Below are positions 1 to 64,000 of a stretch of 64,000 nucleotides of DNA, piece by piece; positions within the stretch are counted from its first letter, which is position 1; each line of letters starts with the position of its first letter. The notes below the pieces were generated by a model. It saw only the letters and a list, made by a program, of their open reading frames with translations, made no database searches and was not told the origin of the DNA. Position numbers and translations under genes: made by a program. The stretch covers positions 62,001 to 126,000 of the forward strand of contig NZ_PDIZ01000003.1 in NCBI RefSeq assembly GCF_002563635.1. The letters are read 5' to 3'. The DNA is from Bacillus sp. es.036. Lineage in GTDB: Bacteria; Bacillota; Bacilli; Bacillales; Guptibacillaceae.

Positions 1-66
1 CTCAGTTGGTAGAGCATCTGACTTTTAATCAGAGGGTCGAAGGTTCGAGTCCTTCATGGCTCACCA
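1..66 (+). tRNA. tRNA-Lys (UUU), 5' end cut by window
   Basis: The anticodon loop reads CTTTTAA, giving anticodon TTT. The T-arm GGTTCGAGTCC, the 3' acceptor strand and an encoded CCA end are all visible. The first few bases of the acceptor stem lie outside the window. It is the first of four closely spaced tRNAs on this strand. Confidence 0.95.
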
Positions 67-69
67 TAT

Positions 70-144
70 GCGGAAGTAGTTCAGTGGTAGAACATCACCT
101 TGCCAAGGTGGGGGTCGCGGGTTCGAATCCCGTCTTCCGCTCCA
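70..144 (+). tRNA. tRNA-Gly (GCC)
   Basis: The acceptor strands GCGGAAG and CTTCCGC pair. The anticodon loop is TTGCCAA, giving anticodon GCC, and the T-arm is GGGTTCGAATCCC with an encoded CCA. It is separated from the preceding tRNA-Lys by three bases, so both are surely one transcript. Confidence 0.96.
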
Positions 145-154
145 AACTTTATAT

Positions 155-228
155 GCGGGTGTAGTTTAGTGGTAAAACCTCAGCCTTCCAAGCTGATGTC
201 GTGGGTTCGATCCCCATCACCCGCTCCA
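155..228 (+). tRNA. tRNA-Gly (UCC)
   Basis: The acceptor strands GCGGGTG and CACCCGC pair, the anticodon loop is CTTCCAA (anticodon TCC), and the CCA end is encoded. This is a second glycine isoacceptor next to the GCC one. Confidence 0.96.
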
Positions 229-231
229 AAT

Positions 232-307
232 GGGGCCTTAGCTCAGCTGGGAGAGCGCCTGCCTTGCACGCAGGAGGTCAGCGGTTCGATCCCGCTAGGC
301 TCCACCA
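232..307 (+). tRNA. tRNA-Ala (UGC)
   Basis: The acceptor strands GGGGCCT and AGGCTCC pair, with a G-T pair. The anticodon stem-loop CCTGC-CTTGCAC-GCAGG gives anticodon TGC, and CCA is encoded. It is the last tRNA of the cluster and is followed by a terminator. Confidence 0.96.
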
Positions 308-311
308 ATTT

Positions 312-339
312 CCTTAAACCATGTTTAGGGTTTTTTTTA
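312..339 (+). terminator. Terminator of the tRNA cluster
   Basis: An 8-bp stem (CCTTAAAC with GTTTAGGG, one G-T pair) closes a 3-nt loop and is followed by eight T residues. It ends the tRNA transcript. Confidence 0.8.
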
Positions 340-483
340 TGTTTAAAATGCTTCACATCCTCCATTTCGTTCTATTCCAAGTTTTCCTGTTACCTTCAAG
401 TTTAACTTTTACATGATCTCCTTACAGTTATTTATTCTTCCACTTATATTTATCCGTAAAAAGGTCCAATTTACGTAATTGTA

Positions 484-497
484 TGAATATTTATTCG
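484..497 (+). promoter_or_regulatory. Candidate ArgR/AhrC (ARG) box upstream of arginase
   Basis: The sequence TGAATATTTATTCG differs by one base from the palindromic ARG-box consensus TGAATAWWWATTCA. It lies 15 bp upstream of the candidate -35 of the arginase gene. AT-rich half-site-like sequences (TTATTTATTC and TATTTATCC) precede it at about 428-455. In Bacillus AhrC activates arginine catabolism genes from such sites; its role here is inferred. Confidence 0.45.
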
Positions 498-511
498 TAT
501 TTTATGTCAGG

Positions 512-541
512 TTGAGTCATTTGTCGAGATCTGGGTAAAAT
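512..541 (+). promoter_or_regulatory. Candidate sigma-A promoter of rocF
   Basis: A TTGAGT -35 and a TAAAAT -10 are separated by 18 bp, and the -10 lies about 34 bp upstream of the arginase start codon. Only the match to consensus and the position support this. Confidence 0.45.
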
Positions 542-574
542 AGAGCTAGACTAGGATACGAGGAGGACTACATA

Positions 575-1477
575 ATGAATCATGAACTTTCAATTATCGG
601 TGTACCAATGGATCTTGGGCAAATGAGACGCGGTGTCGATATGGGACCAAGTGCCATTCGATATGCAGGAATAGTCGAACGGTTAACAAAATTGAATTAT
701 GATATTGAAGATCTTGGAGATATTGAAATTGGTAGACCAGAAAAGCGACCTGAGGATCAAGATCATCAGCTGAAGAACTTAAAAGAAGTGGCTGATGCTA
801 GTGAGAAGCTTTCTAACGTTGTTAATGATGTCGTAAATCGAAAGCGTTTTCCGTTAGTGTTTGGAGGAGATCATAGTATTGCAATCGGAACTCTTGCGGG
901 AGTTGCGCGTAATTACGATAATTTAGGGGTTATCTGGTATGACGCCCATGGAGATTTAAACAACTCAGAAACGTCACCATCTGGAAATATACACGGTATG
1001 CCACTTGCTGTAAGTCTAGGAATTGGCGATGATTCTTTAACTGGAATTTCAGGATACTCTCCTAAGATTAAGCCTGAGAATATTGTGATTATCGGCGCTC
1101 GTTCACTTGATGAAGGAGAGCGAGAACTTATTAAAGAAAAGGGCATTAAAGTTTATACAATGCATGAAATTGATCGAATGGGTATGACAAAAGTAATGGA
1201 AGAAGCGATTGAGTATGTATCGAAGGATGCAGATGGTGTGCATTTAAGTCTTGATCTCGATGGACTTGATCCACACGATGCACCTGGAGTAGGAACGCCA
1301 GTGCTTGGAGGAATCAGCTATCGTGAGAGCCACCTTGCGATGGAAATGCTTGCAGAAGCCAATATTCTAACATCAGCAGAATTTGTTGAAGTGAACCCTA
1401 TTTTGGATGAAAAAAATAAAACGGCTACAGTGGCTGTTGCATTAATGGGGTCTTTATTCGGAGAAAAATTAAAATAA
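575..1477 (+). CDS. rocF: Arginase
   Basis: This enzyme hydrolyses L-arginine to ornithine and urea in arginine catabolism and is cytoplasmic. The 300-residue protein has all three manganese-binding motifs of the ureohydrolase family: GGDHS at 97-101, DAHGD at 123-127 and DLDGLD at 227-232. A GAGGAGG ribosome site precedes the ATG by a normal distance, and the length is that of Bacillus arginases. In B. subtilis rocF sits with other roc genes, whereas here it stands alone upstream of sigW, an order known from Halalkalibacterium halodurans. A possible ARG box upstream suggests arginine control. Confidence 0.95.
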   Translation: MNHELSIIGVPMDLGQMRRGVDMGPSAIRYAGIVERLTKLNYDIEDLGDIEIGRPEKRPEDQDHQLKNLKEVADASEKLSNVVNDVVNRKRFPLVFGGDHSIAIGTLAGVARNYDNLGVIWYDAHGDLNNSETSPSGNIHGMPLAVSLGIGDDSLTGISGYSPKIKPENIVIIGARSLDEGERELIKEKGIKVYTMHEIDRMGMTKVMEEAIEYVSKDADGVHLSLDLDGLDPHDAPGVGTPVLGGISYRESHLAMEMLAEANILTSAEFVEVNPILDEKNKTATVAVALMGSLFGEKLK

Positions 1478-1482
1478 CATAG

Positions 1483-1520
1483 AAAACCGCTGCTTTCTTC
1501 ATTAGAAAGCAGCGGTTTTT
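1483..1520. terminator. Terminator between rocF and the convergent Spo0E-like gene
   Basis: A 16-bp perfect stem (1483-1498 with 1504-1519) has a 5-nt loop. It has A residues on the left arm and a T-run on the right, so it can act in both directions. It includes the last codons of the opposing gene. Confidence 0.85.
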
Positions 1521-1711
1521 TTATTTCGACGCTGATCGTATTCGTTTAAAAGATAATCAAGATAAGTGCTAATTTCTATAATTTCATTAGAGCTAAGTGG
1601 CTTGTTTCGTGCTAACAAATTCATTTTATTACGTGAAGCTTCAATTTCTTTTAATAAAAGGTCTTTTTCCGATCCGATTTGAAAGCTTATCTTTCGATTC
1701 ACCCTTTCCAT
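1502..1711 (-). CDS. Spo0E-family aspartyl-phosphate phosphatase
   Basis: Members of this family are very small helical-hairpin proteins that remove phosphate from Spo0A~P and so delay sporulation. The 69-residue product has the family signature near its C-terminus: the helix running from SSNEIIEIS to LDYLLNEYD matches the S-Q-x-L-D-x-L-I-x-x-Y pattern, though here it reads ISTYLDYLLNEY. ATG at 1711 was chosen because an AAAGGGTGG ribosome site precedes it; a GTG twelve bases upstream is in frame but overlaps that site. The final codons are part of the rocF terminator stem. Which response regulator it acts on cannot be told. Confidence 0.7.
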   Translation of the reverse strand: MERVNRKISFQIGSEKDLLLKEIEASRNKMNLLARNKPLSSNEIIEISTYLDYLLNEYDQRRNKKTAAF

Positions 1712-1864
1712 GAGTCGAACCACCCTTTCAATAATTTATACCCTTATTACCCAAATTGCATAAAAGATAAACCGTTTTTGCTAGAAAATTATGTATTTCC
1801 GTTATAAAGACCAATTCAAACGTGATAGAATAAGAAAGGATAATATGATTTTTTTTTGAAATAA

Positions 1865-1890
1865 TGAAACTTTGTTTTTCCTGATACGTA
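1865..1890 (+). promoter_or_regulatory. Sigma-W autoregulatory promoter
   Basis: The sequence TGAAAC, 16 bp, then CGTA is the exact ECF sigma-W promoter arrangement. It lies 40 bp upstream of sigW, as expected for autoregulation. Confidence 0.9.
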
Positions 1891-1929
1891 ACTATAATAG
1901 CCGCAGGAATCAGCGGGGGTTGAGAAAAT

Positions 1930-2493
1930 ATGGACGCGATAGTAAAGCGAATCGTACTAAAAGTAAGAAAAGGGGATCATAATGCATTTGGGGAGCTGGT
2001 AGAGCTCTATAAAGATCGAGTCTTTGCTCTCACCTATCGAATGCTAGGAAACAGGCAGGAGGCTGAGGATGTGGCTCAGGAGGCGTTTATTCGTGCATAT
2101 ACGAATATCGATCGCTATCAGATCGACCGGAAATTTTCTACCTGGTTATACCGGATCGCCACAAACTTATCGATTGATCGAATGCGTAAAAAGAAACCGG
2201 ATTATTACCTTGATGCTGAAGTATCAGGTACAGAAGGGTTAACGATGTATTCTCAAATTTCGACAGATGAGCCATTACCTGAAGAAGAAGTGGTGTCTTT
2301 GGAGGCGCAAGAAGGGATCCATCAGGCAATTTTAAGCTTGCCAGCTAAATATCGAAGTGCTATAACGTTAAAGTATATCCAAGAACTATCGCTCAAGGAG
2401 ATTAGTGAAATTCTCGATTTGCCAGTAGGTACAGTCAAAACCCGTATTCATCGTGGGAGAGAAACACTTAGGAAGAAACTTCGGGAGCAGTGA
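1930..2493 (+). CDS. sigW: ECF sigma factor SigW
   Basis: This is an extracytoplasmic-function sigma factor that directs the cell-envelope and antibiotic stress regulon. The 187-residue protein has region 2 (RMLGNRQEAEDVAQEAFIRAY followed by RKFSTWLYRIATNLSIDRMR) and a region 4 helix-turn-helix (LSLKEISEILDLPVGTVKTR). It is preceded by a perfect sigma-W promoter and a GGGGGT ribosome site, and is followed at 16 nt by its anti-sigma factor, so the pair is one autoregulated operon. Identification rests on sequence, promoter and neighbour together. Confidence 0.95.
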   Translation: MDAIVKRIVLKVRKGDHNAFGELVELYKDRVFALTYRMLGNRQEAEDVAQEAFIRAYTNIDRYQIDRKFSTWLYRIATNLSIDRMRKKKPDYYLDAEVSGTEGLTMYSQISTDEPLPEEEVVSLEAQEGIHQAILSLPAKYRSAITLKYIQELSLKEISEILDLPVGTVKTRIHRGRETLRKKLREQ

Positions 2494-2509
2494 GAAAGGG
2501 GGAGAAGCT

Positions 2510-3142
2510 ATGAAATGCCCTGCAGAAATAATTGTGCTCATGCATGAAGTACTTGATGAAGAAGCTACGAATGAACAGCGTCGCGAGCTATTTGATCACT
2601 TGCAAACATGTGATGATTGCAAAGAGCATTATGAAGAATTGAAAAAAACGGAATCGTTTCTCCTCAGCTCGCCTTCTATGAAGGCGCCCGATGGTTTTAC
2701 ATCAAAGGTAATGGAGCAGCTACCTCAGGAAAAGCGTACTGTTTGGATGAAACGCTGGATGAAATCACATCCATTTGTAACTGCTGCTGTCCTATTCCTT
2801 GTTTTGATGGCAGGATCCGTTTATTCATCGTGGACGAGTGAGGATCAATTGTCTGCTCTTTCTGGGAATTTAAGATTTGAGCAGGATACAAATACAGTTA
2901 TTGTGCCTGAAGGTGAAGTGGTTGAGGGCGATTTAACAGTAAAAAATCGCAACCTTGAAATAGAAGGTCAAGTTAAAGGGGATGTGCTTGTCATTAACGG
3001 AGAACAGTACATGGCCTCTGCAGGACAGGTAACCGGTGAGATTGAAGAAGTAGACCATATTCTAGACTGGACTTGGTATCAAATTAAAAACCTTTTACAA
3101 GATGTGGGTAATCTTTTTTCTAGTGAAGAAGAAAAAAAGTAA
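2510..3142 (+). CDS. rsiW: Anti-sigma-W factor RsiW
   Basis: This is a membrane anchored anti-sigma factor that holds SigW inactive until regulated proteolysis releases it. The 210-residue protein begins with a zinc-containing anti-sigma domain bearing H30-x3-C34-x2-C37, has one membrane segment at about 86-106, and ends in an extracytoplasmic domain. The ATG at 2510 follows an AAAGGGGGAG ribosome site; an in-frame ATG at 2453 lies within sigW and has no such site. A terminator follows, so sigW and rsiW form a two-gene unit separate from cdaA. Confidence 0.93.
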   Translation: MKCPAEIIVLMHEVLDEEATNEQRRELFDHLQTCDDCKEHYEELKKTESFLLSSPSMKAPDGFTSKVMEQLPQEKRTVWMKRWMKSHPFVTAAVLFLVLMAGSVYSSWTSEDQLSALSGNLRFEQDTNTVIVPEGEVVEGDLTVKNRNLEIEGQVKGDVLVINGEQYMASAGQVTGEIEEVDHILDWTWYQIKNLLQDVGNLFSSEEEKK

Positions 3143-3170
3143 ATCGTCTAATAGGCGATTTACTTTTTTT
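3132..3170 (+). terminator. Terminator of sigW-rsiW
   Basis: The arms AAAGTAAATCG and CGATTTACTTT around a short loop end in a T-run. The left arm overlaps the last codons of rsiW. Confidence 0.8.
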
Positions 3171-3289
3171 ATGGAGGTAATTCTTTCAAACGTATATGGC
3201 ATCCTTATTGAACGAGGAGAGCGATTTAGTGAGTAGGTAGTTGCTTTTTTGAAGTTGTCAAAAATATGATATAATTAAAAAGTTACAAA

Positions 3290-3333
3290 TGTATTTTAGC
3301 GATGCATTTGAAGTGAACTTCAGGCTAAATACA
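3290..3333 (+). other. Imperfect hairpin in the cdaA leader
   Basis: The arms TGTATTTTAGC and GCTAAATACA pair with one bulge and enclose a smaller GAAGT/ACTTC hairpin. The structure ends nine bases before the cdaA ribosome site. There is no T-run, so it is not a terminator. A TATAAT -10-like element lies upstream near 3270. The function is unknown. Confidence 0.4.
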
Positions 3334-3353
3334 ATATGTTTGGAGGAAGAGCC

Positions 3354-4175
3354 GTGCTGCCTGTCGGAAATGTAAATGTACTTGATTACATAACTGAGAT
3401 TATTGATATTTTACTCGTTACGTATGTGATATATAAAATTATTATGCTTATTCGCGGCACGAAGGCCGTTCAGCTTCTAAAGGGAATAACCGTCATTATT
3501 GCAGCCTGGTTTTTAAGTAGCTTTTTCGAACTAAATACTTTGCATTGGATTTTGGAGCGAGTCGTGCTCTATGGACTTCTTGCCATTATTATTATTTTCC
3601 AACCAGAGCTTCGAAGGGCACTTGAACAATTAGGACGTGGTCGGCTGTTTGCTCGTTCGGCAGTAGAAGAGGAAGAAACAAATAAAATGGTTGAAGCGAT
3701 CATTAAGTCCTCATCCTACATGGCGAAGCGAAGAATCGGTGCTTTGCTCTCAATTGAGCGTGAAACTGGACTGAACGATTATGTAGAGACAGGAATTCCT
3801 ATGAATGCTAAACTGACTTCGGAGCTTTTAATTAACATTTTTATTCCTAATACCCCTCTTCATGATGGTGCAGTGATTTTGAAAAAAGATGAAATTCTAG
3901 CTGCCGCCTGCTATTTGCCCTTATCAGAAAGCCCTTTTATTTCTAAGGAGCTTGGAACTAGGCATAGGGCAGCACTAGGTATAAGTGAAGTTACAGATAG
4001 CTTAACACTTGTTGTTTCTGAAGAAACGGGTAGTATCTCCCTGACAAAGAATGGAGAGCTACATCGAAATTTATCAGAAGAGGCTTTGCGTGATCTGCTG
4101 AATGCAGAATTAAACCCGTCCGTATCAAAAACCGAGTCTTCCAACCGTTTCAGTAATTGGAGGGGGAAAAAGTAA
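3354..4175 (+). CDS. cdaA: Diadenylate cyclase CdaA
   Basis: CdaA makes the second messenger c-di-AMP from two ATP molecules at the membrane. Counting from the GTG at 3354, the protein is 273 residues, the length of B. subtilis CdaA. It has three N-terminal hydrophobic segments to about residue 82, and a DAC domain with the catalytic DGA at 171-173 and RHR at 203-205. The GTG was preferred over an ATG 18 bases upstream because GGAGGAAGA lies at the right distance only for the GTG. Its stop overlaps the start of cdaR by one base, and glmM follows, the usual cdaA-cdaR-glmM operon. Confidence 0.95.
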   Translation: MLPVGNVNVLDYITEIIDILLVTYVIYKIIMLIRGTKAVQLLKGITVIIAAWFLSSFFELNTLHWILERVVLYGLLAIIIIFQPELRRALEQLGRGRLFARSAVEEEETNKMVEAIIKSSSYMAKRRIGALLSIERETGLNDYVETGIPMNAKLTSELLINIFIPNTPLHDGAVILKKDEILAAACYLPLSESPFISKELGTRHRAALGISEVTDSLTLVVSEETGSISLTKNGELHRNLSEEALRDLLNAELNPSVSKTESSNRFSNWRGKK

Positions 4176-5413
4176 TGGATAAATTATTGACGAGTAACTG
4201 GTTTGTCAAAATCATCTCTTTTCTTCTCGCTCTTATGCTTTATACGATTGTTGCCATGCCTGATGCCTCAACGTCAAACACGAACGACGTTCTTCAGCCA
4301 CAGTCTGAATCAGAACGTATTCCAAATATGGAGCTCGAAGTACTTTATGATGAGGAGAACGTGGTCGTATCTGATTTACCTGAAACTGTAGATGTTCTGG
4401 TTGAAGGTCGGACAGATGGCTTAATGCTATCAAAGCTAACAAACAAAGAAATTTATGTGGATTTACGAAATCTCACTCCTGGTCAGCATCTTGTGACAGT
4501 AAAGCATAGAGATTTCCCAGAAAACGTGGATGTGACGATTGATCCTGTTCGGGTGTCTGTCACGATCGAAGAGAAAAAATCAAACACGTTCCAAGCTGGA
4601 ATCAATTTATTGAAAGCAGAAGAGCTACCTGAAGGCTATTCAACAGAAGAACCAATTGTTTCTCCAAAAACCGTTACCGTGACAGGTGCTAGTTCCAAGC
4701 TTGAACAAGTTGCCTTCGTTAGAGGATACGTGAATGTTAGCGACGCAAAAGAAGAAGTAAACGAAAGAATTACACTAAATGTGTACGATGCGAATATGGA
4801 AGAAATACAGGGACTATCGATTGACCCTGCCGTAGTGGATGTAAAGGTACCAGTTACAGCCCCTTTTAAGAAGGTGCCAATTAAGCTTGATCAAACAGGC
4901 AAGCTTCCTGAAGGCACCAGCATCTCGTCGATTGAACTTGAGCCAAAAGAGGTATCTGTATTTGGTCCAGAAGAGGAACTTGGAAAGTTAGAATTTCTTG
5001 ATGGTATTCCGCTAGATTTATCAGAAATTACGAAGGATACAACCATTGAACTTGATGTGCCGGTGCCCGAAGGAATGAAGAAAGTAGATCCTGAGACAGT
5101 AAAAGCAAAGATTACAGTCGGTAAAGAGGACGAAAAAGCATTTGAAGATGTACCGATTAAAGTTACCGGAATATCTGAAGGCTTAGCGGCGAATATCTCA
5201 GAACCGGAGCAAGGTTCAACGAATATGACACTTTACGGTGTATCGAGTGTGCTTGATACGATTCAGAATGGGGATTTTCAAGCTTATATTGATGCAAGCG
5301 GCCTTTCTGAAGGAGAGCATGAACTTGAATTACAATGGAACGGACCATCTTATGTACGCTGGTCAGGTTCAGATAAAAAGATTAAGCTGAAAATAGAGAA
5401 TAGTTCGTCCTAA
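4175..5413 (+). CDS. cdaR: CdaA regulator CdaR (YbbR-domain protein)
   Basis: CdaR binds CdaA and modulates c-di-AMP synthesis from the outer face of the membrane. The 412-residue protein has one N-terminal membrane anchor (about 8-27) and four successive YbbR-type beta domains, roughly 45-135, 140-230, 233-325 and 328-412. The repeats are seen as recurring V-x-V-x-G blocks. The ATG overlaps the cdaA stop codon (TAATG), and an AGGGGG ribosome site lies within the end of cdaA. It is somewhat shorter than the B. subtilis protein (about 480 residues). Confidence 0.92.
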   Translation: MDKLLTSNWFVKIISFLLALMLYTIVAMPDASTSNTNDVLQPQSESERIPNMELEVLYDEENVVVSDLPETVDVLVEGRTDGLMLSKLTNKEIYVDLRNLTPGQHLVTVKHRDFPENVDVTIDPVRVSVTIEEKKSNTFQAGINLLKAEELPEGYSTEEPIVSPKTVTVTGASSKLEQVAFVRGYVNVSDAKEEVNERITLNVYDANMEEIQGLSIDPAVVDVKVPVTAPFKKVPIKLDQTGKLPEGTSISSIELEPKEVSVFGPEEELGKLEFLDGIPLDLSEITKDTTIELDVPVPEGMKKVDPETVKAKITVGKEDEKAFEDVPIKVTGISEGLAANISEPEQGSTNMTLYGVSSVLDTIQNGDFQAYIDASGLSEGEHELELQWNGPSYVRWSGSDKKIKLKIENSSS

Positions 5414-5452
5414 ATAATGGAACTGCGTCATAATAAAGGAGAGAGTAAAACG

Positions 5453-6796
5453 ATGGGTAAATATTTTGGTACTGACGGTGTAAGAGGGATAGCGAATACT
5501 GAGCTTACCCCAGAGCTTGCATTTAAATTAGGCCGTTTTGGTGGTCATGTTTTAACGAAAGATGCGGAAAAACCTAAAATTCTAATTGGACGCGATACGC
5601 GTATTTCAGGATACATGCTTGAAGGAGCTTTAGTTGCTGGTCTTCTTTCGATTGGAGCAGAAGTCATGCGTCTTGGTGTAATTTCAACACCTGGTGTTGC
5701 TCATTTAACGAAAGCACTTAGCGCACAAGCAGGTGTGATGATCTCTGCTTCTCATAATCCAGTTGGTGACAATGGGATTAAATTTTTTGGGCCGGATGGA
5801 TTTAAGTTATTGGATGCACAGGAAGCCGAAATCGAATCCCTTATTGATAGTGACGAAGATCATGTTCCACGTCCTACTGGTGCTGACCTCGGTATTGTAA
5901 GTGATTATTTCGAAGGTTGCCAGAAATACCTTCAATATTTGAAGCAAACAGTGGACGAAGATTTTTCGGGTCTTCATATTGCGCTTGACTGTGCACACGG
6001 TGCTACATCATCTCTTGCAGCACACTTATTCGCTGATCTTGAAGCAGACATTTCTACGATCGGTACGAACCCAACAGGTACGAACATTAATGACGGTGTC
6101 GGATCGACCCACCCAGAAACGCTCGCTGAATTTGTGAAAGAAAAGAATGCTAACGTAGGCTTTGCTTTTGATGGTGATGGTGATCGTCTTATCGCTGTTG
6201 ATGAAAATGGTGACATTGTTGATGGCGACCAGATTATGTTCATTTGTGCTAAATTTATGAAAGATCAAAAGCGCTTGCGTCATGATACGGTTGTTTCAAC
6301 TGTCATGAGTAATCTTGGTTTCCATAAAGGGATGGAAGAATCGGGCGTTACGTCGCTGCAAACAAAAGTAGGAGATCGTTATGTAATGGAAGAAATGCGT
6401 AAAGAAGGCTACAACCTTGGGGGAGAGCAGTCTGGGCACATTATTTTCCTTGATCATATTACGACAGGTGATGGTATGCTGTCAGCGCTTCAGCTTGCTA
6501 ACATTATGCAAGTAACAAACAAACCATTGTCGGAGCTTGCTGGGGAAATGAAAAAATATCCTCAATCTCTTGTGAACGTAAAGGTGACAGATAAAAACAA
6601 AGTGGATTCGAATGATCGCATTCAAGAAACCATACAACAAGTAGAAAGCGATATGAACGGTGAGGGTCGTATTCTAGTTCGTCCATCTGGAACAGAGCCG
6701 CTTGTACGAGTAATGGCAGAAGCTCCTACGAAAGAGCTTTGTGATGAGTACGTTAATCGCGTTGTCTCCATGGTGAAAGAAGAACTTGGCGCGTAA
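5453..6796 (+). CDS. glmM: Phosphoglucosamine mutase
   Basis: GlmM converts glucosamine-6-phosphate to glucosamine-1-phosphate for peptidoglycan precursor synthesis. The 447-residue protein shows the phosphoserine loop ISASHNP (S100), the metal-binding DGDGDR at 240-245, and the phosphate-binding RPSGTEP near the C-terminus. ATG at 5453 follows AAAGGAGAG; an upstream in-frame ATG lacks such a site. It is the third gene of the cdaA operon. In other Firmicutes GlmM can bind CdaA and lower its activity, which links cell-wall precursor supply and c-di-AMP. Confidence 0.96.
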
Positions 6797-6825
6797 TTGA
6801 CAAAAATAAAGATTTTGTACGAATG

Positions 6826-6869
6826 GTATGCATGTGCAGCACAAAATAGCTGCATGTGCATACTTTTTT
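6826..6869 (+). terminator. Terminator of cdaA-cdaR-glmM
   Basis: A perfect 15-bp stem (6826-6840 with 6849-6863) closes an 8-nt loop and is followed by six T residues. It separates glmM from the glmS transcript. Confidence 0.92.
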
Positions 6870-6949
6870 ATATAGAGATTTTTTTCTGCTAAAATGAGGC
6901 AAAATAGAGCTATCGAGAATAAGAGCGACTTATTCTAAGAAAAAAAGAA

Positions 6950-6977
6950 TTGACCATCTTTTTACAGTTGATATAAT
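6950..6977 (+). promoter_or_regulatory. Sigma-A promoter of glmS
   Basis: A TTGACC -35 and a perfect TATAAT -10 are separated by 16 bp. The promoter lies about 60 bp upstream of the glmS ribozyme. Confidence 0.75.
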
Positions 6978-7035
6978 ATAGAAGTATGTTTGGTTTTTAT
7001 TCAAGAAGGGAAAGAGAGGGAAGTTAGGTTACTTT

Positions 7036-7210
7036 GAAAAAAAGCGCCTGGACTGTTTTTCGAACGGAAGAAAACAGTTGACGAGGAAGAGGTTTATCGA
7101 TCATCGGCGGATACCTCTCGATTGCTTCACCACAATCGAATGGTTTTGTGAAAAACAGAGAGGTGACTTTCTGAACAAAAGCAAAACTATGGTGACATAA
7201 TAGAAATTAA
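7036..7210 (+). ncRNA. glmS ribozyme (glucosamine-6-phosphate riboswitch)
   Basis: The leader contains the conserved ribozyme core: A-GCGCC at the cleavage site (cut expected between 7043 and 7044), a P1 arm ACTGTTTT/AAAACAGT, then GACGAGGA, GGTTTATCGA, TCGGCGGAT and CCTCTCG segments in order, ending with GGTGACATAATAG. Glucosamine-6-phosphate serves as cofactor for self-cleavage, and the cut mRNA is then degraded, so GlmS product feeds back on glmS expression. Confidence 0.95.
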
Positions 7211-7218
7211 TCGGAAAA

Positions 7219-7267
7219 GAAGGGGCAGGTCTGCCCCGATGTACGCCTGCTCCTTCAATTGAAGGAG
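7219..7267 (+). promoter_or_regulatory. Mutually exclusive hairpins around the glmS ribosome site
   Basis: Between the ribozyme and the start codon, segment 7250-7256 (CTCCTTC) pairs perfectly with the ribosome site GAAGGAG at 7261-7267 across an AATT loop, an 18-nt palindrome. The same segment, extended to 7246-7256, can instead pair over 11 bp with 7219-7229. That alternative competes in turn with a small hairpin 7222-7227/7232-7237. The pairings are read directly; regulation is inferred. Confidence 0.5.
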
Positions 7268-7276
7268 GACTTTTAC

Positions 7277-9082
7277 ATGTGCGGTATTGTTGGATATATT
7301 GGAAATCAAGACGCTAAAGAAATTCTATTACGAGGTCTGGAGAAGCTTGAATACCGAGGGTATGACTCAGCGGGTATTGCGCTTCTTAACGACGGTGGTC
7401 TTCACCTTTTTAAAGAGAAAGGTCGCATTGCCGATCTAAGAAAAAAGGTGGATACTAGTGTGGAAGCAACAGCGGGCATCGGCCATACACGTTGGGCAAC
7501 ACACGGTGAACCAAGTCAGGTGAATGCTCACCCACATCAGAGCACAACTGAACGTTTCACTCTTGTTCATAACGGAGTAATTGAAAACTATCAACAAATC
7601 AAACGTGACTTCTTATCCGAAGTTGATTTTGTAAGTGCAACAGACACGGAAGTGGTAGTTCAACTAATCGCGAGTCTTGTTGAAGACAATAACATGTCTG
7701 TCGAAGATGCTTTTCATCAAACATTGAATGAACTTCATGGCTCTTATGCACTTGCACTTATTGACAATCATAATCCAGAAACGCTATACGTAGCGAAGAA
7801 TAAGAGTCCGCTTCTAGTAGGAATCGGCGATGATTTCAACGTAGTAGCAAGTGACTCAATGGCTATGCTTCAAGTAACGAGTAAATTCATCGAGCTTATG
7901 GATGAAGAGGTAGTGATTGTGAAACGTGATTCGATCACAATCAAGGATATGAATGGAAATGTAATGGAGCGCGAGCCTTTCACAGCTGAAATTGACGCTA
8001 GTGATATCGAAAAGGGAACTTATCCTCACTACATGCTAAAAGAAATTGACGAGCAGCCGCTTGCAATCCGTAACATTATTACGAAGTACAAAGATGACAA
8101 CGATAATATCAAACTAGATGAAGATATCCGTGACGCGATGAGAGAAACAGATCGGATTTATATTATTGCATGTGGCACAAGCTACAACGCGGGTCTTGTT
8201 GGTAAACAATTAATTGAGAACATTGCAGAAGTGCCGGTTGAAGTGCACATCGCAAGTGAGTTCTTATACAATATGCCGCTTGTTTCAGAGAAACCTCTCT
8301 TTATCTTTATTTCACAAAGTGGTGAAACGGCAGATAGCCGTGGCGTCCTTGTGAATGTGAAGAAAAAAGGGTTTAAGTCTCTTACAATCACCAACGTTCC
8401 TGGATCCACACTGTCTCGCGAAGCGGATTATACACTGCACACGCATGCAGGCCCAGAAATTGCGGTTGCTTCAACAAAAGCCTATACGGCACAAATGGCT
8501 GTGCTAACATTGCTTGCTGTTGATACAGCGCAGGCAAAAGGCATGAAGCTTGATTTCAACCCAATTCAAGAACTTGGTATCGTTGCTACAGCAATGGAAT
8601 CCATGATTGATCAAAAAGAAATGATTGAAACAGTTGCTCGTAACTTCCTTTCAGTAACGCGTAATGCGTTCTTTATTGGCCGCGGCGTAGATTACTACGT
8701 ATGCCTTGAAGGAGCTCTTAAGCTTAAGGAGATCTCATACATCCAAGCAGAAGGATTTGCTGGCGGTGAGTTGAAGCACGGTACGATTGCTCTTATTGAG
8801 AAAGGCACGCCTGTTATTGCACTTGCAACTCAGAAGCATGTGAATGGAAGCATCCGTTCCAACGTACAGGAAGTGGTTTCTCGTGGTGCATCCCCTTGTA
8901 TCATCTCCCTTGCAGGACTTGAAGAGGAAGGCGACACTATTGTCCTTGATGAAGTACATGAGCACCTTACTCCACTCGCTTCAGTTGTGCCGCTTCAGCT
9001 GCTTGCTTACTATGCAGCGCTACACAGAGAATGTGATGTAGATAAGCCAAGAAACCTTGCTAAATCAGTAACGGTTGAATAA
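7277..9082 (+). CDS. glmS: Glutamine-fructose-6-phosphate aminotransferase (isomerizing)
   Basis: GlmS makes glucosamine-6-phosphate from fructose-6-phosphate and glutamine, the first step toward UDP-GlcNAc. The 601-residue protein starts MCGIVGYIG, the processed Cys being the glutaminase nucleophile. The class II glutamine amidotransferase domain covers about 1-240, and two SIS domains follow (CGTSYNAGL and SQSGETADS in the first, [18 protein letters not shown] in the second). ATG at 7277 follows AAGGAGG; a TTG 18 bases earlier is in frame but overlaps that site. Expression is under the upstream ribozyme, and a terminator follows. Confidence 0.97.
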
Positions 9083-9097
9083 ACATTGATCGATAAG

Positions 9098-9132
9098 AAC
9101 GGCCTTTTCCAATTGGAGAAGGCCGTTTTTTC
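9098..9132 (+). terminator. Terminator of glmS
   Basis: The arms AACGGCCTTTTCC and GGAGAAGGCCGTT pair (G-T pair allowed) and are followed by T residues. Confidence 0.88.
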
Positions 9133-9229
9133 GTAATGACAATGGTAGATAGAGGGCTGGGACTTTCCTTCGACTACTTACAAGCATGTCCGAATATAAT
9201 GATACGAATACGACGAAGGGTGGAGGCGT

Positions 9230-9859
9230 ATGAGTATCTTTATTAGCTACATCTTTTTAGGACTATCACTTTCAGCTCCAATGGGGCCGATTAATGCGGC
9301 GCAGCTCGACAGGGGAATACGATTTGGATTTATGAATGCTTGGTTGGTAGGGTTTGGTGCGATGGTAGCAGATGGTGTCTTCATGATGCTGATTTACTTT
9401 GGGCTCGCTCAAGTTATTGATACGCCATTTATGAAAACTTTTTTATGGTTGTTTGGTTTTTTTGTTTTAACGTATACCGGTATCGAAAATATCGCTAAGG
9501 CTAATTCCATTGGATCCAAGGAAACGAGTAACCGAAATGGTTCAAACCGTAAATCTTTTCAAACAGGTTTTTTTATTGCGATATCAAATCCGCTAAATAT
9601 TTTATTCTGGCTTGGGATCTATGGCTCCATTCTAGCTCAAACATCTAGCATGGTTGATGGCAAGCAGCTGTTGCTTTATAGTACAGGCATTTTTCTAGGC
9701 ATCACCTTATGGGATCTCACCATGGCCAGTGCAGCAGCAAGTGCGCGTGCATGGGTGAATCCAAGTATGTTGAAACGAATATCGATCCTATCTGGAATAA
9801 CATTAATTGGTTTTGGTTTTTATTTTGGAATACAAGCGATCAAGTTGTTCATTGGATAG
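9230..9859 (+). CDS. ycgF: LysE/RhtB-family amino acid exporter (YcgF-like)
   Basis: LysE-family proteins export amino acids or similar small molecules. The 209-residue protein has about six hydrophobic segments and the family signature near the N-terminus: APMGPINAAQLDRGIRFG, then FGAMVADG. The substrate cannot be read from sequence. A GGTGGAGG ribosome site precedes the ATG. The next gene is a YcgG-like protein and beyond it an amino acid permease, the same trio as B. subtilis ycgF-ycgG-ycgH, which is the basis for the name. Confidence 0.8.
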   Translation: MSIFISYIFLGLSLSAPMGPINAAQLDRGIRFGFMNAWLVGFGAMVADGVFMMLIYFGLAQVIDTPFMKTFLWLFGFFVLTYTGIENIAKANSIGSKETSNRNGSNRKSFQTGFFIAISNPLNILFWLGIYGSILAQTSSMVDGKQLLLYSTGIFLGITLWDLTMASAAASARAWVNPSMLKRISILSGITLIGFGFYFGIQAIKLFIG

Positions 9860-9922
9860 ACTGGCACCACTTTCTGTCCCTCCTAATAAAATAACGCGTG
9901 TCGTGTTAAGGAGGGATTCCAT

Positions 9923-10681
9923 TTGGAACTATATACGAAATCATGGATTGATGAACACGAAGAAAAAATGGAAGGTTGGAAGCACACTGCGTTTACTCAC
10001 TTGGAGGCAATGTTAGGAGACCGTGAAAAACCTTATCCTTGTATTCCTGGAAAACAGGGGTTTTATCAAGATAATTTGCGTTACGGGTTTGCAGATGATC
10101 CAACAACAGATAGCGCATGTACTCAGTTAGCTACTTTGTTAGAAAATTACGGAGAAGTAGCCAGGGGCACAGGTAAATATGCCTCTCTTGTTGTTTTTTT
10201 TGACTCAAGGAGGTTACAGCAACAAAATGCTGAGGTCGAGCAGTATCAATCACTCTTTTGGTCGCTATTAAACCGAGTACATGAACTGGATAAGGAAGCG
10301 TGGCCGGAGCATATTCCTAAAGATCCTCATGATCCTAAATGGGAATTTTGCTTCAATGGAGAACCGTATTTTGCCTTCTGTGCAACCCCAGCTCATGTTG
10401 TTCGACAAAGTCGTCACTTTCCGTGTTTTCTAATCGCGTTTCAACCAAGATGGGTTTTTGATGAAATCAATTCGGAAACCACTTTTGGCCAAAAGCTTAA
10501 GAAAGCCATTCGGCAGCGTTTGGTTTCTTACGATGGGATTCCAGCCCATCCCGCTTTGAAGTGGTACGGTCAGCAAGATAACTATGAGTGGGAACAATAT
10601 TTTTTATCAGATGATGACTCTTCGCTTTCTAAATGTCCTTTCATGGCGATGAAACAGAAATGGAAGAGCATCCGTTCCTAG
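9923..10681 (+). CDS. ycgG: YqcI/YcgG family protein
   Basis: This 252-residue protein belongs to the YqcI/YcgG family, which has no established function. Recognisable traits are an N-terminal YPCIPGKQGF stretch, a central W-E-F-C-F-N-G-E-P-Y block followed by ATPAHVVRQSRHFPC, and many aromatic residues. It starts at a TTG after AAGGAGGG. It lies 63 nt after the LysE exporter on the same strand and is probably cotranscribed. Its stop codon overlaps that of the convergent permease at a shared CTAG. Confidence 0.85.
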   Translation: MELYTKSWIDEHEEKMEGWKHTAFTHLEAMLGDREKPYPCIPGKQGFYQDNLRYGFADDPTTDSACTQLATLLENYGEVARGTGKYASLVVFFDSRRLQQQNAEVEQYQSLFWSLLNRVHELDKEAWPEHIPKDPHDPKWEFCFNGEPYFAFCATPAHVVRQSRHFPCFLIAFQPRWVFDEINSETTFGQKLKKAIRQRLVSYDGIPAHPALKWYGQQDNYEWEQYFLSDDDSSLSKCPFMAMKQKWKSIRS

Positions 10682-11988
10682 TGCTGTTTCCTTTTCATTT
10701 TAAAAAAGGTAGCCGAAGCAATGAGTAGAAGAAAGCATAGACTGACAAAAAAACCTGCTCTACTAATGCGATCAAATAACGTTCCTGAAACAGCTGTACT
10801 TATTAGAAGAATACCAATGACGAGATTTATCTTATCTTTGAACGTGGTCTGAGTTAATTTTCGATAAGAAAAAAGGATAAACATCCAATTGTATAACAGC
10901 ATTAAACCAGCGGCAGTTGTTAAATACTCAAAGATGTTTTCAGGTAATAAGAGAGCAACACCAATTGAAAGTATGACAATTAGGGTTGTAAGACCAAAGG
11001 CGGGAAGGGAAATCTTCCTGCTTTTTTTTGCGAAAATCGCAGGCGCGTCATTTTCTTCAGCGAGTGTTACAAGCATGGTTGTAACGGCATAGAGAGAAGC
11101 GACCATTGTTGAAAATCCAGCGATAATTAAAATCGCATTAAATACGTGAGGGATCCATGGGAGATGAAATTGAGTGAGTGCTGTTAAAAACGGGCTTTCA
11201 TTCGGGGTAATGCTTTTGATAGGAATAAGCTTTAATACAACAATGAACGAAAGAATATATAGAATGGTTAAGACGATCAGCATCACTTTTCCAGCTTTAG
11301 GAGCGTTTTTTGGATCTTCAAGCTCATTTGCCATCAGTCCCATTACTTCAATCCCACCAAATGCATAGAAAGCATATACAAGAGCAACCCAGAGTCCCAT
11401 TGGATGACCTGAAAAGAAGTCATTTGACGTCACTTGAACGGCCACGTGATCTTGTTTAGGATCAAGCCATCCAAGTAAGGCAGCGGCACCGATTGCGAGA
11501 AACATGACGATGGCAGCAATTTTCATTATCCCAAACACGTTCTCCATTTTTTCTACGAGCTGGACCCCTATAAAGATGATGAGTAGCCCAAGCGAAGCAA
11601 ATACGGAGGCATTGAGCCAAAGAGGAGTACTTGGAAACCAGAATTGAGCGAATAGCGCAAGTGCCGTTAACTGGCTTCCCATGATAAGCATTTCAGAAGA
11701 CCAGTAGACCCAACCATTGCTAAATCCAGCCCATGCTCCGAAAGCTTGTTTCGCATATGTTCGAAATGATCCTTTTGTTGGATGCTTAGCTGTTAGGTTT
11801 GAAAGAGCCTCATAAACGATCCAGGTTCCAATCGCAGCTAAAGAATATGCTACTAAAATGAGATAGCCTGCTTTTTCAATGACGATGCTTGAACCAAGAA
11901 AATAGCCTGTTCCTATGATGCAGCCAACACCAACGCATGACATTTGCCACCAGCTTAATTTTTTTCCTTGAGCTGTCGGTTTACCCAT
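10678..11988 (-). CDS. ycgH: Amino acid permease, APC superfamily (YcgH-like)
   Basis: This 436-residue integral membrane protein is of the amino acid-polyamine-organocation superfamily, with about twelve hydrophobic segments. The first helix carries the GCIIGTGYFLGS motif typical of APC substrate and ion sites. ATG at 11988 follows GGAGGAGGGTGG; a longer reading to 12153 would add 55 residues without a ribosome site and was not used. It is convergent with ycgG, sharing the stop tetranucleotide. The transported amino acid is unknown. Confidence 0.85.
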   Translation of the reverse strand: MGKPTAQGKKLSWWQMSCVGVGCIIGTGYFLGSSIVIEKAGYLILVAYSLAAIGTWIVYEALSNLTAKHPTKGSFRTYAKQAFGAWAGFSNGWVYWSSEMLIMGSQLTALALFAQFWFPSTPLWLNASVFASLGLLIIFIGVQLVEKMENVFGIMKIAAIVMFLAIGAAALLGWLDPKQDHVAVQVTSNDFFSGHPMGLWVALVYAFYAFGGIEVMGLMANELEDPKNAPKAGKVMLIVLTILYILSFIVVLKLIPIKSITPNESPFLTALTQFHLPWIPHVFNAILIIAGFSTMVASLYAVTTMLVTLAEENDAPAIFAKKSRKISLPAFGLTTLIVILSIGVALLLPENIFEYLTTAAGLMLLYNWMFILFSYRKLTQTTFKDKINLVIGILLISTAVSGTLFDRISRAGFFVSLCFLLLIASATFFKMKRKQH

Positions 11989-12114
11989 TCTACCACCCTC
12001 CTCCAGCCTAGTTTGAGGATCGAAGACAAGGTTTATGTGTTTATAAAATTGTAGAATCATTTTTTTAGTTGAGGAGAAAGTAAGAAGACCATGGATATAA
12101 AGGGGTTTAGTGAG

Positions 12115-13056
12115 ATGAACATCCAACCAAATTGTTGGAATGAATACGGACAATTAAAATCGGTTATCGTTTGTTCTCCGTCGATTTCAGATGTACCTGA
12201 TCAACAGACAGCTACAGATGTGCAATGGGAAAAGGCAGTGAGACAAAAAAAGGCGAGAGAAAATCATCAAATAATGATTGAAGCGATGGAGGAAGAAGGA
12301 GTAAATGTGATTGATTACTCCGTTCATTTATCACGAGAGGAACTTTTATTAAATGAAAAATTAATTAATCGCATTTTCGTCCGCGATCTTGCATGTGTGT
12401 TTGGACAAATTATTCTTCCCGGGGCAGCTGGGACGTCTATGAGGAGACCTGAATATTTTCAAAGTCACACGTTATTTCAACAATGGTTTGATAACAAGAC
12501 GTTTCGTTTGGAAGAAAATAATAATTTGAAGGCGCTCGAATATGGAGATGTGATGATCCTGAATAAAGATGCCATTTTGATAAATGCAGGCATTCGGACA
12601 AGCATTGAAAGTGTAGAAGCTTTGCAGGGCGATTTGTTCAAGGCTGGTTTCTCAGAAATTGGTGTCATTGATTTACCCCGTCGCCCAGACACAATGCACC
12701 TCGATATGAATTGTAATGTGGTTGGGGGAAAACTTTTTATTGGGAAAAGCTACATGAACTATTTACCGATTCAAGTTATAACAGCAAAAGGGTTTACTTA
12801 TGAAATGCCAGAAGTGTTTTTAAAGCGACATGGGTTTGTAACGGAGTGGACTTCTGCCATTAAACATACCGTGGCAGATATCAATTTTTTAAATCTTAAT
12901 CCAGAGACGCTGTTAATCAGTACAAAAGCTAATAAATCAATCTTTAAAAACGATTCTATTCTTAAAAAGAAAAAGCTGATTGAAATCGAAGTAGACGAAT
13001 TAGAAAAAGGGGGCGGAGGTATACGGTGTATGACGTTGCCTTTGGAAAGAGACTGA
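12115..13056 (+). CDS. Dimethylarginine dimethylaminohydrolase/arginine deiminase-fold protein
   Basis: This guanidino-group modifying enzyme of the pentein fold resembles bacterial dimethylarginine dimethylaminohydrolases. The 313-residue protein keeps the expected features: an acidic RDLACVFG segment near 90-97, a histidine in MHLDMNCNVVGG, and a C-terminal catalytic-type cysteine in GGGIRCMTLPL. The ATG at 12115 has AAAGGGG at nine bases; an in-frame ATG 24 bases earlier has a more distant site. It is divergent from the amino acid permease, which suggests linked amino acid metabolism. The exact substrate (methylarginine, arginine, agmatine or a relative) is open. Confidence 0.75.
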   Translation: MNIQPNCWNEYGQLKSVIVCSPSISDVPDQQTATDVQWEKAVRQKKARENHQIMIEAMEEEGVNVIDYSVHLSREELLLNEKLINRIFVRDLACVFGQIILPGAAGTSMRRPEYFQSHTLFQQWFDNKTFRLEENNNLKALEYGDVMILNKDAILINAGIRTSIESVEALQGDLFKAGFSEIGVIDLPRRPDTMHLDMNCNVVGGKLFIGKSYMNYLPIQVITAKGFTYEMPEVFLKRHGFVTEWTSAIKHTVADINFLNLNPETLLISTKANKSIFKNDSILKKKKLIEIEVDELEKGGGGIRCMTLPLERD

Positions 13057-13087
13057 AAAAAACCTACATGATGTAGGTTTTTTTTAT
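13055..13087 (+). terminator. Terminator after the amidinohydrolase gene
   Basis: AAAAAACCTACA and TGTAGGTTTTTT form a perfect stem around three bases, followed by further T residues. Confidence 0.85.
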
Positions 13088-13099
13088 GATACGATTAAG

Positions 13100-13128
13100 T
13101 TGACACACATACCTGAGGGGGGTATATT
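13100..13128 (+). promoter_or_regulatory. csoR-copA-copZ promoter with CsoR operator
   Basis: A perfect TTGACA -35 and a TATATT -10 are separated by 17 bp. The spacer contains ATACCTGAGGGGGGTAT (13109-13125), a GC-rich pseudo-palindrome of the CsoR-box type (TACC...GGTA). Binding of apo-CsoR there would block RNA polymerase until Cu(I) is bound. Confidence 0.85.
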
Positions 13129-13160
13129 GAACTTAAGAAAATATAGAGGAGTTGATTCGA

Positions 13161-13478
13161 ATGGATGACTTGAACATTCCCCTACAGCCGGAGAAGAAGC
13201 CCACTGAACCGCGAACCGAAGAAGAAAAGCAGCAGCTTCAAAACCGCTTAAAACGCATTGAAGGCCAGATCCGTGGTATTCAAAAAATGGTCGGAGAAGA
13301 CCGCTATTGTGTAGACATTCTCATTCAGCTTTCTGCGATTCAGGCAGCATTAAAAAAAGTTGGTTATACGCTTCTTGAACGCCATACGAAAACGTGCGTA
13401 GCTAATTCAATTAAAGAAGGTACGGGTGATGAGCAGATAGAGGAGCTAATGAAAGTGATTCAGCAGTTCTCCAAATAA
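13161..13478 (+). CDS. csoR: Copper-sensing repressor CsoR
   Basis: CsoR is an all-helical repressor that releases DNA when it binds Cu(I). The 105-residue protein has the Cu(I) ligand set C50, H75 and C79 (YC...ERHTKTC) and the helical [16 protein letters not shown] stretch of the family. ATG at 13161 follows GAGGAG; the TTG nine bases upstream is in frame but less well placed. It is the first gene of a copper operon whose promoter carries a CsoR-type operator, so it is autoregulatory. Confidence 0.95.
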
Positions 13479-13491
13479 GGAGGTGAACCAA

Positions 13492-15897
13492 ATGGATTCT
13501 AAGAAGCAGATCTCCCTTCAAGTTACAGGGATGACGTGTGCATCTTGTTCCACAAGAATCGAAAAAGTATTAAACAAAATGGATGGCGTCGATGCGAATG
13601 TTAATTTGTCGATGGAAAAAGCAAGCGTAAGTTTTGATCAAGACAAAGTGAAAACGGAAGAGATTGTAGAGAAGATTGAAAAGCTTGGTTACGGAGTTCG
13701 AAAGGAAAAGGTAGAGCTTGATATTCATGGGATGACGTGTGCAGCCTGCTCAACGAGAATCGAAAAAGGTTTAAATCGCACTAAGGGCGTTGAGCTTGCT
13801 TCTGTGAATTTAACAACAGAATCTGGCGTTGTTGAATATCAGCCAGGAGAAGTGACATTAGATGATATTCTTCAAAAGGTGAAAAAGCTCGGGTATGAAG
13901 CTGTTGTTAAAAAAGACCGACAAGATCAGAAGTCTTATAAAGATGAAGAAGTTAAAAAGAAAAAACGTCGCTTGCTTATCTCAGCGCTTCTTTCGTTACC
14001 GCTACTCTTAACAATGCTAGGTCATCTACCTGTCGGATTAGCACTTCCGGTGCCCCATCTTCTCATGGAGCCCTGGCTTCAATTTCTTCTAGCTACACCC
14101 GTTCAGTTTGTCATTGGCGCACCATTTTATTCTGGCGCTTATCGAGCACTGGTTAATAAGAGTGCAAATATGGATGTCCTTGTTGCGCTTGGGACATCCG
14201 CGGCTTATTTTTACAGTGTGATAGAGGGCATTAGAAGTTATCTAACGGAAGGCTACAATCCGTCTCTTTATTTTGAAACAAGTGCTATTCTGATAACGCT
14301 TATTTTAGTCGGAAAGCTATTTGAAGATCTTGCGAAAGGCAGAACAACGCAGGCGATTACAAAATTGCTTAACCTCCAGGCGAAAGAAGCAAGTGTCATT
14401 CGGGATGGGGAAGAAGTAAAAGTACCTGTTGATCAAGTACAGGTAGGAAATCATATCATTGTTCGTCCTGGTGAGAAAATACCTGTAGACGGTATCGTAG
14501 AAAAAGGCAATTCATCCGTTGATGAGTCTATGATCACAGGGGAATCCATCCCAATAGAAAAAGAAGTAGGAGAGAGTGTAATTGGTTCTACAATTAATGA
14601 AAACGGTACGTTAACCATTCGCGCTGAAAAGGTCGGAAAAGACACAGCACTTGCCGGAATCATTAAAATTGTAGAAGATGCCCAGGGGTCTAAAGCACCA
14701 ATACAGCGGTTAGCCGATGTCATTTCAGGTGTTTTTGTACCGATAGTAGTCGCTATTGCCGCCGTTACGTTTTTCATTTGGTATTTTCTTGTTGATCCAT
14801 ACAATTTACCACAGGCGCTTGAGGTTGGAATAGCCGTTCTTGTTATTGCATGCCCTTGTGCATTAGGTTTAGCTACACCAACATCAATTATGGTTGGGAC
14901 AGGTAAAGGGGCTGAGCAAGGTATTCTTTATAAAGGTGGCGAATTTCTAGAGGCCACTCACAAAATTGATGCGATCTTACTTGATAAAACAGGGACTATT
15001 ACAAAAGGAAAGCCAGAAGTAACAGATTTTGTTGCTTTTCAAAGTAATGAGGAGAGCGTGCTGGAAAAATTGGTAGCTGCTGAGAAAGCTTCTGAGCATC
15101 CTCTAGCCAAGTCCATTGTAGAGTACGGTTTGAACCAGAAGATTGAAGTAGTTGAAGCAGAGCAGTTTCAAGCTATTCCAGGACATGGGATTGTGGCAAC
15201 TGTGCAAGAAAAGCAAATCCTTGTTGGAACGCGCAAGCTGATGGAGCGGGAACATATTTCCGTTTCTGCATATGAAGAGCAAATGACTACGTACGAATTA
15301 GACGGGAAGACGGCTATGTTTATTGCATTTGATAACAGTGTGCAAGGGATTATTGCTGTCGCTGATACTGTGAAAGAAACGTCTCAGAAAGCGATCGAAG
15401 AAATGCGTGCGCTTGGCATTGATGTGTATATGATCACAGGTGACAACCAACGCACAGCTGAGGCAATTGGAAAACAAGTAAATCTAAATGGCGTGTTTGC
15501 TGAGGTGCTCCCTGAGGAAAAGGCTAGTAAGGTGAAAGAGTTACAGCAAGAAGGCAAACGAGTTGCGATGGTAGGAGATGGAATTAATGATGCCCCAGCT
15601 CTTGCGACAGCTGATATTGGAATGGCTATTGGAACAGGAACAGATGTAGCTATTGAAACAGCGGATGTTACTCTCGTTGGTGGCGATCTTCAAAACATTC
15701 CAAAGGCGATTCATTTAAGTCAGAAAACGATGCAGAATATTCGCCAGAATTTATTCTGGGCGCTATTCTATAATTCAATTGGTATTCCAATTGCTGCGCT
15801 CGGTCTACTAGCTCCATGGGTTGCTGGAGCGGCTATGGCATTTAGCTCCGTATCTGTCGTAGCAAACTCCCTCCGTTTGAAGCGAGTCAAACTTTAA
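13492..15897 (+). CDS. copA: Copper-exporting P-type ATPase CopA
   Basis: CopA pumps Cu(I) out of the cytoplasm. The 801-residue protein has two N-terminal HMA domains (GMTCASC with C16/C19 and GMTCAAC with C83/C86), eight membrane segments, the TGES motif at 349-352, the CPC translocation motif at 454-456, the phosphorylated D498 in DKTGT, and a C-terminal [12 protein letters not shown] at 13492 follows AAGGAGG; the in-frame GTG nine bases earlier overlaps that site. It lies 13 nt behind csoR and is followed by the chaperone CopZ. Confidence 0.96.
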
Positions 15898-15917
15898 GAA
15901 ATGAAAGGAGAATGAAA

Positions 15918-16124
15918 ATGGAACAAACAACGTTAAAAATCGAAGGTATGACATGTGATCATTGTAAAGCAGCAGTAACTAATGCATTAACAGAGCTTGA
16001 TGGTGTAGCAGAAGTAGATGTGAATGTAAAAGAAGGCACGGCAAAAGTTTCTTACGACTCTAGAAGTGTTTCTGTTTCAGAAATGAATGAAGCGGTTGAA
16101 GAACAGGGATATGATATTGTCTAA
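15918..16124 (+). CDS. copZ: Copper chaperone CopZ
   Basis: This 68-residue single HMA-domain protein carries Cu(I) to CopA. The metal site is GMTCDHC at residues 10-16. ATG at 15918 was taken because AAAGGAG is at a proper distance; an ATG two codons earlier sits too close to it. It lies 20 nt after copA, and a strong terminator closes the csoR-copA-copZ unit. Confidence 0.95.
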   Translation: MEQTTLKIEGMTCDHCKAAVTNALTELDGVAEVDVNVKEGTAKVSYDSRSVSVSEMNEAVEEQGYDIV

Positions 16125-16125
16125 C

Positions 16126-16170
16126 TAAAAAGGCTGAAGAAAGGACGGAATCCTTTCTTCGGCCTTTTTT
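16126..16170 (+). terminator. Terminator of the copper operon
   Basis: The arms AAAAAGGCTGAAGAAAGGA and TCCTTTCTTCGGCCTTTTT form a long stem with one G-T pair around CGGAA, followed by T residues. Confidence 0.9.
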
Positions 16171-16268
16171 ATGATACATAAGTTCACCTCTCCACTAATA
16201 AAATGCGCTAATAGGACAAGTGGGTAGAAGAGAAAGCTTCTTCAATTCATTTAGGAGGGAATGCAGTC

Positions 16269-16982
16269 ATGGTGACGTCATTGTTAACTCTTTTTATGAT
16301 TGGCTTTGGAGGACTTATGATCGGCTCGTTCGCAGGGAGAATGGCATTTACATATTATCAACATCGTCTAGAAGCTCTTTACCTTATTTGCGGAGGAATG
16401 CTCATTGGTGTCATTATGCTTGAATTAATACCCGAAAGCATACGCACATATCCGTTTTGGGCCCTTATGGCAGGAGCATCGTTGTCGGTCTTTGTGTGTG
16501 TGTTTACGGATCACGCTATACACGGGATGTTTCGTGATAAAAGCTATCTTCCTGTGTTCGCTTTCGTACTAGCCATTACTTTTCATAATATCCCTGTAGG
16601 AATCGCGCTAGGAATGACATTAGGTGAAGGTATCGGCATATCGTTGCTTATTGCTCTATTTATTCATCATTTACCAGAAGGAGTTGCCCTCTATATTTTA
16701 ATGAGAATGAATGGGGTTAAACGCATTTTTGTTATCATCGGTGGGAGCTTCGTAACGATTGTTTTAACAGTGGCAGCGTGGTTTGGGATGGTTTCGAGTC
16801 AATCTATTCTTATCAACGGCGTGTTTTTGGGCATTGCAATCGGCTCTTTAGGCTATGTAGCGCTTCATGAAATGATCGGCCAAGTTGTCGGGAAAGTTTT
16901 AAAAAGAGAGTTGTACTTGTATACGTGTTTGGGAATACTTTTGTTATCACTCTACCTACAGGTGGCTCACGAAATCTTTTGA
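16269..16982 (+). CDS. ZIP-family metal transporter
   Basis: ZIP proteins move divalent metal (Zn, Fe, Mn) into the cytoplasm. The 237-residue protein has about eight hydrophobic segments and the two metal-site helices of the family, HNIPVGIALG (H106) and HHLPEG (H133, H134, E137). An AGGAGGG site precedes the ATG. It lies between the copper operon and a Zn/Cd-type efflux ATPase; the ATPase has its own promoter overlapping the last codons here, so the two are not obviously one transcript. Metal preference is not deducible. Confidence 0.85.
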   Translation: MVTSLLTLFMIGFGGLMIGSFAGRMAFTYYQHRLEALYLICGGMLIGVIMLELIPESIRTYPFWALMAGASLSVFVCVFTDHAIHGMFRDKSYLPVFAFVLAITFHNIPVGIALGMTLGEGIGISLLIALFIHHLPEGVALYILMRMNGVKRIFVIIGGSFVTIVLTVAAWFGMVSSQSILINGVFLGIAIGSLGYVALHEMIGQVVGKVLKRELYLYTCLGILLLSLYLQVAHEIF

Positions 16983-17040
16983 CAACGTGCAAAAGATTCA
17001 GTAAAATTGTACATAGATTAATATGAACACATGCTCATAT
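16979..17040 (+). promoter_or_regulatory. Efflux ATPase promoter with ArsR/CzrA-type operator
   Basis: TTGACA (16979-16984), 17 bp, and TAAAAT (17002-17007) form a near-consensus promoter. Just downstream, ATATGAACACATGCTCATAT (17021-17040) is an imperfect inverted repeat of the ATATGA-N8-TCATAT kind bound by CzrA/CadC-type ArsR-family metal repressors. It would overlap the transcription start region. No ArsR-family gene is in the window, so the repressor must be elsewhere. Confidence 0.75.
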
Positions 17041-17084
17041 ATTGAATACAATAGATAAATGAACGAAGAAAGGAGTAAAACCCG

Positions 17085-19187
17085 ATGGAAGAATATCGTC
17101 TTAAGGGCTTATCTTGTCCTAACTGTGCTGCTGGCATGGAGCAACAGATTCAAAAACTTGAGTACGGCGAATCAGCTCAAATTCAGTACAATTCAGGTAA
17201 ACTAAAAGTAGATAAAAGAGTTAACATTGAACAGGTCGAGAAAATCCTTGATTCCGATCATGCTTCTATAATGAAGGAAGAAGAAGGACATACACACGCT
17301 CACGCTAGTATGAAGTGGCTCCTAGGCATTTCAACTGGTATCTTTCTATTCGCTCTGCTATTGGATTTCGTCACAGCTGTTCCAGCTGTTCCGTTTTATC
17401 TTACTGCGATTATCTTAAGCGGTTATCAAACGTTTATGAAAGGTCTTCGAAATTTAACGAAGTTAACATTTAATATTGAAACCTTAATGACGATTGCGTT
17501 AATCGGGGCTGTTTCCATTGGAGAGTGGAAAGAAGGAACGCTTGTTGCGATTTTGTTTGGATTGAATGAATACTTAGAAGGACTTGGCATGGAGAAGGCC
17601 AGGAAGTCGATGGAATCTCTTCTTCAAATCGCACCGAAAGAAGCGCTTCTTATCCGAGATGGAAAAGAAGAAGTTGTCTCAATTAACGACCTTAAAGTAG
17701 ACGATCTTGTTCTCGTTCAATCTGGCGCTAAAATTCCTTCAGATGGGATTGTATCAGCTGGATATAGCTCAGTGAATGAAGCTGCGATCACAGGAGAAGC
17801 TATGCCGGTTGAAAAAGGTGTTGGTGAATCTGTTTTTGGCGGAAGCATTAATAATGAGGGCATTCTGCACGTGAAAATCTCAAAGGCCTATGAGGATTCT
17901 TCGCTCGCAAAAATTTTGCATTTAGTTGAAGAAGCTCAAGAAACGAAGACACCAACAGAGTTATTTATTAATCGTTTTTCAAGATTCTATACACCAATTA
18001 TCATGGTCATCTCAGCCCTGGTTATGCTTGTTCCTCCGTTATTGTTTGGTGGGATTTGGGGTGACTGGTTTTATCAAGGACTTGCTGTATTGATTGTAGG
18101 TTGTCCTTGTGCTCTTATACTGTCATCACCTATTGCGAACATCTCCGGTATTACAAGGAATGCGCGTAACGGCATTCTTGTAAAAGGATCGGTTTATCTT
18201 GAGCAACTGGGTAAAATCGATACGCTAGCTTTTGATAAGACTGGGACACTTACAAAAGGATTCCCTTATGTTGAGACATATGAAAGCTATAGCGATGAGA
18301 AGTTTTTATCTGTAGCAGCAGCGGTCGAGAAGCATTCTTCTCATCCACTAGCCAAAGCAATTATGAAGAAAGTAGCTGATTTTCCTTATAGAGAATTCGA
18401 AGCAACCAATGTCGAAACGGTTTCAGGGCAAGGCATCATTGCAGAGGTTAATGGAAAGAGACATTGGGTGGGAAATGAAAAAAGCGTATGTCATGTTTCC
18501 ATACCTGAGAATGTGCAGTCATCAATTGATGCGATGAAACGAGATGGGCTAACGCTTGTCATTGTAGCCGATGAAACAAAGATACTTGGTATGTTTGGTA
18601 TTGCGGATGAAATTCGCGAAGAAAGCCAGTCTGTTATACGGGATTTGCATCAAGCAGGTATTAAGAATACGGTGATGTTAACAGGAGATCATGAGAAAAC
18701 AGCTGAGAAAGTAGCAAACCGTGTTGGTGTTCGTTCTTATTTCGGTGGTCTTTTACCTGAAGACAAAGTCGCTAAAGTGAAAGAATTAACAGCGAAAGGC
18801 AAAGTAGCCATGATTGGTGACGGAATTAACGATGCACCGGCTCTTGCTTCAGCTGATCTTGGAATTGCAATGGGGAAAGGGACGGATAGCGCGATTGAAA
18901 CAGCCGATATTGTATTGATGCAGGATCATCTCGGTAAGCTGCCAGAAGCGGTCTCGATTGCCAAGCGCGTGAATCGAACGATCCGAGTCAATATTGCACT
19001 AGCCCTTGGTTTGAAACTCATTGCCTTACTCCTTACTATTCCTGGACTATTGACGCTATGGATTGCAATATTGTCGGATATGGGTGCAACGATTCTTGTA
19101 ACCTTGATTAGTTTAACGATTTTATGGGAGCGGAAAGAAAAAGAAAAGCCAACGATAAAGAAGGGAGCTGAACCCCAGCATTCGTAA
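17085..19187 (+). CDS. cadA: Zn/Cd/Co-type heavy metal exporting P-type ATPase
   Basis: This is a P1B-type ATPase that most likely exports Zn, Cd or Co. The 700-residue protein has an N-terminal HMA domain with CPNC (C11, C14), a short His-rich stretch GHTHAHA, and then membrane segments. The CPC motif is at 340-342, the phosphorylated aspartate is D384 in DKTGT, and GDGINDAPA follows. The CPC context VGCPCALILSSP and the DMGAT near the end fit the Zn/Cd (P1B-2) subclass rather than copper. An ArsR-type operator at its promoter agrees. The symbol cadA is by subclass; zosA or zntA-like naming is possible. Confidence 0.88.
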   Translation: MEEYRLKGLSCPNCAAGMEQQIQKLEYGESAQIQYNSGKLKVDKRVNIEQVEKILDSDHASIMKEEEGHTHAHASMKWLLGISTGIFLFALLLDFVTAVPAVPFYLTAIILSGYQTFMKGLRNLTKLTFNIETLMTIALIGAVSIGEWKEGTLVAILFGLNEYLEGLGMEKARKSMESLLQIAPKEALLIRDGKEEVVSINDLKVDDLVLVQSGAKIPSDGIVSAGYSSVNEAAITGEAMPVEKGVGESVFGGSINNEGILHVKISKAYEDSSLAKILHLVEEAQETKTPTELFINRFSRFYTPIIMVISALVMLVPPLLFGGIWGDWFYQGLAVLIVGCPCALILSSPIANISGITRNARNGILVKGSVYLEQLGKIDTLAFDKTGTLTKGFPYVETYESYSDEKFLSVAAAVEKHSSHPLAKAIMKKVADFPYREFEATNVETVSGQGIIAEVNGKRHWVGNEKSVCHVSIPENVQSSIDAMKRDGLTLVIVADETKILGMFGIADEIREESQSVIRDLHQAGIKNTVMLTGDHEKTAEKVANRVGVRSYFGGLLPEDKVAKVKELTAKGKVAMIGDGINDAPALASADLGIAMGKGTDSAIETADIVLMQDHLGKLPEAVSIAKRVNRTIRVNIALALGLKLIALLLTIPGLLTLWIAILSDMGATILVTLISLTILWERKEKEKPTIKKGAEPQHS

Positions 19188-19215
19188 AACCTCTGGTTGT
19201 CCAGAGGTTTTTCTT
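19186..19215 (+). terminator. Terminator of the efflux ATPase gene
   Basis: AAACCTCTGG and CCAGAGGTTT pair around TTGT and run into T residues. Confidence 0.85.
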
Positions 19216-19313
19216 TATGAGTATTTTGGGAAATTCGCCTAAATTATAGAAAGTTAAAAGTGTTTATTTAATCATGTCAACAAGTGCTGCGCCGAATTCG
19301 CGTTTGGATTTCA

Positions 19314-19342
19314 TTGTATATGACTCAAAACGCTCGTATGAT
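19314..19342 (+). promoter_or_regulatory. Candidate mtlA promoter
   Basis: TTGTAT, 17 bp, and TATGAT give a moderate sigma-A match about 125 bp upstream of mtlA. A regulator such as MtlR would be expected upstream of it, but no MtlR site could be assigned from sequence alone. Confidence 0.4.
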
Positions 19343-19427
19343 AAGAACTACAGAAAGTCGCACTGGGATAAGGATCCTATATAAGCGTTCATATTAACTG
19401 ATTCAAATAAGAAACGTACAAACAAAA

Positions 19428-19441
19428 TGAAAACGCTTTTA
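19428..19441 (+). promoter_or_regulatory. cre site (CcpA) upstream of mtlA
   Basis: TGAAAACGCTTTTA matches the catabolite responsive element consensus TGNAARCGNWWWCA except for one base and is largely palindromic. It lies 28 bp before the mtlA start, in the leader, suggesting glucose repression by CcpA roadblock. Confidence 0.65.
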
Positions 19442-19468
19442 ACGTGCGCATGAAAAGGAGGAAATACG

Positions 19469-21235
19469 ATGAGTGAACAGAACACAGAGAAATCTGGATT
19501 CAAAGTAAAAGTTCAGCGGTTCGGAAGTTACTTAAGCAGTATGATCATGCCGAATATTGGTGCGTTTATTGCTTGGGGGTTAATCACTGCTCTATTCATA
19601 CCAGATGGTTATTTACCAAACGCAAGTCTAGCAGAATTAGTAGAACCAATGCTTTACTACCTATTGCCACTACTGATTGGATATACTGGAGGTAAAATTG
19701 TCTACGGCGGTCGTGGTGGAGTGGTCGGTGCAACAGCTACGATCGGTGTTATTGTAGGCGCGGACATTCCGATGTTCCTTGGAGCTATGGCAATGGGACC
19801 CCTTGGAGGATATTTAATTAAGAAATTTGACGAGGCCATTCATGGCAAGATTAAATCAGGTTTTGAAATGCTTGTTAATAATTTTTCAGCAGGAATTATC
19901 GGTGGAGCGTTAACAATTATTGCTTCAATAGCAATTGGACCAGTTGTATTGGGACTAAACAAAGCACTTGCTGCTGGTGTAGAAGCGATTATCGCTGCAG
20001 GTCTACTCCCTCTAGTAAGTATTCTAATTGAACCAGGTAAAGTACTCTTTTTAAATAATGCGATTAACCACGGGATTTTCACCCCACTTGGACTTGAACA
20101 GGTAGCGAATACAGGTAAATCGGTTCTCTTTTTGGTTGAATCCAATCCTGGTCCAGGTTTAGGGATTCTCCTTGCCTACTCGATTGTGGGTAAAGGGTCA
20201 GCAAAACAATCAGCACCAGGAGCTGCACTGATTCATTTCGTTGGGGGTATTCATGAAATTTACTTCCCTTACATTTTGATGAAGCCAGCACTTGTACTTG
20301 CTGCCATTCTTGGTGGAATGGGTGGTGTATTCACATTTACACTTCTAGATGCAGGACTGTTAGCAGCGGCTTCACCAGGTAGTATCGTCTCTCTTATGAT
20401 TATGTCACCACGAGGCGGCTATCTAAGCGTTATTGCAGGTGTTCTTGTAGCAACAGCTATTTCTTTCTTAGTCTCATTCGTCATTCTAAAACGCTCAAAA
20501 GATAGCGGAGAAGATATTTCAGAAGCAACTGAAAAAATGGAAGCAATGAAAGGGAAGAAGAGTAGCGTATCGTCTAATCTAAAAACGAATGCGGAAGAGC
20601 CAAAAGTAGAAGCATCTTCTTATGGTAACATCGCTAAAGTAGTCTTTGCATGTGATGCTGGAATGGGATCAAGTGCAATGGGCGCATCCGTACTTCGTAA
20701 CAAATTCAAAAAAGCTGGGTTAACAGACATTGAAGTAACGAATACATCGATTAGCAACCTGCCGAATGATGCTGACCTAGTCGTCACGCACCAGGATTTA
20801 ACGGATCGTGCGAAGGATAAGCTTCCAGAAGCGAATCATATCTCGGTTAAAAACTTTATGAATAGTCCAAAATACGATGAGCTTGTTGCTGAGTTAACTT
20901 CCACAGGAGAAACGCCAGTAAAAGAAGAGACAAAACCAGAACAAGCAGAGCAGAAAGAAATTAATAAAGTAGTCTTTGCATGTGATGCTGGAATGGGATC
21001 AAGTGCAATGGGCGCATCGGTTCTACGTAATAAGTTCAAGAAAGCAGGACTTAAAGATATTGATGTGACAAATACGGCTATTAGTAACTTACCAGATGAT
21101 GCCGATTTAATCATCACTCACCAGGACTTAACTGATCGAGCAAAAGCGAAACGCCCTGATGCTGAGCATATCTCAGTTGCAAACTTTATGAATAGCCCGA
21201 AATACGAAGAGCTTGTTGATAGACTAAAAAAATAG
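19469..21235 (+). CDS. mtlA: PTS mannitol transporter MtlA with two EIIB domains (EIICBB)
   Basis: MtlA imports mannitol and phosphorylates it. The 588-residue protein has a membrane EIIC domain to about residue 345, including the GGIHEIYFPYIL substrate motif. Two consecutive EIIB domains follow, about 388-478 and 498-588, each with VVFACDAGMGSSAMGASVL (phospho-cysteines C395 and C505) and each ending in a FMNSPKY-type block. Relatives in Bacillus have a single EIIB and are about 470-480 residues long. The repeats are 110 codons apart, and both keep the cysteine, so both may be active. The gene heads mtlA-mtlR-mtlF-mtlD, the order seen in Geobacillus. Confidence 0.93.
   Translation: MSEQNTEKSGFKVKVQRFGSYLSSMIMPNIGAFIAWGLITALFIPDGYLPNASLAELVEPMLYYLLPLLIGYTGGKIVYGGRGGVVGATATIGVIVGADIPMFLGAMAMGPLGGYLIKKFDEAIHGKIKSGFEMLVNNFSAGIIGGALTIIASIAIGPVVLGLNKALAAGVEAIIAAGLLPLVSILIEPGKVLFLNNAINHGIFTPLGLEQVANTGKSVLFLVESNPGPGLGILLAYSIVGKGSAKQSAPGAALIHFVGGIHEIYFPYILMKPALVLAAILGGMGGVFTFTLLDAGLLAAASPGSIVSLMIMSPRGGYLSVIAGVLVATAISFLVSFVILKRSKDSGEDISEATEKMEAMKGKKSSVSSNLKTNAEEPKVEASSYGNIAKVVFACDAGMGSSAMGASVLRNKFKKAGLTDIEVTNTSISNLPNDADLVVTHQDLTDRAKDKLPEANHISVKNFMNSPKYDELVAELTSTGETPVKEETKPEQAEQKEINKVVFACDAGMGSSAMGASVLRNKFKKAGLKDIDVTNTAISNLPDDADLIITHQDLTDRAKAKRPDAEHISVANFMNSPKYEELVDRLKK
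20635..21018 (+). repeat. 54-nt perfect direct repeat inside mtlA
   Basis: Positions 20635-20688 and 20965-21018 are identical over 54 nt, 330 nt apart. They encode the phospho-cysteine loop of each EIIB domain. Sequence just outside the repeat differs at many synonymous positions. Confidence 0.95.
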
Positions 21236-21262
21236 TTATAGCCAGAATTCGAGGTGAACCAC

Positions 21263-23386
21263 GTGTTTATTTCAGCAAGGGAACGAAGTATTCTTCAGCT
21301 TCTATTAGATAGTGATGACTATTATACGGTCAAAGGGATTGCTCAAGAGCTTGAGGTAAGCGAACGAACGGTTCACCGTGACTTAGTCGGCGTAGAGGAT
21401 ATTCTCACTCAATATAATTTAACCTTACAAAAGAAAGCTGGAGTAGGCGTTCAACTTGATGGTCACGAATCTAGCCGAGCTGAGTTAAAAAGCTATCTAG
21501 TTGATCTAACCATTACAGAATATACGCAACAGGAAAGGGAGACGTTGATTCTATGCAAGCTATTGGAATCAGCTGACCCTATTAAGTTAGTTGGTCTAGC
21601 GAATGACTTGAAAGTAACAGTTGCTACTGTTAGTCATGATTTAGACAAAGCGGAAGAATGGCTTGAAAGAATGCAGCTTTCATTAATAAGAAGGCGGGGA
21701 TATGGTGTGCAAGTTGAAGGGGCGGAAGCCTTGAAGAGACACGCCATGAGCTCTTTGCTTGCGCTTGAGTTTAATGATTCAGACTTTTTTACATTGTTAA
21801 AGAAGTCGATCCAAAATAAATCTCAAGAGAGTGTTCTCCAATCTGCTTCCGAACGATTGCTAGGTTTAGTTGATCGAACTAAGCTTTTGAAGGTTGAGAC
21901 AATCGTTGATGATGTTAACAATGAGCTACCCTATATGATCGCTGACAGCGCATATATTGGTTTGATCGTCCATCTGACCCTCGCTGTTGAGCGTATTCAA
22001 AAGGGTGAAAAAATCGAGATAGATGAAGAATATTTAAGTACCCTAGTGAATACGAAAGAGTTTGGTTTTGCTAGAATAATCGGTACAAAACTTGAAGAAT
22101 CTTTTAATGTCTTGATACCTGAAGCTGAAATTGGTTATATCACCATGCATTTACGCGGAGCGAAATTGAGAAATACCGGAGATTACTATTTGGAAGAAAC
22201 GAATTATCCGATTCTCGTTAAAACAAAGGAGTTAATCCGCTATGTAGATCACCACCTCAATGCGGGTTTAGCAACGAATGAATCACTTTTAGAAGGATTA
22301 GTGACACACCTCGGTCCTGCTACCCATCGCGTTAGGCAGAACATGAATATCCATAATCCTTTACTTACAAAAATAAAAGCAGATTATGCTGACTTATTCC
22401 AACTGCTTGAAGAAGCGTTAAAAGAAACTTTTCCGGGGATACCCATTCCTGATGAAGAAGTTGGTTTTCTCGTTCTCCACTTTGGTTCAGCCCTTGAAGG
22501 TCGCTTTCAACATAACGAAGTGAATATTCTTGCCGTATGCTCAAGTGGTATCGGGACATCCAAAATGCTGGCTACTCGGTTAAAACAGGAGTTGCCAGAA
22601 ATTCATACTATCAAAAGTGCTTCATTATTTGAATTGCAAGATGAAGATCGCGAAAGCTATGACCTAATTGTTTCAACTATTCCTCTTCCAGATTATGAAG
22701 GCGAGTATATTAGGGTGAATCCTTTTTTAACGGAGGAAGAGGCAACGCGCATTCGCTCGACACTACAAAAGAAGTCGATGATGAAAAAAAGAAGCACGGT
22801 AGAGAAACCTAAGAAGGACAAAGAATCTTTATTTATTTCAAAAGATGAAGCAAACATCTGGTTTCGTAAAGCTGGAATATATAGCACGACTGTATCTTCG
22901 GTAATAGAATTATTTCGAGTAAATCAATCTGAACACAAAGAGGTCGAGAAACTCTTAGAAGAAGAGTGTATGCGTCTAGAAAAACTTAATGCGATCAGCC
23001 ATTCACTAGAAGTTAAAGAGGAGCTTCTGAAGCGTGAAGCCATAAGTGGAGTGGGTATTCCTGAGACTTCACTTGCATTGTTTCATACGCGGACACCTGA
23101 AGTTAAAAAACCAGTATTTACAATTGGTCGTTTGATGGCACCGATTCAGCGAAAGGCAATGGATGGTTCACTCATTGAAATAGATACTGTTCTTTTACAA
23201 CTCGCACCAGAGGATTCACCTGTGGAAAGTATCGAGATCATGAGCTACATCAGTTCTCTAATTATTGAATCAAATGAAAGCATCGCGCTTTTCTCGGAGA
23301 GCAATCAAGAGTCTATAGGGTTATACCTTGCAAATAAAATGAAAAGTTATGTAGAAAAATTATTAGGATTTAAAGGAGACGATTGA
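21263..23386 (+). CDS. mtlR: Mannitol operon transcriptional activator MtlR
   Basis: MtlR activates the mannitol genes and is controlled by PTS phosphorylation. The 707-residue protein has an N-terminal DeoR-like helix-turn-helix (VSERTVHRDL), a second HTH (VTVATVSHDL), and two PRD domains with paired histidines (LIVHL/YITMHL and LVTHL/LVLHF). A Gat-type EIIB-like domain carries C426 in AVCSSGIGTS, and a C-terminal EIIA-Mtl-like domain carries H608 in LALFHTRTPE. The GTG at 21263 was chosen because GAGGTG precedes it; a GTG nine bases upstream overlaps that site. It lies between mtlA and mtlF. Confidence 0.94.
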   Translation: MFISARERSILQLLLDSDDYYTVKGIAQELEVSERTVHRDLVGVEDILTQYNLTLQKKAGVGVQLDGHESSRAELKSYLVDLTITEYTQQERETLILCKLLESADPIKLVGLANDLKVTVATVSHDLDKAEEWLERMQLSLIRRRGYGVQVEGAEALKRHAMSSLLALEFNDSDFFTLLKKSIQNKSQESVLQSASERLLGLVDRTKLLKVETIVDDVNNELPYMIADSAYIGLIVHLTLAVERIQKGEKIEIDEEYLSTLVNTKEFGFARIIGTKLEESFNVLIPEAEIGYITMHLRGAKLRNTGDYYLEETNYPILVKTKELIRYVDHHLNAGLATNESLLEGLVTHLGPATHRVRQNMNIHNPLLTKIKADYADLFQLLEEALKETFPGIPIPDEEVGFLVLHFGSALEGRFQHNEVNILAVCSSGIGTSKMLATRLKQELPEIHTIKSASLFELQDEDRESYDLIVSTIPLPDYEGEYIRVNPFLTEEEATRIRSTLQKKSMMKKRSTVEKPKKDKESLFISKDEANIWFRKAGIYSTTVSSVIELFRVNQSEHKEVEKLLEEECMRLEKLNAISHSLEVKEELLKREAISGVGIPETSLALFHTRTPEVKKPVFTIGRLMAPIQRKAMDGSLIEIDTVLLQLAPEDSPVESIEIMSYISSLIIESNESIALFSESNQESIGLYLANKMKSYVEKLLGFKGDD

Positions 23387-23387
23387 A

Positions 23388-23825
23388 ATGGCAAAAGAAA
23401 TTCTATCAACTGAGAATGTATTACTAAACGAAACAGCTGCAACAAAAGAAGAGGCTATTCGTATGGCCGGTCAAATCCTTGTCGACAACGGTTATGTTGA
23501 TGAAAGCTACCTTGAGCAAATGCAAGAACGTGAAAAAATTACAACGACATACATGGGCAACTCTGTTGCTATTCCTCACGGTACAGAGGACGCTAAGAAA
23601 GCAGTAAAGCATTCAGGGCTATCAATCATCCAGCTACGTGAGGGCGTTGATTTTGGAGGCGGGAATATTGCAAAGATTATCATTGGTATTGCTGGTAAGG
23701 ATAATGAACACTTAGAAATCCTTTCTCAAATTGCGATTGTTTGTTCTGAAGAAGAAAATGTAGAAGAGTTGATTCAAGCGGATTCTAAAGAAACGTTAAT
23801 CTCCATGTTTAACGAGGTGAATTAA
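23388..23825 (+). CDS. mtlF: PTS mannitol-specific EIIA component
   Basis: MtlF passes phosphate from HPr to the EIIB domain(s) of MtlA. The 145-residue protein has the phospho-histidine H64 in the motif SVAIPHGT. Its ATG lies one base after the mtlR stop, and its ribosome site AAAGGAGA is inside the mtlR end, so translation is probably coupled. Length and sequence are those of stand-alone EIIA-Mtl proteins. Confidence 0.96.
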   Translation: MAKEILSTENVLLNETAATKEEAIRMAGQILVDNGYVDESYLEQMQEREKITTTYMGNSVAIPHGTEDAKKAVKHSGLSIIQLREGVDFGGGNIAKIIIGIAGKDNEHLEILSQIAIVCSEEENVEELIQADSKETLISMFNEVN

Positions 23826-23827
23826 TC

Positions 23828-24979
23828 ATGCTTGCCGTTCATTTTGGTGCTGGAAATATTGGAAGAGGCTTTATTGGAAAGCTTCTTTCTCAATCAGGGT
23901 ATGAAGTATGCTTCGTAGATATCAATGAGACTGTGATTAATGAGCTTAATGAACGAAAGAGTTACACGGTTGAAATATTAGGTCAGGATAAGGAACAGAT
24001 TGTTGTTGAAGGCGTTAGAGGTATTAACAGCCAACAAGATCCTAAAGCAGTGGTCGATGCAATCTATCAAGCTGACCTTGTTACGACCGCAGTTGGTCCA
24101 ACCGTATTGAAATTGATTTCTTCAGTTATTGCAGAAGGCATTTCAAAACGTATTGCAGATGGAAAAGCTCCAGTAAATATTATTGCATGTGAGAATATGA
24201 TCGGTGGCAGTACAATGCTTCGAAATGCTGTTGAAGAAAAGATGAATGAAGCGGATCGTAAAGTACTTGATCAGTACGCTGGTTTCCCAGATGCTGCAGT
24301 TGATCGCATTGTTCCGAATCAAACTAATGATGATCCGTTAATGGTTGCAGTTGAACCTTTCTATGAATGGGTCATCGATCAAACGATGATGGCTGGAGAG
24401 GTTCCTGATATCGCTGGTCTTACGTACGTTCAGGATCTTGCTCCTTACATTGAGCGGAAATTGTTCACAGTGAATACAGGACATGCCGTGACAGCTTACC
24501 TTGGTTATCAGGCAGGATATGAAACAATTAAAGAAGCACTAGACACAGAAGCTATCTATCATGATGTTAAGAAAGCTCTTGAAGAGTCTGGTGAATTACT
24601 TCAGCATAAGCATGGTTTTGAAAAAGAGGCGCATGCGGCTTACATTACGAAAATTCTTGGTCGTTTTCTAAATCCACATCTAGTGGATGAAGTAACTCGC
24701 GTTGGAAGAGCTCCAATTCGTAAAATTGGACCCGACGACCGTCTTGTTGGCCCAGCACGTCAGCTTGCGGAATTAAATAAAGAACCAAACTACCTTGCAA
24801 AAGGAATCGCAGCAGCTTTACGATTTGATCCCTTAGAAGATGAAGATGCAGTTAAGATTCAGAGCAAAATCAAGAATGAGGGTATTTCAAGTGCGATTAC
24901 TGCTTTTACAGGAGTAAACGAGGGCGAGATTTTGTTTGATTTAATTAGCAAGTACTATAAAGAAATGTCAATCAGCTAA
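23828..24979 (+). CDS. mtlD: Mannitol-1-phosphate 5-dehydrogenase
   Basis: MtlD oxidises mannitol-1-phosphate to fructose-6-phosphate with NAD. The 383-residue protein opens with the Rossmann motif FGAGNIGRGFIG and contains the family block KLFTVNTGHAVTAYLGY. It starts two bases after mtlF and ends the mannitol operon, followed by a terminator. Confidence 0.96.
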   Translation: MLAVHFGAGNIGRGFIGKLLSQSGYEVCFVDINETVINELNERKSYTVEILGQDKEQIVVEGVRGINSQQDPKAVVDAIYQADLVTTAVGPTVLKLISSVIAEGISKRIADGKAPVNIIACENMIGGSTMLRNAVEEKMNEADRKVLDQYAGFPDAAVDRIVPNQTNDDPLMVAVEPFYEWVIDQTMMAGEVPDIAGLTYVQDLAPYIERKLFTVNTGHAVTAYLGYQAGYETIKEALDTEAIYHDVKKALEESGELLQHKHGFEKEAHAAYITKILGRFLNPHLVDEVTRVGRAPIRKIGPDDRLVGPARQLAELNKEPNYLAKGIAAALRFDPLEDEDAVKIQSKIKNEGISSAITAFTGVNEGEILFDLISKYYKEMSIS

Positions 24980-24985
24980 TAGAAT

Positions 24986-25017
24986 GGAGAAGCTCATATA
25001 GGGCTTCTCTTTTTTTG
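24986..25017 (+). terminator. Terminator of the mannitol operon
   Basis: GGAGAAGCT pairs with GGCTTCTCT (G-T pairs included) around seven bases, followed by seven T residues. Confidence 0.82.
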
Positions 25018-25136
25018 GTATATTTCGTATATTTTTGTTACGATTTTGCATTAGGACTTGTGCCAAACTCAATACAATTCTACTATTAGAGTATGACATG
25101 AGTCATATCCATTTTTTAATGGGAAGGGGAACACGA

Positions 25137-25466
25137 ATGTTTAATATTTTATTACAGTCTCACTCAGGTTCATGGGCGATTCTTGTTTTGCTTTTAGTGA
25201 TTAGTTATTTTGCACCTAAGCAAAAGATCTCGCTGATGATTCAACGCTTATTTTATCTGATTATGCTTGGTACAGGTATCGGAATGCTCTTTATTCTTGG
25301 TTTTCCACTGATCTATGTACTTAAAGGAATTCTGGCGATTGTGTTAATCGGTGTTATGGAAATGATTGTAGGAAGAAAGAAGCGTGGCGAATCAACAAAG
25401 ATGCTTTGGATTGCGTGTATTGTTCTAATTTTAGTGATTATTTCAATCGGGTACAACTGGATTTAA
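25137..25466 (+). CDS. yisL: YisL-family membrane protein (DUF1516)
   Basis: This 109-residue protein has four hydrophobic segments and belongs to the YisL (DUF1516) family of Bacillus membrane proteins of unknown role. The ATG at 25137 follows AAGGGGAAC; a longer reading adds 34 residues without a ribosome site. It stands alone between two terminators. Confidence 0.75.
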   Translation: MFNILLQSHSGSWAILVLLLVISYFAPKQKISLMIQRLFYLIMLGTGIGMLFILGFPLIYVLKGILAIVLIGVMEMIVGRKKRGESTKMLWIACIVLILVIISIGYNWI

Positions 25467-25470
25467 TACC

Positions 25471-25506
25471 AAAAAGCGACGTTCCGTTTACGGGACGTCG
25501 CTTTTT
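25471..25506 (+). terminator. Terminator of yisL
   Basis: AAAAAGCGACGTTCC pairs with GGGACGTCGCTTTTT around five bases and is followed by T residues. Confidence 0.88.
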
Positions 25507-25511
25507 CTATC

Positions 25512-25666
25512 CTTGTCGAGGCTAATCGGGCCCCTCCGCTTTTGTTTCATCTAGCTACAGGACCCCAGTCCCTCGATCGCTTCACCATATGAAATGAACA
25601 CAAAGGGCGTGTTCTTTTCATATGGTTCCAGCGCTTGTCGAGGCTAAACGGTCACTTTCGCTTTTG
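25512..25666. repeat. Intergenic repeat element with flanking direct repeats and inner hairpin
   Basis: Two related 33-nt units, at 25512-25544 and 25634-25666, both begin CTTGTCGAGGCTAA and end CGCTTTTG. They flank a 17-bp hairpin with one mismatch (25585-25601 with 25609-25625). The right unit ends exactly at the stop codon of the next gene. A diverged third unit occurs at 55335-55367. This resembles the short dispersed intergenic repeats scattered in many Bacillaceae genomes. Confidence 0.65.
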
Positions 25667-26179
25667 TTATTCCCAGGGTTTTTCTGTGGTTAGGAGGCCG
25701 GCTAGTTCTTTACTGGCTTGTCTGTGTTCTCTTCGCTTTTCTGCTCGTGCTGGTGCTGTTTCGTGTAGATTTTTTTCTTCTTCTGATTCTGGAATTACTT
25801 TTGGGACGGGAAGTGGTTTTTTATTTTCATCCAATGAGACAAAAGTAAGAAATGCTGTTGCTCCGATATGTCGCTCGCCTGATAAGAGATGCTCAGCAAT
25901 GACTTTCACAAATACTTCCATAGAAGACTTTCCGGTGAATGTCACGTATGCTTCGAGGCAAACGGAATCGTCTGGTGTAATTGGGTGTAAGAAGTCAACA
26001 GAGTCTGTTGAGGCTGTTACAACTTCACTACGACAGTGGCGCATTGCTGCAATTGATGCTATATCATCAATGTCTCTCATCAGTTGGCCGCCAAATAAGG
26101 TGTTGTGGTTGTTGGTTGCTTCTGGGAATACGTGGCTTGTTTTTACTACACGTGATTCACGAATATATTTAGTTTCCAT
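25667..26179 (-). CDS. Acyl-CoA thioesterase, hotdog fold (YkhA-like)
   Basis: This enzyme hydrolyses acyl-CoA thioesters to free acid and CoA. The 170-residue protein has the hotdog signature HNTLFGGQLMRDIDDIASIAA near 25-45 and a central VDFLHPI segment, as in the YkhA/YciA acyl-CoA hydrolases. AAGGAGAG precedes its ATG. The C-terminal charged tail (EKRREHRQASKEL) is outside the fold. It may be followed in the same direction by nothing else; the dispersed repeat begins at its stop codon. Confidence 0.85.
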   Translation of the reverse strand: METKYIRESRVVKTSHVFPEATNNHNTLFGGQLMRDIDDIASIAAMRHCRSEVVTASTDSVDFLHPITPDDSVCLEAYVTFTGKSSMEVFVKVIAEHLLSGERHIGATAFLTFVSLDENKKPLPVPKVIPESEEEKNLHETAPARAEKRREHRQASKELAGLLTTEKPWE

Positions 26180-26278
26180 AGTTGTCTCTCCTTAGTATGC
26201 TTTTCTTGTAGTCTATCTTTACTATGCCCTTGATTGAGAGGTGAAAAACCTCTGTCTTTCGAAGAAGCGAAGAGGGTA

Positions 26279-27013
26279 TCAAAAATAGCTGTTATATAGA
26301 TGATTCCATTCATCGTCGTTTACGTCAAAGACATTTTTATGATGATGTTGAGTGATGACAAGTGAATCATCTGTAAGGGTAATCCGTCCATGGTTTGTCG
26401 CAATCGTCACTATTGTATGATTCGTAAATGGTGAATTTGGATGAGTTTGAACAAATGAGCTCAATGGTTCATATTCAGCCAACGTTCGAGGCGCGGTTGA
26501 GAAGCGTATTTGAGTTTTCCATGTGTCGTTGCCAACTGCTTGTTGAAGATCATACATATCGTTTGAACGATGAGCAATTCTATATCGATGAAACCCATCA
26601 TCAACAATTTCACCCGAGAGAGGGATCGGCGTTTGACTCGAGTTTCCAAAGCCTACATCGGTTAAGTAAGTCTTTCCTTCGAATTCGACGAGGTTAGTTA
26701 AGTGTGTATTTTCTTTCCCCCAATTCTTTTCATCAATCGCGACAGTACCAGTAACCATAACTGTTGTAAATCCAATTTGAGTAAGAAGCCAGTTAAAGAG
26801 AGGATTTAGTTCAAAGCACAGTCCTCCGCGCTTGTTTTCAATAATTTTTGCATACATTTTCTCCAGATCCAACTCAATCCATCTTTTTTTTAAAATATCG
26901 AGGTTTTCAAAAGGAATTTGGTGCATGTGATTTCTCTGAAGTGATTGAAGAGAATGAAAATTAACCTGCATCTGCTTGATGTTAATTCGCTTAAGGTACT
27001 TCTCAATATTCAT
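26279..27013 (-). CDS. Arylamine N-acetyltransferase
   Basis: This enzyme moves an acetyl group from acetyl-CoA to arylamines or arylhydrazines. The 244-residue protein keeps the catalytic triad C66 in RGGLCFELN, H104 in NTHLTNLV and D119 in LTDVGFG. An AAAGGAG site lies before the ATG. It is 100 nt upstream of the thioesterase gene on the same strand, with no clear terminator between them. The natural substrate in Bacillus is not known. Confidence 0.9.
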   Translation of the reverse strand: MNIEKYLKRINIKQMQVNFHSLQSLQRNHMHQIPFENLDILKKRWIELDLEKMYAKIIENKRGGLCFELNPLFNWLLTQIGFTTVMVTGTVAIDEKNWGKENTHLTNLVEFEGKTYLTDVGFGNSSQTPIPLSGEIVDDGFHRYRIAHRSNDMYDLQQAVGNDTWKTQIRFSTAPRTLAEYEPLSSFVQTHPNSPFTNHTIVTIATNHGRITLTDDSLVITQHHHKNVFDVNDDEWNHLYNSYF

Positions 27014-27137
27014 ACAAAAACTCCTTTCTCTTCATTTTCTATTTTCGTGCAGAGCGGCTCATAACGCAATGAATTTACCTATGTAGTCATGAAGCATTTT
27101 CCTTAGGGAATAATAAAGTGAAAAAGGGTGTGAAAGT

Positions 27138-27902
27138 GTGAAGAAGTGGGTTTTATTTATGTTATTGGTTATGTACCTCCCAGCGCAGATAGGTGCAGAA
27201 GAGAATCGTGAGCTGGCTATCGTTATTGATGATTTTGGAAATGACATGGGTGGTACGGAAGAAATGCTACGACTTCCTGTAACATTAACCGTTGCGATTA
27301 TGCCATTTCTTGAAACGACTGAAAAAGATGCGGAAGAAGCGCATAAGTTTGGACATGAAGTGATTGTGCATATTCCAATGGAGCCATTGAAAGGAAAGAA
27401 GAGCTGGCTTGGACCAGGAGCGATTACAACGGACTTATCTGATGATGAAATTGAGAAGCGGGTCATTGCTGCAATTGACGCTGTGCCTCATGCAGTTGGT
27501 ATGAATCATCATATGGGGTCAAAAGCGACAGCTGATGAACGAGTGATGAAAATCGTTCTTGAAGCGTGTCGAGAAAAAGGTCTTTATTATTTAGATAGCA
27601 AAACGACAGGGAAAAGTGTCATTCCCGATCTTGCAGAAGAAATCGGTGTTCCTTATCTTGAAAATGAACTTTTTTTTGATGACGTCTATACAATTCAGCA
27701 TATGAGTAAAAAGGCTCAAGAGCTTGCGGTAAAGCTTAAAGATGATCAGGCACATATTGCGATCGGACATGTGGGGATTGCCGGTGAAAAAATGGTTGCG
27801 GTTTTAAACGAGTTTATTCCTATGTATAAGAATGAAGCGGTGATTGTACCACTATCTCAAATGATCCCAGGGTTCGAAATGATTGATGAGAGTATGCCTT
27901 AA
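27138..27902 (+). CDS. Divergent polysaccharide deacetylase (YibQ-like)
   Basis: This 254-residue secreted or surface protein belongs to the divergent polysaccharide deacetylase (DUF610) family. A signal peptide covers about 1-20 (hydrophobic LFMLLVMYLPAQIGA). The core has IVIDDFGND near 28-36, HIPMEP near 77-82 and NHHMGSKAT near 123-131, positions matching the metal-site blocks of NodB-fold enzymes. It starts at a GTG after AAAGGGTG. Activity on a specific glycan is not shown. Confidence 0.82.
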   Translation: MKKWVLFMLLVMYLPAQIGAEENRELAIVIDDFGNDMGGTEEMLRLPVTLTVAIMPFLETTEKDAEEAHKFGHEVIVHIPMEPLKGKKSWLGPGAITTDLSDDEIEKRVIAAIDAVPHAVGMNHHMGSKATADERVMKIVLEACREKGLYYLDSKTTGKSVIPDLAEEIGVPYLENELFFDDVYTIQHMSKKAQELAVKLKDDQAHIAIGHVGIAGEKMVAVLNEFIPMYKNEAVIVPLSQMIPGFEMIDESMP

Positions 27903-27925
27903 TTATTCTTCCTAAACTTGTTTTT

Positions 27926-27960
27926 AAATGTTAACATAAATATTAGTTTAGTTAACATTT
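27926..27960 (+). promoter_or_regulatory. BirA biotin operator
   Basis: AAATGTTAAC, 15 bp, and GTTAACATTT form a perfect 10+10 inverted repeat, exactly the Gram-positive BirA operator layout TGTTAAC-N15-GTTAACA. It lies 15 bp before bioY, so biotin should repress biotin uptake. Confidence 0.92.
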
Positions 27961-27975
27961 AAGAGGGGGAGAACG

Positions 27976-28545
27976 ATGATAAAACAAAAAAAGCTTCGAA
28001 TGACGATTATATGTGCCTTTTTTGTAGCAATTACAGCTATTCTTGCTCAAATGGAAATTCCATTACCACTTGTTCCAATCAGTGGGCAAACATTGGCTGT
28101 TGGCTTAACCGCAACGATTCTTGGTCGTAAGTATGGGGCGATTACTATGATTGGCTATGCAGCGATTGGGTCAATGGGTGTTCCAGTATTTGCACAAGCA
28201 AAAGGTGGATTAGGCGTATTATTGGGACCGACTGGTGGGTATATTTTTGCTTTCATTGTTGCAGCATATGTAACCGGTCTTATTCTTGAGAAGACATCAT
28301 TTACATTAATGTATGCGATGATCGCGAACACTGTAGCAATGATTATTATCTTGTTGCTCGGGACAATTCAATTGAAATTCATTGTAGATTTAAGCTGGAA
28401 GGAAGCGATGATTTCAGGAGTTTATCCTTTCATTATTGTTGGTTTGATTAAAGCATTTCTTGCAAGTTGGTTAGGAATTACAATTCGTAGACGTCTTATT
28501 CAAGCAAGACTTTTACAACGTACAATGGGAACAATTCAATCGTAA
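27976..28545 (+). CDS. bioY: Biotin transporter BioY
   Basis: BioY is the substrate-binding membrane component of the ECF-type biotin importer. The 189-residue protein has six hydrophobic segments and the family pattern PLVPISGQTLAVGL followed by LGRKYGAITMIGYAAIGSMG. An AGGGGGAG site precedes the ATG, and a perfect BirA operator sits just upstream, confirming a biotin role. No ATPase or EcfT partner is adjacent; these would be supplied from elsewhere. Confidence 0.95.
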   Translation: MIKQKKLRMTIICAFFVAITAILAQMEIPLPLVPISGQTLAVGLTATILGRKYGAITMIGYAAIGSMGVPVFAQAKGGLGVLLGPTGGYIFAFIVAAYVTGLILEKTSFTLMYAMIANTVAMIIILLLGTIQLKFIVDLSWKEAMISGVYPFIIVGLIKAFLASWLGITIRRRLIQARLLQRTMGTIQS

Positions 28546-28558
28546 AAATGATCCATAA

Positions 28559-28600
28559 GGATACCTCATTCGTTAGCTAGGAAACAAAAGTGAGGTGTCC
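28559..28600 (+). promoter_or_regulatory. Hairpin covering the DoxX ribosome site
   Basis: GGATACCTCATT (28559-28570) pairs with AGTGAGGTGTCC (28589-28600) with two G-T type mismatches; the right arm includes the GAGG ribosome site. No T-run follows, so it is not a terminator. Translational control is possible but unproven. Confidence 0.4.
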
Positions 28601-28603
28601 ACC

Positions 28604-28999
28604 GTGAAAGAACGAATAGAATGGGGCTTATTATGTGGTCGAATGATACTTGGAATAATTATGTTAGCTCATGGTATACAAAAACTAGGTGCGATGGAGA
28701 ATACGATTGCGATGTTTGATAAGATTGGTCAAGCTGCAGTACTTGCATATGCAGCAGCGATTATTGAAGCAATTGGGGGAGCATTCCTGATTACTGGAAT
28801 CTTTGTCATACCATCAGCGATCCTACTTGGATTAACGATGATTGGTGCTATTGTTCTGGCAAAGCTTCAAATGGGGCTTATTGGAGGTTATGAGTTCCCA
28901 CTTTCTCTTCTTGGTATATCAGTGATTTTAGCTTTTACTGGTAGTCGAAAATTTGCGATATCTGAAGTTATCACGAAGAAAAGTAGAGTAACTCAATAG
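28604..28999 (+). CDS. DoxX family membrane protein
   Basis: This 131-residue protein has four hydrophobic segments and begins with the DoxX pattern GRMILGIIMLAHGIQKLG. Family members occur in membrane complexes linked to thiol stress or quinone chemistry; no specific role can be given here. GTG at 28604 lies eight bases after GAGG; a GTG nine bases upstream overlaps that site. A terminator shared with the convergent reductase follows. Confidence 0.8.
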   Translation: MKERIEWGLLCGRMILGIIMLAHGIQKLGAMENTIAMFDKIGQAAVLAYAAAIIEAIGGAFLITGIFVIPSAILLGLTMIGAIVLAKLQMGLIGGYEFPLSLLGISVILAFTGSRKFAISEVITKKSRVTQ

Positions 29000-29033
29000 C
29001 GTTAAATAAACGTTTGTTTAATTTTATTAATTC

Positions 29034-29066
29034 AAAAAACGCCTTCTCAAATGAGAGGGCGTTTTA
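29034..29066. terminator. Bidirectional terminator between doxX-like gene and aldo-keto reductase
   Basis: AAAACGCCTTCTCA and TGAGAGGGCGTTTT pair around two bases, with A residues on the left and T residues on the right. The two flanking genes are convergent. Confidence 0.8.
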
Positions 29067-29110
29067 GTCTATTTAAGAAAAAAGGAATAGATCTCGAAAA
29101 TCACTACTAT

Positions 29111-30013
29111 TTATGGAATATCATGCCCCATTGAACTTGTAAGGATCTCGAACCACTGATCACGAGTTAATGAGTACGAGAGTGCATCAACTGCACTATC
29201 GATGCGCTCAGGCTTACCTGATCCCACGATTGGCATAATGTTTGCCGGATGGTTGAGGAGCCAAGCATATAGAACCTGATCCATTCCTTCAGCACCGATT
29301 TCAGAAGCGACTTTCTTAACCGTTTCGCGAAGACGTACGGCTTTTTCGTCATTCGAAGTGAATACATCCCCACCTGCAAGAGGAGACCAAGCCATTGGCT
29401 TCATTCGTTTTTCTTGACAGAGATTAAGGGTACCATCCTCAAAGTTCTCAAGGTTATAAGCAGAAAGCTCAAGCTGGTTTGTAATGAGAGGCTGCTCGAC
29501 ATACGATTGAAGCATGTTAAATTGGTGGTGTTTAAAGTTAGAAACGCCAAAATAACGAACTTTTCCTTCTTGTTTTAATGTAGAAAAGGCTTCAGCCACT
29601 TGTTCTGGGTCCATAAATGGATCCGGACGGTGGATGAGAAGAACATCAATATGATCAATACCAAGTGAGGTGAGCGATTGTTCAGCAGAAGTGATAATGT
29701 GCTCCTTACTTGTATTGTAATGATGTGATTGGTGAGCTGGTCTGTTTGGTGATTCAATCACAATTCCGCATTTTGTAACGATTTCCATTTGGTCACGTAA
29801 GGAAGGTTTCAGAGCGAGAGCTTTTCCGAAAAGCTCTTCACATTCGTAACTTCCATAAAGATCGGCATGATCGAAGGTAGTAATGCCACGCTCAAGGTTA
29901 TGTTCAATGAGTGAAAGGGTTTCTTCACTCGTTTGATTCCAATCTGCCAGTCGCCAAAGACCATGAATAATACGAGAAAAAGATAAATCTTCTGTTAAAT
30001 GAACACGTTGCAT
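29111..30013 (-). CDS. Aldo-keto reductase (YdhF/YcsN-like)
   Basis: This is an NADPH-dependent oxidoreductase of the aldo-keto reductase superfamily. The 300-residue protein has the TIM-barrel catalytic blocks FDHADLYGSYECEELFG (D, Y), VTKCG (K) and LLIHRPDP (H), and a C-terminal PIVGSGKPERI cofactor block. It resembles E. coli YdhF. ATG at 30013 was chosen because GGGGGA precedes it; 21 further residues upstream are in frame but unsupported. The substrate is unknown. Confidence 0.88.
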   Translation of the reverse strand: MQRVHLTEDLSFSRIIHGLWRLADWNQTSEETLSLIEHNLERGITTFDHADLYGSYECEELFGKALALKPSLRDQMEIVTKCGIVIESPNRPAHQSHHYNTSKEHIITSAEQSLTSLGIDHIDVLLIHRPDPFMDPEQVAEAFSTLKQEGKVRYFGVSNFKHHQFNMLQSYVEQPLITNQLELSAYNLENFEDGTLNLCQEKRMKPMAWSPLAGGDVFTSNDEKAVRLRETVKKVASEIGAEGMDQVLYAWLLNHPANIMPIVGSGKPERIDSAVDALSYSLTRDQWFEILTSSMGHDIP

Positions 30014-30112
30014 GGATAGTCCCCCTATTTTTTTATGTGCTTTTCTTATAATAGAGGAATTAAACCGCTTGCACAACTATTGAGTCTTCTATGAAATGTG
30101 CTTGATGTTAAT

Positions 30113-30149
30113 GATAATGCTTCTCATTATCATTAAGCCGTGCTATAAT
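30113..30149 (+). promoter_or_regulatory. Fur box and promoter of the 55-residue membrane protein gene
   Basis: GATAATGCTTCTCATTATC (30113-30131) matches 16 of 19 bases of the Fur box. It overlaps a TTCTCA -35 (30121-30126) that is 17 bp from a perfect TATAAT -10 (30144-30149). Iron-dependent repression of the next gene is expected. Confidence 0.78.
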
Positions 30150-30181
30150 GATAAAAACATTCAAAATAAGAGGTGGATAAA

Positions 30182-30349
30182 ATGGTTGAAACGTTACAGA
30201 TATCCATGTTTTTGTTCATTTTGCTCTTGTCTTTCACAGCATTTGCGCTAGTTTTGAGAGCAGAGGCGGTTAAAAGTGGATATGGACGTGATAAAAAATC
30301 AAGCGCATTTGAATCAACACCTTCGATTTCATTTAAGAAAAGTTATTGA
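30182..30349 (+). CDS. Small Fur-controlled membrane protein of unknown function
   Basis: This 55-residue open frame has a GAGGTGG ribosome site six bases before its ATG and a Fur-box promoter upstream. The product has one hydrophobic segment, about residues 7-26, followed by a basic and serine-rich tail (VKSGYGRDKKSSAFES). No family was recognised. The stop codon overlaps the -35 of a second Fur-box promoter. B. subtilis has small Fur-regulated proteins (Fbp) that work with the sRNA FsrA, but no sequence likeness to them is claimed. Confidence 0.7.
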   Translation: MVETLQISMFLFILLLSFTAFALVLRAEAVKSGYGRDKKSSAFESTPSISFKKSY

Positions 30350-30378
30350 CTTTGTAATTGATAAAGATTATCATTATC
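30346..30378 (+). promoter_or_regulatory. Second Fur box and promoter of candidate sRNA
   Basis: TTGACT (30346-30351), 17 bp, and TATCAT (30369-30374) each match the sigma-A hexamers at five of six bases. GATAAAGATTATCATTATC (30360-30378) matches the Fur box at 17 of 19 bases and covers the -10. A transcript would begin near 30381. Confidence 0.8.
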
Positions 30379-30380
30379 AT

Positions 30381-30507
30381 CATAGAAGAGAATAGACATG
30401 GTGTTCCCCGACACAAATTGTTCTATAGCATTCAAACAAAGCCAAAGAAGTTCCCCCTTCTCCAATTGTTTGATGATCGTAGCTGCCAACGCCGGCAGCT
30501 ATTTTTA
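30381..30507 (+). ncRNA. Candidate Fur-regulated small RNA with C-rich loops
   Basis: No credible reading frame lies here. The transcript predicted from the Fur-box promoter folds into three hairpins. The first has GTGT/ACAC closing the loop TCCCCG, with an outer ATAGAC stem. The second has TCAAACAA/TTGTTTGA outside and GAAG/CTTC inside, closing the loop TTCCCC. The third is the terminator AGCTGCC/GGCAGCT followed by TTTTTATTT. Two C-rich loops in an iron-repressed short RNA recall FsrA of B. subtilis and IsrR of S. aureus; function is inferred. Confidence 0.7.
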
Positions 30508-30647
30508 TTTGCACAATTTTATAATTATACAAAGCCCTTATTATATCAGGCTTCAAAAGAAATTTTTATCCATTTATTCTCATTTACAAATTTGGATTTA
30601 GTGCTAAACTATTTTTTGGAAGTAAACATCAATAGGGGGTATGACAT

Positions 30648-31187
30648 ATGAAGAAGTTATTATCTGTTTTAAGTTTATCCATGCTTCTAATCGTAGCAGC
30701 GTGCGGTTCAAATACAAACAGTGAAAGTGAAACAAGTGGAGAAACAGAGCAAGCAGATACGAAAAGTGTTCTACTAGATTTTCAATCAGAAGTGGTGAGT
30801 GTTCTTAAGAAACATAATGACGCAATCGTCGCTTATGAATCAGCAAAATCTGCTTTTCATGACAGTGAAACACCTGAAGCAGACAAGCCTTCAACAGAAG
30901 AGCTTGAAGAGTTAAAAGGAAGTGCTATTGAAGCTAGTAAAGCAACAGTAGAAGGTATCAAAGGTCTATCTGTTCCAGCTGAACTAGACGACTCTAAAGA
31001 GGAAATTGAGAGTGCATTTGACGATTTAACACAAGCATATACCATTCGCGCAGAACAAGCGGACATTGCTGATCCTTCTGTACAGGAGAAGGCGTTAGAG
31101 CAATTTACGAAGTTTGAAGATAAAATGGGTAAGGTTTTTGAAGATACTGGTCTTATTAAGCCAAGTTTTGTGAAAGAGTTACAATAG
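30648..31187 (+). CDS. Putative lipoprotein of unknown function
   Basis: This 179-residue protein has a lipoprotein signal peptide (MKK, hydrophobic stretch, lipobox IVAAC with C19), then a Ser/Glu-rich spacer and a helical domain rich in Glu, Lys and Ala. No enzymatic motif is visible. An AGGGGGT site precedes the ATG. A weak promoter (TTTACA-16-TAAACT) may lie at 30583-30610. It should be anchored on the outer face of the membrane. Confidence 0.75.
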   Translation: MKKLLSVLSLSMLLIVAACGSNTNSESETSGETEQADTKSVLLDFQSEVVSVLKKHNDAIVAYESAKSAFHDSETPEADKPSTEELEELKGSAIEASKATVEGIKGLSVPAELDDSKEEIESAFDDLTQAYTIRAEQADIADPSVQEKALEQFTKFEDKMGKVFEDTGLIKPSFVKELQ

Positions 31188-31195
31188 ATATGACA

Positions 31196-31225
31196 GGCCC
31201 CTGCATTTATTGCGGGGGTTTTTTG
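31196..31225 (+). terminator. Terminator of the lipoprotein gene
   Basis: A GC-rich hairpin (GCCCCTGCA with TGCGGGGG) is followed by six T residues. The stem is imperfect, with one bulge. Confidence 0.7.
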
Positions 31226-31235
31226 TGTGTAAATA

Positions 31236-31254
31236 AAGTGAACAGAATTCACTT
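31236..31254 (+). promoter_or_regulatory. Perfect inverted repeat upstream of the M24 peptidase gene
   Basis: AAGTGAA-CAGAA-TTCACTT is a perfect 7+7 inverted repeat about 60 bp before the start codon and next to a TATGAT element. It has the look of an operator for an unidentified dimeric regulator. Confidence 0.4.
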
Positions 31255-31314
31255 ATGATAAGCTAGGAGAGGGAAAGTAGAAAAAAGCTTAATTTATATA
31301 AAGGAAGTGTCACT

Positions 31315-32415
31315 ATGAACACACGTTTATCAAAAATGACAGATTGGCTTATTGAACAAAATCAAGACTTTGCTTATATTCATTCATCTTCGAATGTCTT
31401 TTACCTATCTAGTTTTCAATGCGAACCACATGAACGGTTACTTGGTCTTTTTATCGTTCCTAACCAAGAACCATTCCTTGTAGTTCCAGGGATGGAAGTT
31501 TCCCAGGCGCGAGACGCAGGATGGGAATATGAGATCATCGGCTATAGCGATTCAGAAGATCCTTTTGACTTTATTCATGAGGCATTGAAAGAACGTGGTG
31601 TGCATCAACCAACTAGTGCTTCAATTGAGAAAGGAACGCTTGCCTATGAACGCGCTGAAGAATTGCAAACTCGCTATCCGAAACTTCAGTATCATTCAGC
31701 AGAGCTTGGTCTGAATCAATTTCGTCTTATTAAAGATGAGGAGGAAATTGAAGTATTGCGCGAAGCAGCAGCGCTTGCTGATTTCGGTGTAGAGACCGGG
31801 GTTAAGGCTTTACGCGAAGGCGTTACTGAAATGGAAGTACTCGCTACGATAGAATTTGAGTTGAAAAAGAAAGGTATTCGAGAGATGTCTTTTTCAACGA
31901 TGGTTTTGTTTGGAGAGAAATCAGGTCAACCACATGGTAACCCTGGGGATCGTCAATTGAAAAAAGGTGACCTCGTTTTATTTGATCTTGGTGTTGTCCT
32001 TAACGGTTATTGCTCTGATATTACCCGGACAGTAGCATTCGGTGAAGTGAATGAGAAGCAAGAAGAAATCTATAATACGGTATTACGTGCCCAAATGGAA
32101 TCACTTCATATCTCTAAGCCGGGAACTAGACTTGGCGATATTGATCTTGCAGCACGAAATGTGATTTCTAATGCAGGCTATGGTGATTATTTCCCACATC
32201 GAATCGGTCATGGCATCGGGATTGAAGTACACGAGTTTCCATCGATGAGTGAAAAAAACGATAGCTTGCTACAAGAAGGCATGACTTACACGATTGAGCC
32301 GGGCATCTACTTGCCAGACGTTGGTGGGGTAAGGATTGAAGATGATGTGCTTGTTACGGAGAATGGATATGAGACGTTAACGAAGTACCCGAAGGAATTA
32401 CAAATTATTGAATAA
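31315..32415 (+). CDS. M24-family Xaa-Pro peptidase (YkvY-like)
   Basis: This metallopeptidase cleaves dipeptides or N-terminal residues next to proline. The 366-residue protein has a creatinase N-terminal domain (about 1-125) and the pita-bread catalytic domain with the five metal ligands: two Asp in LFDLGVVLNGYCSDITR, His in HRIGHGIG, Glu in TIEPGIYL and Glu in GGVRIEDD. An AAAGGAAG site precedes the ATG. Length and order fit B. subtilis YkvY or YqhT-like proteins. Confidence 0.88.
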   Translation: MNTRLSKMTDWLIEQNQDFAYIHSSSNVFYLSSFQCEPHERLLGLFIVPNQEPFLVVPGMEVSQARDAGWEYEIIGYSDSEDPFDFIHEALKERGVHQPTSASIEKGTLAYERAEELQTRYPKLQYHSAELGLNQFRLIKDEEEIEVLREAAALADFGVETGVKALREGVTEMEVLATIEFELKKKGIREMSFSTMVLFGEKSGQPHGNPGDRQLKKGDLVLFDLGVVLNGYCSDITRTVAFGEVNEKQEEIYNTVLRAQMESLHISKPGTRLGDIDLAARNVISNAGYGDYFPHRIGHGIGIEVHEFPSMSEKNDSLLQEGMTYTIEPGIYLPDVGGVRIEDDVLVTENGYETLTKYPKELQIIE

Positions 32416-32429
32416 GTGAAAAAGCCAGG

Positions 32430-32455
32430 GCCGACTCTGATAAGGAGTCGGCTTT
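32430..32455 (+). terminator. Probable terminator of the M24 peptidase gene
   Basis: GCCGACTC pairs perfectly with GAGTCGGC around a short loop, but only three T residues follow directly. Confidence 0.55.
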
Positions 32456-32549
32456 GTAATCGTATTGTCACGTTTCATCTTTTTAAAAGTCGATTGCTGT
32501 GGTGTATAATGGAACTACATTTTGGTGTGAAAAGAAGAGAGGTACAGCT

Positions 32550-32987
32550 GTGAAACCTGAGCAAAAAAGTGAGTATCTGTTATTTGGCGCCTGGGCTACT
32601 TCAGTCCTTGCCCTTGCTGGAAGTTTGTATTTTTCTGAAGTAATGAAATATGAACCATGTGAGCTATGCTGGTATCAACGAATTCTTATGTATCCTTTAG
32701 TCATTTTCCTTGGAATTGCTATGATAAGAAAAGATGCGTCACAATGGTTATATGTCTTGCCGTTATCGTTCATTGGTGTATGTGTTTCTCTTTATCATTA
32801 TTTGATTCAAAAAACATCTTTTTTTGCAGATTCAGCGCCCGCTTGTGGGAGAGTTCCGTGTACCGGAGAGTATATTAATTACGCCGGGTTTATCACGATT
32901 CCGTTTCTAGCACTCATTGCTTTTCTTTCGATTACGATGATCATGTTGTTGTTAAATAAGCAGACAAAAAAGGAGAAAAACGTATGA
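32550..32987 (+). CDS. bdbC: Thiol-disulfide oxidoreductase BdbC (DsbB-like)
   Basis: BdbC is a membrane quinone-linked enzyme that reoxidises an extracytoplasmic thiol partner. The 145-residue protein has four membrane segments and the two cysteine pairs of the family, C37-E-L-C40 and C99...C104. The GTG at 32550 follows AGAGAGG at seven bases; upstream codons in frame lack a site. It overlaps the next gene, a thioredoxin-like protein, by ATGA, so the pair acts together. Confidence 0.92.
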   Translation: MKPEQKSEYLLFGAWATSVLALAGSLYFSEVMKYEPCELCWYQRILMYPLVIFLGIAMIRKDASQWLYVLPLSFIGVCVSLYHYLIQKTSFFADSAPACGRVPCTGEYINYAGFITIPFLALIAFLSITMIMLLLNKQTKKEKNV

Positions 32988-33448
32988 AGAAAGCCATTAT
33001 TTTTCTTGGTATCATTATCGTATTATTTGGAGCACTCGCATTTGTTACAAATTTAAGCAATAGCGAAAAAGCAGAGGGAAATCCTTACGGGAAAGACTCA
33101 CTAGATCCTGCAACGATCGATCAGCTCGATGATCCGCTTTACCAAAATCAAATTCTTCCTGATGAGCTCGAAAAAAAACTTTCTAACGAAGATGATGCAT
33201 TTGTCTATTTCTATAGCCCAACTTGCATTCATTGTAAAAACACCTCTCCGATACTTGTGCCACTCGCAGAAGATATGGATATTGACCTAAAGAAGTACAA
33301 TGTTCTCGAATTTGAACAAGGTTGGAATGACTATCAAATTGAATCAACGCCAACCCTTGTCCGATTTAAAGATGGGAAAGAAGTCGATCGCATTGTTGGC
33401 ACTCAAACAGAAGAAACGTTCAAACAATGGATTGAACAAAATAAGTAA
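32984..33448 (+). CDS. Membrane-anchored thioredoxin-like protein
   Basis: This 154-residue protein has an N-terminal anchor (about 4-24) and an extracytoplasmic thioredoxin fold with CIHC in YSPTCIHCKN and the cis-proline STPTLVRF. It overlaps bdbC by four bases and is likely its redox partner. It is shorter than B. subtilis BdbD (about 220 residues) and lacks the helical insert of DsbA-type proteins, so a thioredoxin-type donor or acceptor is meant rather than BdbD itself. Confidence 0.85.
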   Translation: MKKAIIFLGIIIVLFGALAFVTNLSNSEKAEGNPYGKDSLDPATIDQLDDPLYQNQILPDELEKKLSNEDDAFVYFYSPTCIHCKNTSPILVPLAEDMDIDLKKYNVLEFEQGWNDYQIESTPTLVRFKDGKEVDRIVGTQTEETFKQWIEQNK

Positions 33449-33454
33449 CAAGCG

Positions 33455-33480
33455 AAAGCACCTGGATCAGGTGCTTTTTT
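33455..33480 (+). terminator. Terminator of bdbC-thioredoxin pair
   Basis: AAAGCACCTG and CAGGTGCTTT pair around GAT, followed by T residues. Confidence 0.85.
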
Positions 33481-33558
33481 GTTTGGGCACATCCGAATGT
33501 TTATAGGTGTTTCAATCGGGAACTAGAGTGGTGTAGATAACATGAAAGGTGGATTATC

Positions 33559-34308
33559 ATGAGTCATATTATTGGGAAAGTCGTTATTATTACTGGAGCA
33601 AGTAGCGGAATCGGCGAAGCAACAGCAAAAAAACTTGCAGGCGACGGAGCGAAGGTAGTCCTTGCAGCTCGACGTGAGGATCGGCTTGAAGAACTGAAGA
33701 AAGAAATTACAAATAGCGGCGGAGAAGCGATTATCCAAAAAACGGATGTTACTTCGAGAGAGCAAATGCAGGCTCTAGCTGATAAAACAATTGAACAGTA
33801 TGGGCAAATCGACGTTATTATCAATAATGCTGGATTGATGCCTTTATCCTTCTTAAATAAACTTAAGATTGATGAATGGGATAAAATGGTCGATGTTAAC
33901 ATAAAGGGCGTACTTTACGGTATTGCTGGCGTTCTTCCTCATATGGAAGAAAGAAAATCAGGCCATATCATTAATGTTTCTTCTGTCGCCGGTCACGAAA
34001 TTATGCCAGCCGGTGCAGTGTATTGCGGTACGAAATTTGCAGTAAGAGCCATTACAGAAGGACTACGAAAAGAAATGTCTCCTTCTACAAATATCCGAGC
34101 GACAATCATTTCACCAGGGGCAGTTGCAACAGAATTAACGAATACAATTACTGATGAAGATGTACAAGAGAAGTTAAACAATCGTGGTCCAAATGGTCTC
34201 GATCCACTCGATCCCCAAGCGATTGCAGATGCAATTTATTACGCTGTTGGACAACCTGACAGTGTTTCCATTAACGAAGTCCTTGTTCGCCCTACTTCAC
34301 AAGGATAA
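33559..34308 (+). CDS. Short-chain dehydrogenase/reductase
   Basis: This is an NAD(P)-dependent oxidoreductase of the classical SDR family. The 249-residue protein has the cofactor motif TGASSGIG (12-19), NNAG (89-92), catalytic Ser near 141-142, and Y155-x3-K159 in VYCGTKFA. An Arg-rich RRED after the second strand suggests NADPH preference. An AAAGGTGG site precedes the ATG. The substrate is unknown. Confidence 0.9.
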
Positions 34309-34316
34309 AGATATAG

Positions 34317-34350
34317 AAAAATCCGTCCCCCTAGAGGAGGACGGATTTTT
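34317..34350. terminator. Bidirectional terminator between SDR and DUF819 genes
   Basis: AAAAATCCGTCC and GGACGGATTTTT form a perfect 12-bp stem around about ten bases, with A and T runs at the ends. The flanking genes are convergent. Confidence 0.85.
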
Positions 34351-34364
34351 CTTTGTAAAAGAAG

Positions 34365-35579
34365 CTAAAACATTGTGGCGACCATCTTAGCCAATTGAGC
34401 ACAGAGAACAGCTGCATAGCTACCAACAACGTTACCTACAATTCCCATCAATAGCCCAACCGGAGCAAGTGAGGGTTGAAAGACGGAAGCGACGATTGGA
34501 GCTGAGCTTGTTCCACCTATATTTCCTTGTGATCCAACGGCTACAAAGAAAAGTGGCGCACGCAGTAATCGTGCTGCAATAAAAATAACAAGAATATGAA
34601 TACTAAGCCATACGATACCCATCAGTACATATTGGGGAGAATCGACTACATATGCAAGATCGGCTCTAGCCCCAATTGTTGCGAGCAAAAGGTATATGGC
34701 AGTATAGCCGACTTTACTAGCTCCATATCCCTCTAACTTTTTAACAGGGGTGAAAGAGAACAGAATACCGATAGCTGAAATAATCATAACGGTCCATGTA
34801 GTTGTAGAAAGAACGGCCGTTTGTGGAAGGTTCTCAGAAATTTTCAATACGATGTAAGAGACACCAAAGGCAAGTCCAAGTAAGCCTAATAGCTGGGGAA
34901 CTTGAATAGGACGTTCATTCTTACGTTGAATATCATTCATTTCTTTATTCACGCTTTGAATAACTGAGTCATCTGCTTTGTTCCATTTATTAAATTTATC
35001 TTGGAATCCTGCAAGGAAAATCATAATTCCCATCCAGCTATAACCAACAACCGTATCGACAACGATAATGGGGGATAATATTTCTTTTGGTGTTCCGACT
35101 GCTTCGATCATTGCTGCCATGTTCGCTGAGCCACCAATCCAGCTTCCTGCTAGAGCAGCAACACCTGTCCAAGCATTCTCTGGCAACCATGGTTGGAAAA
35201 TGGCAAGAGCAATCGGCCCACCGATAATGACACCAATCGTACCAGCAAGGAACATGAGTAGTGCTTTTGGTCCTAATCGAAGTGTAGCTGGAACATTAGC
35301 TGATAACAGTAACAGCAATAATCCGACAGGAAGGATATACGTTGATACAAATCCATATAAACTTGACTCTTGCGGAATAATAGCAAAGGTCGTTGAGAGC
35401 ATTGGAATAAAGTATGTCCAAATTAACGGAGGTGCGTAATGGAAAATCTTTTGCATAACGGCGTTTTTTGACTCTCCAAGCATAAAGATAAATCCAACGA
35501 CAACCGTTAGATAGACAAATACAGCCATCGGATCCTCAATTAAGGGATTAGCCTTTGACCAGGCTAGGGCAAATGTCAT
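34365..35579 (-). CDS. DUF819-family membrane protein (YjcL-like)
   Basis: This 404-residue integral membrane protein has about ten to twelve hydrophobic segments and belongs to the DUF819/YjcL family, thought to be transporters with no proven substrate. Visible traits are the inverted-repeat-like glycine motifs GSWIGGSANMAAM and GSQGNIGGTSSAPIVAS in its two halves, a pattern seen in secondary transporters. AAGGAG precedes the ATG. Confidence 0.8.
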   Translation of the reverse strand: MTFALAWSKANPLIEDPMAVFVYLTVVVGFIFMLGESKNAVMQKIFHYAPPLIWTYFIPMLSTTFAIIPQESSLYGFVSTYILPVGLLLLLLSANVPATLRLGPKALLMFLAGTIGVIIGGPIALAIFQPWLPENAWTGVAALAGSWIGGSANMAAMIEAVGTPKEILSPIIVVDTVVGYSWMGIMIFLAGFQDKFNKWNKADDSVIQSVNKEMNDIQRKNERPIQVPQLLGLLGLAFGVSYIVLKISENLPQTAVLSTTTWTVMIISAIGILFSFTPVKKLEGYGASKVGYTAIYLLLATIGARADLAYVVDSPQYVLMGIVWLSIHILVIFIAARLLRAPLFFVAVGSQGNIGGTSSAPIVASVFQPSLAPVGLLMGIVGNVVGSYAAVLCAQLAKMVATMF

Positions 35580-35753
35580 GATTGTTCACTCCTTGATGTT
35601 AGACTATAGTCGCAAAGAAACATTATATCATCTATCAGGCTTGTGACGCTTTTATAAAAAATTATAGAAAAATTACAACCATTAAAAAAATTCATAGCTT
35701 GTATGAATGACGCATACATATTGTGTAGAGTGAGGTTAAAGGAGTGAATTCCC

Positions 35754-36257
35754 ATCGGTCTATTAAATGAATTCCGCCATTTTGCTATTAGAGGAAATGC
35801 AGCTGATATGGGGATAGGTATTGTTCTCGGTGCAGCATTTAGCAGTTTTATCGATTCACTCGTTTCGGATATTATTCTTCCGCCAGTCGGTCTGGTTTTA
35901 GCACAAATCAATTTTGCAGATTTGTATATTAGTTTGAATGGACATTACTATCCTTCCCTCTCCGATGCGAAAGAAGCGGGAGCCGCAACAATTAATTATG
36001 GTGTGTTTTTAACGACCTCCATCCGCTTTTTAATCATTTTTTTCTCTGTCTTTCTAGTTGTTCGACAACTAAATAGATGGCGCAAACCTGGACAGGACCC
36101 AATAAATTCAATGACTCGAAAGGAATGTCCGTACTGTTGTACACCCATCCCTTCTAAAGCGGTGATTTGCCCCAATTGCTCAACATCGCTTCAAGAAGAA
36201 AGAAAAGCTTCTTTAGCAATTCACTATGGCAAAGGATCAAAAGCTTCAAAGCGTTAA
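35754..36257 (+). CDS. mscL: Large-conductance mechanosensitive channel MscL with zinc-ribbon tail
   Basis: MscL opens under membrane tension to release osmolytes. Translation gives GLLNEFRHFAIRGNAAD, then the first membrane helix IVLGAAFSSFIDSLVSDI, a loop, and the second helix. In frame upstream, only ATC (35754) lies between the normal N-terminus and a stop codon; AAAGGAG is nine bases before it. An ATG at 35808 would remove 18 conserved residues, so ATC initiation, or an ATG altered to ATC, is the best reading. The roughly 45-residue C-terminal tail holds a four-cysteine motif, CPYC and CPNC separated by ten residues, like a zinc ribbon. Confidence 0.82.
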   Translation: MGLLNEFRHFAIRGNAADMGIGIVLGAAFSSFIDSLVSDIILPPVGLVLAQINFADLYISLNGHYYPSLSDAKEAGAATINYGVFLTTSIRFLIIFFSVFLVVRQLNRWRKPGQDPINSMTRKECPYCCTPIPSKAVICPNCSTSLQEERKASLAIHYGKGSKASKR

Positions 36258-36352
36258 AAACGGATTGGATAAGAGCACAATAACCGGTTAACTTTTTTCT
36301 CCTGGTGGTATTATAAAAAGTAAACTTTAGGAGGAAAGGTGAGGGAACGAAT

Positions 36353-37057
36353 ATGGTCGGTTGTTTGCTCATACATGGATTTACTGGTGCACCTTATGAA
36401 GTGGAGCCGCTGGCAGAATATTTTCGAAGTCATACAAATTGGGTCGTTTCATCTCCAACGCTTCCAGGGCATGGTGAACAAGATTCGCTTCGCGGTATTA
36501 CTTTCCAGCAATGGATTGATACGGCTGAATATCATCTCCAACACTTACTAGAGCAATGCGATACCGTATACGTTATAGGTTTTTCTATGGGCGGCGTTCT
36601 AGCTGGTTATTTGGCGACAAAGTATCAAGTGAATAAGTTAGTTTTATTAAGCGCAGCGCTTCAATATATTCATCCCATTCAAATGGTTAAAGACATTGGA
36701 GGGATGGTAACGGACCTATGTAGAGGACAACTATTCAAAAACGAATTGTTTATTCGTTATAGTCGAAAGGTGAGAAGTACACCATTTGTTGCTTCGCTAG
36801 AATTTCGTAAGCTGGTGCAACATCTTAAGCCTTCGTTTGAATCTGTTTTCACTCCTACGATGATTCTTCAAGGAAAACTGGATGGTCTCGTTCCTTATAA
36901 AACGGCAGATGCGATATACAACCTCATCGGTTCAGAAGAGAAACAGGTTAGGGTGATGGAGAATTCAAAGCATCTTATCTGTCATGGGGCAGATCGTAAT
37001 GAGGTAATTGATTCCGTTTATCGATTTTTAACAAGTGAATTTAATGAAAATAAATAA
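36353..37057 (+). CDS. Alpha/beta hydrolase, carboxylesterase type
   Basis: This 234-residue alpha/beta hydrolase resembles the Geobacillus Est30 carboxylesterases. The oxyanion region is LIHGFTGAP near the start, the nucleophile serine lies in GFSMGG, the acid is in GKLDGLVP, and the histidine is in SKHLICH near the end. A GGTGAGGG site precedes the ATG. It follows mscL by about 95 bp. Substrate is unknown. Confidence 0.85.
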   Translation: MVGCLLIHGFTGAPYEVEPLAEYFRSHTNWVVSSPTLPGHGEQDSLRGITFQQWIDTAEYHLQHLLEQCDTVYVIGFSMGGVLAGYLATKYQVNKLVLLSAALQYIHPIQMVKDIGGMVTDLCRGQLFKNELFIRYSRKVRSTPFVASLEFRKLVQHLKPSFESVFTPTMILQGKLDGLVPYKTADAIYNLIGSEEKQVRVMENSKHLICHGADRNEVIDSVYRFLTSEFNENK

Positions 37058-37131
37058 GTAGAAAAGAACGACGGACCGGCTTCGTCCTTGCAAGCTTTTT
37101 CTAAGGGTCTCGGTGAAAAGGAGAAAATGAG

Positions 37132-37806
37132 ATGCGACATGTACTAATCACTCCACTAATGATTGAAAAATATGCAAAACGTCTTGTTGATCGATTGAAA
37201 AATCCATTGTTAAAGGGCGTTGTGATTACTGGAAGCTTTGCACGAGGAGAAGCGGGTCCATATTCCGATTTGGATATTTGGTGCTTTTATAACGAACCAC
37301 TGATAAAATCACCTTCTTTGCCAGAATTAATGGGTATTTCTCTAGATATGAGAGAAGTATGTTTGAAAGATTTTAGAGATGTAGCTAATGGTTCGAAAGA
37401 ATATGTAGCACCGTGTTTTGAGCAATTGAAGATTTACGGAGAGACACCATTTGTCCTACCTTCAAGAAATGAGATAAAGAGTGGTCTAATGACATTATTG
37501 CTCTCTATTGACAGTCGAATAAAACAGTTTGTTTCTCCAATCAACTCTTATGAATTACTAAACGATCTTATGTACATACTTCGCATTGAACGTTTTTTCG
37601 CCACTTCTCAATATCCATTAACACTTTCAGAACTCTATTCGATGCAAATAGAGGCGAGCGATCGCTTCCTTGTTGAGCTTTATTCGGCCTTTTTATTTGG
37701 TCATAATCATCAGCAACGAACGGAAGAAGAAATCAGATTTGCTGTGCAGCAATTTGTTCAGAAACGCTTAAGCAGGAATACGCTCATGGAACGAGAATCT
37801 GATTAA
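37132..37806 (+). CDS. Nucleotidyltransferase-domain protein
   Basis: This 224-residue protein has a minimal nucleotidyltransferase fold at its N-terminus, GSFARGEAGPYSDLDIWC, with the catalytic G-S and D-x-D pattern. The C-terminal part is helical and has no recognised motif. An AAAGGAGAAAA site precedes the ATG. Proteins of this kind modify small molecules, tRNA or proteins; none can be chosen here. A second protein with the same fold lies about 0.5 kb downstream, on the other side of csaA. Confidence 0.75.
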   Translation: MRHVLITPLMIEKYAKRLVDRLKNPLLKGVVITGSFARGEAGPYSDLDIWCFYNEPLIKSPSLPELMGISLDMREVCLKDFRDVANGSKEYVAPCFEQLKIYGETPFVLPSRNEIKSGLMTLLLSIDSRIKQFVSPINSYELLNDLMYILRIERFFATSQYPLTLSELYSMQIEASDRFLVELYSAFLFGHNHQQRTEEEIRFAVQQFVQKRLSRNTLMERESD

Positions 37807-37851
37807 GAGTAGATAAATGCTCCTGAAGAAGTAAAAGGCTGGGTGAACAGA

Positions 37852-38181
37852 ATGGCAACGTTTGATGATTTTATGAAGCTTGATATTCGAGTAGGCGAGA
37901 TTATTGAAGTCAACGATTTTAAAAAGGCGAAAAAGCCAGCTTATCAACTAAAAGTTGATCTTGGTGAGGAAATTGGTATAAAGAAGTCCAGTGCACAAAT
38001 CAAGGATCTTTATGAGGTTGAAGATTTAATTGGTAAACAAGTGATGGCGGTCGTAAACTTTCCTCCACGGCAAATTGCTGATTTTATGTCAGAAATACTG
38101 GTTCTTGGTATATATGGGGAAAAAGGTGTTGTTTTGATACAGCCTGATCAAAAAGTAAAGAATGGCGATAAGCTAGGATAA
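37852..38181 (+). CDS. csaA: Export-related chaperone CsaA
   Basis: CsaA is a small OB-fold protein with chaperone and SecA-binding activity in Bacillus. The 109-residue protein has the tRNA-binding-domain-like pattern FMKLDIRVGEIIEV, then IKKSSAQI and AVVNFPPRQIADF, and ends QPDQKVKNGDKLG, as in B. subtilis CsaA. ATG at 37852 gives the usual N-terminus; a GTG nine bases earlier is also in frame. Confidence 0.92.
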   Translation: MATFDDFMKLDIRVGEIIEVNDFKKAKKPAYQLKVDLGEEIGIKKSSAQIKDLYEVEDLIGKQVMAVVNFPPRQIADFMSEILVLGIYGEKGVVLIQPDQKVKNGDKLG

Positions 38182-38207
38182 GGAGTGTGCTTTAGCACTC
38201 TTTTTTG
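38182..38207 (+). terminator. Terminator of csaA
   Basis: GAGTGTGC and GCACTC pair with a bulge around TTTA, followed by six T residues. Confidence 0.7.
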
Positions 38208-38270
38208 TTGTTCATCAGCCTTTTTTCGCTAGGTAATGATCGATTTTGATGAAGGATTGGAGTTGGAGAA

Positions 38271-39026
38271 TTGAAACAGGAAGAAGCAGTAAGAGTCATA
38301 ACAGATCATCTTAAAGAGGAACCACTCGTAAAAGCGGTGTTTCTTAAAGGATCAATGGGACGGGACGAGCATGATGAGAATTCAGATATTGATCTTTATT
38401 GCCTCGTTGATGAGGGAGATGTGGAGGCTTTCCTAAAGAAACGAAAAAGCTATTTAGAAGCCTATAGGAGTCTTCTTTTCTATGATGAAATCTTTATTAT
38501 TGCGCCACAAGTGATTGCCGTGTTTGATAATTTGTTGCACCTTGATTTGTTTACAGTAACTGCTGAAACGTTAATTGAAAAAGATTTTTGCAGAGTACTT
38601 TACGATCCACATCGATGTCTAAGTCATTTTAACGAACAGTTAACCTTATCGAAACAAGAGTTTATTGATCATGTTGATGATACGGCATTCTTCTTATTTC
38701 AATATGAAAAGTCCAGAAGAAGAGGGAATGACATTTGGTCGGTTCACTTGTTGAATCAAGTCATGGTTCACTATTCACGAGTCGTTCTCCACCATTACCA
38801 TCCTGAGAGAGCGCAGCTTGGATTAAAAGCGCTCCACAAAACACTTGAAGAAGTGAATCTTGAAAAAACGAATGAAATTTTTCAGCATATGACGACACAC
38901 GAGCATGAAAAAGCAGTACGATTGATAAGAAATTGGCTCAAAGAAGAAGAGGACTGGATACAAAATCAGCTTCAAGGAAAAACGTACAGTAGTGCATTTC
39001 TTAAACGGATGATTGAATTAAATTAA
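38271..39026 (+). CDS. Nucleotidyltransferase-domain protein, second
   Basis: This 251-residue protein has the nucleotidyltransferase motif GSMGRDEHDENSDIDLY near residues 26-42, followed by a mostly helical C-terminal half rich in His and Tyr. It starts at a TTG with GGAG upstream. It differs clearly from the first nucleotidyltransferase-fold protein and is not a duplicate. The overall shape recalls aminoglycoside or tRNA-type nucleotidyltransferases, but no substrate can be assigned. Confidence 0.72.
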   Translation: MKQEEAVRVITDHLKEEPLVKAVFLKGSMGRDEHDENSDIDLYCLVDEGDVEAFLKKRKSYLEAYRSLLFYDEIFIIAPQVIAVFDNLLHLDLFTVTAETLIEKDFCRVLYDPHRCLSHFNEQLTLSKQEFIDHVDDTAFFLFQYEKSRRRGNDIWSVHLLNQVMVHYSRVVLHHYHPERAQLGLKALHKTLEEVNLEKTNEIFQHMTTHEHEKAVRLIRNWLKEEEDWIQNQLQGKTYSSAFLKRMIELN

Positions 39027-39040
39027 TTGAAAATAGAAAT

Positions 39041-39074
39041 AACAAAAAAGGCGCTCTAAGCACCTTTTTTGTTA
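39041..39074. terminator. Bidirectional terminator after second nucleotidyltransferase gene
   Basis: AACAAAAAAGG and CCTTTTTTGTT form the outer stem of a hairpin between convergent genes, with GCGCT/AGCAC-like inner pairs. Confidence 0.78.
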
Positions 39075-39080
39075 TGAAAA

Positions 39081-41024
39081 TTACTGAACAGAAATTGTCT
39101 CAGGTTCAAAAGCAATTTTTGCTCCTTCATAGATCGCTCGCTTAGCATCAAGCTCTCCAGCAAGTCGTGCACCACCAATCACAGCTATATCGATCCCTCT
39201 TTGTGATAGATCTTCATATTCCTCAGGTATATTTGACTCCTGGCCAGCAGCCAGGATGATGGTGTCAGCTTCTAGGAATTCCTGCTCACCTGTCTCGCTG
39301 TTTGTAATCTTTAACCCTTCAGGTGTGATTTCTTCGTATGAAAGGTTGGTTCTGAACGTAACCCCATTTTGCTTCAAGTCTTGCAGCATCGCCCATTTTG
39401 TCGTCTTTCCAAGCCCTTCTCCCATTTTTCCGTTTCGTCTCAGAAGAAGAATGTCGTGAATTCCTTTTTCAATCAGAAAGTGTGAGACATCACATCCAAT
39501 TCCACCTGCACCAATAATAATGACTTTTTTTCCAACTTCGCGGTTCCCAGAAAGAATTTCAGGATATGGAATGGCGTGTTTAACCCCATTGATGACAGGC
39601 AGCCTTGGAACAACACCTGTCGCAAGAACGACGAGATCAGGGGAGTGGGCTATCAAGTCGTCGGCATTCGGTTTATGATTAACGTTAATTTGAACGCCTA
39701 ATCGGTTTAGCTCTGTTGTGTAGTAACGAATGGTCTCATCGAATTCTTTTTTTATTGGAATTTTTCTCGCAAGATTAAACTGCCCGCCAATGGATTCGTT
39801 CGCTTCGTAAAGCGTAACCGTATGGCCTAGTTCAGCATGGGCTCTCGCTGCCTCCATTCCGGCGACCCCGCCACCGATCACAACAACTGTTTTTGTTTTG
39901 TCCGCTTTTTTTATCGTCCATTTATGTTCTCTTCCAGCACGAGGGTTAACAAGGCAGGAGACGGCTTTTCCTTCAAAGGCATGATCAAGACACGCCTGAT
40001 TACAAGCAATACAAGTATTGATTTGATCAAGAGCTTGTCCTTTTGCTTTTGCTAGTAAATTAGCATCAGCAAGGAATGGTCTCGCCATCGAAATCATATC
40101 GAGTTTATAAAGCAGTTCTTCTGCTAGAAGTGGATCATTAATCCGATTGCTACCAATGACCGGGATGTTAACGGATTCTTTGATTTTGAGAGCAGGTTCA
40201 ATGAAGCCAGCGCGTGGCACCATCATTGAAATTGTCGGAATGGTAGATTCGTGCCAACCAATACCAATATTTAAAATATCAGCCTCATGCTCTTCTAACT
40301 TCTTTGCAAGTTGGATCGTTTCTTCAGGCGTTGAAGAATCAGGCACAAGATCGAGACCGGACATTCGAAAAATAATAGGATAATCGTCTCCAACAGCGTT
40401 TCGAACAGATTTCAGTACTTCGATCGCAAACCGGGTGCGATTCTCAAAATTACCTCCCCACTTATCTGATCGCTTATTCGTCCTCGGTGACAGGAATTGA
40501 TTAATTAAATACCCTTCAGAACCCATAATTTCTACGGCATCAAAGCCAACAGCTTTCGCTTTTCTCCCTGCTTCTGCATAGGATTCAAGCAAATTAAGGA
40601 TATCGATTTCAGTTAATTCTTCTGGAACCTCTCTGTGTATAGGCGATTTTATAGGAGAGGGGGCGACGGATGGCACGCCATTCATTTGTGAATAGGCATA
40701 TCGACCAGCGTGAAAAAGTTGCGCAGCAATGCGTCCGTTTGCCTCATGGACGCTATCTGTTAGTCGTTTCATCACTCTAAGATCATCTTCCCTGTAGAAT
40801 CCTAGAAAATGATGTCCCCCATCTCCTTCGGGAGAAACGGAAATGCCACCAGTAACAATCAGTCCTGGACCGTTATCACCTGACCGTTCAGTATAGAAGG
40901 AAATGAGTGCATCCTCCTGATCCTTACTTCCTTCCATTCCAAGGTGCATCGACCCCATCATCACTCTGTTCGGCAAGGTCAGTCTTCTTAATTGAATAGG
41001 TTCAAATAATTTTTCCCACTTCAT
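39081..41024 (-). CDS. 2,4-dienoyl-CoA reductase-type NADH:flavin oxidoreductase
   Basis: This is a multidomain flavoenzyme of the old yellow enzyme class related to FadH. The 647-residue protein has an FMN TIM barrel (about 1-330) and a 4Fe-4S site with C338, C341, C345 and C357, the same spacing as FadH. An FAD Rossmann domain (VVIGGGVAGMEAARAHAELG) and an NAD-binding segment (IIGAGGIGCDVSHFL) follow. ATG at 41024 gives the normal N-terminus; the extra residues upstream are unsupported. It probably reduces unsaturated acyl-CoA or related enones. Confidence 0.87.
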   Translation of the reverse strand: MKWEKLFEPIQLRRLTLPNRVMMGSMHLGMEGSKDQEDALISFYTERSGDNGPGLIVTGGISVSPEGDGGHHFLGFYREDDLRVMKRLTDSVHEANGRIAAQLFHAGRYAYSQMNGVPSVAPSPIKSPIHREVPEELTEIDILNLLESYAEAGRKAKAVGFDAVEIMGSEGYLINQFLSPRTNKRSDKWGGNFENRTRFAIEVLKSVRNAVGDDYPIIFRMSGLDLVPDSSTPEETIQLAKKLEEHEADILNIGIGWHESTIPTISMMVPRAGFIEPALKIKESVNIPVIGSNRINDPLLAEELLYKLDMISMARPFLADANLLAKAKGQALDQINTCIACNQACLDHAFEGKAVSCLVNPRAGREHKWTIKKADKTKTVVVIGGGVAGMEAARAHAELGHTVTLYEANESIGGQFNLARKIPIKKEFDETIRYYTTELNRLGVQINVNHKPNADDLIAHSPDLVVLATGVVPRLPVINGVKHAIPYPEILSGNREVGKKVIIIGAGGIGCDVSHFLIEKGIHDILLLRRNGKMGEGLGKTTKWAMLQDLKQNGVTFRTNLSYEEITPEGLKITNSETGEQEFLEADTIILAAGQESNIPEEYEDLSQRGIDIAVIGGARLAGELDAKRAIYEGAKIAFEPETISVQ

Positions 41025-41134
41025 TTTACCATTCACCACACTTCTTCGTTTTGAACACATTTCGATGAATGGTCATTCATTTCCTGTAAAGAGAGCGCTT
41101 TTTTATTTATTTTTTTCTTGAATTAGTTGAGAAA

Positions 41135-41163
41135 ATAAAAAAAGAGAGCGCCATTGCGCTCTA
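41135..41163 (-). terminator. Terminator of degV
   Basis: On the minus strand AGAGCGC and GCGCTCT pair around AATG, followed by a run of T residues. Confidence 0.85.
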
Positions 41164-41177
41164 TCTGGTGTTGCTAC

Positions 41178-42035
41178 CTAGTTCTTTTTAAAGGCGACTA
41201 GAAGCCCTCCTTCTCCAGCGTATGTTCCAATGAGCGGACCCATTGTAGAGAGAATGACTTGTTTAAACGGATAGCGTTCTTGAATTTGTTCGATCAAAGC
41301 TTTCGCTTTGTCTTCGCAGTTACTATGAGCGACCGCAATCACTTTATCTTCAAGATTATGTCCATAGTCTCCTATTTTCTGGATAAATTGACGAACAGCT
41401 CGTTTATTCCCACGAATTTTATCAAGGACTTCAAGCGAGCCATCGTCATCACTTGCTTTCATAAGGAGCTTAATATTAAGGGCAGAAGCAATGGTTCCCC
41501 TCACTCGATCAAGGCGTCCTCCCTTGATAACGTTCTCAAGTGTATCTAGTAAAAACATCGTAAGCGTATCTTCTGTATACTCATGTGCTTGTTCAACAAT
41601 GTCATTAAAGCTATGACCATCGCGTGCCATCTCCGCCGCATGATAAACAATAATCCCAAGACCTGATGAAGCTGTTTTAGAGTTGATCACTTCAATGTTT
41701 CGATCAGGATGTTCCTCATGAAACATTTTTTTCGCTAGAACAGCGTTGTCATACGTACTACTAAGTGCTTCAGAAAGCGCTACTACAAGAATATCGTCTT
41801 CCGGACTAGTTTCTTCAAATTTTGTAAGAAAGTCCTGGGGTGATGGGGCAGAAGACTTAGGAAGTTCTTTTGATTTTTTTAGTTTCTGATAGAACGTCGG
41901 TGTATCAAGATCTACTCCAGCTTTGTATTCTTCGTCACCAAAGAGAAGGTTGAGTGGAACGACCGTTACGTTCAATTCATTGAGCAGTTCTTCAGGGAAG
42001 TCAACACTGCTGTCAGTAATGATTCGAGTTGCCAT
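41178..42035 (-). CDS. DegV-family fatty acid-binding protein
   Basis: DegV proteins bind long-chain fatty acids; some are FakB subunits of fatty acid kinase. The 285-residue protein has the family pattern ITDSSVDFPEELL at the start, SSAPSPQDF in the first lobe, and the ligand-site loop SKTASSGLG, and ends in MGPLIGTYAGEGGLLVAF. AAAGGGG precedes the ATG. It is transcribed away from uvsE. Confidence 0.92.
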   Translation of the reverse strand: MATRIITDSSVDFPEELLNELNVTVVPLNLLFGDEEYKAGVDLDTPTFYQKLKKSKELPKSSAPSPQDFLTKFEETSPEDDILVVALSEALSSTYDNAVLAKKMFHEEHPDRNIEVINSKTASSGLGIIVYHAAEMARDGHSFNDIVEQAHEYTEDTLTMFLLDTLENVIKGGRLDRVRGTIASALNIKLLMKASDDDGSLEVLDKIRGNKRAVRQFIQKIGDYGHNLEDKVIAVAHSNCEDKAKALIEQIQERYPFKQVILSTMGPLIGTYAGEGGLLVAFKKN

Positions 42036-42183
42036 ACAATTACCCCTTTTTTATTATTACCCGCATCCAGGTATTACGTCTATTGTACCACGCTTCCACT
42101 CCTAATCGAGGGGAAGTTATTGCTCATGGATGAAGAGTGAAATGGACAGCCTAATAGAAAGATTTTTGAGAGGTGAGAACGAA

Positions 42184-43149
42184 TTGACAATCATTCAACT
42201 TGGCTATGTCGCTATGAGTACAGAACTTGTAAACAGCTCTCCGTCTCAGACGATGACTTACGCGCAATTTCAGAAAATCAAAAACACAGAAGCCGCTATT
42301 CGAAAGCTTGAGCGGATCGCTAAATCAAACTTAGAAAATTGTCTCAGACTTTTAAAACATAATAAAGGGAATGACATTCACTTCTTTCGGTTAAGTTCTC
42401 GCTTAATTCCTCTTGCAAACCATGAGGCCCTGGAAGGATGGGATTATTTAACCCCGTTAAAAAATGAGTTAAAAGAATTGGGTGATTATGCAAAAAAAGA
42501 AAAAATGAGAATCGGTTTTCACCCAGATCATTTTGTGCTGCTTAATTCTCCTAAAAAAGAAATCTTACAAGCTTCTGTTCAAATGCTCACTTTGCACGTT
42601 CGTCTTCTTGAGGGGATGGGCATCGATTCGACCCATCGATGTGTCTTGCATGTGGGCGGTGGTTATGACGACAAAGAGCTGTCGCTTGAACGCTTTATCC
42701 ATAATTGGATGTATACCCCAAAGAAAATACAAGAAACCATTATTTTAGAGAACGATGATACAACCTTCACACTTTTGGATACGCTCTATTTATGTGAGAA
42801 GTTAAATGTTCCAATGGTTTTTGACTATCACCACCATATGGCCTGTCATGAAACCAAAGAGTGGGAGAAGGATTGGGGGAGAGTGGTTGATACTTGGAAG
42901 AACTCGCCACTCCCTGTGAAAATGCATATTTCCTCACCCAAAAATGAGCAAGAATTTCGTAGTCATGCTGATTATGTAGACGTTGATTGGTTCTTTTCAT
43001 TCTTGAACAAAGTAAAAGGGAGTACCGAACAAATTGATTGCATGATTGAAGCGAAGCAAAAGGATGCGGCATTATTTCAATTAATGGAGAAAATTAAGAA
43101 GCGAGATGATATCGAACTCATTGATGCGTCTACATTTAGAATAAAGTAA
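42184..43149 (+). CDS. uvsE: UV DNA damage endonuclease
   Basis: UvsE nicks DNA 5' of UV photoproducts. The protein has the TIM-barrel family features LGYVAMS at the start, NLENCLRLLKHN, FFRLSSRLIP, GFHPDHFVLLNSP, CVLHVGGGYDDK and LENDD, and a FDYHHHM metal block. TTG at 42184 was chosen because GAGGTGA lies eight bases upstream and the family begins with this residue region, giving 321 residues. An ATG 54 bases earlier would add 18 residues without a good site. Confidence 0.92.
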   Translation: MTIIQLGYVAMSTELVNSSPSQTMTYAQFQKIKNTEAAIRKLERIAKSNLENCLRLLKHNKGNDIHFFRLSSRLIPLANHEALEGWDYLTPLKNELKELGDYAKKEKMRIGFHPDHFVLLNSPKKEILQASVQMLTLHVRLLEGMGIDSTHRCVLHVGGGYDDKELSLERFIHNWMYTPKKIQETIILENDDTTFTLLDTLYLCEKLNVPMVFDYHHHMACHETKEWEKDWGRVVDTWKNSPLPVKMHISSPKNEQEFRSHADYVDVDWFFSFLNKVKGSTEQIDCMIEAKQKDAALFQLMEKIKKRDDIELIDASTFRIK

Positions 43150-43177
43150 AACCGGGCATACTTTGCCCGGTTTTACT
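43148..43177 (+). terminator. Terminator of uvsE
   Basis: AAAACCGGGCA and TGCCCGGTTTT form a perfect stem around TACT. It overlaps the last codon region of a small opposing reading frame. Confidence 0.85.
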
Positions 43178-43283
43178 CTGTGATTCGTTTGCTTCTTTGT
43201 TTTGTTGAGGGTTTTGTTTCATTGGCGTGGTCAACAGCCTGAGAAAGTTCTTTCTTCATACCACGTTTTTTTTCTTTTGCCAT
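43173..43283 (-). CDS. Small basic protein of unknown function
   Basis: A 36-residue frame has a very strong ribosome site, AAGGAGGAG, seven bases before its ATG. The product (MAKEKKRGMKKELS..., ending RSKRITE) is highly charged and basic with no hydrophobic stretch. It faces uvsE, and its stop codon lies in the uvsE terminator. No family was recognised. The ribosome site is the main evidence that it is translated. Confidence 0.6.
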   Translation of the reverse strand: MAKEKKRGMKKELSQAVDHANETKPSTKQRSKRITE

Positions 43284-43395
43284 AAAATCTCCTCCTTACA
43301 TGAAGTTAGCGTGTCCGAGCCGGCGAGTTTTATCCATTGCAAGTGTCACTTCTTAAACGTAATTCTTTTAAATGGAGAAGAAATGGAATGGATTG

Positions 43396-43426
43396 AAAAA
43401 TGCGACTGCCAACGATGAGCCGCATT
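43396..43426 (-). terminator. Terminator of the TetR-family gene
   Basis: On the minus strand AATGCGGCT and AGTCGCATT pair with one G-T pair and are followed by T residues. The right side overlaps the stop codon of the regulator gene. Confidence 0.6.
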
Positions 43427-44009
43427 AGCTTAAGTATGAGGTAATGGCTTGATAACACGCCTGTTTGTAAGCCCGGTGTTGTGAATGATCGCCGGTCATC
43501 ATCCATTGAATCATATATCCGTCAATCATAGTCCGTATGGCTCGACCAGCCGTTTCGAAATCGTTGACGACAAAGGTCTTTTCCTTCGCTCCCTGCATTA
43601 AAATCTCCTTAGAGATTGAAGCACAATTTTGGTAAAAGCGTTCGTTAATTTCACGATACCGGTTGTTTTTTGTAGCCTGTGCTAGAAAATCTAAATAAAC
43701 ACGGTAGAATTTCTCATTCTCTTCAGCACTAACAAACACAGTATTTATATAAGCTTGAAGCATGCTTTCTGCAGATGTTTCTTTTGCAACCGCTTCTTTT
43801 TCTTTCTCATAAATTCGCTCCGTAATTTGAGCGAGGAGATGTGCAAGGACATCTTCTTTGTTTTGAAAATAATAATTCGGAACGCCTTTACTTACATTGG
43901 CATAATCCGCAATATCTTGTAGTGTCACGGCTTCGTAACCTTTATCAGAAACGGCTTGATAAGCTGCTTTAATGATTTGTTGCCGTTTTAACTCTGCTTT
44001 ACGGTTCAT
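43425..44009 (-). CDS. TetR/AcrR-family transcriptional regulator
   Basis: This 194-residue protein has a TetR-type DNA-binding domain, TLQDIADYANVSKGVPNYYFQNKEDVL (about 24-50), and a helical ligand domain of the BetI or PksA type. GGAGAGG precedes its ATG. It is divergent from a zinc-free alcohol dehydrogenase-like oxidoreductase, which it may regulate. The ligand is unknown. Confidence 0.85.
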   Translation of the reverse strand: MNRKAELKRQQIIKAAYQAVSDKGYEAVTLQDIADYANVSKGVPNYYFQNKEDVLAHLLAQITERIYEKEKEAVAKETSAESMLQAYINTVFVSAEENEKFYRVYLDFLAQATKNNRYREINERFYQNCASISKEILMQGAKEKTFVVNDFETAGRAIRTMIDGYMIQWMMTGDHSQHRAYKQACYQAITSYLS

Positions 44010-44076
44010 TTTAGTCCTCTCCTTACAGAGCTTATTATACAGGAATTCAAATAAGGATTAAAGAATTCAGTTTAAT

Positions 44077-44086
44077 TGACCAGTCA
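44077..44086 (+). promoter_or_regulatory. Candidate TetR-family operator
   Basis: TGACCAGTCA is a 4+2+4 inverted repeat of the TGAC-NN-GTCA type common for this regulator class. It lies in the divergent region between the TetR gene and the oxidoreductase gene, 52 bp before the latter. Confidence 0.45.
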
Positions 44087-44137
44087 GAATAATTTCTGTT
44101 AAGCTTATACCGAATGAAAGATCAAGGAGGAATAAAA

Positions 44138-45127
44138 ATGGATCAATTTAAAGCATTAGTTGTTAATAAAGTTGAGGATGATACAAATATAGCGATTCAG
44201 GAATTCACGAAGGAAGACCTACCTGAAGGTGATGTGTTGATCAAAGTCCATTATTCAAGCGTGAATTACAAAGATGGATTAGCAGCGCATCCAAAAGGTA
44301 ATATCGTAAGAAACTACCCTCATGTGCCAGGGATTGATCTTGCAGGAGTTGTGGCTGAATCGGATCATCCAGATTGGAAAGAAGGAGACCGCGTCATCGT
44401 TACGAGCTATGAATTAGGCGTATCTCATTATGGCGGCTTTAGTGAATACGCAAGAGTAAAATCTGACTGGATTGTCCCGCTCCCCGATGGTTTATCTCTT
44501 AAAGAAGCAATGGTTTATGGAACAGCTGGCTTTACGGCCGCGCTATCTGTTTACCAAATTGAACAAGCAGGAATTAAGCCAGACAAAGGTCCTATCCTTG
44601 TAACGGGCGCTACCGGTGGAGTTGGGAGTATGGCCGTTGCGATTCTTGCCAAAAAGGGATATGAAGTTGTAGCCAGCACAGGGAAAGAATCTGAGCATAG
44701 CTATTTAAAAAAGTTAGGCGCAACTACGGTTGTTGGCAGGGAAGAAGTAGCTCCAGAAGGGTTTAAGCCAATTGGTAAGCAAAAGTGGGCTGGCGTAGTG
44801 GATCCAGTTGGTGGAGAAACGCTCGCAGCTGTACTAAGTAACACGATGTATGGCGGTGCTGTTGCGGTTAGTGGTCTTACAGGCGGACCCAAAGTTCCTA
44901 CGACAGTATTTCCTTTTATTCTAAGAGGCGTTAATTTACTAGGAATTGATTCTGTGTACTGTCCGATGGAAAAGCGGAAAGAGATTTGGAAAAAAGCTGC
45001 TGATGAATACAAGCCTTCTGAGCATCTTGAAGCTATTCAAAATGAAATTACTCTTGATGAACTACCAGATGTATTACGCAACATTTTAAATGGAAAAGTT
45101 CGTGGCAGAACAATCGTCGCATTTTAA
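44138..45127 (+). CDS. Zinc-free MDR oxidoreductase (YhdH/acrylyl-CoA reductase family)
   Basis: This is an NADPH-dependent medium-chain reductase. The 329-residue protein has NYKDGLAAHPKG and HVPGIDLAGVV in the catalytic domain, the cofactor motif VTGATGGVGSMAV, and a C-terminal GKVRGRTIV, as in YhdH and AcuI. ATG at 44138 follows AAGGAGG. Divergent from a TetR-family gene with a palindrome in between, it is a likely target of that regulator. Confidence 0.88.
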   Translation: MDQFKALVVNKVEDDTNIAIQEFTKEDLPEGDVLIKVHYSSVNYKDGLAAHPKGNIVRNYPHVPGIDLAGVVAESDHPDWKEGDRVIVTSYELGVSHYGGFSEYARVKSDWIVPLPDGLSLKEAMVYGTAGFTAALSVYQIEQAGIKPDKGPILVTGATGGVGSMAVAILAKKGYEVVASTGKESEHSYLKKLGATTVVGREEVAPEGFKPIGKQKWAGVVDPVGGETLAAVLSNTMYGGAVAVSGLTGGPKVPTTVFPFILRGVNLLGIDSVYCPMEKRKEIWKKAADEYKPSEHLEAIQNEITLDELPDVLRNILNGKVRGRTIVAF

Positions 45128-45131
45128 AAAC

Positions 45132-45162
45132 GGGAGGCGGAGCAAAGCTCTGCCTCCTTTCA
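45132..45162 (+). terminator. Terminator of the oxidoreductase gene
   Basis: GGGAGGCGGAGC and GCTCTGCCTCC pair with one G-T pair around AAA, followed by a short T-rich tract. Confidence 0.75.
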
Positions 45163-45172
45163 TTTATTACTG

Positions 45173-45811
45173 CTAAGGTTTTACTCGGCAAATGGTAAGG
45201 CCATCGCAAAGAGGGAGGAGCATTGCTTCCACTCTCTCATCAGTGGCAACTTGTTCGTTGAATTCGCGTATAGCGGTTACATGAGCAGTGGTTACATTTT
45301 CATCAAAAACGTTGTCACCCTGGAGCGTATTATCAGCTACGATAACTGCTCCTGGTGTAGCTAATTTTAAAGCGGCTTGAAAATAATTTGGGTAATTGAT
45401 TTTATCGGCGTCAATAAAGAAAAAGTCGTACTGTTGACCAGCACTATGTAGAGAATCCATGTTCTGAAGAGCTGGACCAATTACATATTTAACTTTATCG
45501 CCAAGACCCGCCCTATTTAAGTTGTCTTTCGCGACATTTGCATAAGCTTCCTCTAATTCGAGCGACGTAAGTGACCCTTCTTTATCAAGTGCGCTGGCAA
45601 GCATAATACCACTATAGCCGCCTAAGGCTCCAATTTCCATAATGTTTCGTGGCTTAGCAATGCTGACAAGTAAAGAGAGAAAGCGCCCAACCTCTGGTTT
45701 AACTGAGATAGCAGGCATACCATTTTTACGAATACTTTCATTGACTGATTGCAGTGCTTCGTCTTCATTTCCGAATAGATGTTGAATATACTCATCGTGG
45801 TTACGTGCCAA
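45173..45811 (-). CDS. SAM-dependent O-methyltransferase (CCoAOMT-like)
   Basis: This 212-residue methyltransferase is of the caffeoyl-CoA/catechol O-methyltransferase type. The SAM site is MEIGALGGYSGIMLA, with ELEEAY at the second strand and FFFIDADKINY for the metal and substrate block, followed by VADNTLQGDNV. It starts at a TTG preceded by AAGGATGAG. The natural acceptor is unknown. Confidence 0.87.
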   Translation of the reverse strand: MARNHDEYIQHLFGNEDEALQSVNESIRKNGMPAISVKPEVGRFLSLLVSIAKPRNIMEIGALGGYSGIMLASALDKEGSLTSLELEEAYANVAKDNLNRAGLGDKVKYVIGPALQNMDSLHSAGQQYDFFFIDADKINYPNYFQAALKLATPGAVIVADNTLQGDNVFDENVTTAHVTAIREFNEQVATDERVEAMLLPLCDGLTICRVKP

Positions 45812-46166
45812 GCAAATCTCATCCTTCCTCGTATTAGTGGATTCGTACTCATTGTTATGCAGTCAAAGGTGGCTGTCAAGGTTAAAGTGCTACTTTTGAA
45901 GGAGCGTCGAAAGGAAAAGGAGCAGTAGAAGAACTCGCTTCATTCTAATGCTGAGGAGTAAAGACCTATAACTTTCCACAATACTTGGGAAAGTAGGAAA
46001 CGATTCACGCTAATAATCCTACTAAAGTTATTGTTATTTCCCAATACCCCCTTGACGAATTGTTTGTTAAACTAGTAATAACAGCAAGGATCGGTTGCAA
46101 ACATCTATCCTTTTTCCTACTTGCCTCAACGGAAGAAGGCAGCTGATTACGAAGGGAGCGTTTAGA
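45812..46166 (+). other. Gene-free stretch with a candidate promoter
   Basis: No convincing reading frame is present. TTGACG (46052-46057), 18 bp, and TAATAA (46076-46081) may be the promoter of the next gene. TGTTATT near 46031 and AATAACA near 46077 form an inverted repeat around it. A short hairpin CTTTCC/GGAAAG lies near 45974-45992. Nothing else was recognised. Confidence 0.4.
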
Positions 46167-47063
46167 ATGCCGTTTGAGCAAGGGAGCAAAGCACTAAAAT
46201 CTGATGGGCATAAGCACACTACCCAAACATCTGAGCGGGTCAATGTACCCAAACTACCAATCGCAAGTGAAGAAGGCTTTTCTAATGTTGTGAGGGATTC
46301 AAACCAAAATTATTGGTTTACCAAGCAACTTTCGCCTAATCATGTCGAGGTTTACGTCTTTGTTCATAGCCTTGCTCAACTAAGAACGTTCCAAGTAAAC
46401 GGTAAACCAAGCTTTTATGAATATCCTGAAACCATTTGTATTGCTTGTGAAGGAGAAGAATGGAACGGTTGGATTTATGAGTTTTCGAAGGAAGACCCAA
46501 GAATGACACATCAGTGGCACGTGAATGGTATTTTTTGTGATTTAAAAAGAAGAGGAAATCAGCTTATTGTATCATCGTACCATGTTGAAGGGGATGAGGC
46601 CCTGTTAACAACGTTTGGTGATTCTGGCAAAAAGGTGATTCCCTTAGAAGCAGGCTATTCCCCGGTAAACATGATGGTTGCTGAAGAGGGCGTTTATGTT
46701 GCTGCTCTATCGATTTCTGCTTCTTACCAGGATCAGGTTCTTTTACTTGATGATACGTATCAAATTAAAAATACTTTTAAACTTGATTTTTCACCGCGAA
46801 CGATTCATTCCTGGAACGGGAGTATAATCGTCCATGGGATTAACAGAAGAAATGGTAAAAGTGATCAGCTTGTTTACATTTGTTCTAAAACAGGTCGACA
46901 GGAGAAATTCCCAATACCGAGTTGTGAGCTAGTTCAGTGTTCAGAGCAGCATTTAACTTTTTATAATGCAGATACTAAAATATTATCGATCTTTGACCAT
47001 CAACAAAAAGAAATCGTTAGTATGAGAGAATCAGAACGTCCTTACGTATCAAATCACTTTTAA
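46167..47063 (+). CDS. Protein of unknown function, probably beta-propeller-like
   Basis: No family was recognised. The 298-residue protein has no signal peptide or membrane segment and is made of recurring short beta-type blocks with W or Y and polar turns (for example YWFTKQL, EWNGWIYEF, GVYVAALS, SIIVHGINR). This fits a small propeller. ATG at 46167 was taken because GAAGGGAG precedes it; the in-frame ATG 72 bases earlier has no site. A strong terminator follows, so it is monocistronic. Confidence 0.6.
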   Translation: MPFEQGSKALKSDGHKHTTQTSERVNVPKLPIASEEGFSNVVRDSNQNYWFTKQLSPNHVEVYVFVHSLAQLRTFQVNGKPSFYEYPETICIACEGEEWNGWIYEFSKEDPRMTHQWHVNGIFCDLKRRGNQLIVSSYHVEGDEALLTTFGDSGKKVIPLEAGYSPVNMMVAEEGVYVAALSISASYQDQVLLLDDTYQIKNTFKLDFSPRTIHSWNGSIIVHGINRRNGKSDQLVYICSKTGRQEKFPIPSCELVQCSEQHLTFYNADTKILSIFDHQQKEIVSMRESERPYVSNHF

Positions 47064-47070
47064 TAAGAGT

Positions 47071-47107
47071 AAAAAAACTTGAGCTGCAAATAGCTCAAGT
47101 TTTTTTG
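47071..47107 (+). terminator. Terminator of the propeller-like gene
   Basis: AAAAAAACTTGAGCT and AGCTCAAGTTTTTTT form a perfect 15-bp stem around six bases, with T residues to the end. Confidence 0.92.
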
Positions 47108-47223
47108 TTATTATCCAACCTTTCTTATTATGAAACAGAGGAATAGAAGGCATAACCTAAGAATGATATAATTATTCTCATACTTAAGAGATGATAACTA
47201 TTCAATAGAAAGTGAGGAAGCCG

Positions 47224-47706
47224 ATGCGACTGGAACCTTCAAAACGGATTGACCCAAAAGGGTTGAAAGTATGGCAAATTACAGGGGGAATGGTTTCACT
47301 TATTTCCATTTTACTCCTAAGTGGTTTGTTTGTCGTTCATGTCATCGTACGACCTCTCCCATTATGGATTTTAGCGGTAGGTTGTGTGCTTGCTCTTCTA
47401 TTTGTCATTCTCCAGACATGGTTGCTACCAAAACTTCGCTGGAAAAAATGGAGATATGAAGTCACTGAACACGAGATTGAACTGAAACATGGCGTCATTA
47501 TTGTGAAACGAACTCTCATTCCGATGGTTCGGGTTCAACATGTTGATACGAGACAGGGACCGCTGTTACGAGCTTATCGTCTGTCATCGGTAACGATTTC
47601 AACTGCAGCTACGACGCATGAAATACCAGCTCTTTCAAACGAAATTGCTGATGAGCTAAGGAATCGTATCTCGATTCTTGCAAGGGTGGCGGAAGATGAT
47701 GTCTGA
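47224..47706 (+). CDS. ydbS: PH-domain membrane protein YdbS
   Basis: This 160-residue protein has two hydrophobic segments (about 20-65) followed by a bacterial PH (DUF304) domain with RWKKWRYEVTEHEIELKHG and RVQHVDTRQGPLLR. In B. subtilis YdbS and YdbT together protect against some membrane-active peptides and belong to the sigma-W regulon; no sigma-W promoter was found here. ATG at 47224 follows GTGAGG. It overlaps ydbT. Confidence 0.88.
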   Translation: MRLEPSKRIDPKGLKVWQITGGMVSLISILLLSGLFVVHVIVRPLPLWILAVGCVLALLFVILQTWLLPKLRWKKWRYEVTEHEIELKHGVIIVKRTLIPMVRVQHVDTRQGPLLRAYRLSSVTISTAATTHEIPALSNEIADELRNRISILARVAEDDV

Positions 47707-49141
47707 GAAAAAACGCCTGCATCCAGTAGCCATGTTGTTATCTTTTATAAAGTACGCTAAAGAAGCGGCCATCCCGCTGATTTTCTTTGTTTTTGTTGGA
47801 GGAGGAAATGGCTACGAGTGGTGGCACTTTCTAATGATTGGAGCACTTCTTCTATTCACCGTAGGAAATGGAGTGCTCGGATGGTTTTTTTATACATATC
47901 ACATTGAAAACAATGAGCTACGCATCCATCAGGGATTTATTTTTCGTAAAAAGCGATTCATTCCTAGGGAGAGAATTCAATCGATTGATTTTTCTCAAGG
48001 GTTAATACAGCGTGCATTTGGACTCGTTAAAGTGCAAATTGAGACCGCCGGGGGTGGCGGGGAACCGGAAGTGGTCATGTCAGCGTTAAGACGGACTGAT
48101 GCGGAATTGTTAAAAAGCAATCTTTATCAGAAAAGAAATGCGGTCACTGATGAAGTGATGGAAGAAGTGGAGGAGAAACCTCCGCTGCTTTATAAACTTT
48201 CATGGAAAGAATTACTGATTACAGCTTCAACTTCAGGTGGTATAGGGGTTGTTCTTTCCTTCGTAGCGGCAATTGCCTCACAAGTAGATGATTTCATTCC
48301 TGATCAGTTCTATGAAAGTATCACAGAGCGGGTGATGGATGCTACACTTCCATTTCTATTACTTGCAGTCGCCTTTCTCCTCTTGATATCATGGTTTTTC
48401 TCAGTCGTTGGCACAGTGCTAAAATACGGTGGTTTTGTTCTCAAGCGACATGAGGATGAGTTAATTATTAATAGAGGAATTCTTGAAAAGCGTCAGTTAA
48501 CCATTCCTGTTCATCGCATTCAGGCGATTCGAATTGTGGAAGGGCTCCTTCGCCAACCATTTGGTTATTCGGTACTTTACGTAGAAAGTGGCGGCGGTGG
48601 AGGAAAAGAGGAACAGTTTTCAACCGTTTTATTTCCACTCGTTAAACGAAAAAGAGTGAAAACATTATTGGGGGAAATCCTACCTGAGATGGCCATCCAT
48701 GAAGAATGTTCGTCCTTGCCTTTAAGAGCAAAAAGACGTTATTTCATTCGAACCCTACTCCCTGCCGTATTACCAGTAGGATTAATAACTTACTTTGTTC
48801 CATACGGAGCTTTCTCACTTTTGTTATTGCCAATTTGCTTTTTCATTGGGTATTTGCATTACCGCGATGCAGGTTGGGGCATCAAAAAAGACGTCGCTCT
48901 TCTGCAATTTAGACAAATTTCAAAAACGAGAGTATACGTAGCAAGAAAAAACATTCAAGCAATGGAGATGGAGGCAACATTTCTTCAAGAGCCCAAACAA
49001 TTAACGACCTTCAAAGTATCAATTTTATCAAGCTTTGCTGGAAAACAATTTAGGGTGAAAGATATTGAACATACAAATGGTGAAGATCTTTTAAATTGGT
49101 ATTCTTACTGTGCCAAAAAAAATAGAAAAGAAGAGGTATAA
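47696..49141 (+). CDS. ydbT: PH-domain membrane protein YdbT
   Basis: This 481-residue partner of YdbS has several hydrophobic segments and three bacterial PH (DUF304) repeats. Each is marked by an R-x-x-I-Q or R-I-Q-A motif: RERIQSIDFSQGLIQRAFG, HRIQAIRIVEGLLRQPFG, and a degenerate third, ARKNIQAMEM. Its start overlaps the ydbS stop by eleven bases. The pair begins the ydbS-ydbT-rhomboid-acpS synteny block. Confidence 0.88.
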   Translation: MMSEKKRLHPVAMLLSFIKYAKEAAIPLIFFVFVGGGNGYEWWHFLMIGALLLFTVGNGVLGWFFYTYHIENNELRIHQGFIFRKKRFIPRERIQSIDFSQGLIQRAFGLVKVQIETAGGGGEPEVVMSALRRTDAELLKSNLYQKRNAVTDEVMEEVEEKPPLLYKLSWKELLITASTSGGIGVVLSFVAAIASQVDDFIPDQFYESITERVMDATLPFLLLAVAFLLLISWFFSVVGTVLKYGGFVLKRHEDELIINRGILEKRQLTIPVHRIQAIRIVEGLLRQPFGYSVLYVESGGGGGKEEQFSTVLFPLVKRKRVKTLLGEILPEMAIHEECSSLPLRAKRRYFIRTLLPAVLPVGLITYFVPYGAFSLLLLPICFFIGYLHYRDAGWGIKKDVALLQFRQISKTRVYVARKNIQAMEMEATFLQEPKQLTTFKVSILSSFAGKQFRVKDIEHTNGEDLLNWYSYCAKKNRKEEV

Positions 49142-49163
49142 CATTTCTGTAAGGAGGGTATAT

Positions 49164-49469
49164 ATGTACATTGTTAATTCGGTGATTAATGTACCAGAAG
49201 AAAAAGTAGATGAAGTGATTGGCATTTATCAGTCACGTTCGCGGCGAGTGGATGAGTTTGAGGGGTTTGAATCTTTTCGACTTCTCCAAAATGAGAGTAA
49301 ACCATCAGAACTCACCGTTCAAATGAAGTGGAAAACGAAAGAATCTTTTTTAACATGGATTAAAAGCCCTTCTTATAAAGAAATACATGACCTTGAAAAG
49401 AAATATCCTGATCAGGAACTTGCGGCAATAAAACCAAAAGTATCTCGCTTTAAGGTTGTAGCGGAATGA
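49164..49469 (+). CDS. IsdG/HmoA-type haem-degrading monooxygenase
   Basis: This 101-residue ferredoxin-like dimeric alpha-beta barrel protein is of the antibiotic biosynthesis monooxygenase fold. It has N5, W65 and H75 at exactly the spacing of the IsdG catalytic triad (N7, W67, H77), so a haem-degrading role is likely; a quinol monooxygenase-like relative is the alternative. ATG at 49164 follows AAGGAGGG. It lies 22 nt after ydbT and overlaps the next gene by ATGA, starting a four-gene cassette. Confidence 0.78.
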   Translation: MYIVNSVINVPEEKVDEVIGIYQSRSRRVDEFEGFESFRLLQNESKPSELTVQMKWKTKESFLTWIKSPSYKEIHDLEKKYPDQELAAIKPKVSRFKVVAE

Positions 49470-49843
49470 TGAGTCAAATCGACGCGATTATTGACCGGGT
49501 TGTTCAGGGTATCTACCATGATATGCCAGAACTATTAGAGAAGTTCGGAGAGCAGGGGCGTGTGAAGTGTCGTGAAGATAATTATCATCACATCAAACAC
49601 TTGAATTCAGCGCGCAACCTGGATTCGAATGATTTTTTTGTTGATTATGCTTTATGGCTGAACAACATTCTAACGGCTAGAGGGATGAAAACCGAGCACT
49701 TAATTGATAATTTTCAGCGTCTGGAAAATGAATTGCGTGCATCTGAGTCGTTCGAGGAGAAGGAAGATTATCTTAGAACGTTGAAAATAGGTCTTACAGA
49801 GCTGGAAGAACTAACAGTTGATAGTTCTCATACAAAGAGGTGA
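49466..49843 (+). CDS. Helical protein of unknown function linked to B12 sensor
   Basis: This 125-residue, apparently all-helical, acidic protein has no signal peptide or membrane segment. Notable is a conserved-looking centre: KCREDNYHHIKHL, then DFFVDYALWLNNILTARGM. It overlaps the previous gene by four bases and is four bases from the B12-binding gene, so the two are translationally linked. It may be a detached N-terminal module of a larger cobalamin sensor. No family name is offered with confidence. Confidence 0.6.
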   Translation: MMSQIDAIIDRVVQGIYHDMPELLEKFGEQGRVKCREDNYHHIKHLNSARNLDSNDFFVDYALWLNNILTARGMKTEHLIDNFQRLENELRASESFEEKEDYLRTLKIGLTELEELTVDSSHTKR

Positions 49844-49847
49844 GCAT

Positions 49848-50507
49848 GTGCCGATAGATATAAAAGGGTTAACAGATGACTTTCTTGAAGGTGATCAAGA
49901 TCAAGCGTGGGAAAGAATAACAGAGCAGTCCGAATTGATGGCAAATAGCCATTTAACTTTTGAAGCTTTTACGAAAGCCATGCAGCGCATTGGTAAGCTA
50001 TGGGAAGAAAATGAAATATCAGTTGCGGACGAGCACTTAGCTACAACTACGTGTGATTATGTTCTTTCACGATATGCCCATTTTAGGAAAATTACGAGTA
50101 AGAACGAAGGTGGCCCGAAAGCCCTTTTTCTTTGTATTGAGCAAGAACAGCATTATTTAGGCTTGAAAATGATATCGTTACTCTTTCAAGAATATGGCTG
50201 GCAAACAAAGCTTTTTGGAGCCAATTTACCTCTTGAATATGCCTTAGAAAAAACGGCGAAATGGGGAGCGTCAGTTGTTGGTATTTCGGTTGCAATCTTG
50301 TATCATGCTGAGCGATTAAATCGTTATGTCACGGAGCTTGAAGCGTTGGAAAATCCTCCTGAAGTCTTAGTTGGAGGGAGGCTTACCTCACAGTACAACT
50401 TGTCTAAATATTGCTCTGAACATACAACGTTGGTTCCTGATTTACATCGTGTTCGTGAATGGCTGGAAGAGCGGAAAGGGAGTATGAATAATGTTCGATA
50501 TAAATGA
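49848..50507 (+). CDS. Cobalamin (B12)-binding sensor protein, CarH/LitR-type ligand domain
   Basis: This 219-residue protein has a four-helix bundle with the W-x9-EH motif (W52, E62-H63) that in CarH-type photoreceptors caps adenosylcobalamin. A Rossmann-like B12 domain follows with E100-x-H102-xx-G105, the cobalt-ligand motif, and later GISVAIL and VGGR. There is no DNA-binding domain. GTG at 49848 lies seven bases after GAGG. It overlaps the next gene, a PAS-STAS protein, by 17 bases. Together these suggest a light or redox sensor signalling by protein contact; a methyltransferase carrier role is less likely given the motif and neighbours. Confidence 0.75.
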   Translation: MPIDIKGLTDDFLEGDQDQAWERITEQSELMANSHLTFEAFTKAMQRIGKLWEENEISVADEHLATTTCDYVLSRYAHFRKITSKNEGGPKALFLCIEQEQHYLGLKMISLLFQEYGWQTKLFGANLPLEYALEKTAKWGASVVGISVAILYHAERLNRYVTELEALENPPEVLVGGRLTSQYNLSKYCSEHTTLVPDLHRVREWLEERKGSMNNVRYK

Positions 50508-51261
50508 TCATCCACTCCCTGCTTTTTTAGTTGATGAGGAACTAAACATTCTTTCACAATCAAAACTTGCAACGGAAGCTTTTTCTCCTCGTTCTTCTTT
50601 TTTAGAGCTAGTTGATATCGATAGTCGAACGAAAGCTGTAAAAATGCTGAACCCGCTTTTGAAAGAAACAGAGGTTGAATTAGTTATGGGTACTGCCCAG
50701 TCTCCTTATTCCCTGTTTCATGTTTATGCAAAGTGGTCCATAAGTGGTGGAGGACAGCTTGTGTGTGTAAGGCAAGATGAACGATTGGAGAAACTATCAA
50801 AGGCGCTTCAAAAACAGCAGGAAAGACTTGCGGATACAAACTTTGATTTGTTGGATAAGAAAGAAGAACTTGAAGCAGCTTTAGTGAAAGTGAAAAAGCT
50901 TTCTAGCCCTTTCCTCCCCATTTCAACGGCACTCGGTATTATTCCATTGTTTGGCGAGCTTGAGGAAAACCTGTTTCGAGTTAATGAGCATCAGCTGTTA
51001 CAAACGCTTCAGAATGGCGATTATGAACGTGTAATTCTAGATTTTAGTGGGATTGGTGAGGTACACGCCAGTGGTGTGCTTGCGTTGATTTCGTTTTGTA
51101 GTATGCTCGAAGTGGTGGGGGTTTCTCCGATTTTATGTGGGATTAAACCCAATCATGCCCGACATCTAGCGAATCATGATTTTGCGTTACACCAACATTT
51201 TGATATAACAGGAAATTTAAAAAACGCCGTTAGCTACTATTTAAATGAGTCTTTGATGTAA
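50491..51261 (+). CDS. PAS-like/coiled-coil/STAS protein (RsbR-like)
   Basis: This 256-residue protein has an N-terminal PAS-like domain (about 1-95), a coiled coil (about 96-137) and a C-terminal STAS domain (about 143-250) of the RsbR kind with VILDFSGIGEVHASGVLAL. At the place of the phosphorylated T205 of RsbRA stands S194; at the place of T171 stands a glutamate. It is the last gene of the B12 cassette and is a candidate stressosome component. A terminator shared with the convergent rhomboid gene follows. Confidence 0.75.
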   Translation: MFDINDHPLPAFLVDEELNILSQSKLATEAFSPRSSFLELVDIDSRTKAVKMLNPLLKETEVELVMGTAQSPYSLFHVYAKWSISGGGQLVCVRQDERLEKLSKALQKQQERLADTNFDLLDKKEELEAALVKVKKLSSPFLPISTALGIIPLFGELEENLFRVNEHQLLQTLQNGDYERVILDFSGIGEVHASGVLALISFCSMLEVVGVSPILCGIKPNHARHLANHDFALHQHFDITGNLKNAVSYYLNESLM

Positions 51262-51289
51262 AAGCCCAGTGATGAGATCACTGGGCTTT
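51261..51289. terminator. Bidirectional terminator after the STAS gene
   Basis: AAAGCCCAGTGAT and ATCACTGGGCTTT form a perfect 13-bp stem around GAG between convergent genes. Confidence 0.85.
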
Positions 51290-51305
51290 AATAATATCAT
51301 TTTCA

Positions 51306-52067
51306 TTATAAATATCTTGCTATAAAACCAAGTATAACAAGACCGATAAAAATCCCCCAGATAATTTTCCCACCACCAGAAGGTCCAGTTCGGATTTTTC
51401 TTCGCTGCCATCGATTTGGCTTAAAGCGAATTTCTCCACTATCAGCTGTTCGCCTTACGCGAACGATCCCTCGATTAATAAAAGGCTTCGCACCAATTAA
51501 AAGAATAGGTGCAAGTGCCGCTCCTCCAATGAAGCCAAAGAGGTGTCCAAGAATATTAATATTTGGACTAATGAACGTCATGACAAGTCCAATTCCGAGG
51601 ATCATAAGTATGAGTTGGGAATTTGCCTGGTCTATTAATTCTTTGCGATAGAAAGCCATGTAAAAATAGATGCCAAACAATCCAAAAATAGCACCTGAGG
51701 CACCGACATGACTAAAGTTACTATCCTGCAAATAGAATGTAGCGATGTTCGCAATAATCCCAGCCCCAAAATATCCAATCAAGAACTTTGCTTTTCCGAG
51801 CATTTGCTCGAGAGCAGGTCCAAAGAGGTAAAGTGAAAAGGAATTAAAGAGGACGTGGGCAAATCCACCATGAAGGAAGATTGGAGTGATGAGTCTCCAG
51901 TATTCTCCTAGTTCAATTGCTCTGTTGTAACCTACCCCCAACCTGAGTATTGAGAACATTCCAAACAGGTTTACTAGAACGAAGAGGAGGATATGTATAC
52001 CAATAAGTATGGAGATGATAGGATAATAACGAATAAATGAGCGAAAATCTTCATTTCGCACGAACAT
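51306..52067 (-). CDS. Rhomboid-family intramembrane serine protease (YdcA-like)
   Basis: This 253-residue rhomboid protease has six hydrophobic segments, the catalytic serine S124 in VGASGAIFG and histidine H175 in NILGHLFGF, and the HGGFAHVLFN block. ATG at 52067 follows AAAGGTGG; nine extra residues upstream are unsupported. It is divergent from acpS, as in B. subtilis where ydcA occupies this place. Confidence 0.9.
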   Translation of the reverse strand: MFVRNEDFRSFIRYYPIISILIGIHILLFVLVNLFGMFSILRLGVGYNRAIELGEYWRLITPIFLHGGFAHVLFNSFSLYLFGPALEQMLGKAKFLIGYFGAGIIANIATFYLQDSNFSHVGASGAIFGLFGIYFYMAFYRKELIDQANSQLILMILGIGLVMTFISPNINILGHLFGFIGGAALAPILLIGAKPFINRGIVRVRRTADSGEIRFKPNRWQRRKIRTGPSGGGKIIWGIFIGLVILGFIARYL

Positions 52068-52234
52068 ATGTCGACCACCTTTCTTGGAAACCAAAGTGTA
52101 AATGTTAGAATTGACTGCTCGCTTTATATAAAATCGAGATGGTTATTGCTTATAAGTTTAGCATAGCCAAAGGAAAAATCACTATTGAAAACACTATGCT
52201 AACTTTTAATGATTTAGTACGAAGGGGTTGGATC

Positions 52235-52594
52235 ATGATTAAAGGTATCGGGATTGATATGATTGAGCTTGATCGAATAAAAAAAGTCATACAACGAAAT
52301 GCTTCGTTTGCAGAGCGCATTCTAACAGAAAGTGAATTAAGTACTTATTACTTACTTAATGGTCATCGAAGTGTTGAATTTTTGGCTGGCCGTTTTGCTG
52401 CAAAAGAAGCATACGCAAAAGCAAGAGGAACTGGTATCGGGAAACTGAGCTGGCAAGATATTTGTGTACAGAAATCAACTGAAGGTGCTCCTTATATCGA
52501 AACAAAAGAGGAAAATGAGATCGTACATATTTCTATTTCACATACAAAGCAACATGCTGTTGCACAGATCATTATTGAGTGCTCGTCAAGCTAG
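52235..52594 (+). CDS. acpS: Holo-[acyl-carrier-protein] synthase
   Basis: AcpS transfers 4'-phosphopantetheine from CoA to the serine of acyl carrier protein. The 119-residue protein starts IKGIGIDMIELDRI and has FLAGRFAAKEAYAKA, with the Mg-binding Asp and Glu of the family. ATG at 52235 follows AAGGGG and gives the usual length; a longer reading is unsupported. It begins the acpS-nnrDE-lolA-like-alr group. Confidence 0.95.
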   Translation: MIKGIGIDMIELDRIKKVIQRNASFAERILTESELSTYYLLNGHRSVEFLAGRFAAKEAYAKARGTGIGKLSWQDICVQKSTEGAPYIETKEENEIVHISISHTKQHAVAQIIIECSSS

Positions 52595-52651
52595 TCTGCA
52601 TATGATGGAGACTTGCCTCATATAATTTACCACGGTCAGGAGGGACCTGTT

Positions 52652-54181
52652 GTGAGAATCGTATCCGGAGAAGAAATGTATGAAGCGGACCGGTTTGCCA
52701 TGGAGGAGATTGGAATAGCTGGTGCTATGTTAATGGAGAACGCAGGGAAATCTCTATTTGAAGCGATGAAAAGCAAACTTCATAAGAATGAGCGTATGGC
52801 GCTGTTAATCGGCACAGGGAATAATGGAGGCGACGGTTTTGTACTTGGAAGGTATTTGAAAGAGCATGGGTATGATGTTGATCTTTGGTTAATTCCCTCA
52901 TACTCAAAAGTAAAGGGAGATGCTAAAACCCATCTAGCTATCTTTCAAAATCTGACCTACACGTGGAAACCGTATGAAGATGGCAAAGCATTTGTAGAAT
53001 CACTTCCCGAGTATGGGGTTATCATTGATTGCTTACTAGGGCTCGGTTTATCTGGTGCTGTTCGTCAACCATATGATGATGTCATTAGGCTAGTGAATCA
53101 AACTCGTGCGACGGTTTTGTCAGTCGATCTTCCAAGTGGTTTACAGGCAAATGGTGGTTACAAAGAGGAGTGCGAGCCTATTCGTGCTGATTATACGTAT
53201 ACTATTCAATGCCCGAAGCTTGGAGCTTATCTTTACCCTGATGCTGAATTTTATGGAGAATTGGAGATTGTTGATATCGGTCTTCCACAAGCAGCTTTTT
53301 CATCAAGCGATAGAGTACTCTGGCAAAAATCAGACGTACATCGCACGCTTTCTGATCGATCGGCATCCTCTCATAAAGGAAGCCATGGAAAAGGTCTGGT
53401 AATTGGCGGATCAAGAGGAATGGTTGGCGCACCAATTATGACAGCGAAAGCAGCCTATCGAAGCGGAGCCGGTTTAATACAAGTTTCTGTTCCTGAGGAA
53501 ATCCTGTCGATGACAGCTGGTGCCGTAGTTGAAACGATTTTTCAGGGGTATCCATCGCGTAATGGATTTTTCTCTGGTGAGGTGCCTGAGGATCTCGCAC
53601 CATTTGACGGAATCGCGGTTGGTCCGGGTCTTGGAAGACAACCAGGGTGCAAACAAATCGTTGAAACGATGTTAGCGACAGATTCGCTCCTCATTTTGGA
53701 CGCAGATGCCTTGTACCACTTAGCTGAGTTGAAAGAGCGCCTTAAGGCAAGAGAAGCACCAACTGTTTTGACACCTCATCCTGGTGAGATGGCGAGGTTA
53801 ACTGGGCTGTCGATCAAGGAAGTGCAAAGGAAGCGATTCGACATCTCGCGAGCATTTGCTAAAGAGTTCGGTGTTTATCTTGTTTTAAAAGGCCCTTATA
53901 CGATTGTAACTGCTCCTGATGGAAGTCAATATGTGAATACAACAGGTAATCCTGCGCTCGCTAAGGGTGGATCTGGTGACGTTTTAACTGGCATGATTCT
54001 TGCCTTTGTCATGCACAGCGCGTCTCTTCAAGAGGGGATAAGCAATGCCGTTTATTTACACGGTCAATCAGCAGATACTCTAGTGCAAACCGCTCATTCT
54101 ACTCTTGATGTACTGGCAACTGACGTCATTGCTACAATACCAACCGTTCTGCATTCATTTCTCGAGCAACACCACGGATAG
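52652..54181 (+). CDS. nnrDE: Bifunctional NAD(P)H-hydrate epimerase and ADP-dependent dehydratase
   Basis: This enzyme repairs damaged NADHX/NADPHX. The 509-residue protein has an N-terminal epimerase domain (about 1-215, with ENAGKSLF and GTGNNGGDGFVLGRYL) and a C-terminal ribokinase-like dehydratase (KGSHGKGLVIGGS, TPHPGEMARL and GGSGDVLTGMI). GTG at 52652 lies seven bases after AGGAGGG. It directly follows acpS. Confidence 0.93.
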   Translation: MRIVSGEEMYEADRFAMEEIGIAGAMLMENAGKSLFEAMKSKLHKNERMALLIGTGNNGGDGFVLGRYLKEHGYDVDLWLIPSYSKVKGDAKTHLAIFQNLTYTWKPYEDGKAFVESLPEYGVIIDCLLGLGLSGAVRQPYDDVIRLVNQTRATVLSVDLPSGLQANGGYKEECEPIRADYTYTIQCPKLGAYLYPDAEFYGELEIVDIGLPQAAFSSSDRVLWQKSDVHRTLSDRSASSHKGSHGKGLVIGGSRGMVGAPIMTAKAAYRSGAGLIQVSVPEEILSMTAGAVVETIFQGYPSRNGFFSGEVPEDLAPFDGIAVGPGLGRQPGCKQIVETMLATDSLLILDADALYHLAELKERLKAREAPTVLTPHPGEMARLTGLSIKEVQRKRFDISRAFAKEFGVYLVLKGPYTIVTAPDGSQYVNTTGNPALAKGGSGDVLTGMILAFVMHSASLQEGISNAVYLHGQSADTLVQTAHSTLDVLATDVIATIPTVLHSFLEQHHG

Positions 54182-54243
54182 GTTTTTCACCATACAGGAA
54201 CCTCCTTTGTCGTTTTAAATGAGGCAAAGGAGTTGGGGATAGA

Positions 54244-55245
54244 GTGAAAAAGTTCGGTGCAGTTTTATTAATTGGGATATTGATTGCGGTACTTGCAGGT
54301 TGCGGACAAAAAAGTCAGGAAGATGTGGTTAATGCCCTTGATAAGAAATTGAACGAAATGGAAGGGTATAAAGTTAACGCAAAAATGACGCTTGAAACAG
54401 GAGAAGAACCACAGCGTTACGATGTAGAGATCTGGTACCAAAAGCCATCTTATTATCGAGTTGAATTGAAAAACGAATCAAAAGAGCAAAGTCAAATTAT
54501 CTTGCGAAATGATGAAGGAGTTTTTGTTCTCACCCCCGCATTGAATAAAAGTTTTCGATTCCAAAGTGATTGGCCTGAAAATGGTAGCCAGGCCTATCTG
54601 TATAATACGCTCGTGCAGGATATTTTAAATGATTCAGGAGCTCAATTCGAAGCGAAGGAAAATGATTATGTTTTTACAACGAAAACAAATTACCAAAACA
54701 AGAACTTATCGACCCAATCGATTCAATTAAATAAAAAGGACCTTGCACCAGAAAAAGTAACCATTATGAATCAAGATCAAAAGCCTCTTGTTGATATTGA
54801 ATTTTCGGATATGAAATTCAATGCTTCTTTTGATAAAGGTGCTTTTGATATGGAGCGAAACATGACTGCTGCTCAACTGGAAGTGCCGGTGCTTGCAACT
54901 ACGAATGAGCCTTTTGAAGTTGTGTATCCAATGTATGAGCCGCAAGGAACTGGTTTAACTGATGAGAAAGAAGTGGCAACCAATAAAGTCATGCTAAGTT
55001 TTACGGGAGAAAAATCTTTCACGTTAATAGAAGAGAAAAGTGAGGCTGCTGTTGAAACGAGTGCTCCTGTTAATGTAAGTGGCGGGCAACCCATTGATTT
55101 AGGTTTTACGATGGGAGTTATGACTGATACGACTGTCTCCTGGCATCACAATGGAGTTGATTTCTTCCTTGCGTCAGATGATTTATCTCAAGAAGAAATG
55201 GCTGCCGTAGCGAGGTCTGTGTACGGCATGACGGAAATTAAATAA
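54244..55245 (+). CDS. ydcC: LolA-like lipoprotein YdcC
   Basis: This 333-residue lipoprotein has the lipobox LAGC (C20) and an outer-membrane-lipoprotein-carrier (LolA) type beta fold of the YdcC/sporulation family. It starts at a GTG with AAAGGAG upstream. Gram-positive members are outside the membrane and not well understood; B. subtilis YdcC is in the same position before alr. A terminator follows. Confidence 0.87.
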   Translation: MKKFGAVLLIGILIAVLAGCGQKSQEDVVNALDKKLNEMEGYKVNAKMTLETGEEPQRYDVEIWYQKPSYYRVELKNESKEQSQIILRNDEGVFVLTPALNKSFRFQSDWPENGSQAYLYNTLVQDILNDSGAQFEAKENDYVFTTKTNYQNKNLSTQSIQLNKKDLAPEKVTIMNQDQKPLVDIEFSDMKFNASFDKGAFDMERNMTAAQLEVPVLATTNEPFEVVYPMYEPQGTGLTDEKEVATNKVMLSFTGEKSFTLIEEKSEAAVETSAPVNVSGGQPIDLGFTMGVMTDTTVSWHHNGVDFFLASDDLSQEEMAAVARSVYGMTEIK

Positions 55246-55252
55246 TACTTCA

Positions 55253-55290
55253 AAGAGGTTCAGCTATGACAAATGGCTGGACCTTTTTTG
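55253..55290 (+). terminator. Terminator of ydcC
   Basis: AGGTTCAGCT and GGCTGGACCT pair over ten positions with G-T pairs and are followed by six T residues. Confidence 0.78.
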
Positions 55291-55334
55291 GAAATATGAA
55301 GTACCCAACCCACCACATTAGAGATCCGCCTTAA

Positions 55335-55367
55335 GCTTGTCGGGGATAAACAAGACGCTTGCGCTTT
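55335..55367 (+). repeat. Solo unit of the dispersed repeat
   Basis: This 33-nt stretch starts CTTGTCG and ends TGCGCTTTT, and aligns with the right-hand unit of the element at 25512-25666. It lacks the hairpin and second unit. It lies between the ydcC terminator and alr. Confidence 0.5.
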
Positions 55368-55422
55368 TCTTAAAATCTCCTAAAATAGAGGGCAGAGTGT
55401 ATTGTTGTGGGAGGAAGTTGGA

Positions 55423-56589
55423 ATGGACAATCAAGTGTTTTATCGTGGGACATGGGCTGAGGTAGACCTCGATGCTATCGAAGAGAATGTAAAGTCTTAT
55501 AAACGATACGTATCGGATGAAGTAGGGATTATGGCTGTTGTGAAAGCCAACGGATATGGACATGGAGCGGTTGCAGTTGCCGAGAAGGCTTTACACGCTG
55601 GGGCTGACTATTTAGCGGTAGCGATTTTAGACGAAGCGATTGCTCTACGAGAAGCAGGCATTCAAGCTCCTATTCTTGTATTGGGATGGGTGCCGCCTAT
55701 TTATGCTAAAGTAGCGGCTGTGAATGAGATCACCCTTACTGTTTTTCAAGAAAAATGGTTAGAGGAAGCTTTTGCAGTATTGGACGGAATGCTGCTGAAC
55801 GTGCATCTAAAAATAGACACTGGTATGGGACGACTTGGCATTAAGGGAAAAAAGGAAGCCAAGCAAATCATTGAGTGTTTGAATACCTTTGCTTCATTTC
55901 ATATAGAAGGTTTTTATACACATTTTGCAACAGCAGATGAGCCTAGTAATTCTTTTATTGAAACGCAGATAAAGAAATTTGAAGACATCACTTCCTTTCT
56001 TAAGGAGAATGGTTTGCAACCAAAGTGGATCCATCTTGGAAATAGCGCTGGATCGTTACGTGTTCCCGAACGGATTGGCAATCTTATTCGTCTAGGCATT
56101 TCGATGTATGGGCTAAGTCCCTCTCAAGAAATGAAGCCAATACTACCTTTTGCATTAAAGCCTGCGTTTTGCCTCTATAGCCAGCTTGTGCACGTAAAGA
56201 AAATGAAGGCTGGAGAACCGATTAGCTATGGTTCTACGTATCACACGGCTGAAGGTGAATGGATTGGAACGATTCCGATTGGATATGCTGATGGATGGAT
56301 ACGCAAGCTAGGTAAAGCGTATGTGCTCGTAAACGGTGAGCGTGCTCCGATCGTAGGGCGTATTTGTATGGATCAATTCATGGTTCGCTTGCCTTCGCAA
56401 GTAGAGGTTGGTACGAAGGTGACGCTGATAGGAACAGAGGGCGCAGAAGAAATTACAATAGATGACATTGCTGAGCGACTTGAGACGATAAACTATGAAA
56501 TTCCTTGTATGATTGGACCGCGTGTTCCGAGACTTTTTCTCGAAAATGGAGAAAAAAAAGGCGTAATGAATACAATTTTAAAAAAATAG
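55423..56589 (+). CDS. alr: Alanine racemase
   Basis: Alr interconverts L- and D-alanine for peptidoglycan. The 388-residue PLP enzyme has the lysine K41 in AVVKANGYGHG, the HLKIDTGMGRLG block, and the SYGSTYHT stretch. ATG at 55423 follows GGGAGGAAG. Position between the LolA-like gene and the mazEF pair is as in B. subtilis. Confidence 0.96.
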   Translation: MDNQVFYRGTWAEVDLDAIEENVKSYKRYVSDEVGIMAVVKANGYGHGAVAVAEKALHAGADYLAVAILDEAIALREAGIQAPILVLGWVPPIYAKVAAVNEITLTVFQEKWLEEAFAVLDGMLLNVHLKIDTGMGRLGIKGKKEAKQIIECLNTFASFHIEGFYTHFATADEPSNSFIETQIKKFEDITSFLKENGLQPKWIHLGNSAGSLRVPERIGNLIRLGISMYGLSPSQEMKPILPFALKPAFCLYSQLVHVKKMKAGEPISYGSTYHTAEGEWIGTIPIGYADGWIRKLGKAYVLVNGERAPIVGRICMDQFMVRLPSQVEVGTKVTLIGTEGAEEITIDDIAERLETINYEIPCMIGPRVPRLFLENGEKKGVMNTILKK

Positions 56590-56646
56590 TAAAATAAAAG
56601 AAGGATTTTGCAAGAATATGATGAAATAGTCTTGTGGAAAGTTGTT

Positions 56647-56675
56647 TTGCAATGCGTCGCGCGCAATGGTAAGAT
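56647..56675 (+). promoter_or_regulatory. Candidate promoter of mazEF
   Basis: TTGCAA, 17 bp, and TAAGAT form a moderate sigma-A match 48 bp before the antitoxin start. Confidence 0.45.
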
Positions 56676-56723
56676 TAATGGTGGAATACAATATGAGTAG
56701 CAGTGCTTCGGAGGTGTATGTTT

Positions 56724-57002
56724 GTGTCAGAGGCAAACAAAAAATCGATTGTTGTAACTCTCCCACAACATATTTTAAATGAGGTGGATGGTATTATTCA
56801 ACAGGAACAGCTTGATCGTAACGAGTTCATATCACAGGCCACGACAATGTATATTCGCGAACGAAAGAAGCGACAAATTCGTGATGCCATGCGCCAGGGA
56901 TACATGGAGATGGCTAAGATTAATTTGAACCTTGCAGCAGAAGCCTTTCTTGTTGAGGAGGAAGCAGAGCACACCGTGGACCGCTTAGTAAGCGGGGTGT
57001 AG
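56724..57002 (+). CDS. ndoAI: Antitoxin MazE (EndoAI/NdoAI)
   Basis: This 92-residue ribbon-helix-helix antitoxin neutralises the MazF endoribonuclease. It has the DNA-binding pattern [17 protein letters not shown] and RNEFISQA, and the [18 protein letters not shown] region of the B. subtilis antitoxin. GTG at 56724 is nine bases from GGAGG and gives the family N-terminus; an ATG two codons earlier is too close. It is followed at four bases by the toxin gene. Confidence 0.93.
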
Positions 57003-57006
57003 TGGC

Positions 57007-57357
57007 TTGATTGTCAAACGAGGTGATGTGTATTTTGCTGACCTTTCTCCTGTTGTAGGTTCTGAACAAGGTGGCGTAAGACCCGTCTTGATTATTCAGA
57101 ACGACATTGGGAATCGTTTTAGTCCTACTGTCATTGTTGCTGCAATCACTGCGCAAATTCAGAAAGCAAAGCTTCCCACACATGTCGAAATCGATGCGAA
57201 GCGCTATGGATTTGAACGTGATTCGGTTATACTGCTAGAACAAATCCGTACTATTGATAAACAGCGTCTAACTGATAAAATCACTCACCTTGATGAGGGT
57301 ATGATGCAAAGGGTACAAGAAGCTTTGCAAATCAGCCTTGGACTTATTGATTTTTGA
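57007..57357 (+). CDS. ndoA: Endoribonuclease toxin MazF (EndoA/NdoA)
   Basis: MazF cuts mRNA at UACAU in B. subtilis. The 116-residue protein starts [20 protein letters not shown] and has the RPVLIIQND and TVIVAAITA blocks, nearly identical to the B. subtilis enzyme, so the same specificity is likely. It starts at TTG, with a GGGGTG ribosome site overlapping the antitoxin end. Confidence 0.96.
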
Positions 57358-57378
57358 AAACGTATAATACCCAAACGA

Positions 57379-57404
57379 AGCTGCTCCTATGAGCAGTTTT
57401 TTTT
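57379..57404 (+). terminator. Terminator of mazEF
   Basis: CTGCTC and GAGCAG pair around CTAT, followed by eight T residues. Confidence 0.85.
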
Positions 57405-57633
57405 ATATCAATCCATTCAAACGTAAGTTAATTATTGGGAATATTAGTCACATAAACCCCTTTAATCCCGAACATTTAGTAGTGAGGACAGCAGGGAATT
57501 TTCTAGTTATGTCGAAAAGTGTGTTAAGATGAAAATGATGTAATGTGCTAAGACTACGAAAGCATAATTATTGCGAGACGTTCCATGCAATGAGAAGATA
57601 AATGAATGTAGAAAGATCGTAGGGAGGAGCAAG

Positions 57634-58455
57634 ATGGACAAGTTAGTCATACAATTATTGAATGAAAGTCGTGAACGAATCTACACCAGGTGGATGGATG
57701 AGATGGAGAGGGTTCGTGATGAGCATCGGCTACAATCAATAACGGATACAGCCTATGAAAAAACGAACAAAGAGCTTTTTGAAATCATTTACACGCATAT
57801 CGAGCAAAATGTTCATAAGCCAACAGATCGAATGACAGAGTTTGCTGAACATCTAATGAAGATTGGTTGGAGACTTAGCTATATAACGCAAGGTTTGCAA
57901 AACTTCCGTCGAATTATTTTAGCAGTTCTATTAGATGCGAATCAATCGAATGAAAAAGTATACAGTATGTATGATGAAATTGATCGTTGGATTGACCCTA
58001 TTGTGAACCAGCTGATTAATGAAAGTGCAAAGAACTGGGAAAACACAGTTTCTATTCAAAAGGTCGCTCTTCAAGAATTGTCGGCACCGCTTATTCCGGT
58101 ATTTGAGAATATTAGTGTCATGCCACTGATCGGAACCATTGATACTGAGCGAGCAAAGCTGATCATGGAGAATTTGTTAACCGGTGTAATTAAACATCGA
58201 TCACAAGTGGTCCTTATTGATATTACTGGAGTGCCTGTAGTCGATACAATGGTAGCTCATCATATTATACAGGCAGCAGAAGCAGTTCGTCTCGTTGGGG
58301 CGCAGTGTATTCTAGTTGGAATTAGACCGGAAATTGCTCAAACAATCGTTAACCTGGGGATCGATCTTGGTCAATTCCCGACGAAAAGCACGTTATTTAA
58401 AGGCATGAAAACTGCATTAGAAATGACAAAACGCAAAATGATTGAGATTGAGTAA
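57634..58455 (+). CDS. rsbRA: Stressosome sensor RsbRA
   Basis: RsbRA is a stressosome scaffold and sensor protein controlling sigma-B. The 273-residue protein has an N-terminal globin-like domain without haem (about 1-135) and a C-terminal STAS domain. The two phosphorylation sites of B. subtilis RsbRA fall at the same numbers, T171 (IDT) and T205 (VVDT). ATG at 57634 follows GGGAGGAG; 21 further residues upstream in frame are unsupported. It heads rsbR-rsbS-rsbT-rsbU. Confidence 0.96.
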   Translation: MDKLVIQLLNESRERIYTRWMDEMERVRDEHRLQSITDTAYEKTNKELFEIIYTHIEQNVHKPTDRMTEFAEHLMKIGWRLSYITQGLQNFRRIILAVLLDANQSNEKVYSMYDEIDRWIDPIVNQLINESAKNWENTVSIQKVALQELSAPLIPVFENISVMPLIGTIDTERAKLIMENLLTGVIKHRSQVVLIDITGVPVVDTMVAHHIIQAAEAVRLVGAQCILVGIRPEIAQTIVNLGIDLGQFPTKSTLFKGMKTALEMTKRKMIEIE

Positions 58456-58467
58456 GGGGGGAAGACA

Positions 58468-58824
58468 ATGCGAATTCCTATATTAAAATTGAATCAATAT
58501 TTACTAATTACAATTCAAGTTGATCTCGATGACAAAACAGCACTTCAATTTCAGGAGGATTTGCTCGAGAAGATTCATGAAACAGGAGCAAAAGGCGTTG
58601 TAATTGATTTAACATCTGTCGATATGATTGACTCCTTCATTGCTAAAGTTTTAGGCGATGTGGTGCGCATGTCAAATTTAATGGGGGCAAAAGTAGTGCT
58701 GACAGGAATCCAACCTGCTGTTGCTATTACGCTAATTGATTTAGGTATTATGATGAAAAACGTCCCAACTGCATTAGATTTAGAACAGGGGTTAGAGAAA
58801 TTACAACAGGAATTGGGGGGATAA
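58468..58824 (+). CDS. rsbS: Stressosome antagonist RsbS
   Basis: RsbS is a single STAS-domain protein that binds RsbT in the stressosome. The 118-residue protein has the phospho-serine S56 in [13 protein letters not shown], corresponding to S59 of the slightly longer B. subtilis protein. AGGGGGGAAG precedes the ATG. Confidence 0.96.
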
Positions 58825-58827
58825 GTT

Positions 58828-59229
58828 ATGAATATCCAATCCTGTGTGGAAGTACGAAATGAGTGGGATATCGTGACAGCGAGGCAGTCTGGTAGGAATA
58901 TTGCTAAAGAACTTGGCTTCGGTACGGTCGATCAAGCTCGCATTACCACGGCTATTTCTGAACTCGCGCGTAACATATACCTCTATGCTGGAAGTGGCGA
59001 AGTAGCCATTGAACGTGTAGAAAACGGTGGAAAATTTGGTCTTAAAATTGAAGCTTCCGACTCGGGCCCAGGAATAAAAGACATTAGAAAAGTAATGGAA
59101 GATGGTTTTACAACCTCTGGTGGTCTTGGAGCTGGTTTACCTGGTGTTAAACGATTGATGGATGAGTTTACAATTGATTCGAAAGAGAACGAAGGTACAG
59201 TTATCACTTCTATTAAATGGCTCCGTTAA
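58828..59229 (+). CDS. rsbT: Serine/threonine kinase RsbT
   Basis: RsbT phosphorylates RsbS and RsbR and, once free, activates RsbU. The 133-residue GHKL-fold kinase has SELARNIYLYA (N-box), DSGPGI (G1) and GGLGAGLPGVKRLMDE (G2). It begins three bases after rsbS. Confidence 0.96.
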   Translation: MNIQSCVEVRNEWDIVTARQSGRNIAKELGFGTVDQARITTAISELARNIYLYAGSGEVAIERVENGGKFGLKIEASDSGPGIKDIRKVMEDGFTTSGGLGAGLPGVKRLMDEFTIDSKENEGTVITSIKWLR

Positions 59230-59245
59230 GGAGGGATCGAGCATA

Positions 59246-60256
59246 ATGGACGACCGAGATCTTCAATATCAAAAGTATAAAGCAATATTAGAAAATTATT
59301 TAGAAGAGCAATCTGAGCAAACCTTATATAAGGGACAGCAGTTTAGTCGGAAGATGATTGAACAAAAGATCTCCCCTGAAGAAGCAGTTAGTCTCCATGT
59401 AAGTGTTCTAGAGGAACTATTTCCTGATATTCCTGAGCCGCTTAAAAACTCGTATGATTTTTTGCTTGAAATGATGATTGGGTACGGATTCGCCTATCGA
59501 GAGCATCAAAGTCTTCGTAGTCGACAGCAGCAGTTGGAATCTGAAATTGAAATTGCTGCAAATATGCAACAAACGTTACTAGCGGGCGATAAACCTGAAG
59601 TACCCAATCTTGATATTGGTGCCATTAATAAACCCGCCCAGAAAATGAGCGGGGATTACTATCACTTTGTTCAAGACGAGAATAATTGTGTAAGTGTAGC
59701 GATTGCAGATGTCATTGGAAAAGGTATTCCTGCCGCACTTTGTATGAGTATGATTAAGTACACAATGGATAGCGCACCAGAGCAGCGAATGCAGCCTGGA
59801 GCTGTTCTTGAGAACCTTAATCGCGTAGTGGAACAAAATGTTGATCCTAATATGTTTATTACGATGTTTTATGGATTGTATGATCCAAGGGTGCATTCAT
59901 TTTATTACGCTGGAGCCGGTCATGAGCCGGGCTTTTTTTACGATGCGGAAAAGGATGAATTTGAAGAGCTCTTTACAAAAGGACTAGTGCTTGGTGTCTC
60001 AAAGAAAACATCCTATCAAGAATATCAGCGCGTACTTAATGGAAATGATATGGTTATCATGCTTTCTGACGGTGTTACAGAATGCCGTTCAACAAATGGT
60101 TTTATTGAACGGGATGAAATCGTAGCGTTGATTCGTAAATATATTCACCTCTCAGCACAAGAAATTGTGGAAGAGGTTTACCGAGAACTTGAGCGTCTGC
60201 AGGAGTTTGAACTCAGAGATGATTTCACTCTGGTTATTTTAAGACGCGAGGTTTAA
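59246..60256 (+). CDS. rsbU: PP2C-type phosphatase RsbU
   Basis: RsbU dephosphorylates RsbV~P when bound by RsbT. The 336-residue protein has an N-terminal helical RsbT-binding domain (about 1-85), a short coil, and a PPM/PP2C domain with MSGDYYHF, VAIADVIGKGIPAAL and MLSDGVTE. ATG at 59246 follows AAGGAGGG; a longer reading from inside rsbT was rejected. The sigma-B promoter begins at its stop codon. Confidence 0.95.
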   Translation: MDDRDLQYQKYKAILENYLEEQSEQTLYKGQQFSRKMIEQKISPEEAVSLHVSVLEELFPDIPEPLKNSYDFLLEMMIGYGFAYREHQSLRSRQQQLESEIEIAANMQQTLLAGDKPEVPNLDIGAINKPAQKMSGDYYHFVQDENNCVSVAIADVIGKGIPAALCMSMIKYTMDSAPEQRMQPGAVLENLNRVVEQNVDPNMFITMFYGLYDPRVHSFYYAGAGHEPGFFYDAEKDEFEELFTKGLVLGVSKKTSYQEYQRVLNGNDMVIMLSDGVTECRSTNGFIERDEIVALIRKYIHLSAQEIVEEVYRELERLQEFELRDDFTLVILRREV

Positions 60257-60276
60257 CTTCTTTCTAAAAGTGGAAT
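60251..60276 (+). promoter_or_regulatory. Sigma-B promoter of rsbV-rsbW-sigB-rsbX
   Basis: GTTTAA, 14 bp, and TGGAAT fit the sigma-B consensus GTTTAA-N12-15-GGGWAT with one mismatch. Location between rsbU and rsbV is exactly where the autoregulatory sigma-B promoter lies in B. subtilis. Confidence 0.75.
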
Positions 60277-60331
60277 AAGGAAATAATGACTTTAACTAAT
60301 AATTAGAAGCAACCTAACAGGGGGTAATGTT

Positions 60332-60661
60332 ATGAATTTACAGATCAAACAAGAAGATCATGAGAATACACATCATTTACATATAGGTGGAGAGATTGAC
60401 GCGTACACAGCGCCACAGTTAAGAGAGGCTTTACTTCCGCTAACTGGAAAAGAAGGTCATGAAACGCTCGTTCATCTTGGTGATGTTAATTATATGGATA
60501 GCACAGGTTTAGGTGTATTTGTTGGTGCGCTGAAATCTTCCAAAGAGCACGGTAGCTCGTTGAAACTAACTGGAATGACTTCACGCGTTCAGCGTCTATT
60601 TGAAATCACTGGACTTGATGAAGTGATTGACATTGAAGACGTAAAGGGGGGATCAAAGTGA
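60332..60661 (+). CDS. rsbV: Anti-anti-sigma factor RsbV
   Basis: RsbV releases SigB by binding RsbW when unphosphorylated. The 109-residue STAS protein has the phospho-serine in NYMDSTGLGVFVGAL (S56). CAGGGGGT precedes its ATG. Its stop overlaps the rsbW start. Confidence 0.96.
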   Translation: MNLQIKQEDHENTHHLHIGGEIDAYTAPQLREALLPLTGKEGHETLVHLGDVNYMDSTGLGVFVGALKSSKEHGSSLKLTGMTSRVQRLFEITGLDEVIDIEDVKGGSK

Positions 60662-61140
60662 TAAACATTTCAGATTTTGTTGAAATGAAAATCCCTGCTC
60701 AAGCAGAATTTGTTGGTGTAACAAGATTAACGGTTTCTGGAATTGCGAATCGCATGGGCTACTCCTATGATGAAATCGAGGACATTAAAATAGCACTATC
60801 AGAAGCATGTACAAACGCTGTTAACCACGCATATAAAGAAGATGAAAAAGGACAAATTACCATTGGGTTTGGTATTTATGAAGACCGTTTAGAAATGATG
60901 GTCCTTGATCGTGGACAAAGCTTCGACTATACAAAGGTTTCTGAAAAACTAGGACCGGTTGATAGCGACAAGTCAGTTGAACAACTCAGTGAGGGAGGAT
61001 TGGGACTCTTTCTGATTGAATCACTAATGGACAAAGTGGAAATCAGTGGAGAGGACGGAGTAGTAGTCATGATGACAAAGTTCCTCCACAGAGATGGGGT
61101 GGAAGTAGATGCCGACACAATCTCATCATCCCCGCAATAA
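60658..61140 (+). CDS. rsbW: Anti-sigma-B factor and RsbV kinase RsbW
   Basis: RsbW binds SigB or phosphorylates RsbV. The 160-residue GHKL kinase has ALSEACTNAVNHAY (N-box), LDRGQSFD (G1) and SEGGLGLFLIESLMD (G2). It starts at a GTG overlapping the rsbV stop by four bases, and its end overlaps sigB by 32 bases. Confidence 0.96.
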   Translation: MINISDFVEMKIPAQAEFVGVTRLTVSGIANRMGYSYDEIEDIKIALSEACTNAVNHAYKEDEKGQITIGFGIYEDRLEMMVLDRGQSFDYTKVSEKLGPVDSDKSVEQLSEGGLGLFLIESLMDKVEISGEDGVVVMMTKFLHRDGVEVDADTISSSPQ

Positions 61141-61900
61141 CAATAACAACGAAGTATATGAGTGGATTGAACAGTATCAAAAGGATCCAACAGACGAAGT
61201 CGTGCAATTAAAGCTAGTGGAGCGATATCAAGATCTCGTTCAGTCACTCGCCCGTAAATTCTCTAAAGGGAAAAGCATTCACGACGATCTTTCTCAAGTA
61301 GGGATGATTGGATTGCTTGCTGCGCTTCGTCGTTATGATCCTGAATTTGGTAGAAGTTTCGAATCTTTCGCAGTACCCACAATCGTTGGGGAAATCAAAC
61401 GATTTATTCGAGACAAAACGTGGAGCGTACACGTTCCAAGAAGGATTAAAGAACTAGGGCCACGTATTAAGAAGGCAGTCGAAGAACTTACTAATGAACT
61501 TCAACGGTCTCCAAAAGTTGATGAGCTCGCTGAGTATTTAAATGTATCTGAAGAAGAAGTCCTTGAGACGATGGAAATGGGCAAAAGTTATCAAGCACTT
61601 TCTGTCGATAGTTCAATTGAAGCTGATCAAGAGGGTAGTACGGTCACATTACTCGATCTTGTTGGCGATCAAGAACAAGGATTTGATCTTGTTGACCAAC
61701 AGATGCTTCTTAAAAAGGCTTTTGCAGTACTCACAGAACGAGAGCAAGAAATTTTGAACTGTACGTACTTTGAGAATATGAGTCAGAAAGAAACAGGTGA
61801 GAAGTTGGGTATCTCACAAATGCATGTTTCCCGTTTGCAAAGAAGAGCCCTAGAAAAATTAAGACAGGCAATTCGAATTGAACCTACGGAGGCCTTCTAG
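61109..61900 (+). CDS. sigB: General stress sigma factor SigB
   Basis: SigB directs the general stress regulon. The 263-residue group 3 sigma factor has region 2 (DDLSQVGMIGLLAALRRYDPEFGRSFESFAVPTIVGEIKRFIRDKTWSVHVPRR) and region 4 (SQKETGEKLGISQMHVSRLQRRAL). It begins inside rsbW with GGGGTGGAAG upstream. Confidence 0.97.
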   Translation: MPTQSHHPRNNNNNEVYEWIEQYQKDPTDEVVQLKLVERYQDLVQSLARKFSKGKSIHDDLSQVGMIGLLAALRRYDPEFGRSFESFAVPTIVGEIKRFIRDKTWSVHVPRRIKELGPRIKKAVEELTNELQRSPKVDELAEYLNVSEEEVLETMEMGKSYQALSVDSSIEADQEGSTVTLLDLVGDQEQGFDLVDQQMLLKKAFAVLTEREQEILNCTYFENMSQKETGEKLGISQMHVSRLQRRALEKLRQAIRIEPTEAF

Positions 61901-61902
61901 TC

Positions 61903-62505
61903 ATGATCCATCATCATGATTTTGAGAAGCTTACTGTTGCTGCATACCAAAAGCCAAAGGCGGGTAATCAGATGTGCGGGGATAGCTATTTTGTGGCTGA
62001 AACATCCGATTATTTCATTTGTGCTGTAGCAGATGGTCTTGGCAGTGGTGACATGGCCAAGGATTCTTCTTTAGCTGCTATAAATGCAGTGAAGGACTAT
62101 CAAGAAGAAGACGTAGAATCGTTAATGGTACGAGCGAATGAAGAGATGCGAGGAAAACGAGGCTGTGTTCTTTCTGTTTTTAAGCTTGATCTAAAGACGA
62201 GGCAACTTGAGTATAGTGGAATAGGGAATATTAATTTGATTATCTATCAACCAGACGGGAAAATTATTCGCCCGATTTCTTATTCAGGCTACTTGTCAGG
62301 TAAGCTTCAAAAAGTGAAAGTGCAAACCATTGATTACCCTTCAGGTTCTTCGTTCGTCACGTATTCTGATGGCGTTCAAATAAGTTCGAAAAACTATTCA
62401 ATGATTGCTCGTTTCGACTCAGTGCATGAATCGTTTCAACATTTAACTGATACGCTTCCGTCTACAAATGATGATATCACTCTCCTTGTAGGGAAAACCG
62501 TATAA
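61903..62505 (+). CDS. rsbX: Negative-feedback PP2C phosphatase RsbX
   Basis: RsbX dephosphorylates RsbS and RsbR, resetting the stressosome after stress. The 200-residue PPM-fold protein has GDSYFVAE and CAVADGLGSGDMA with the metal-binding aspartates, and SDGV and NDDITLLV later. It starts two bases after sigB and ends the operon at a terminator. Confidence 0.95.
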   Translation: MIHHHDFEKLTVAAYQKPKAGNQMCGDSYFVAETSDYFICAVADGLGSGDMAKDSSLAAINAVKDYQEEDVESLMVRANEEMRGKRGCVLSVFKLDLKTRQLEYSGIGNINLIIYQPDGKIIRPISYSGYLSGKLQKVKVQTIDYPSGSSFVTYSDGVQISSKNYSMIARFDSVHESFQHLTDTLPSTNDDITLLVGKTV

Positions 62506-62543
62506 AAAAGTTCTTCCGTTTCGATAAAGGAAGAACTTTTTTT
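62505..62543 (+). terminator. Terminator of the rsb-sigB operon
   Basis: AAAAAGTTCTTCC and GGAAGAACTTTTT pair around about eleven bases, with a T-run at the end. Confidence 0.88.
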
Positions 62544-62661
62544 ATTTTCATTAAAAAGACATGTACAGGACTAATTGTGGTTTTTTAGAGGGAAGCTTTT
62601 AACAAATCAACTTATCCGGTAAACTGATACTAGTATAGAAGGCTCTTAAGGAGGAATTGTT

Positions 62662-64000
62662 TTGGAAATGACAGTAGATCAAAAACAATCAGAACATCTT
62701 CGTAAAGTTGCTCAAAATTTGAAGCTTGCTGAACGAAGTGTAAGAGAAGTGATTACGTTATTGAATGATGGGAATACTGTTCCTTTTATCGCGCGATATC
62801 GTAAAGAGTTAACGGGCGGGCTTGATGAAGTTCAACTAAGAGATATACAGGAAGCGTGGACATACCTTCAAAATTTAGATCAGCGAAAAGAAGAAGTGAT
62901 CCGTCTTATTCAAGAGCAGGATAAATTAACGGATGAACTAAAGAAGCAATTAAAAGCTGCTACAAAGCTTCAAGAAATAGAAGATATCTATCGTCCATAT
63001 AAACAAAAAAAGCGGACAAAGGCTACGGTTGCTAAAGAAAAAGGGTTAGAACCTCTTGCTCAATGGATACTAGTAGATGGAAATAGTGATCCGTCACAAG
63101 TTGCTAAAAAGTACATATCAGAAGAAAACGAAGTCTTATCGGAGGAAGAAGCGATTCAAGGTGCCCAGGATATCATTGCAGAATGGATTTCTGATGATGC
63201 TGACGCTCGAAAATGGATAAGAGCGAAAACATTCCAACATGGATTACTCCAAACGGTTGTTAAATCAGAGGAAGATGATCCTAAACAAATTTTTGAGATG
63301 TATTATTCCTACCAAGAAGGCATTTCAAAAATTGTTCCCCATCGTATCCTTGCCATTAACAGAGGTGAAAAGGAAAAAGTTCTAAGAACATCAATTACAC
63401 CTCCAACTGATTCAATTCACGAGTATTTAAAAAGAAAAACAATTAATAATCAGCAAAAAAATTGCGTGACTCTGCTTGAGGAAGCGATTATTGATGGCTA
63501 TAAACGTCTTATTCAACCTTCAGTAGAAAGAGAGATACGCAAAGAATTAACAGAAAGAGCTGAAGATCAGGCTATTCACATCTTTTCAGAGAATTTAAAG
63601 CATCTTTTATTGCAGCCTCCACTAAAGGGGAAGCGTGTACTTGGTGTAGATCCCGCCTATCGGACAGGATGCAAACTAGCTGTTGTGGATGATACAGGTA
63701 AGATGCTAGAAGTATCAGTCATTTACCCAACGCCACCTAAATCAGAAGTAGAAAAGTCAAAAGCAGCTGTCATACAAATGATCAAGAAGTATGATATTGA
63801 AATGATTGCGATCGGGAACGGAACGGCATCACGTGAAACAGAACAGTTTATTGCAGATGTGATTAAAGAAGTTGAAAAAAAGGTCGTTTATCTCATTGTC
63901 AATGAGGCGGGAGCAAGTGTTTATTCAGCGTCTGATCTAGCACGCGAAGAATTTCCGGATCTTCAAGTAGAGGAGCGCTCTGCAGTTTCCATCGCGCGAA
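62662..64000 (+). CDS. tex: Tex family RNA-binding protein (partial, continues past window)
   Basis: The first 446 codons of a Tex protein (YdcI of B. subtilis) are present. The N-terminal helical domain (LNDGNTVPFIARYRKELTGGLDE) and EIEDIYRPYKQKKRTKATVAKEKGL are seen, followed by the YqgF/RuvC-like domain starting VLGVDPAYRTGCKLAVVD. The S1 RNA-binding domain would lie beyond the edge. TTG at 62662 is seven bases from AAGGAGG; an ATG two codons later is the alternative. Confidence 0.93.
   Translation, partial: MEMTVDQKQSEHLRKVAQNLKLAERSVREVITLLNDGNTVPFIARYRKELTGGLDEVQLRDIQEAWTYLQNLDQRKEEVIRLIQEQDKLTDELKKQLKAATKLQEIEDIYRPYKQKKRTKATVAKEKGLEPLAQWILVDGNSDPSQVAKKYISEENEVLSEEEAIQGAQDIIAEWISDDADARKWIRAKTFQHGLLQTVVKSEEDDPKQIFEMYYSYQEGISKIVPHRILAINRGEKEKVLRTSITPPTDSIHEYLKRKTINNQQKNCVTLLEEAIIDGYKRLIQPSVEREIRKELTERAEDQAIHIFSENLKHLLLQPPLKGKRVLGVDPAYRTGCKLAVVDDTGKMLEVSVIYPTPPKSEVEKSKAAVIQMIKKYDIEMIAIGNGTASRETEQFIADVIKEVEKKVVYLIVNEAGASVYSASDLAREEFPDLQVEERSAVSIAR

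Follow-up and report, generated by a model that had tools for sequence, protein, structure and literature searches.

A predicted Fur-repressed, iron-sparing small RNA with a duplicated C-rich seed in the Pseudalkalibacillus group

A stretch of 64,000 nucleotides from Bacillus sp. es.036 (contig NZ_PDIZ01000003.1, positions 62,001 to 126,000 of the forward strand; hereafter the window) most probably contains the gene of a genus-specific, Fur-repressed, trans-acting small RNA (sRNA), which would spare iron in the way of FsrA and IsrR and in which a single seed occurs twice. The RNA itself is new, and the functional kind to which it would belong is known. Expression of the sRNA, its control by Fur, its pairing in the cell and the repression of translation are all deduced from sequence. 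An iron-sparing sRNA had been proposed at this position in the initial annotation, and this reading appears well supported by conservation in 14 genomes, by a Fur box present in 14 of 14 and by complementarity of the seed to candidate target sites, evaluated against background genes and outgroups. The locus comprises the following features, numbered along the window.

30113..30131, no strand assigned: upstream Fur box GATAATGCTTCTCATTATC before the small-protein gene, 17 of 19 to consensus
30121..30149, plus strand: P1, promoter-like TTCTCA-17-TATAAT with a TG ahead of the −10 and sharing bases with the upstream Fur box, by consensus match only
30182..30349, plus strand: small-protein gene P0001, 55 amino acids with one hydrophobic segment (by eye), from the open reading frame and its conservation
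30346..30374, plus strand: P2, predicted sRNA promoter TTGACT-17-TATCAT, by consensus match, TTGAC in 14 of 14 congeners
30360..30378, no strand assigned: Fur box GATAAAGATTATCATTATC over the −10 region of P2, 18 of 19 to consensus, identical in 14 of 14
30381..30507, plus strand: small RNA of about 127 nt, its start placed by the spacing from the −10
30401..30414, plus strand: hairpin 1, GUGU[UCCCCG]ACAC, with seed copy 1 GUUCCCC, complementary to the sdhC and hemH1 ribosome sites
30432..30473, plus strand: hairpin 2, inner part GAAG[UUCCCC]CUUC, with seed copy 2, complementary to the sdhA and acnA ribosome sites
30479..30507, plus strand: intrinsic terminator, from the fold and a terminator scan

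The promoter under a Fur box that the initial annotation had described was recovered. This box fits the consensus in 18 of 19 letters on the plus strand and in 17 of 19 when read on the minus strand. The two Fur boxes of the window gave four rows at three or fewer mismatches, with 0.03 expected from shuffled sequences, and 17 columns of the upstream box, aatgcttctcattatca, were identical across the 14 aligned congeners. Promoter-like sites numbered six in the 601 bases of the locus (3.1 expected), and a scan of 30050 to 30650 found a single terminator, at 30479 to 30502, where an intrinsic terminator had already been recognized. The features listed by the first annotator were described correctly; the second Fur box at 30113 and the 55-codon gene in front of the sRNA had been overlooked.

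Folding of the RNA from 30381 to 30507 gave −33.4 kcal/mol (z −4.1), a stability that none of 200 shuffled sequences reached. All ten sequences folded, the present one and nine from congeners, were more stable than their shuffles, with z values from −3.9 to −5.7. The predicted fold contains the two hairpins with loops TCCCCG and TTCCCC that had been noticed by eye, and the seed GUUCCCC is present in both loops. The letters of the outer stem of hairpin 1 differ among clades, yet the stem is paired in most single folds; in one congener (L014) the predicted fold differs at hairpin 1. Two congeners have an RNA about 25 nt shorter. The statement that the RNA holds no credible reading frame was also confirmed, as a search for a conserved coding frame in the 14 congeners returned only ATG-started frames of 8 to 67 codons with varying starts.

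A DNA search of 101 genomes detected the locus in all 14 genomes of the genus (the Pseudalkalibacillus group, our own included) with one strong match each, and outside the genus it gave only matches of 22 to 63 bases around the Fur box. A covariance model built from 13 sequences was run on 397 genomes of the order and found 14 matches at 80 to 153 bits, all in the genus, the next one scoring 34.8 bits; weaker matches at E ≤ 0.1 in another 34 genomes were left aside. Four genus genomes showed a second, weak match to the model. A pattern search of contigs returned 11 records, two of which (L062 and L070) were dropped as chance matches judged by their surroundings; the nine genus records belong to Pseudalkalibacillus hwajinpoensis, P. 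spartinae, Alkalihalobacillus macyae, A. algicola and Bacillus/Alkalihalobacillus strains. Pseudalkalibacillus is placed in the Fictibacillaceae in the NCBI taxonomy. Across the genus there is almost no change in the two loop hairpins, and variation is found in the first 20 bases of the RNA, the spacers and the terminator loop. Hairpin 1, GUGUUCCCCGACA, is invariant in 13 of 13 aligned rows (L010 was omitted as having the same RNA as L009). In hairpin 2 a single C to U change occurs in L012, and the outer stem is missing in L013 and L014, which are two species. Because the RNA is nearly invariant, covariation is weak, with a two-sided change in one of 26 pairs. The open-access literature searched, outside which most subscription journals lie, holds no description of the sRNA for Pseudalkalibacillus, P. 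hwajinpoensis or Alkalihalobacillus.

Pairing of the C-rich loops with ribosome sites, which had been suggested initially, was predicted for iron-protein genes. A scan of the genome with GGGGAACN{2,12}ATG gave 63 matches and the reversed pattern 21. Most of the 63 were not gene starts and lay inside genes or in front of short frames; among the 57 distinct sites that were translated, from which one match inside leuC was left out, about 13 looked by eye like true gene starts, including those of sdhA and hemH1. The sdhA gene was named by eye and by its position after sdhC (TIGR02046), and hemH by PF00762. The sdhA ribosome site AAGGGGGAAC is present in 14 of 14 genus genomes. The same holds for the sdhC site, given as GGGGGACAC or AAAAGGGGGACACAC, which pairs with a wobble or a bulge. 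The acnA site G[AG]AGGAGGGAACTAC, also written G[AG]AGGAGGGAACTACATATG, was found in all 13 starts read from the 14 genomes and likewise pairs with a wobble or a bulge. For hemH1 the site GGGGAAC occurs in 13 of 14 genomes, the exception (G003) having GGGGATACAC. In this set of four genes (sdhC, sdhA, acnA and hemH1, with leuC excepted) the RNA has the conserved complementarity to iron-protein ribosome sites asked of Fur-repressed iron-sparing sRNAs. As a conserved target leuC was rejected, since AAAGGGGGATC is present in three of the 14 genomes and AGGAGGATGGG in the other 11.

Some further observations concern the target genes themselves. Each genome has two ferrochelatase genes (L170-L183 and L281-L294), and in the MAKK/MGKK-type one the seed match is present in 13 of 14 genomes; in hemH2 GGGGAAC occurs in two of 14, upstream of its ribosome site. 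The aconitase match in one genome (G004, C4:188976-190470; L129, L131) consists of two neighboring parts that lie in different frames, for which a frameshift in the assembly may be responsible. Over the 45 bases preceding sdhC the 14 species hardly differ (L132-L145; in L133 about 1440-1488, minus strand), a conservation that seems to exceed what ribosome binding alone would need.

From these elements we propose the following mechanism. When iron is plentiful, Fe-Fur would cover the −10 region of P2, as the position of the box suggests, and the sRNA would be off. When iron is low, the sRNA would be transcribed from P2 and, as no terminator was found in between, would probably be produced in a second way too, at the 3′ end of the message of the Fur-boxed small-protein gene. 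Its two hairpin loops would present one seed, GUUCCCC. For loop 1 the best predicted partners are the Shine-Dalgarno regions of the sdhC and hemH1 messages, and for loop 2 those of the sdhA and acnA messages. Such pairing would block ribosome entry and lower the synthesis of succinate dehydrogenase, aconitase and one ferrochelatase, by which iron would be spared.

Excerpts of the published accounts allow a comparison with known iron-sparing sRNAs, which are said to have function and targets in common but not sequence (PMC9410917). FsrA of Bacillus subtilis is described as an 84-nt Fur-controlled RNA with the targets sdhCAB, citB, gltA, lutABC, dctP and leuCD (PMC8464778). For IsrR of Staphylococcus, PMC12607789 reports binding to acnA and sdhC and a lowering of heme synthesis, and RyhB is said there to act on hemH. 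The present RNA resembles IsrR, as excerpted, in being (by prediction) Fur-repressed, in having two Fur boxes and in C-rich regions that lie partly in hairpin loops (PMC9410917), as well as in its predicted targets acnA, sdhC and the heme pathway (PMC12607789). It differs from the description of IsrR, to which three C-rich regions, three hairpins and a terminator are ascribed, with both Fur boxes in its own promoter region (PMC9410917), whereas two C-rich loops are found here. With FsrA it has in common a Fur box on the promoter, a short terminated RNA and the C-rich seed UGUUCCCC at a similar distance from the box, and sdhCAB and aconitase are among its predicted targets. The Fur-controlled promoter expected of an FsrA member is predicted here by the Fur box on P2. 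In FsrA, however, the predicted seed is mostly unpaired after a 5′ hairpin, whereas here it is duplicated in two hairpin loops; the present sRNA also follows a small-protein gene, its leuC match is not conserved and it has no Rfam match. By analogy, the likeness to FsrA and IsrR drawn at first sight is supported as a functional parallel by the Fur box, the C-rich loops and the shared predicted targets.

The Rfam search that had been recommended produced no FsrA. The FsrA model (RF02273) found nothing at E ≤ 10 in the 601 bases of the locus, nor in four genus genomes, while B. subtilis matched, nor at E ≤ 1 in the seven of 13 congener loci scanned. Run on 101 genomes, it gave one match above the cut-off; two weak hits proved by eye to be terminator regions without an obvious Fur box. 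Rfam scans of the sRNA revealed no relevant family, and a match to the PrrF model at 17.3 bits (cut-off 90) was discarded as noise. RyhB and PrrF of Gram-negative bacteria resemble the present RNA in the Fur-repressed saving of iron, and differ from it in seed and structure. They also differ in working with Hfq, according to an excerpt of PMC9410917.

The RNA could be an orthologue of FsrA that has diverged strongly, and not an analogue of independent origin. This is a question of descent, compatible with an iron-sparing sRNA, and we regard orthology as possible but doubtful. The common layout of promoter and Fur box, with UGUUCCCC as the seed some 30 nt beyond the box, speaks for it, as do FsrA homologues stated in an excerpt of PMC12871923 to exist in Bacilli, Staphylococci and Listeria. 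A Fur half-box followed by GTTCCCC was found in 42 of 397 genomes (five with the reversed control), of which 14 have the present RNA and 10 have FsrA, all in one genus. Twelve of the other 18 genomes were inspected and rejected as chance matches, having boxes of 11 to 15 of 19 and, in one of the six frames, a frame of 122 to 657 codons over the seed; no third case of the layout of seed and Fur box was seen among these 12. Against common descent stand the silence of the FsrA model, the different predicted folds and the scores of the present RNA's model on FsrA loci, which at 22 to 24 bits were no better than on an unrelated terminator, with the seeds out of register. An sRNA with the seed of FsrA and, by prediction, its core targets in a Bacillus relative that yielded no FsrA makes it possible to test divergence against convergence. 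FbpB is linked to FsrA function in B. subtilis in an excerpt of PMC12871923. The present genome has two FbpB-family genes, one of them just downstream of acnA (C1:1239671-1239787 in our genome, G000), and coordinates suggest the same arrangement in some other genera, for example in G041 and G042.

A C-rich sRNA might also have other G-rich ribosome sites as its true targets, acting as a general anti-Shine-Dalgarno RNA of which the iron-enzyme matches would be by-products. The predicted pairing was compared with a background of 392 genes, which a simple script had called in the window and in 20 evenly spaced samples of 20 kb each. Taking for each target its better loop, background genes with an energy as low numbered two for sdhC and two for hemH1 with loop 1, and three for sdhA and four for acnA with loop 2; the loop segments place all four in about the best 1% of the background. 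When the best energy among three segments was taken, between 7 and 13 of the 392 genes were as low as the four targets and 17 were as low as hemH2, a gene that lacks the seed match in this genome. The duplex energy computed with 98 nt of the RNA singled out neither sdhC (133 of 392 as low) nor sdhA (49 of 392), and the corresponding counts were six for acnA, 13 for hemH1 and 23 for hemH2. Several background genes thus paired at equal or lower energy, and among 11 of these inspected by eye none was recognized as an iron protein, some resembling flhA and permease genes, which is in line with a general action. The 7-base seed match, on the other hand, is rare, GGGGAAC being present in one of the 392 background ribosome regions. 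The gene concerned, at 25137 in the window (25126-25463), presumably encodes a YisL-like small membrane protein; it lies behind GGGGAACAC, a perfect match to loop 1, and is a possible extra target.

The seed match is moreover conserved in sdhA and hemH1 within the genus. A draw of 61 genomes contained 60 with sdhC, and from these 29 loci of other genera served as outgroups. None of the 28 outgroup sdhA starts that were read has GGGGAAC and none pairs at as low an energy, the sites being mostly of the AAGGAGTGAGT type. For sdhC, the outgroups have GGGGG in 29 of 29 loci, GGGGAAC in two and GGGGGACAC in none, and one of 29 pairs as well with loop 1. For acnA (30 loci), GGGGG was found in 24 and GGGAAC in none, and three to four pair as well with loop 2. 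Because these outgroup sites are already G-rich, or in part pair as well, the sdhC and acnA test is only partly informative; both would fit as ancestral G-rich sites. The strongest target case is sdhA; its lineage-specific ribosome site offers a clear example in which to follow the recruitment of a target by an sRNA. We consider a general anti-Shine-Dalgarno action unlikely and retain the iron-sparing sRNA.

The small-protein gene upstream is intimately joined to the sRNA. Its TGA stop lies inside the −35 TTGACT of the sRNA promoter, and this overlap is kept in 14 of 14 congeners. Of 14 pairs tried for dN/dS, eight could be computed, two having saturated dS and four unequal lengths; values were 0.05 to 0.12 in four pairs of the closest clade and 0.23, 0.23, 0.29 and 0.52 in wider pairs. 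The 55-codon frame behaves as a real gene, by these values under purifying selection. No Pfam or NCBIfam family scored above cut-off, and a search of 150 genomes found no clear relative beyond the genus, where the best E was 0.007. Since no terminator was found between the gene and the RNA in the scan of 30050 to 30650, transcripts of the Fur-boxed small-protein gene probably run on and have the sRNA as their 3′ end. One may go further and see in the RNA merely the 3′ untranslated region and terminator of that message, with the internal promoter and second Fur box incidental. The missing terminator, the Fur box on the upstream promoter-like site and the selection on the frame agree with this, but the internal −35 and Fur box are kept in 14 of 14 genomes and a 3′ untranslated region would need neither near-invariant loops nor genus-specific complementarity to sdhA. 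An sRNA released from the small-protein mRNA would besides act identically. This explanation seems to us slightly less probable still than the general anti-Shine-Dalgarno action.

That a conserved small-protein gene is packed so tightly against the predicted iron-sparing sRNA suggests that a protein as yet unstudied takes part in the response to iron starvation. Tentatively, and with less than even confidence, we can picture a Fur-derepressed transcript that encodes a small membrane protein and ends in the sRNA, and an internal Fur promoter, its −35 being the stop of the frame, that yields the sRNA alone. In this picture the small protein might act in the response as well, either as the membrane partner of the sRNA or as a brake on an iron-using membrane enzyme. 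The sRNA would have arisen independently of FsrA and converged on the UGUUCCCC seed and on the sdh and aconitase targets, and the sdhA ribosome site would have changed in the lineage to fit.

That the RNA is a 5′ leader or attenuator of the lipoprotein-like gene at 30648, as a structured RNA with a terminator upstream of a gene could suggest, is very improbable and was rejected, as the locus has no Rfam riboswitch match and the synteny check advised at the outset found the cassette kept in 14 congeners while the nearest recognized downstream gene changes between clades (lipoprotein in eight, pepQ-like in four, bdbC-like in two). The neighboring genes of the locus encode an aldo/keto reductase, DoxX and PepQ/BdbC-like proteins. 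Elsewhere in the window, the Rfam scan located a glmS ribozyme at 7032 to 7198 with 121.6 bits.
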